Positions 1 through 18,787 of a stretch of DNA of 18,787 nucleotides are shown here, piece after piece. How positions within the stretch are numbered: position 1 is the first letter of the stretch; the number at the start of each line of letters is the position of its first letter. Where the stretch lies: assembly GCA_026706505.1 (NCBI GenBank), contig JAPOYQ010000356.1, forward strand, positions 1 through 18,787. The letters are read 5' to 3'. A program made the translations under genes and the position numbers. The notes below the pieces were generated by a model. It did not search any database. It worked only from the letters and a program-made list of their open reading frames with translations, and had not been told where the DNA came from. The DNA comes from Gemmatimonadota bacterium. Its GTDB lineage: Bacteria > Latescibacterota > UBA2968 > UBA8231.

Positions 1-965
1 ATGACTTGATCCTTGTACTTATCCTGCAACTGGCGGATAAACGCGCCAATCCGCTCGTTTTCCCGCTGGCGACGCAAGCTCGCGGCTGCCCGGCGGCGCG
101 CCTCGGCAAAGGGCTGGATCTGGCCGCCTTCCCGCCGCAGCACTCGGAACACCGCGTATCCGTCCATGCTTTCTAGCGGGCCGACGAGTGCGCCGACCTC
201 AGCGGCAAAGGCCGCTTTTACCAACTCGGGATAGCGCGGCTCGTACAGGCGCACTAGACGCATCTCCCAACCGTGCTCTCGCACCCCGTGCCCCTCGACG
301 CCAGCGTGCGAGCGCACGCCGGGCCGGTCGAGCAAGTCGGCGATGGGCGCGCCGGCCTCCCACTCGGCGCGCAAAGCCGCAGCGTCCTCTTCCTCAGCGG
401 TCCACAACTCGTGGACAATCACGGCCTCTTGGGTGCGGTAGCGGTCCTTGTGGTTCTCGTAATGCGCTCTGATCTCGTCCTCGCTGGGCGCGGCCCCGGC
501 CGTGGCCTGTTGGAAGAGCTGATTGAGGATCAGTGCCCGGCGCTGGTGCTCGTGCCACTCGACAAAGGCCGCCTCCTCGGTCCAGCCGCGCTTGCGCGCC
601 TCGGCCTCAAAGAGCCGCACCGGCAGCAACAAGCGCCCAATCCGCTCGGCGGCTTGGGCCTTGTCCTGCAATACGCCCTGTGCTCCAACCGCCTGCAGGC
701 TGCCCAAACCCTCGGCCACGCTGATCGTGCCGCCTTCGTACGCGTAGAAGGAATGATTCAACTCGTCCGTCGTCAGGGGCCGGTCCAAACTCTGGAGCAA
801 GATGGCCTCGCCCTCTGAATCTAGGCGCACATCGTAGCGGAGGCGGAGGCGTTCAAACTCCTCCTCTTCCTTCTCCCGCGTCCGTTCTTTGCGCAACCGC
901 TCGGCCACTTCCTCGCTGTAGTTGGCGAGCGCAGCCGGGCGATCCCCGATAAAGCTGAAGATCTG
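1..965 (-). pseudogene. C-terminal half of a SurA/PpiC-type peptidyl-prolyl isomerase, cut off from its start by an in-frame TAG; runs off the left edge
   Basis: I translated the minus strand by hand from the TAG at 966-968 to position 3. The frame stays open for 321 codons with a normal amino-acid mix, so it is the downstream part of the same protein as the ORF at 966-1616. It starts QIFSFIGDRPAAL, passes through a charged helix rich in Glu and Arg, and ends with a second parvulin-like segment. That segment has VIVHELWTAEEEDAAL, then a spaced glycine-rich stretch, then GPLESMDGYAVFRV and a basic helical tail. The first in-frame ATG is only at 263-261. A GTG at 908-906 has a purine-rich stretch too close to serve as a normal ribosome binding site. 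Independent initiation is therefore unlikely. I infer a nonsense-mutated gene, a read-through product or a sequencing error. The C-terminus lies outside the window. Confidence 0.75.
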
Positions 966-1616
966 CTAGCCACCGGCCCGCGCGACCGGCTCGGCGACCT
1001 GTCCAACGGGTAAACCCACAAAGACGGCGGACGGGATGGAGAACCGCCGCGCGGCTTGTGTGCGCCCGATCCAGCCGACCACGCCGTCGCCCTGCGCGGC
1101 GAAGAGGTCGTTGGCGGCAAAGCGCGCGGCCACTTCCTCAAAAGGCTGGCCCTCGCGCAGGTCGCTCCCGACCGCCTCTAGCTCCTCGCGGGTGCGCACC
1201 AAGATGCGGCTAAAGAGCCGCTCGCGGTCAAACCCCATCTCCGCGAAGGCGCGCTCGACATCTTCACCTGTGATCTCCACCTGCGGCACAATGACTTGGG
1301 CGCGGTAGCGCTCCACGAGGCGCTGTCGCACCATTTCGCGGAGCTGGTGCTCAACCGCCAAGCTGGTGCCGATCCCGAGCGAGCGAGCCTCGGTGAACAT
1401 CAGCTCCTCGTCGATCATCGACTGCAAGTGCTCCCGGTCGGCTGCGCGTCCTTCCTTGGGACTGCGCAACCCCGGTGGCAGGCGCTCGACAAAAGCCGCA
1501 AACTCCGCCTGCTCAATCTCCACCTCGCCGACCCGAGCGACGATGGTCTCATCCTCGCCGCACCCCATCAACAACAGAGCCAGTACACCACAAAACTTAC
1601 TCGATAAATAGCGCAT
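966..1616 (-). CDS. SurA/PpiC-like parvulin peptidyl-prolyl isomerase lipoprotein, N-terminal part ending at an in-frame amber codon
   Basis: This encodes 216 residues with a lipoprotein signal peptide (lipobox LMGC, Cys about 19). It continues with a helical SurA-N-like region (residues 25-115, including the helix around EHLQSMIDEELMFTEARSLG). A parvulin domain begins at LFSRILVRTREELEAVGSDL and contains GDGVVGWIGRT and FVGLPVGQVAEPV. Parvulins of this kind are periplasmic foldases or chaperones for outer-membrane and secreted proteins. The ORF stops inside the last strand of the parvulin domain, after ARAGG, where the family normally has an aromatic residue followed by a hydrophobic strand. 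That strand (QIFSF) is encoded directly after the TAG. The ATG at 1616 lies inside the 3' end of the upstream mutarotase-like gene (20-bp overlap), which implies translational coupling. As written the protein lacks its domain end and probably does not fold unless the stop is suppressed. Confidence 0.85.
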   Translation of the reverse strand: MRYLSSKFCGVLALLLMGCGEDETIVARVGEVEIEQAEFAAFVERLPPGLRSPKEGRAADREHLQSMIDEELMFTEARSLGIGTSLAVEHQLREMVRQRLVERYRAQVIVPQVEITGEDVERAFAEMGFDRERLFSRILVRTREELEAVGSDLREGQPFEEVAARFAANDLFAAQGDGVVGWIGRTQAARRFSIPSAVFVGLPVGQVAEPVARAGG

Positions 1617-2757
1617 CGACTTCCATCTCTAGATCTGCATTCGTGCGTTCAATAGCCCCCGCCGCAGCCTCTATAGCTTTGGCGCGATTGCCCGTAGTGC
1701 CGCGCGGGCGCACGACCAGCCGATCATCCATCAGTGCCACCTGTTCGGTCCCAGCGTAGTCGGACGGAATTTCAAAGAGAAAAGCCGCATAGACCTTGGC
1801 GATGGTCTGGCCAGCGTCGAGAAATTCAAAGAGTGGGATATCGAAAATTTTTCCCTTGGCCGCGATAGCCGGCGGCGGCAGAGGCAAACTCGTGGTGCCG
1901 AATTCGAGTCCCCGGGCCACGGGCTTTCCCTTGTCTGAGTTGCGCCAGATGTTGAGCCAAGGGTACTCAGCCGTTTTCCAGATATAGCCGATGAGCAGGC
2001 CCTTACTCGCCGTGCTGGCCGCGACCCAGCCGTAGTCGCCGTCAAAGCTGTAGCCCGCGTTGGTCGGGTCGTCGTCGCCGTCCAAGTAGCGCATATCGAC
2101 CTCGTCGCCGCTCGCCAATTTGCGCGCCTCCGGCCAAAACACCGCTGGCTCTTCGGGGTTGGGCATGGGGCTATAGACCATGTAGCCCTTGCGGGCATTG
2201 GCGGCAACTACCGTGGTCTCGTCGAGAAAGGGTGGGCCAATGGTCGGATGCTGCACCATATTGTACATGCGTCCGAGCGGGCCGGTGTTTTCGACCTCTT
2301 CGCGCACGGTGAGCAAGGCGCGGTCCTTGGCCAGCCGCAACCAACGCCTCACCTCAAAGCCAGCCAGCGGCAGGGTGGCGGCCATCTCAGCCTCGATAAA
2401 ACCGTCCCTTTCCTCGGGACCGCGCACGACCCGCCACGGCACGGCCGAGGCTTCGCCGTGGCCGGGCATGCCGTTTTCGGCCTCGGCCTCTGAGACCGAG
2501 GCCCAGCGGTCTAAGCAGAGAAAGTGCCCCATTGACTGCGGCCCTTCCCCCGCTTTTTCGCGGCCCCATGAAAGCGGGTTGACCCCCTGGTCCCGCAAGT
2601 GGAAATCCGCAATCGAGCCGCCCAGCAAATCGACGACGACTCGGGCCGCCTCGCCGTCGAGCACTAGGGCTGGTCGGCCTTTGACCTCGGCCTCCGCTAG
2701 GGCTACATTCGCGCTGTGCAGTGCTGCCATAAGCAAAAATGTCCTCACCATCGCCAT
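1597..2757 (-). CDS. secreted galactose-mutarotase-like / aldose-1-epimerase-superfamily protein
   Basis: I chose the ATG at 2757 (386 residues). It is followed by a clear Sec signal peptide (MAMVRTFLLMAALHSANVALA, cut near ALA|EA) and preceded by GAGGG nine bases upstream. A longer in-frame start at 2946 would overlap the divergent gene and add a non-signal leader. The mature part looks like the beta-sandwich of galactose mutarotase-like proteins: ALVLDGEAARVVVDLLGGSI near the start, then EEVENTGPLGRMYNMVQHPTIGPPFLDETTVV, with the conserved His in a QHP-x-IGPPFL motif, and later WLNIWRN. Members bind or epimerise sugars, and many in this branch have no assigned reaction. The product is probably periplasmic. 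Its 3' end overlaps the parvulin lipoprotein gene by 20 bp, so the two are probably co-expressed. Fold assignment is moderate; substrate is unknown. Confidence 0.75.
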   Translation of the reverse strand: MAMVRTFLLMAALHSANVALAEAEVKGRPALVLDGEAARVVVDLLGGSIADFHLRDQGVNPLSWGREKAGEGPQSMGHFLCLDRWASVSEAEAENGMPGHGEASAVPWRVVRGPEERDGFIEAEMAATLPLAGFEVRRWLRLAKDRALLTVREEVENTGPLGRMYNMVQHPTIGPPFLDETTVVAANARKGYMVYSPMPNPEEPAVFWPEARKLASGDEVDMRYLDGDDDPTNAGYSFDGDYGWVAASTASKGLLIGYIWKTAEYPWLNIWRNSDKGKPVARGLEFGTTSLPLPPPAIAAKGKIFDIPLFEFLDAGQTIAKVYAAFLFEIPSDYAGTEQVALMDDRLVVRPRGTTGNRAKAIEAAAGAIERTNADLEMEVDALFIE

Positions 2758-2766
2758 ATAAGTCGT

Positions 2767-2771
2767 CCCTC
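2767..2771 (-). promoter_or_regulatory. ribosome binding site that fixes the mutarotase-like start
   Basis: On the minus strand GAGGG sits nine bases before the ATG at 2757. It supports that start over the longer in-frame alternative at 2946. A second ATG two codons downstream (2751) is also possible, but its spacing is poorer. Confidence 0.55.
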
Positions 2772-2824
2772 TATTATTCGGATGTTGCGCACCTTTTGCA
2801 AGCGCCCGCATGATCGAAACAAGT

Positions 2825-4561
2825 ATGAGAAAATTTCTCCAAAAGACAAAACTCGCCGCCTGGGGCTTGCTCGGCGGCCTGGCGCTCGCCGCCTGTGGCT
2901 CCGACGAGGGGGGCATAAAGCACGTCCCCCGCAACCGCACTCTCATCCTCGGCCTGCCGCAGATGCGGGACTATGACTCGTTCAATCCCTTTATCGTCGG
3001 CACCCAATCCCCGGGCTTCGACTACCTGTTTGAGCCGCTCTACTTCTACAATGCGTACGTAGAAAAAGACCACGTCATACCCTGGATCGCCACAAGCCAC
3101 GAGTACAACGCAGACTACACGGAAGTGACGATCCACATTCGCAAAGGGGTGGCGTGGAGCGACGGGCGGCCTTGGACCGCCCACGATCTCAAGTTCACCG
3201 TTGACATGCTCAAGGCCCACGCCCCAGAGCTGGCCTTTTCCACCGACATGGACACTTGGGTCGCCGCAGTCGAAGTCCCGGATTCGCTGACGGCGCGGTT
3301 CGTGCTCAAAGCGCCCAACCCCCGCTTTGTATTCTCTTATTTTACCTACAACTTTGGCAACGGCATCCACATCGTGCCCAAGCACATCTGGGAGGGCGAG
3401 GATCCGACCTCGTTCAAAAACCTCGACTTGGCGCGCGGCCTGCCGGTCGTCAGCGGCCCTTATCGCTTGGCGCGCTCCGATCCCCAGCAGCGGCTCTGGG
3501 ATCTGCGCGAGGACTGGTGGGCCGCCCAAATCGGCTTCCAGCGCCTGCCGAGAGTTGAGCGCATCATCTACCTGCCCCAAGGCGACGAGAACAAGTGGGT
3601 TCAGCTCATCCTCGCCAACCAGATGGATCAGTGCATTGACTTGCGGCCCTCCAACATCAAAACCCTCCTCGACCAAAACCCCAACGTCACCACGTGGTCG
3701 GGCCGCCAACTGCCCTACGGCTACCGGGACTGGTGGCCGCCGGCCCTCGGCTTTAACAACCTAGAGCCGCCCTTCGACGATCCGGACATTCGCTGGGCCG
3801 TAAACCACGCCATCGACCGCGAACAACTCGTGGCCATCGGCTGGCAGGGAGCCGGCGAGTACACCCTTCTGCCGTTCCCCCACTTCCCGCCGCTGATGCA
3901 CTACATCGACCAAGTTCAGGATCTGTTAGAGAAGTATCCGGTGGGGCAACACGACCTAGCCCAGACCGCAGCCATTATGGAGAGCAAGGGCTGGACCCGC
4001 GATTCAGAGGGTCTGTGGAACAAAAATGGCGAGCGCCTGAGGATCCCGGTCGTCGTCTTTCCCTCTCTCTTCCAAGACTTCACGCCCGTGCTCGTCGAGC
4101 AACTGCGCCGCGCGGGTTTCGACGCCTCCTTCCGCATGTTCTCCGACGCCTATACCCGCATGACCCAAGGCACGGCCCGCGCCTTTGTCATGGGCAACGG
4201 TGGCTCAGTGCGCGACCCGTACTTCACCCTCCGGCTCTACCACAGCCGCTACGTCCAGCCCACCGGCACGGCCACCCCGTATTTCTGGCGCTGGCGCAAC
4301 GCGGATTTCGACCGCTTGGTCGATCAGATGGGCCAGACCGCGCCCGACGATCCGGCGCTCGTGCCGCTGTTTCGCCAAGCCCTTGAGATCTGGCTGGCCG
4401 AATTGCCGGCCATTCCCCTCCTCCAGTGGTTCCACCGCATCCCCCACAATCAGACCTATTGGAAAAATTGGCCCTCGGCCGAAAACCCCTACATGAACAG
4501 CGCTTATTGGGTGCGTTCGTTCTTGATCGTGCTGTTGGGATTGGAACCGACGCAGCCTTGA
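2825..4561 (+). CDS. ABC transporter substrate-binding lipoprotein, family 5 (oligopeptide/nickel/dipeptide type)
   Basis: This is a 578-residue lipoprotein if translated from the ATG at 2825. That start gives a short basic n-region (MRKFLQKTK), a hydrophobic stretch and the lipobox LAAC. An ATG five codons upstream (2810) is in frame but would put Glu in the n-region; neither has a strong Shine-Dalgarno. The body carries family-5 hallmarks: DSFNPFIVGTQSPGFDYLFEP near the N-terminus, HIRKGVAWSDGRPWTAHDLKFT, then DPDIRWAVNHAIDREQLVAIGW, and NADFDRLVDQMG near the end. Such proteins capture peptides, sugars or metal chelates at the membrane for an ABC importer. No permease or ATPase gene lies next to it; the next gene downstream is convergent. 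It is divergent from the mutarotase-like gene across about 67 bp. Family is confident, ligand unknown. Confidence 0.93.
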   Translation: MRKFLQKTKLAAWGLLGGLALAACGSDEGGIKHVPRNRTLILGLPQMRDYDSFNPFIVGTQSPGFDYLFEPLYFYNAYVEKDHVIPWIATSHEYNADYTEVTIHIRKGVAWSDGRPWTAHDLKFTVDMLKAHAPELAFSTDMDTWVAAVEVPDSLTARFVLKAPNPRFVFSYFTYNFGNGIHIVPKHIWEGEDPTSFKNLDLARGLPVVSGPYRLARSDPQQRLWDLREDWWAAQIGFQRLPRVERIIYLPQGDENKWVQLILANQMDQCIDLRPSNIKTLLDQNPNVTTWSGRQLPYGYRDWWPPALGFNNLEPPFDDPDIRWAVNHAIDREQLVAIGWQGAGEYTLLPFPHFPPLMHYIDQVQDLLEKYPVGQHDLAQTAAIMESKGWTRDSEGLWNKNGERLRIPVVVFPSLFQDFTPVLVEQLRRAGFDASFRMFSDAYTRMTQGTARAFVMGNGGSVRDPYFTLRLYHSRYVQPTGTATPYFWRWRNADFDRLVDQMGQTAPDDPALVPLFRQALEIWLAELPAIPLLQWFHRIPHNQTYWKNWPSAENPYMNSAYWVRSFLIVLLGLEPTQP

Positions 4562-4674
4562 ATGGATTAGAGAAAGAGCCTATCTGATGTGCAGGAGAGA
4601 CTTGCCGGTTAGGAGCAAAATGCTCTACCAGAGTTATAACAAAGGATTTTAATTGAGCCAGAATTAGCGGCACA

Positions 4675-5532
4675 CTATCCGCCCTCCGGCTTCGGCAAGT
4701 ACTGCTTCCATTTGTCCAGCACATAGTCCCGAAATCCCTCCACAGACTCGCTTCCGCATATCGGTGCAAGTTCTTGACCAATCTTTGTAAGGAGCACCTT
4801 CCCGATCCCAAGCCCGTTATCAGCATCCTTGGGCATCTCTAACGCAAGCGGCTCACCGTAGTAAAGTACGTCGAATTTCTTGGGCAAATTGCGCCGTACA
4901 ACGCCAGCAAGGCTATCGAATTGAACAAGGCCGATACTGTCAAGATGACTCAGGCTATTAAAGTTGATCCCGTGTTTGTTGTAGATTTCCGCCTGAACGT
5001 CAAACACCAACGGCACAACATCACCAATCATCCAGCCGAATCCGCAAAGCTTGATAAATAACTCCGCGTCAGCTTTGTCGAGGTTTGATAGAAAATTGAC
5101 GGTCCTCTTCGAGTAGGAGCCAGGGGCATTGGCCTCTCCAGCCAAAACGCGCGACCATAACTCCTGCATCTCATTGTCGGATACGATTCGGGATTTATCG
5201 AAGAAGTTGACGATCCAGTCGTTTTCCACGGAATCGGGAGAAGCCTCTTCGTCCAACTGAGGCAACGCCTTGGCAGTAATGTCTTCCATGTTCTTCTGAC
5301 GTTGCGCCTCCTCCTCAATCCACCGATGTACGGCTCGTCGATGCAGGTCGGTGATCTCAGTTTCAGATTGAGCCTTTATCATTGCAGCCTCAGCCTCAGC
5401 TTTGGCCATTCTCTTAACTTGGTACGGCGCAAAAAATCCGCCGACCGCATTCGATACTTTCTTGATCAGGGTATTAGCCGGTTTCGACAGGTTCCCCAAG
5501 TTTATGAGAGAATTAGAAGAGTTCTGTGACAT
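4675..5532 (-). CDS. DUF2806 family protein
   Basis: This is a 285-residue cytoplasmic protein. The first 70 residues are polar and helical (KRMAKAEAEAAMIKAQSETEITDLHRR), probably coiled. A predicted globular part follows, whose core reads IVSDNEMQELWSRVLAGEANAPGS, YSKRTVNFLSNLDKADAELF and then CGFGWMIGDVVPLV. I recognise this as the DUF2806 signature; no biochemical role is established for the family. It has no signal peptide and no clear membrane segment. It ends in TAG, showing that amber is an ordinary terminator here. It lies 56 bp downstream of the Phd-like gene in the same direction and could be the last gene of the island operon or have its own promoter. Its only Shine-Dalgarno candidate is a weak AGGG about eleven bases upstream. 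Codon use is less GC-biased than in the flanking genes. Confidence 0.8.
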   Translation of the reverse strand: MSQNSSNSLINLGNLSKPANTLIKKVSNAVGGFFAPYQVKRMAKAEAEAAMIKAQSETEITDLHRRAVHRWIEEEAQRQKNMEDITAKALPQLDEEASPDSVENDWIVNFFDKSRIVSDNEMQELWSRVLAGEANAPGSYSKRTVNFLSNLDKADAELFIKLCGFGWMIGDVVPLVFDVQAEIYNKHGINFNSLSHLDSIGLVQFDSLAGVVRRNLPKKFDVLYYGEPLALEMPKDADNGLGIGKVLLTKIGQELAPICGSESVEGFRDYVLDKWKQYLPKPEGG

Positions 5533-5588
5533 AGTGAATTAACCCTATAATCGAATTCTAGCTCAGATATTCGCTCTTGATCACGAAT

Positions 5589-5990
5589 TCACTCGGCGTG
5601 TTGCGATAGAAGGGCTCTCACTGAAGGGACCAACGCCTTGGGGATTTTCATCACTGTTTGCGTTGTGTCCTCCCAAACGGCCTCATCTTCCGCCACGGCC
5701 TCTTCCTCCGTTTGAGATTCGTAATGCTGAAGGAGACGTTGGACGCGTTCCTCGTCCCAATCATCCGGAAACCATTCGTCGATGGTCGGCGTATTGATGT
5801 CTTCGCGATAGACAACTTTGCCCTGAATCGCTCCGAACACCTCTTCCACAGTCTTTTTTTGTGCAATCGGCTGAATGCGCAAAACGGGGCGATTGTGATC
5901 TGTGACAATCCATTCTTCGCCGGATTCTTCAATCTCGCGAAAGATGCGAAGTATATTAGCTTTCAACTTACTCTTTGAAATAGAAGGCAT
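5589..5990 (-). CDS. Phd/YefM-type antitoxin with an extra C-terminal module
   Basis: This is a 133-residue acidic protein. Residues 1-45 match the Phd/YefM DNA-binding fold: SKSKLKANILRIFREIEESG, then EEWIVTDHNRPVLRIQPI. The linker VEEVFGAIQGKVVYREDI ending in an acidic DEW motif is typical of antitoxins of this type, where it contacts and neutralises the toxin. After about residue 75 comes a second segment, RVQRLLQHYESQTEEEAVAEDEA, then VMKIPKALVPSVRALLSQH. I recall this pattern from small stand-alone proteins in cyanobacteria-like genomes. The protein is thus longer than a standard Phd (about 80-90 residues). Its ATG lies six bases after the TAG of the DUF2442 gene. No classical Doc, RelE or VapC toxin follows it, so its partner is uncertain. 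Fusion status is inference. Confidence 0.75.
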   Translation of the reverse strand: MPSISKSKLKANILRIFREIEESGEEWIVTDHNRPVLRIQPIAQKKTVEEVFGAIQGKVVYREDINTPTIDEWFPDDWDEERVQRLLQHYESQTEEEAVAEDEAVWEDTTQTVMKIPKALVPSVRALLSQHAE

Positions 5991-5996
5991 TTTTTT

Positions 5997-6287
5997 CTAG
6001 TTCTTCCGAGGCTCTTGCTCCGGATTCATCCATGCAGGAAGAGGAGACCCTGTAGCCTCCGCATACAAGGTCTCCGGTGCTATCTCGATCTCGTTGCCCC
6101 ACGTCAGAATCCCAAGCTCTTTGTTGATAGCGAAGCTATGGAAAAACTCGAGATCCCTAAATCGCTCAAATACACCTCGCCTCTCCAAATACTTTGCGAA
6201 ATCAACGGTTCCGCGCTGGCCGTTATCGAACTCTAGCTCGATTAGGTGGTCACCTCGATAGATAGCAGAAACAACATCGTGTAGCAT
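5997..6287 (-). CDS. DUF2442 domain protein
   Basis: This 96-residue protein matches DUF2442 over nearly its whole length: MLHDVVSAIYRGDHLIELEF, then DFAKYLERRGVFERFRDLEF, then INKELGILTWGNEIEIAPE, ending TLYAEATGSPLPAWM. DUF2442 proteins are small and frequently found beside toxin-antitoxin genes, often with DUF4160 partners, and are suspected antitoxins or regulators. A well-spaced GGGAG six bases before the ATG supports the start. It lies 15 bp after the DUF5615 gene and 6 bp before the Phd-like gene, so co-transcription is likely. No DUF4160 gene is present in the window. Confidence 0.88.
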   Translation of the reverse strand: MLHDVVSAIYRGDHLIELEFDNGQRGTVDFAKYLERRGVFERFRDLEFFHSFAINKELGILTWGNEIEIAPETLYAEATGSPLPAWMNPEQEPRKN

Positions 6288-6302
6288 ACAGCACTCCCTA
6301 TC

Positions 6303-6668
6303 TCAATCAAGCTCTCCGGCTCGCGAGCGAACCCGTACCATTCCCGGCGAAATGACACTGAAAGCAGAGAGCAGTTCGTGGCCTCGGTCAGTAAACGCAG
6401 CCGATACAATCCCTGCCTTTGTTTCTGGAGACAAACCTGCCAAGCGAAAGAGTACGACGCCCGTGTGGATCTGTCCCATACGGAAAACGAGCTCGCCGAA
6501 GTCTTTATCTGCCGTAATCAGCAGGGCACTATTCTGATTGGCCCGATGTAGCACAGCCTCGTCATCAATGCTTGGATCCAACTCCGCAATGTATAGCACG
6601 GTGTGACCATCCTGCCGCAAGCGGTCAACGATGGATTTATCCACACTTTCGTCCGCCAGCAGGTTCAC
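6303..6668 (-). CDS. DUF5615 PIN-like toxin
   Basis: This 121-residue protein starts with GTG. It begins with the PIN-like acidic strand NLLADESVD (Asp6, Glu7), followed by IVDRLRQDGHTVLYIAEL, DPSIDDEAVLHRAN (Asp35/36) and LLITADKDFGELVFR (Asp54, Asp56). This is the spaced acidic set expected of the PIN-like nuclease fold in DUF5615. Members are predicted RNases and typically form a two-gene toxin-antitoxin pair with DUF433 proteins. The GTG start overlaps the stop of the upstream DUF433 gene by four bases (GTGA), indicating translational coupling as in many such pairs. Function as a toxin is inferred from family and pairing. Confidence 0.9.
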   Translation of the reverse strand: MNLLADESVDKSIVDRLRQDGHTVLYIAELDPSIDDEAVLHRANQNSALLITADKDFGELVFRMGQIHTGVVLFRLAGLSPETKAGIVSAAFTDRGHELLSAFSVISPGMVRVRSRAGELD

Positions 6669-6901
6669 GTACTCTGCTCAACAGTTGGATACACTACATC
6701 AGCTCGCAGAGCTTGAGCGGCGAAACTCAAGGCTGCCAGAACGCCTTCCCTAGTCAAACGAGGATGAGCCTCAAGGATCTGGTCGATTGTCTCTTCTGCG
6801 GAGAGTTTCTCCAGAATCAACTCAACGGTAATGCGCGTTCCCGCGACGACGGGTTTACCCATCATGACGGCGGGATCAGATTGAATGAGTTCAGTATCCA
6901 T
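6665..6901 (-). CDS. DUF433 family antitoxin
   Basis: This 78-residue protein contains the DUF433 core: DPAVMMGKPVVAGTRITVELI, then LEKLSAEETIDQILEAHPRL and a C-terminal helix. DUF433 proteins are small winged-helix-like DNA-binding proteins and act as cognate antitoxins or repressors of DUF5615 PIN-like toxins. A GGAG about eight bases upstream supports the ATG. It is the first gene of the leftward island operon, so autoregulation from the upstream 114-bp gap (6902-7015) is plausible. I could not pick out an operator there. Confidence 0.9.
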   Translation of the reverse strand: MDTELIQSDPAVMMGKPVVAGTRITVELILEKLSAEETIDQILEAHPRLTREGVLAALSFAAQALRADVVYPTVEQST

Positions 6902-7015
6902 GTTTCATCTCCGTCGGATTTGGTCTCATGGCAAACGCTATGCTGTAAGTGCTCCGAATACGTCCTCAATTTCCAATCATCTAGCCGAAACCGCAAATTC
7001 TCGCCCATAAATTCA

Positions 7016-8983
7016 TCATTTGATATACATCAGTGGCTGCCGGTACAGTTGGGAGCCGACGCGCAAACTCGCCCAATAGACCCCGGAGGCCACCGGACGC
7101 CCCTGATCGTTGCAGGCATCCCACCCGGCTAGGTAGCGACCCACCCCCCGGCCGCCGGTCAGTCGGCGCACCAATTGGCCATCGACCCCGTAAATAGCCA
7201 AGTCGTAATCCGCCTCAACCGGCAGGACGAAGGGAATTCGCGTGAAGCTGTTGAACGGATTGGGGTAATTGGCCAACAGAGCAGCCTCGTCAGGGATGGT
7301 TCGTTCCACCTCTTCCACGGCCGTGGGGACGACCACGCCGGGCAAATATCGGGACAGTGCCGCACCGCTGATGATGTGGGCTTCCCCCGCATTCTCGCGT
7401 CGATTGTCGGGCCCGTCACCGGCCATGCCGTTGGGGATGGCGTCCACCCGCCCGTCGCCATCCATATCGCCGCTGGCCCCCCAATAGGCCGAAAAATCAA
7501 TCGGATCGGGTGCTTGAATCCACACGACGGGTACTGCGGGGTCGGCCAAGTCAATCTCGTGCGGCAGATCAGGGCCGCCAGCCAACACCGCGAAACCGCC
7601 AGCGAAGCGCCGCTTGAGCGGCCCCTCGTCGCCGGGCACGCCGATAAAGAGGTCGTCGTACCCGTCGCCGTGGATATCGCCGGCAGCTACGGCGTCGCCA
7701 GTAATGGCATCGGGGCGGGCACCATAGATAACAGTAATGTCGGTCGGCGGCGCAGCCATATCCAGCCGCTGTCCGCGCCGCTGGGGACCGCCATATACCA
7801 CGTACACCTCGCCGGCGTCGATGCGGCTATTGCCCAGACCGTCGGCCCGGTACGCGCCAATGAATAGGTCTTGGATGCCGTTGCCGTCGATATCGGCCAA
7901 GACGATTTCCTCGCCCAGCCGGTCGGGCGAATTCCCGCCGCCATCGGCACCGTAAATGACAGTCAGATCGGCGGGTGGATTCCCGGCTAAATCAATGGCC
8001 GCGCGCCGCTGCGGACCGCCGTACACCACGTACATTTCCCCGGCGTTTTCGCGCTGGTTTTCGGGGCCATCCCCAGCGCCGCCGGTGCGATGGTACGCAT
8101 TGCGCAAGGTGCCGAAAGCCGCCGCGCCAATGGCGATGTCGTCGTACCCGTCGCCGTCATAGTCGCCAGCGACCACGGTCGAACCAGCGTGGTCTAGGGC
8201 ATCGATGCCGTAGATGATACTCAAGGGGTGTTCCACAGCCGCCAGATCGATAGTAGCGCCCGAATCTAGCGGTCCGTAGAGGACGTACACCCGTCCCGCC
8301 TCAACAGCTCCCGCCGCCCCCGAGGCCCGGTCGGCACCCACCACCACATCTCGGTGGCCATCGCCGTCGAAATCCCCGGCGGTCATCCACACCCCCAAGC
8401 GGTCGTCGCGTTCAGCGCCGATAACGGTAATCAACCCCTCCGGCCAAGGTCGTTGCGCCAAATCCAAGCGCCTCCCTGCGGCCCGCAACCGAGCGATGAG
8501 TTCAGCCGAAAAAATATAGAGCTTGCCGGCGTTGGAGCGATCGGGGGCATCGGCGTAAAAAGCGCCCACCAAAAGATCGGCGCGCCCGTCGCCCATGAGG
8601 TCGGCCACATGGGTTTTGATACCGAAAAGGTCGCGCCGGGCCTCGCCATATAGAGTGACCACATCACCGAAGTCGGCGGCCAAATCCAAGCCACCCCCCG
8701 AAGGTATGGTGTTGAAGCAAATGGCCACTTCGCCGGCATTGGAGCGATCATTGGCGGGACCATCGCCAGCCATGGCCGAAATCACCAGATCGTCGTGCCC
8801 ATCCCCATCAATATCACCGGCGGTAATAGGAGTGCCGAATTCGGCATCATTGACGTCGGGGTTGTACACTGTGAATTGGCCCGTCTGAGCAGTATCGGCT
8901 AGATCCCACACGTGGACTATTTGGGCCGAAACCGGGATGGCTAGACAGCACAGAACCGACAACAGGATGGCCGCGTATTTCAT
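7016..8983 (-). CDS. secreted seven-bladed FG-GAP (integrin-alpha-like) beta-propeller with a FlgD-like/T9SS-type C-terminal tail
   Basis: This 655-residue protein has a Sec signal peptide (cut near PVSA|Q, residue 20). I count seven FG-GAP calcium-loop repeats: GDIDGDGHDDL (about 57), ADLMGDGRADL (128), GDFDGDGHRDV (204), GDYDGDGYDDI (274), ADIDGNGIQDL (364), GDIHGDGYDDL (436) and GDMDGDGRVDA (506). They are spaced 70-90 residues apart, which is exactly one propeller. Between them recurs a strand such as NAGEVYVVYGGPQRR. The C-terminal 85 residues (LLANYPNPFNSFTRI..., IYGVDGQLVRRL..., GRPVASGVYWASL) match the FlgD-like Ig/type IX sorting-type domain common in FCB-group secreted proteins. It is probably exported to the surface or medium, a calcium-dependent binding module. 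GGAG lies upstream of the ATG, and the gene follows the membrane-protein gene by 28 bp, so it may be the last gene of the phosphodiesterase operon. Confidence 0.9.
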   Translation of the reverse strand: MKYAAILLSVLCCLAIPVSAQIVHVWDLADTAQTGQFTVYNPDVNDAEFGTPITAGDIDGDGHDDLVISAMAGDGPANDRSNAGEVAICFNTIPSGGGLDLAADFGDVVTLYGEARRDLFGIKTHVADLMGDGRADLLVGAFYADAPDRSNAGKLYIFSAELIARLRAAGRRLDLAQRPWPEGLITVIGAERDDRLGVWMTAGDFDGDGHRDVVVGADRASGAAGAVEAGRVYVLYGPLDSGATIDLAAVEHPLSIIYGIDALDHAGSTVVAGDYDGDGYDDIAIGAAAFGTLRNAYHRTGGAGDGPENQRENAGEMYVVYGGPQRRAAIDLAGNPPADLTVIYGADGGGNSPDRLGEEIVLADIDGNGIQDLFIGAYRADGLGNSRIDAGEVYVVYGGPQRRGQRLDMAAPPTDITVIYGARPDAITGDAVAAGDIHGDGYDDLFIGVPGDEGPLKRRFAGGFAVLAGGPDLPHEIDLADPAVPVVWIQAPDPIDFSAYWGASGDMDGDGRVDAIPNGMAGDGPDNRRENAGEAHIISGAALSRYLPGVVVPTAVEEVERTIPDEAALLANYPNPFNSFTRIPFVLPVEADYDLAIYGVDGQLVRRLTGGRGVGRYLAGWDACNDQGRPVASGVYWASLRVGSQLYRQPLMYIK

Positions 8984-9011
8984 AAAAATTCTCCGCGAAA
9001 AACTTGGCGAG

Positions 9012-9860
9012 TTAGTGCATCTGCCAAGGTCGTGAGTTTCGATGGTCCCGATACCTGCTCACTAACCGGCTGACGACAAAGGCGCAGAGCAGGGAACATA
9101 CCGTCAACCAAACCAGCCGTTCGATTCCGGCGTGGGGATATTCGACGTAAATACGGCCCCAATTAGAATCGTCTTTTAAAGGCAGCGCGCGTGGGGCAAA
9201 AAAATGGGCCAAGACGCCGACCTGACGCGCCGGGGCTATACTCCCCGCAAAGCCACCGACGTACAGAGGAAATTCCACGGTCTGCCCACAGCCTGTGAGG
9301 CGGAGTACGTGTTCACCGGATCCCTCCGGTCGGAGACGCCAGACTAGACGGTGTAGGGCCGGCTCCCGCACCGAGGGACTCAGCACACCCACTCCCTGGA
9401 CCCATTCGAGTTTGCAGTCCATTTGAGCCACATCGGCAGAAGGCCGAGCCAGTACTGCGGTCAGCAGCGTTTCAGCTCCGTTCGGGATGGGCGCAAAGGC
9501 AAAGCGGTAGTGGGACTGTATCAACAAGGGAGCACTGGCCAGCAAAGAAAGAACCAGAGGCACCAAAAGAATGCTGCTATAGCGCAAATTGGCCTTGAGC
9601 AATGCTAGTTGCGCCTGCCAGACCAACAAAGGCTCGCGCCGGTAGAGCCAGACCTCGAAAAGGGCGGCCCACAACTCGTCGCGGACTTGGCGCAGGCGTT
9701 CTCTGCGAACTAGTGCGGCGAATATCAGCGAAACCACTATCCCCAAGACAGCCGCTACACCGAAGATCTCCGCCCATCTCCCCAGCGCTGCCAAGGGTGC
9801 CATACAGGCGTCGAACGCATAGTTGGCCAAGCGGTTGTAGTAGAGAACAAGGGCCTGCAT
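9012..9860 (-). CDS. three-helix inner-membrane protein, possibly EMC3/Oxa1-like; operon partner of the phosphodiesterases
   Basis: This encodes 282 residues. TM1 lies at about 32-51 and is followed by a basic cytoplasmic helical segment with RRERLRQVRDELWAALFEVW and then AQLALLKANLRYS. TM2 lies at about 95-115, leading into SHYRFAFAPIPNGAE. A roughly 125-residue beta-rich extracytoplasmic domain and TM3 near 248-268 complete it. The pattern TM, amphipathic arginine-rich hairpin, then AQ...L..N-R...L.P before TM2 resembles bacterial relatives of the EMC3/Oxa1 insertase-like group, which I recall as unannotated membrane proteins. That link is a weak pattern match, not a proven homology. The ATG lies three bases after the TAG of the 64-residue gene, so expression is coupled. 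A role in handling the envelope substrate of the neighbouring phosphodiesterases is inference. Confidence 0.65.
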   Translation of the reverse strand: MQALVLYYNRLANYAFDACMAPLAALGRWAEIFGVAAVLGIVVSLIFAALVRRERLRQVRDELWAALFEVWLYRREPLLVWQAQLALLKANLRYSSILLVPLVLSLLASAPLLIQSHYRFAFAPIPNGAETLLTAVLARPSADVAQMDCKLEWVQGVGVLSPSVREPALHRLVWRLRPEGSGEHVLRLTGCGQTVEFPLYVGGFAGSIAPARQVGVLAHFFAPRALPLKDDSNWGRIYVEYPHAGIERLVWLTVCSLLCAFVVSRLVSRYRDHRNSRPWQMH

Positions 9861-9863
9861 GTC

Positions 9864-10058
9864 CTACTCCAGATAGCCCAAACCCCTGAGACGTTCTTCG
9901 ATTTGTGCTTGGTCCGCAGCCGATGGGGCGTCGAGTTCCTTCTCAATGCAGTGGATGACAAACTCCTCCACACTGCTGTACCCTACCTTTTCGACGTGGG
10001 CTTGAGCGCGCTGCCAAAGCTCGTCCTCCAAGACAATTTTTCGTTTAAAAAGCGCCAT
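9864..10058 (-). CDS. small ribbon-helix-helix (CopG-like) protein in the phosphodiesterase operon
   Basis: This encodes 64 residues. The first 45 fit a ribbon-helix-helix fold: strand KIVLE, helix A DELWQRAQAHVEKVG, the turn GYSSVEEF, and helix B VIHCIEKEL. RHH proteins are usually dimeric DNA-binding repressors. The tail IEERLRGLGYLE resembles the short C-terminal LRxLGYLE tails I associate with envelope phosphatase/sulfatase-like proteins, so a protein-interaction role is also possible. Its ATG begins immediately after the TAA of the upstream phosphodiesterase gene, and its TAG is three bases before the next ATG. It is too tightly embedded to be a spurious call. Whether it binds DNA is untested. 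Confidence 0.75.
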   Translation of the reverse strand: MALFKRKIVLEDELWQRAQAHVEKVGYSSVEEFVIHCIEKELDAPSAADQAQIEERLRGLGYLE

Positions 10059-12035
10059 TTAATCCTCCCAAATCGAATGTCCCGACATGGCGGCCGGCGG
10101 GGCCACACCGTAGTGCGCTAGGATACTCACCGGAATGTCCCGCAGATGGTGTGGGATGGGCTTCAGCGGTTTATTGCTCAGGAGAACGCCGGGCACCTCT
10201 TCGGCCGCCATGCAGTGATCCCCACTCCAAGGAGAGAGATTATCCTGCAAAACCGCACTCTCCAATTGGCCAATGGCCGTGGCGCCCGAAGCGCGATAGC
10301 CTCTCGCATAGCCGATGATCAAGTCGGGTGCCAAGTCCGAATCGGCCCCAGAGTCCGGGCGATAGACTTTTTTTACCACCTGCCGACCGTCGGCCGGGTC
10401 CCGCAAGGCGAGCAGCTTCTGGCTCAGTTCGCTGAGCAAACTTTCCCGAGCCTCGGGCCGCACGGCCCCATGCTGTTCGCGGCCCTTGAGATTGATGTAC
10501 AGGGCATTGAGCCCCAAGCCATAGGCCCGAGTCTGTTCCCAGCGCATGTGGCCCTCGTTGAGGATCTGGGCTTGGTCCAGCGACACTTGGGGAGCCAAGG
10601 CGAGATAGCCCTCCCGCACCAGCCAAGAATTGAGATTGAAAGAGCGCTCGTACGCGGCAAAACCGTGGTCCGAAAGGACGATGATATCCGCGTCTGCCCC
10701 CAGCATGGCGACGGCCTCGCCCAGCAAATCGTCCATGGCGACGTACTGATCGGCAATGGCCTGTTGGTACGGAGCGAATTCCGCTCGGTGGCCCGGGTGA
10801 TCGGGCGCCCAAGCGCGCCAGAGCATGTGGCAGACCTGATCGAGACTGTGGACGTAAAAAAAGAGCACGCCGGCCGCAAAGCGTCCCAACTCATAGCGCA
10901 GTTGGCGGCGGCGTTCTTCAAAGGCCAAGGCGTCCTGGCGCAAAAATTCTCCGTAGTCAAAAACACCTGCTTCGAGGGCTTTGGTATCGTCGGGCATGCC
11001 TTGGGTATAGTGTGGGCCAAGAGCTTGGTGCAATTCTTCGCTGGCCTCTGGAGGGGAGGAAATGGGCATGGCTGGATTGCCGGGATGAATATTGACCGGC
11101 GTCAGGTAGAGTTGCATAGAGGGAGCTGCGGCCCGCAGATAAAAGCGGGCAATGCCCTGCAGGCGTTCCAAGCTGTAGGGCTTGCGCCCGTAGTCTATGG
11201 TAATCCACGGACTCCATTCGCCGGACTGGAGGACCAAGCGCTGTTGGCCGAGGACAATTTCGGCGATCCGGTGCTGTCGATCTAGGTAAATCGCAAAATG
11301 GGTCTGCATCGGCTTTTCGTCTAGCATCGGACCGTGAATGGGCAGTTGCGCCCAACCGCTTTCCAACTGGACGCCGATTATTTTGCCGCCGGGAACGACC
11401 AATTCTCCCCCAGTCACTAGACTGGTGCCCCCGCCTTCGAGGTGCGCCGGCACAGTGTACGGCCCCTCGGTGTAATAGCCACAAGTTCCGTAGGTCCCCA
11501 ACATATCCGGCGTACCCATGCCCGAGAAAGCGCGCACGGCGCAGGGAGAGAAAAACGGCAGCCCCCCAAAATTCTCCGATGACCGAGAGGGAGGGAAATT
11601 GGCTGGCACTTTGAAAATGGTCGTGGGGATACCGCGTTCGGCGAGGATTTCCCAAAAGGGCCGACCCCGGCGCTGCAACGCTAGCTGGCCGGATTCCCCT
11701 CGGCGCGCGGTGGACAAAAAGGGAGTCAGAGAGGCTGGGTCGCGATGGACAAAGTCGAAAATGCCGTGATCCTGTGGATCCAAGCCGGTAATAAAGCTCG
11801 ACCACGCCACCGGACTCTGCGGCGGCGCACTAGTTTGCAAGGGTGCAAAACCCCCGCGCCGAGCCAGGGCCTCAAAGTGTGGCATCCGGCCCTCGGTCAT
11901 CAACGTCCGCAGAATCTGCGGATCCATGCCGTCGATGCCCAGCACCAGCAGGCGATCCGACGGAGGGCCAGAGCGACAGCCCCAAGCCCAAGACAGGAGG
12001 CCGATCAGGACGATGGCAATAGCGGCGTTAGGCAT
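10059..12035 (-). CDS. alkaline-phosphatase-superfamily phosphodiesterase/nucleotide-pyrophosphatase-like lipoprotein
   Basis: I chose the ATG at 12035 (658 residues). It overlaps the upstream gene by eight bases and starts a lipoprotein signal ending WAWGC (Cys20); the longer in-frame start adds only a non-signal leader. Superfamily residues are visible: LVLGIDGMDPQIL (metal Asp about 35), QSPVAWSSFITGLDPQDHGI (nucleophile position occupied by Ser about 74), then HSLDQVCHMLW (Asp and His near 399 and 403), IIVLSDHGF (Asp-His near 456), and WSGDH near the C-terminus (last His ligand). Enzymes of this type hydrolyse or transfer phosphoryl or phosphodiester groups using two metals. It is a paralogue of the next gene to the right and probably acts in the periplasm, anchored to a membrane by lipid. 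Substrate unknown. Confidence 0.9.
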   Translation of the reverse strand: MPNAAIAIVLIGLLSWAWGCRSGPPSDRLLVLGIDGMDPQILRTLMTEGRMPHFEALARRGGFAPLQTSAPPQSPVAWSSFITGLDPQDHGIFDFVHRDPASLTPFLSTARRGESGQLALQRRGRPFWEILAERGIPTTIFKVPANFPPSRSSENFGGLPFFSPCAVRAFSGMGTPDMLGTYGTCGYYTEGPYTVPAHLEGGGTSLVTGGELVVPGGKIIGVQLESGWAQLPIHGPMLDEKPMQTHFAIYLDRQHRIAEIVLGQQRLVLQSGEWSPWITIDYGRKPYSLERLQGIARFYLRAAAPSMQLYLTPVNIHPGNPAMPISSPPEASEELHQALGPHYTQGMPDDTKALEAGVFDYGEFLRQDALAFEERRRQLRYELGRFAAGVLFFYVHSLDQVCHMLWRAWAPDHPGHRAEFAPYQQAIADQYVAMDDLLGEAVAMLGADADIIVLSDHGFAAYERSFNLNSWLVREGYLALAPQVSLDQAQILNEGHMRWEQTRAYGLGLNALYINLKGREQHGAVRPEARESLLSELSQKLLALRDPADGRQVVKKVYRPDSGADSDLAPDLIIGYARGYRASGATAIGQLESAVLQDNLSPWSGDHCMAAEEVPGVLLSNKPLKPIPHHLRDIPVSILAHYGVAPPAAMSGHSIWED

Positions 12036-14121
12036 TGGACCCAGCGGCCGGGGCGAACACATCTCGACCCTGCATGTAGGATGGCGACTCGATGCCAAAG
12101 AGACCCAGAATGGAAGGAGGGATATCGAGCAAGTGGGGATTGCGAATGCCTATTTTGCGGTTGCAGAAAAACACGCCGGGCACCAGCCGCGGATCCACGC
12201 AGTGGTCGCCGCTCCAAGGCCGGGTATTGGTCTCAAAGACGGCCTCGGTCACTTGGCCGCTGGCCCCGCTCCAAGAAGCGCGGTATCCGGTATTGTACCC
12301 AATGAGCAGATCCGGGCCATCGTCCGTATAAGGACCGCTAAAAGAAGCCTCCGTGTCCCAAGCCTTGTTGATGGCCGTCTCGCCCGTCTCCTGGTCCACC
12401 AAACCGGTGAGGCGGGAGCACAGTTCGGCCTTGAGTTGGCGCAATTCCGTCCCAGGGGCGACAATCCCACTAACTTCGCGGCCCCTAAGATTGATGAATA
12501 GGCCGGTGAGGCCCAGGGCAAAAGCCCGGGTGCGGCTCCAATCGACTTGGGCCAGCCACTCCTCGCTTTGGGTGCAGCCCTCGTGCAAACACAGGTACCC
12601 ATTTTGCCACAGCCACGTATTGAGGTTGACGCCGCGTTTAAAGGTGCAAAAGCCGTGGTCGGAAATAACCATCAACACGGTCTTAGCGCAGTCGATCTTT
12701 TCTAGCGTGCGGCCCACTAGGTCGTCCATGCGCGCGTACATATCGGGAATGGTATTGGCCAAGCCGTTGACTTCCCGCCCTTGGTTAGCCGGATGATCGG
12801 GATCTAGGGTGCGGAAAAACATGTGCTGGATACGGTCGGGGCTGTCAAAGACGCAGGCCGCGAGGCCCTTGGGGGTTTTGTCGAGCGCGTGGAAAAACAT
12901 GGCCTGCCGCTCGTCGTCGAGTAAGTAGGTCTGGTCGAGAAAAGCCTGCTCGTCAATTAAATCGGCATTAAGTGCATCGGTGTCTTCCGCCAAGCCCACT
13001 GTGGCGAACTTGCCCAAGCGTCGAGCGAGGTAGGGGGCATAGGACGGGGGATGGGAAAGGGGCAGGTGGGGATGAGTAGGGTCTATTTGAATGGGGGTAA
13101 CATACAGTCTGAGCGGTTCGGCTTCAATCAGGTAGAAGCGGCACAGGCCGCGCACTCGGACCCCAGGGCCAGCGGCAAAGGCGAGCGTTATCCAGGGAGA
13201 ATAGACCCGCTTTTGCAGGACTATTTTTTCGCCTCCGATCGCCAGCGTGGCCGACTCAGCGGCCGGGTCTATGACCAGATCCATGTCGGCTGTTAGTCTT
13301 TTGCCGTCCGGACGCAGCGGGTTGGCGGGACCGGGGATACTAGTGCTGACTCTGCCGCTCTCGAGTTCGAGGCGAATGCAGCGACCCACAGAGGTGTCTT
13401 GAGGTCCGGGTCCGCTAAAAAAATAGGTACACTCTCCTTGAGTACCGCGCAGATCTGGCGCGCTCATGCCCGCGAGTAGAAGCCCCGCGAATTTTTCCGG
13501 AGGGAAACTGATGGGCACCCGGACAATGGAACTGGAGACGTGGTTGTCGCCCAGGACCTTCCAAAAAGACTGGCTCCGGCGCAAATTGCGCACCTGCGCT
13601 TTGCCCAAGGGTAGGCGGTACGGACCGAGCCTCAGGCTTCGGCGCGAGGCGCTGATCCGAGCCGAAGACAGCACGGGCTGGTACGTATGGGGATCGCGGG
13701 TGATAAAGTCGTAGATGCGGTGCCTAGAAGCGTCCACCCCCGTGGCAAAAGCCGACCAAGCCGCTGGTGTAATGGCGGGCAAGGTAGTCTGCAAAGGACG
13801 AAAGGTCCCCTGCTCGGCCAGCTTTTTAAACGCGGGCAGCCGGCCTTCCTCCATCCAGCGGGCCACTAGCTGCGGGTCGAGGCCATCAAGGCCGATGACC
13901 ACCACGCGCTCGGCGCTTGCTTGGGCTGCAATTTTTTTGCCGCGACGCCAGTTAATCAGCAAGCGGACTGGCAGGACCAGGATGGCAAGCGCGGCGAGAA
14001 CGAGGGCGGCGAGGGTCCAGAAACCGCTGGCTAGAACAAAACCGGCACCGGGACCGACATAGGCGTCGGCCCGTTGGACAAAGAGGCAAGTGCCGCTCCA
14101 AATAAAGAAGGATTTGCTCAC
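12028..14121 (-). CDS. membrane-anchored alkaline-phosphatase-superfamily phosphodiesterase/nucleotide-pyrophosphatase-like protein
   Basis: This 697-residue protein is read from a GTG at 14121; no good Shine-Dalgarno is seen, so the start is moderately sure. The N-terminal part contains AYVGPGAG (residues 20-27), a motif I recall from anchored members of this group, then one strong membrane helix (about 33-57) followed by basic residues. The catalytic domain shows VVVIGLDGLDP (metal Asp79), PAITPAAWSAFATG (nucleophile Thr118), FDSPDRIQHMFF (Asp429, His433), VLMVISDHGF (Asp488, His489) and RPWSGDHC (His640). All core ligands of the superfamily are present, so it should be active. A phosphodiester in the envelope (lipid headgroup, glycan phosphate or nucleotide) is the likely substrate class. 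It is the first gene of the operon, with a 74-bp gap to the palindromic repeat upstream. Confidence 0.9.
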   Translation of the reverse strand: MSKSFFIWSGTCLFVQRADAYVGPGAGFVLASGFWTLAALVLAALAILVLPVRLLINWRRGKKIAAQASAERVVVIGLDGLDPQLVARWMEEGRLPAFKKLAEQGTFRPLQTTLPAITPAAWSAFATGVDASRHRIYDFITRDPHTYQPVLSSARISASRRSLRLGPYRLPLGKAQVRNLRRSQSFWKVLGDNHVSSSIVRVPISFPPEKFAGLLLAGMSAPDLRGTQGECTYFFSGPGPQDTSVGRCIRLELESGRVSTSIPGPANPLRPDGKRLTADMDLVIDPAAESATLAIGGEKIVLQKRVYSPWITLAFAAGPGVRVRGLCRFYLIEAEPLRLYVTPIQIDPTHPHLPLSHPPSYAPYLARRLGKFATVGLAEDTDALNADLIDEQAFLDQTYLLDDERQAMFFHALDKTPKGLAACVFDSPDRIQHMFFRTLDPDHPANQGREVNGLANTIPDMYARMDDLVGRTLEKIDCAKTVLMVISDHGFCTFKRGVNLNTWLWQNGYLCLHEGCTQSEEWLAQVDWSRTRAFALGLTGLFINLRGREVSGIVAPGTELRQLKAELCSRLTGLVDQETGETAINKAWDTEASFSGPYTDDGPDLLIGYNTGYRASWSGASGQVTEAVFETNTRPWSGDHCVDPRLVPGVFFCNRKIGIRNPHLLDIPPSILGLFGIESPSYMQGRDVFAPAAGSNA

Positions 14122-14195
14122 AATAGAAGACCGCTATCGGAGTGTCTCGTTGTGGCTTTTGTTAAGATACAACCTACGTACGCGATAGTAGAAGT

Positions 14196-14317
14196 GGTAT
14201 GAGATGCTTCGCTACGCTCAGCATGACAGGTGCTAGCACTCTGTTTGCCGGTCATGCTGAGCCTTTCGGCTTCGCTCAAGATAAACTCCGCGAAGCGGAG
14301 TCGAAGCATCTTATACC
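14196..14317. repeat. 122-bp imperfect palindromic intergenic repeat with nested hairpins
   Basis: The ends are inverted copies, GGTATGAGATGCTTCG at 14196-14211 against GGTATAAGATGCTTCG read on the minus strand from 14317 (15 of 16 identical). Inside are a perfect 11-bp inverted pair, CTCAGCATGAC at 14217-14227 and GTCATGCTGAG at 14251-14261, and two small hairpins in the right arm: GCC-TTTC-GGC at 14261-14270 and CTCCGC-GAA-GCGGAG at 14286-14300. I recall GATGCTTCG/CTCAGCATGAC-type repeats as scattered, multi-copy elements in many environmental bacterial genomes. It has no coding capacity of its own. The rest of this intergenic stretch (14122-14195, 14318-14415) shows only the ribosome binding site GGGAG at 14403-14407 for the rightward gene; I found no convincing promoter. 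Confidence 0.85.
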
Positions 14318-14415
14318 TAGATGCCCATGCCTAACATCCATTAGATTACTGTCGTGTAGTATATACAACAATACTCCCTAGCTCTCGCTAGACTTTCCCC
14401 AAGGGAGAAAACGCT

Positions 14416-15921
14416 ATGAAAAAAATCAATCGAGAAATCCTGTCGGCCCTGCTGGTCATAGCCGTTTGCGCGCTCGCCCTAGGTGCCGATGTCCCGGGGC
14501 GCGTAGAGCCGACCGCCCCAGCCAAAACCGCGTATCTGACTTCGACGCCCTGGCTGGAAGTAGTCGAAAAAGAGGTACCGCCCCTCCGACATTCACGGGC
14601 GGACCGCTGGCCCATGATCATGTGGCACGGCGTGGGTTTTGCGCCACTGGCCGCGGATCAGATCCAGATGCTGTTGGCGCGCGGCTTAACGCAGCATCTG
14701 CGTTTGGACAAAAGCATGATCGACGCGGCCAAAGCTCTGCAGGAGGCTGGGTCGCCGGTGATTTTCATGCAGGGCAATGCCGGGGCTTGGCCCTATTCTC
14801 TCGCCGCTGATTCCAGTGCCTGGGCGCACCAATTCGACGCCGGTTACCACTATAAAATGGCGGGACGAGGAGCCTTGGGATCGTGGCACGGGGCCTGTCC
14901 CAAGATGATCGAGGGCTGGGAGCTCATGGCCGACCAAGTGCGCGATACCCTGGGTGCCTTTCGAGCAGCCGGGGTTACGGTCGATGCAGTGTGGATGGAT
15001 TGGGAAGGGGACCCCTATCCCTGGAGCCACCTATTCAAACAGCTCGCGCACTGCCAGCGCTGCCGGGTGCAATTGCCGCCGGAAGTGCTGGCAGACGAAG
15101 ACCAGTACTGGGCCTATTACTGGCGGCACTACCAGCAACTCTACGGGGCATACCTAGCCGGGCCAGTGCGCGAAATCTTTCCCCTGTGCTCCATCACCAA
15201 CTGGCACACTGTGTATTCCACTCAGACCAGGCCCTTGCTCTACTTTGTCAACAACCGGGCATTGCCGCCGGGCATCCCCCCGCTGTTTACGGCCACCAAT
15301 CCCGTGGCGTACGGCAACGACAAATTCTGGCAAACAGCGTGGCAAGACGACTACCTCCTAGACCAGCGCCACGTCAACCAACTCCACATGCACAATCTGC
15401 TGCGGCAAATTTCCGGCGATACAGCCAATCGCCTAGTCTATGGACCGGAAGTGGCCAGTTTTCCCTGGGTAGCGCGCTGGTGCCCGATTGTAAACCATCG
15501 GGAGGACGAGGCCCCGTACATGACCCGAGAGGCGTACCGCGAGGCCCTGCGGCACATGTGGCTGCGCGGCATCGACGGCATGCAGCTTTTTAACGCTTGG
15601 CGCGAGGGGTACGAGGAAATCGCGCTGTTTGAAGTGCTCGATGCAGTCGCCGTGTACGACGAAATGCTCGGCTATCGCGACTTTCTCGACGCCGGCCAAG
15701 TGATGAATCTAACGGGGCCGGCCGTGCAGGACGAGGGGGTGCTGTGGTCGGGTTTGCGTTTGGAGGAACGGGCCGTAGTGCGGCTTTTCAGCCAAGGGGA
15801 AGGCGCGGCCCGTTTAGAGATAGAAGCCTGGCCTAGGCTCGCGATAGAACTGGAGGCACCTACCGAAGGCCGGACCTATGTACTGGGGAGGATGAACACC
15901 GGGGTGGAAATCTTAGAGTAA
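14416..15921 (+). CDS. secreted glycoside-hydrolase-like TIM-barrel protein (family not recognised)
   Basis: This 501-residue protein has a Sec signal peptide (MKKINREILS..., hydrophobic to ALALG, cut near residue 23) and GGGAG eight bases before the ATG. I do not recognise a named family. The body alternates hydrophobic strands and amphipathic helices as in a beta/alpha barrel. Its clearest motif is VTVDAVWMDWEGDPYPW, with Asp195 and Glu197 at the end of a strand. The DxE pattern resembles catalytic acids in several glycoside hydrolase clans (for example the D-W-E of GH56). A CxxC follows (HCQRC, Cys213 and Cys216), seen in many barrel hydrolases just after this strand. A further strand near 280-300 reads PPLFTATNPVAYGN. 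The last 60 residues look like a small beta domain. A periplasmic or secreted carbohydrate-active enzyme is likely. It ends two bases from the convergent lipoprotein gene. Confidence 0.7.
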   Translation: MKKINREILSALLVIAVCALALGADVPGRVEPTAPAKTAYLTSTPWLEVVEKEVPPLRHSRADRWPMIMWHGVGFAPLAADQIQMLLARGLTQHLRLDKSMIDAAKALQEAGSPVIFMQGNAGAWPYSLAADSSAWAHQFDAGYHYKMAGRGALGSWHGACPKMIEGWELMADQVRDTLGAFRAAGVTVDAVWMDWEGDPYPWSHLFKQLAHCQRCRVQLPPEVLADEDQYWAYYWRHYQQLYGAYLAGPVREIFPLCSITNWHTVYSTQTRPLLYFVNNRALPPGIPPLFTATNPVAYGNDKFWQTAWQDDYLLDQRHVNQLHMHNLLRQISGDTANRLVYGPEVASFPWVARWCPIVNHREDEAPYMTREAYREALRHMWLRGIDGMQLFNAWREGYEEIALFEVLDAVAVYDEMLGYRDFLDAGQVMNLTGPAVQDEGVLWSGLRLEERAVVRLFSQGEGAARLEIEAWPRLAIELEAPTEGRTYVLGRMNTGVEILE

Positions 15922-15923
15922 TC

Positions 15924-17111
15924 TCAGTCGGGCTCCGCCTCCGCGAATTCGACAAAACAGGTCGCCACAACCTTGTCGTGCCTAGGAGCAGGAGTCTGGA
16001 CTCCAGCGACCGAATCCGCGACCGCACGCAGGTCAAGACTGGCCGAGGGCCGCAAGCGCCAGCGTTTAACCTGCTCGACCAAACAATCGCCCACAGAGTC
16101 GCTGTCCACGGTCGAAGCGAGGAGCTGGACACTTTCGACCAGACCACTGGCCAAGATGACAAAGCGGATGGTCGCACTGCCCGGCAGAGCTTGGCCGGCT
16201 TGGAATTCACCGGCAAAGCAGCGGTTGAACGCGTCGAGCTGGGAGCGGACAAACGCATCGATGGTCTCTGGCGCGCGCGCCAAATCGTCTGAGGCATAGC
16301 CACTCACCTCGCTGGGTGCCTGCAAGCGCGCCTGTGTGGTGGCGAGTACAGCTTCCGCTTGGGTCCGATCGACCAACGCCGCTTGCTCGATTTGGCGGAC
16401 AAAGCGAAAGTCCATATCAAAGGTCTGCAAAGGCTGGTCAAAGGCATTGAATTTGAGGACGAAATCCCGGATGTGTAAGCGCACCTCTTCCACCTCGTCG
16501 ACCAGCGGCTCAAAGACGATAAAGCCGCTGTAGTTTTCGCCTTTGTAGATTTTCTCCCCAACGCCGTAATTGCTGGTGCGCACCTGCCCCATGCGCATGT
16601 CAAAGCGGTAGTCCTCATTGCCGGTGACGCCTTTCCGAGCGCGATAGTAGGATTCAAAACTATGGGTCGCCGAGCCGGTCGCTATGCCGTAGGGAGTCAG
16701 TTCCTCTCCCCGGCGGTTGGTCGTGAGCCGACTCTGCAGCGGTTGTAGCTCCACCTTGGGAAAGTCCAGATTGTACACGGAGACCGCAAAGACCGTAAAG
16801 CGATTGCGCACGTACCCCGTCTGGGGATCGACGTAGTCGCCGTACGTATAGGCATTGTACGAATGCGGCCCCTGCGAGGACTCCTGCGGCCACAGGGCGT
16901 TTAGGGCGCGGTCGGTCATGTACCGCACCTCGACTCGCAGCCCTTCCACGGCATAGGCGACAGTCTCGTCCTCTTCCAGAGTATAGCCTGACCCTAAATC
17001 GGCGCGGGGCATCAGCAGCGATACGCGCTCGTAGCGCGGCGGATAGAGGAGGGTGCAGCCGGCGAGCAGCAAGGCGCTCCACAGCGCGTGGCCAGCGAGC
17101 GAAATGCGCAT
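15924..17111 (-). CDS. lipoprotein with AgmX/PglI-type (TonB-C-like) C-terminal domain
   Basis: This encodes 395 residues with a lipoprotein signal ending LLAGC (Cys19). The middle (30-240) is a beta-rich domain I do not recognise. It is followed by a helical linker and a C-terminal domain at about 282-390: TIDAFVRSQLDAFNRCFAGEF, then GSATIRFVILASGLVESVQL, VGDCLVEQVKRWRLRP and a final strand. The order helix-Cys, strand-G-strand, Cys-helix-W is the AgmX/PglI C-terminal pattern, with Cys298 and Cys343 in the places of the family's conserved cysteine pair. That domain is a relative of the TonB C-terminus and in myxobacteria occurs in envelope and motility proteins. The ATG is four bases after the stop of the DUF4159 gene. 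Envelope-spanning partner of that protein is inference. Confidence 0.8.
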   Translation of the reverse strand: MRISLAGHALWSALLLAGCTLLYPPRYERVSLLMPRADLGSGYTLEEDETVAYAVEGLRVEVRYMTDRALNALWPQESSQGPHSYNAYTYGDYVDPQTGYVRNRFTVFAVSVYNLDFPKVELQPLQSRLTTNRRGEELTPYGIATGSATHSFESYYRARKGVTGNEDYRFDMRMGQVRTSNYGVGEKIYKGENYSGFIVFEPLVDEVEEVRLHIRDFVLKFNAFDQPLQTFDMDFRFVRQIEQAALVDRTQAEAVLATTQARLQAPSEVSGYASDDLARAPETIDAFVRSQLDAFNRCFAGEFQAGQALPGSATIRFVILASGLVESVQLLASTVDSDSVGDCLVEQVKRWRLRPSASLDLRAVADSVAGVQTPAPRHDKVVATCFVEFAEAEPD

Positions 17112-17115
17112 GTGC

Positions 17116-18339
17116 TCAGCGCGCCTGATTGTAAAAATCGATTTGCTGCTGGGCGATGGAGCCCTTCTGCGTTAGGGCAAAGACCACCATATTGACTCCC
17201 AGTTTCAGGTGCGGTTCGTTTTCGCTTTCGCGCTCCCAGAAGGCACCGTACCCCTTGTCGGAATACACCGCCACCAGTCGGTCGCCAAGGAAAATGCCCT
17301 CCAAGTAGTACACCGAACTGCGGAAATTGCCCCCGGACAATTCCTCGCCTCCAGGGGGCGGCCCATCGTCAAAGTCGAAAAATACGTGGTAGAGCGGATG
17401 CTCGTTGGGGATGGGCACAAAGCGGGCGTCGCGGCCTAGGGCCTGCTTAAACATGTCCCGCAGCGAGGCCTCGGCCGGGCCGTACTCCAGCTCGGGCCGG
17501 TCGTTGTCGGCTACCAGAAAACCGCCGTTGCGCAGGTACTTGCCCAGATTGTCAATTTCGTGCTCGGTCAGTTCAAACGCGCTGCGGGTAGTGATGTACA
17601 CAAAGGGGGCCTTGAACAGATCTTGGGAGTCGATGAACATCTGGTCGATGACCCGGGCCTCAATGCGAGTGTACTGGTTGATGGCCCTCACCAATTGGGA
17701 AATCGAGCGCTGGCGCGAGGGCTGGAGGATGCTGCCCCAGGCCAGCCCCAAGTACACAAAGCCCTGGATGTTGCGCTTGTCGGCCGGATCCTGAATGACC
17801 ATGCCTCGATACTTGCCGGTGTCAATGGCGTCCAGATCGAGGAATTCCGCCTGCATGTCAATGCGCTTTTCCGGCTCCTTCAGACTGGTCATTTCAACGG
17901 CTTCGAACTGAGGGACGCCCACCACCCCAAAACCCATGCCTTGGGCACCCATGTCGGCGATAAAGTCGTGGCCACTGCGGGTACGACTCCAACGCCGACC
18001 CGCGACAGCCTGGTCTAGCTGAGCGCCCAAACCACTGAAGCCACCCACCACAGTGGCCGTCTGATCCCGCTGCACGGATATAATGGGGGTGCCCTCGGGG
18101 ATAACCTGCTTTTTAAAGGCGAATTCCCGGCTCAACTGGGGGGGAGGAATTAGCAGCGGCGTGTCCAATTCTTGCCATTCGAGGCGGATGGCGACCTCTT
18201 CCTCGGCCTGTTCAACGGGTCGAAAGTACAAGGCGACAAAGATCAGGTGCAGCACTAGGGAGACCAGCAGCCCCCAGTAGAGCAAGCGCCGATTGGCCGC
18301 AAGAACGGCGAGCGGATCCGAGGAGCGCAAGGCTTTCAC
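17116..18339 (-). CDS. DUF4159 protein with TonB-like N-terminal membrane anchor
   Basis: This encodes 407 residues. Residues 20-40 form one membrane helix preceded by basic residues, and contain Ser27-x-x-x-His31, the SxxxH motif by which TonB contacts ExbB/ExbD. A short acidic and proline-bearing linker (TPLLIPPPQL) and a glycine-rich stretch follow. The C-terminal half (about 190-400) is DUF4159: GFVYLGLAWGSILQPS, APFVYITTRSAFELTEHE, NGGFLVADNDRPE, HVFFDFDDGPP, DRLVAVYSDKGYGAFWE and LGVNMVVFALTQKGSIAQQQ. DUF4159 has a Rossmann/glutamine-amidotransferase-like look, and its function is unknown. The ATG overlaps the stop of the TPR gene by four bases (ATGA). The architecture suggests an ExbB/D-linked energised envelope machine; ExbB/D would have to lie off the right edge. 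Confidence 0.85.
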   Translation of the reverse strand: MKALRSSDPLAVLAANRRLLYWGLLVSLVLHLIFVALYFRPVEQAEEEVAIRLEWQELDTPLLIPPPQLSREFAFKKQVIPEGTPIISVQRDQTATVVGGFSGLGAQLDQAVAGRRWSRTRSGHDFIADMGAQGMGFGVVGVPQFEAVEMTSLKEPEKRIDMQAEFLDLDAIDTGKYRGMVIQDPADKRNIQGFVYLGLAWGSILQPSRQRSISQLVRAINQYTRIEARVIDQMFIDSQDLFKAPFVYITTRSAFELTEHEIDNLGKYLRNGGFLVADNDRPELEYGPAEASLRDMFKQALGRDARFVPIPNEHPLYHVFFDFDDGPPPGGEELSGGNFRSSVYYLEGIFLGDRLVAVYSDKGYGAFWERESENEPHLKLGVNMVVFALTQKGSIAQQQIDFYNQAR

Positions 18340-18787
18340 AGGTGTTTCCTCGCAATGGTGGCGCGGCGGCGTTCGACAAAGGCGCGGATGTTGGGGGCGA
18401 GCAGGCTGCTGTCTTCCCGGGCCGCACTCAGAATGGCGTCAAACACGTCCACAGCCCGTTGCCATTCCCCTAACTTCTGATGGCAAACCCCGATATTGGC
18501 CCGGGCGGCTATACCGCTGGAGGTATGCGGGAATTGACGCCAAACCTGTTCAAAGCGGGGAATTAGGGAGCGAATCGCCTCGGCGTCGCTGAGTTCGGAC
18601 GCGGCTTTGAGGCTGTCGGTTAGAGCGGCGTAATCTCCGTAGGCCACGGCCTCGCGCAGTTCGGGCAACATGGCGGAGGCCTGGTCAGCAGCCGGAGTGC
18701 CGGGGTATTGTTCTTCGATTTGGCGAAAGATGTCGTACGCCGCTTGGTGGTCGCCTTGATTGTACAACAACTCGCCGAGGGTATAGC
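18336..18787 (-). CDS. TPR-type (YbgF/BamD-like) protein, partial at the right edge
   Basis: The frame is open to the right edge, so the start lies outside. The visible 149 codons begin YTLGELLYNQGDHQAAYDIF and continue with EQYPGTPAADQASAML, a classic tetratricopeptide helix pair of the tol-pal (YbgF)/BamD style. Two further repeats follow, IPRFEQVWRQFPHTSSGIAA and HQKLGEWQRAVDVFDAIL. TTG at 18770 could be mistaken for a start but lies in the middle of a repeat. It is the first gene seen of a leftward operon; its stop overlaps the DUF4159 start by four bases. It probably scaffolds the envelope complex encoded with it. Confidence 0.85.
   Translation of the reverse strand, partial: YTLGELLYNQGDHQAAYDIFRQIEEQYPGTPAADQASAMLPELREAVAYGDYAALTDSLKAASELSDAEAIRSLIPRFEQVWRQFPHTSSGIAARANIGVCHQKLGEWQRAVDVFDAILSAAREDSSLLAPNIRAFVERRRATIARKHL

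Follow-up and report, generated by a model that had tools for sequence, protein, structure and literature searches.

A lone in-frame TAG in a two-domain parvulin foldase gene of a Latescibacterota assembly: local sequence error or young null allele?

What does a single stop codon mean in the middle of a gene that otherwise stays open? The question is raised by a gene for a parvulin (PPIase) foldase that has two domains and a lipoprotein-like start; the gene lies on the minus strand at 3..1616 of an 18,787-nucleotide contig (JAPOYQ010000356.1, assembly GCA_026706505.1) recorded as Gemmatimonadota bacterium and placed by GTDB in the Latescibacterota. We call this whole stretch of DNA the window. 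One in-frame TAG interrupts the gene, the window edge cuts it as well, and a preliminary description of the sequence had offered three options for the stop: a very recent lesion, a sequencing error or read-through. Single-nonsense pseudogenes and null alleles occur in bacterial genomes, and a CAG after the UAG fits part of a known leaky context, UAG-CAR-YYA, although the last three bases do not fit here.

Results

The TAG is codon 217 of the frame (966..968, minus strand) and stands in the context GGC TAG CAG, a junction that was confirmed on the minus strand. Upstream of it an ORF of 216 codons begins with ATG at position 1616, and past it the frame remains open for 321 codons up to the window edge with no second stop. 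That a single TAG cuts a parvulin gene with 321 further open codons was borne out by translation and by full-length alignment to P0002, the best homologue, which is intact: the read-through translation aligned with it over 538 residues with 499 of 538 identical (93%). Third-position G+C is 0.80 before the TAG and 0.81 past it, and seven whole orthologues terminate a few codons beyond the position of the window edge. Since the 321-codon frame matches intact orthologues residue by residue, its openness is not due to chance, and on sequence comparison the parts on either side of the TAG are one gene with one predicted protein.

Pfam searches of the part before the TAG gave weak matches to SurA_N_3 and Rotamase (6e-4, just short of its cut-off), both under their own cut-offs, while the part past the TAG matched Rotamase_2 at 2e-19; both PPIase domains, of the PPIC type, are present in full-length orthologues. 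The N-terminus is hydrophobic and contains LLLMGC, a candidate export signal and lipobox as judged by eye in the translation. The PrsA chains 4wo7 and 1zk6 align with the first domain of P0002 across the stop position, so that the cut falls towards the end of the first PPIase domain. The protein thus resembles PrsA/SurA-type parvulin foldases (PF00639, PF13145) in its PPIase domains and signal-like N-terminus. It differs from them in that the relatives' protein has a pair of PPIase domains within about 542 residues and belongs to a large set of proteins like it in the clade, and in that the window copy has the TAG.

A genome scan identified the orthologue at eight loci, seven with the whole gene and one beginning at a contig end. 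All are MAG records, five titled as Latescibacteria/Latescibacterota and three as Gemmatimonadota/Gemmatimonadetes. A DNA search of the family found the orthologue in 8 of 25 genomes, identical to the eight loci of the scan, and a ninth genome gave a weak 83-base match only. The seven whole orthologues are intact and free of internal stops; none has TAG at codon 217, and all carry one identical tyrosine codon there, a single base away from TAG. Among 77 database homologues the position is tyrosine in 24, including the closest ones, and tryptophan in 49; the remaining four comprise one valine, one phenylalanine, P0039, which is out of frame there, and P0035, which does not reach the position. 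With Tyr or Trp in 73 of 77, the earlier expectation of an aromatic residue at the stop held, as did the view that the TAG could arise by one change.

In this clade TAG serves as an ordinary stop codon. It terminates 3 of the 16 other window ORFs taken as genes, and the natural stop of the foldase gene itself in the seven loci is TAG in four, TAA in two and TGA in one. Release factor 1 (RF1) scored above the family cut-off in all eight relative genomes; a second, weaker match of the same search has one internal TGA in seven of the eight, which we presume corresponds to the known frameshift site of release factor 2. Amber recoding, looked for in the relatives and in the window ORFs, was not found: TAG is used as a stop and the relatives keep RF1, in line with the preliminary argument that true TAG stops of neighbouring genes speak against a recoded genome. 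A suppressor tRNA was sought within the window, which contains no tRNA.

To follow selection on the gene we compared dN/dS and private changes of the window with those of five relatives (L001-L005). In all, 33 window-only changes were found in the foldase gene, and four of them, all replacements and three of them transversions, are bunched at codons 213, 217 (the stop), 221 and 224 (945..980, minus strand). Downstream of this bunch dN/dS of the window was 0.099, compared with 0.089-0.125 in the relatives, and upstream it was 0.169, compared with 0.140-0.170. Outside codons 213-224 there are 8 replacement and 21 silent window-only changes; for the five relatives the totals over the whole gene are 42 and 113 (odds ratio 1.02, p = 1). 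A test for pseudogene decay thus detected no relaxed selection past the TAG relative to the five relatives, and from these substitution counts purifying selection looks normal on both sides of the stop.

The bunch itself is unusual. Inside codons 213-224 there are four replacements, the stop counted, and no silent change (Fisher p = 0.012), and 3 of the 4 changes inside are transversions, compared with 3 of the 29 outside (p = 0.014); random placement put four replacements in 12 codons in 1.1% of trials. These tests were run after the bunch had been noticed and are indicative only. All four changes strike residues that are identical in the seven loci. Gene conversion from a paralogue was considered and set aside, as the 33-base variant stretch had no match at three or fewer mismatches in 25 genomes; the reach of this search is short, since even the orthologues exceed three mismatches and it could reveal only a near-identical donor. 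No hairpin that might cause a systematic sequencing fault was found: z was 1.37 and 0.08 for the two strands of the window and, for comparison, -1.49 and 0.69 in one relative. Bunched differences were also seen in the SBP_bac_5 (solute-binding) gene of the window, where, in tracts at about 3460-3495 and 3976-4020, 7-8 sites within 36 bases set the window apart from the aligned relatives; these sites mix silent and replacement changes and look like a diverged allele or recombination. Bunching by itself is therefore no proof of error.

Broken forms of the gene are common in the protein database. Within the same orthologue group we counted 13 shortened or broken clusters (P0031, P0033, P0035, P0038, P0039, P0059, P0079, P0080, P0082, P0084, P0085, P0086 and P0091) against 21 full-length ones. 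Ten of the 13 continue with residues that no longer match, as would follow a frame change, and three only start late. The places of the breaks differ, and two lie within five residues of the window stop: in P0084 the frame is lost after residue 218 and in P0079 after residue 221. These clusters may reflect decay or assembly faults. The idea that a sister strain has the stop in common with the window, through P0035, is unlikely, as none of the 14 N-terminal matches ends at residue 216; a scan of viral contigs for P0035 found no relative.

The relative genomes (G001-G008) each contain 29-38 matches to the foldase, and PF13145 matches number 46-64 per genome in these eight as against 6-33 in the other 17 family genomes examined. 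With so many parvulin matches per genome the loss of one copy might be buffered. A real break might thus be cushioned by similar parvulins, though the orthologue itself is kept in all eight relative genomes (one copy cut by a contig end). The part of the literature that our search covered held nothing on the large parvulin set of this clade, a by-product of the analysis that we consider more interesting than the stop codon.

Discussion

Could the second half of the protein still be made? If some ribosomes read through the UAG, the cell would produce the full-length protein next to the 216-residue one, and the open, constrained frame past the stop as well as the CAG that follows the UAG are what such a reading would predict. 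Against it, the stop is present in none of the seven loci, none of the 14 database matches to the 216-residue piece terminates at residue 216, RF1 passes the cut-off throughout the relatives, and TAG naturally ends genes both in the window and in four of the seven foldase loci, which together make read-through very improbable. As little credit can be given to the related idea that a new amber codon is tolerated via read-through and turns one gene into a source of both a one-domain and a two-domain foldase. Separate translation of the second half from a GTG at 906..908 (minus strand; codon 237, the first listed start of the downstream ORF) finds some support in P0035, a protein of 309 residues, 96% identical over 302, that starts at the residue aligned with codon 237. 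Yet the four window-only residues of that stretch (codons 267, 289, 355 and 388) are all missing from P0035, the GTG lacks a well-spaced ribosome-binding site by eye, and its product would be without the N-terminal signal-like stretch. A split gene was further expected to show up as orthologues that end at the stop and are followed by a separately started second gene; instead we found a single gene in all seven loci, and the chance that the window gene is truly split is in our view minimal. Nothing that we found makes read-through, recoding or a split gene a better reading than a sequence error or a young null allele.

Of the three options first offered, the recent lesion and the sequencing error are therefore the ones that survive, given seven intact orthologues, normal selection and a stop seen in the window alone; read-through gained no support. 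We infer with about an even chance of being right that the TAG is a local error, made in base calling or in assembly, and that the organism's own gene is intact. Several positions within some 36 bases would have been misread, and one of the misreadings would have turned the tyrosine codon into TAG. The bunch leans this way, as replacement-only, transversion-rich changes favour error over slow decay. It also speaks for an error that the TAG is the sole break among the nine window genes for which a comparison with the G002 chromosome was possible (for one gene only partially). Against it, the other eight are unbroken, and a poor assembly might be expected to show breaks there. The mixed change bunches of the solute-binding gene, which resemble a diverged allele, and the failure to find a hairpin that would account for a sequencing fault likewise count against an error, and the departure of P0084 and P0079 from the frame near the same place could reflect either a real or a shared technical weak spot.

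Somewhat short of an even chance is what we would grant to a real, very young nonsense allele, whose 216-residue product would break off towards the end of the first PPIase domain, be without the second altogether and probably be non-functional. Such a loss would be bearable if this genome, like those of the relatives, encodes many further parvulins built alike. This possibility is supported by the single base that separates the TAG from the relatives' tyrosine codon, by the number of foldase and PF13145 matches in the eight relative genomes, by the frequency of broken or shortened clusters in the orthologue group and by the position of the cut inside a domain, across which the PrsA structures align. 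On the other side, selection past the stop is unrelaxed and an older pseudogene would scatter its damage, which here is confined in its excess to 12 codons; moreover none of the 13 broken clusters is shown with an in-frame stop, and assembly faults or contig ends may account for them. Pseudogenes and null alleles with a single nonsense codon in other bacteria likewise combine one in-frame stop, no frameshift and intact orthologues. The window differs from them in that its excess changes are packed in 12 codons with no decay elsewhere, a pattern that fits a sequence error too.

Whether error or young null allele, the feature is of an ordinary kind. It does carry a caution: a lone stop in an environmental assembly that is absent from close relatives and sits amid odd changes should be suspected first of being an error or a young null allele, and both should be considered ahead of recoding or read-through.

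Other features of the window

A variable island at 4610-7017 contains a DUF2806 gene, a weak match to a Phd-like antitoxin, a DUF2442 gene and a DUF5615/DUF433 pair, which looks like a toxin-antitoxin module. The island is absent in G005, where its two flanks adjoin, with a 27-base overlap between their alignments to L053, and it is matched only in part in other relatives. Third-position G+C is 0.49-0.59 in the island ORFs and 0.62-0.81 in the other ORFs of the window. PADLOC gave a weak AbiEi match as its only result on the window. At 10059-14121 there are two adjacent type I phosphodiesterase/nucleotide pyrophosphatase genes (PF01663), with an overlap of 71 bases between their listed ORFs.
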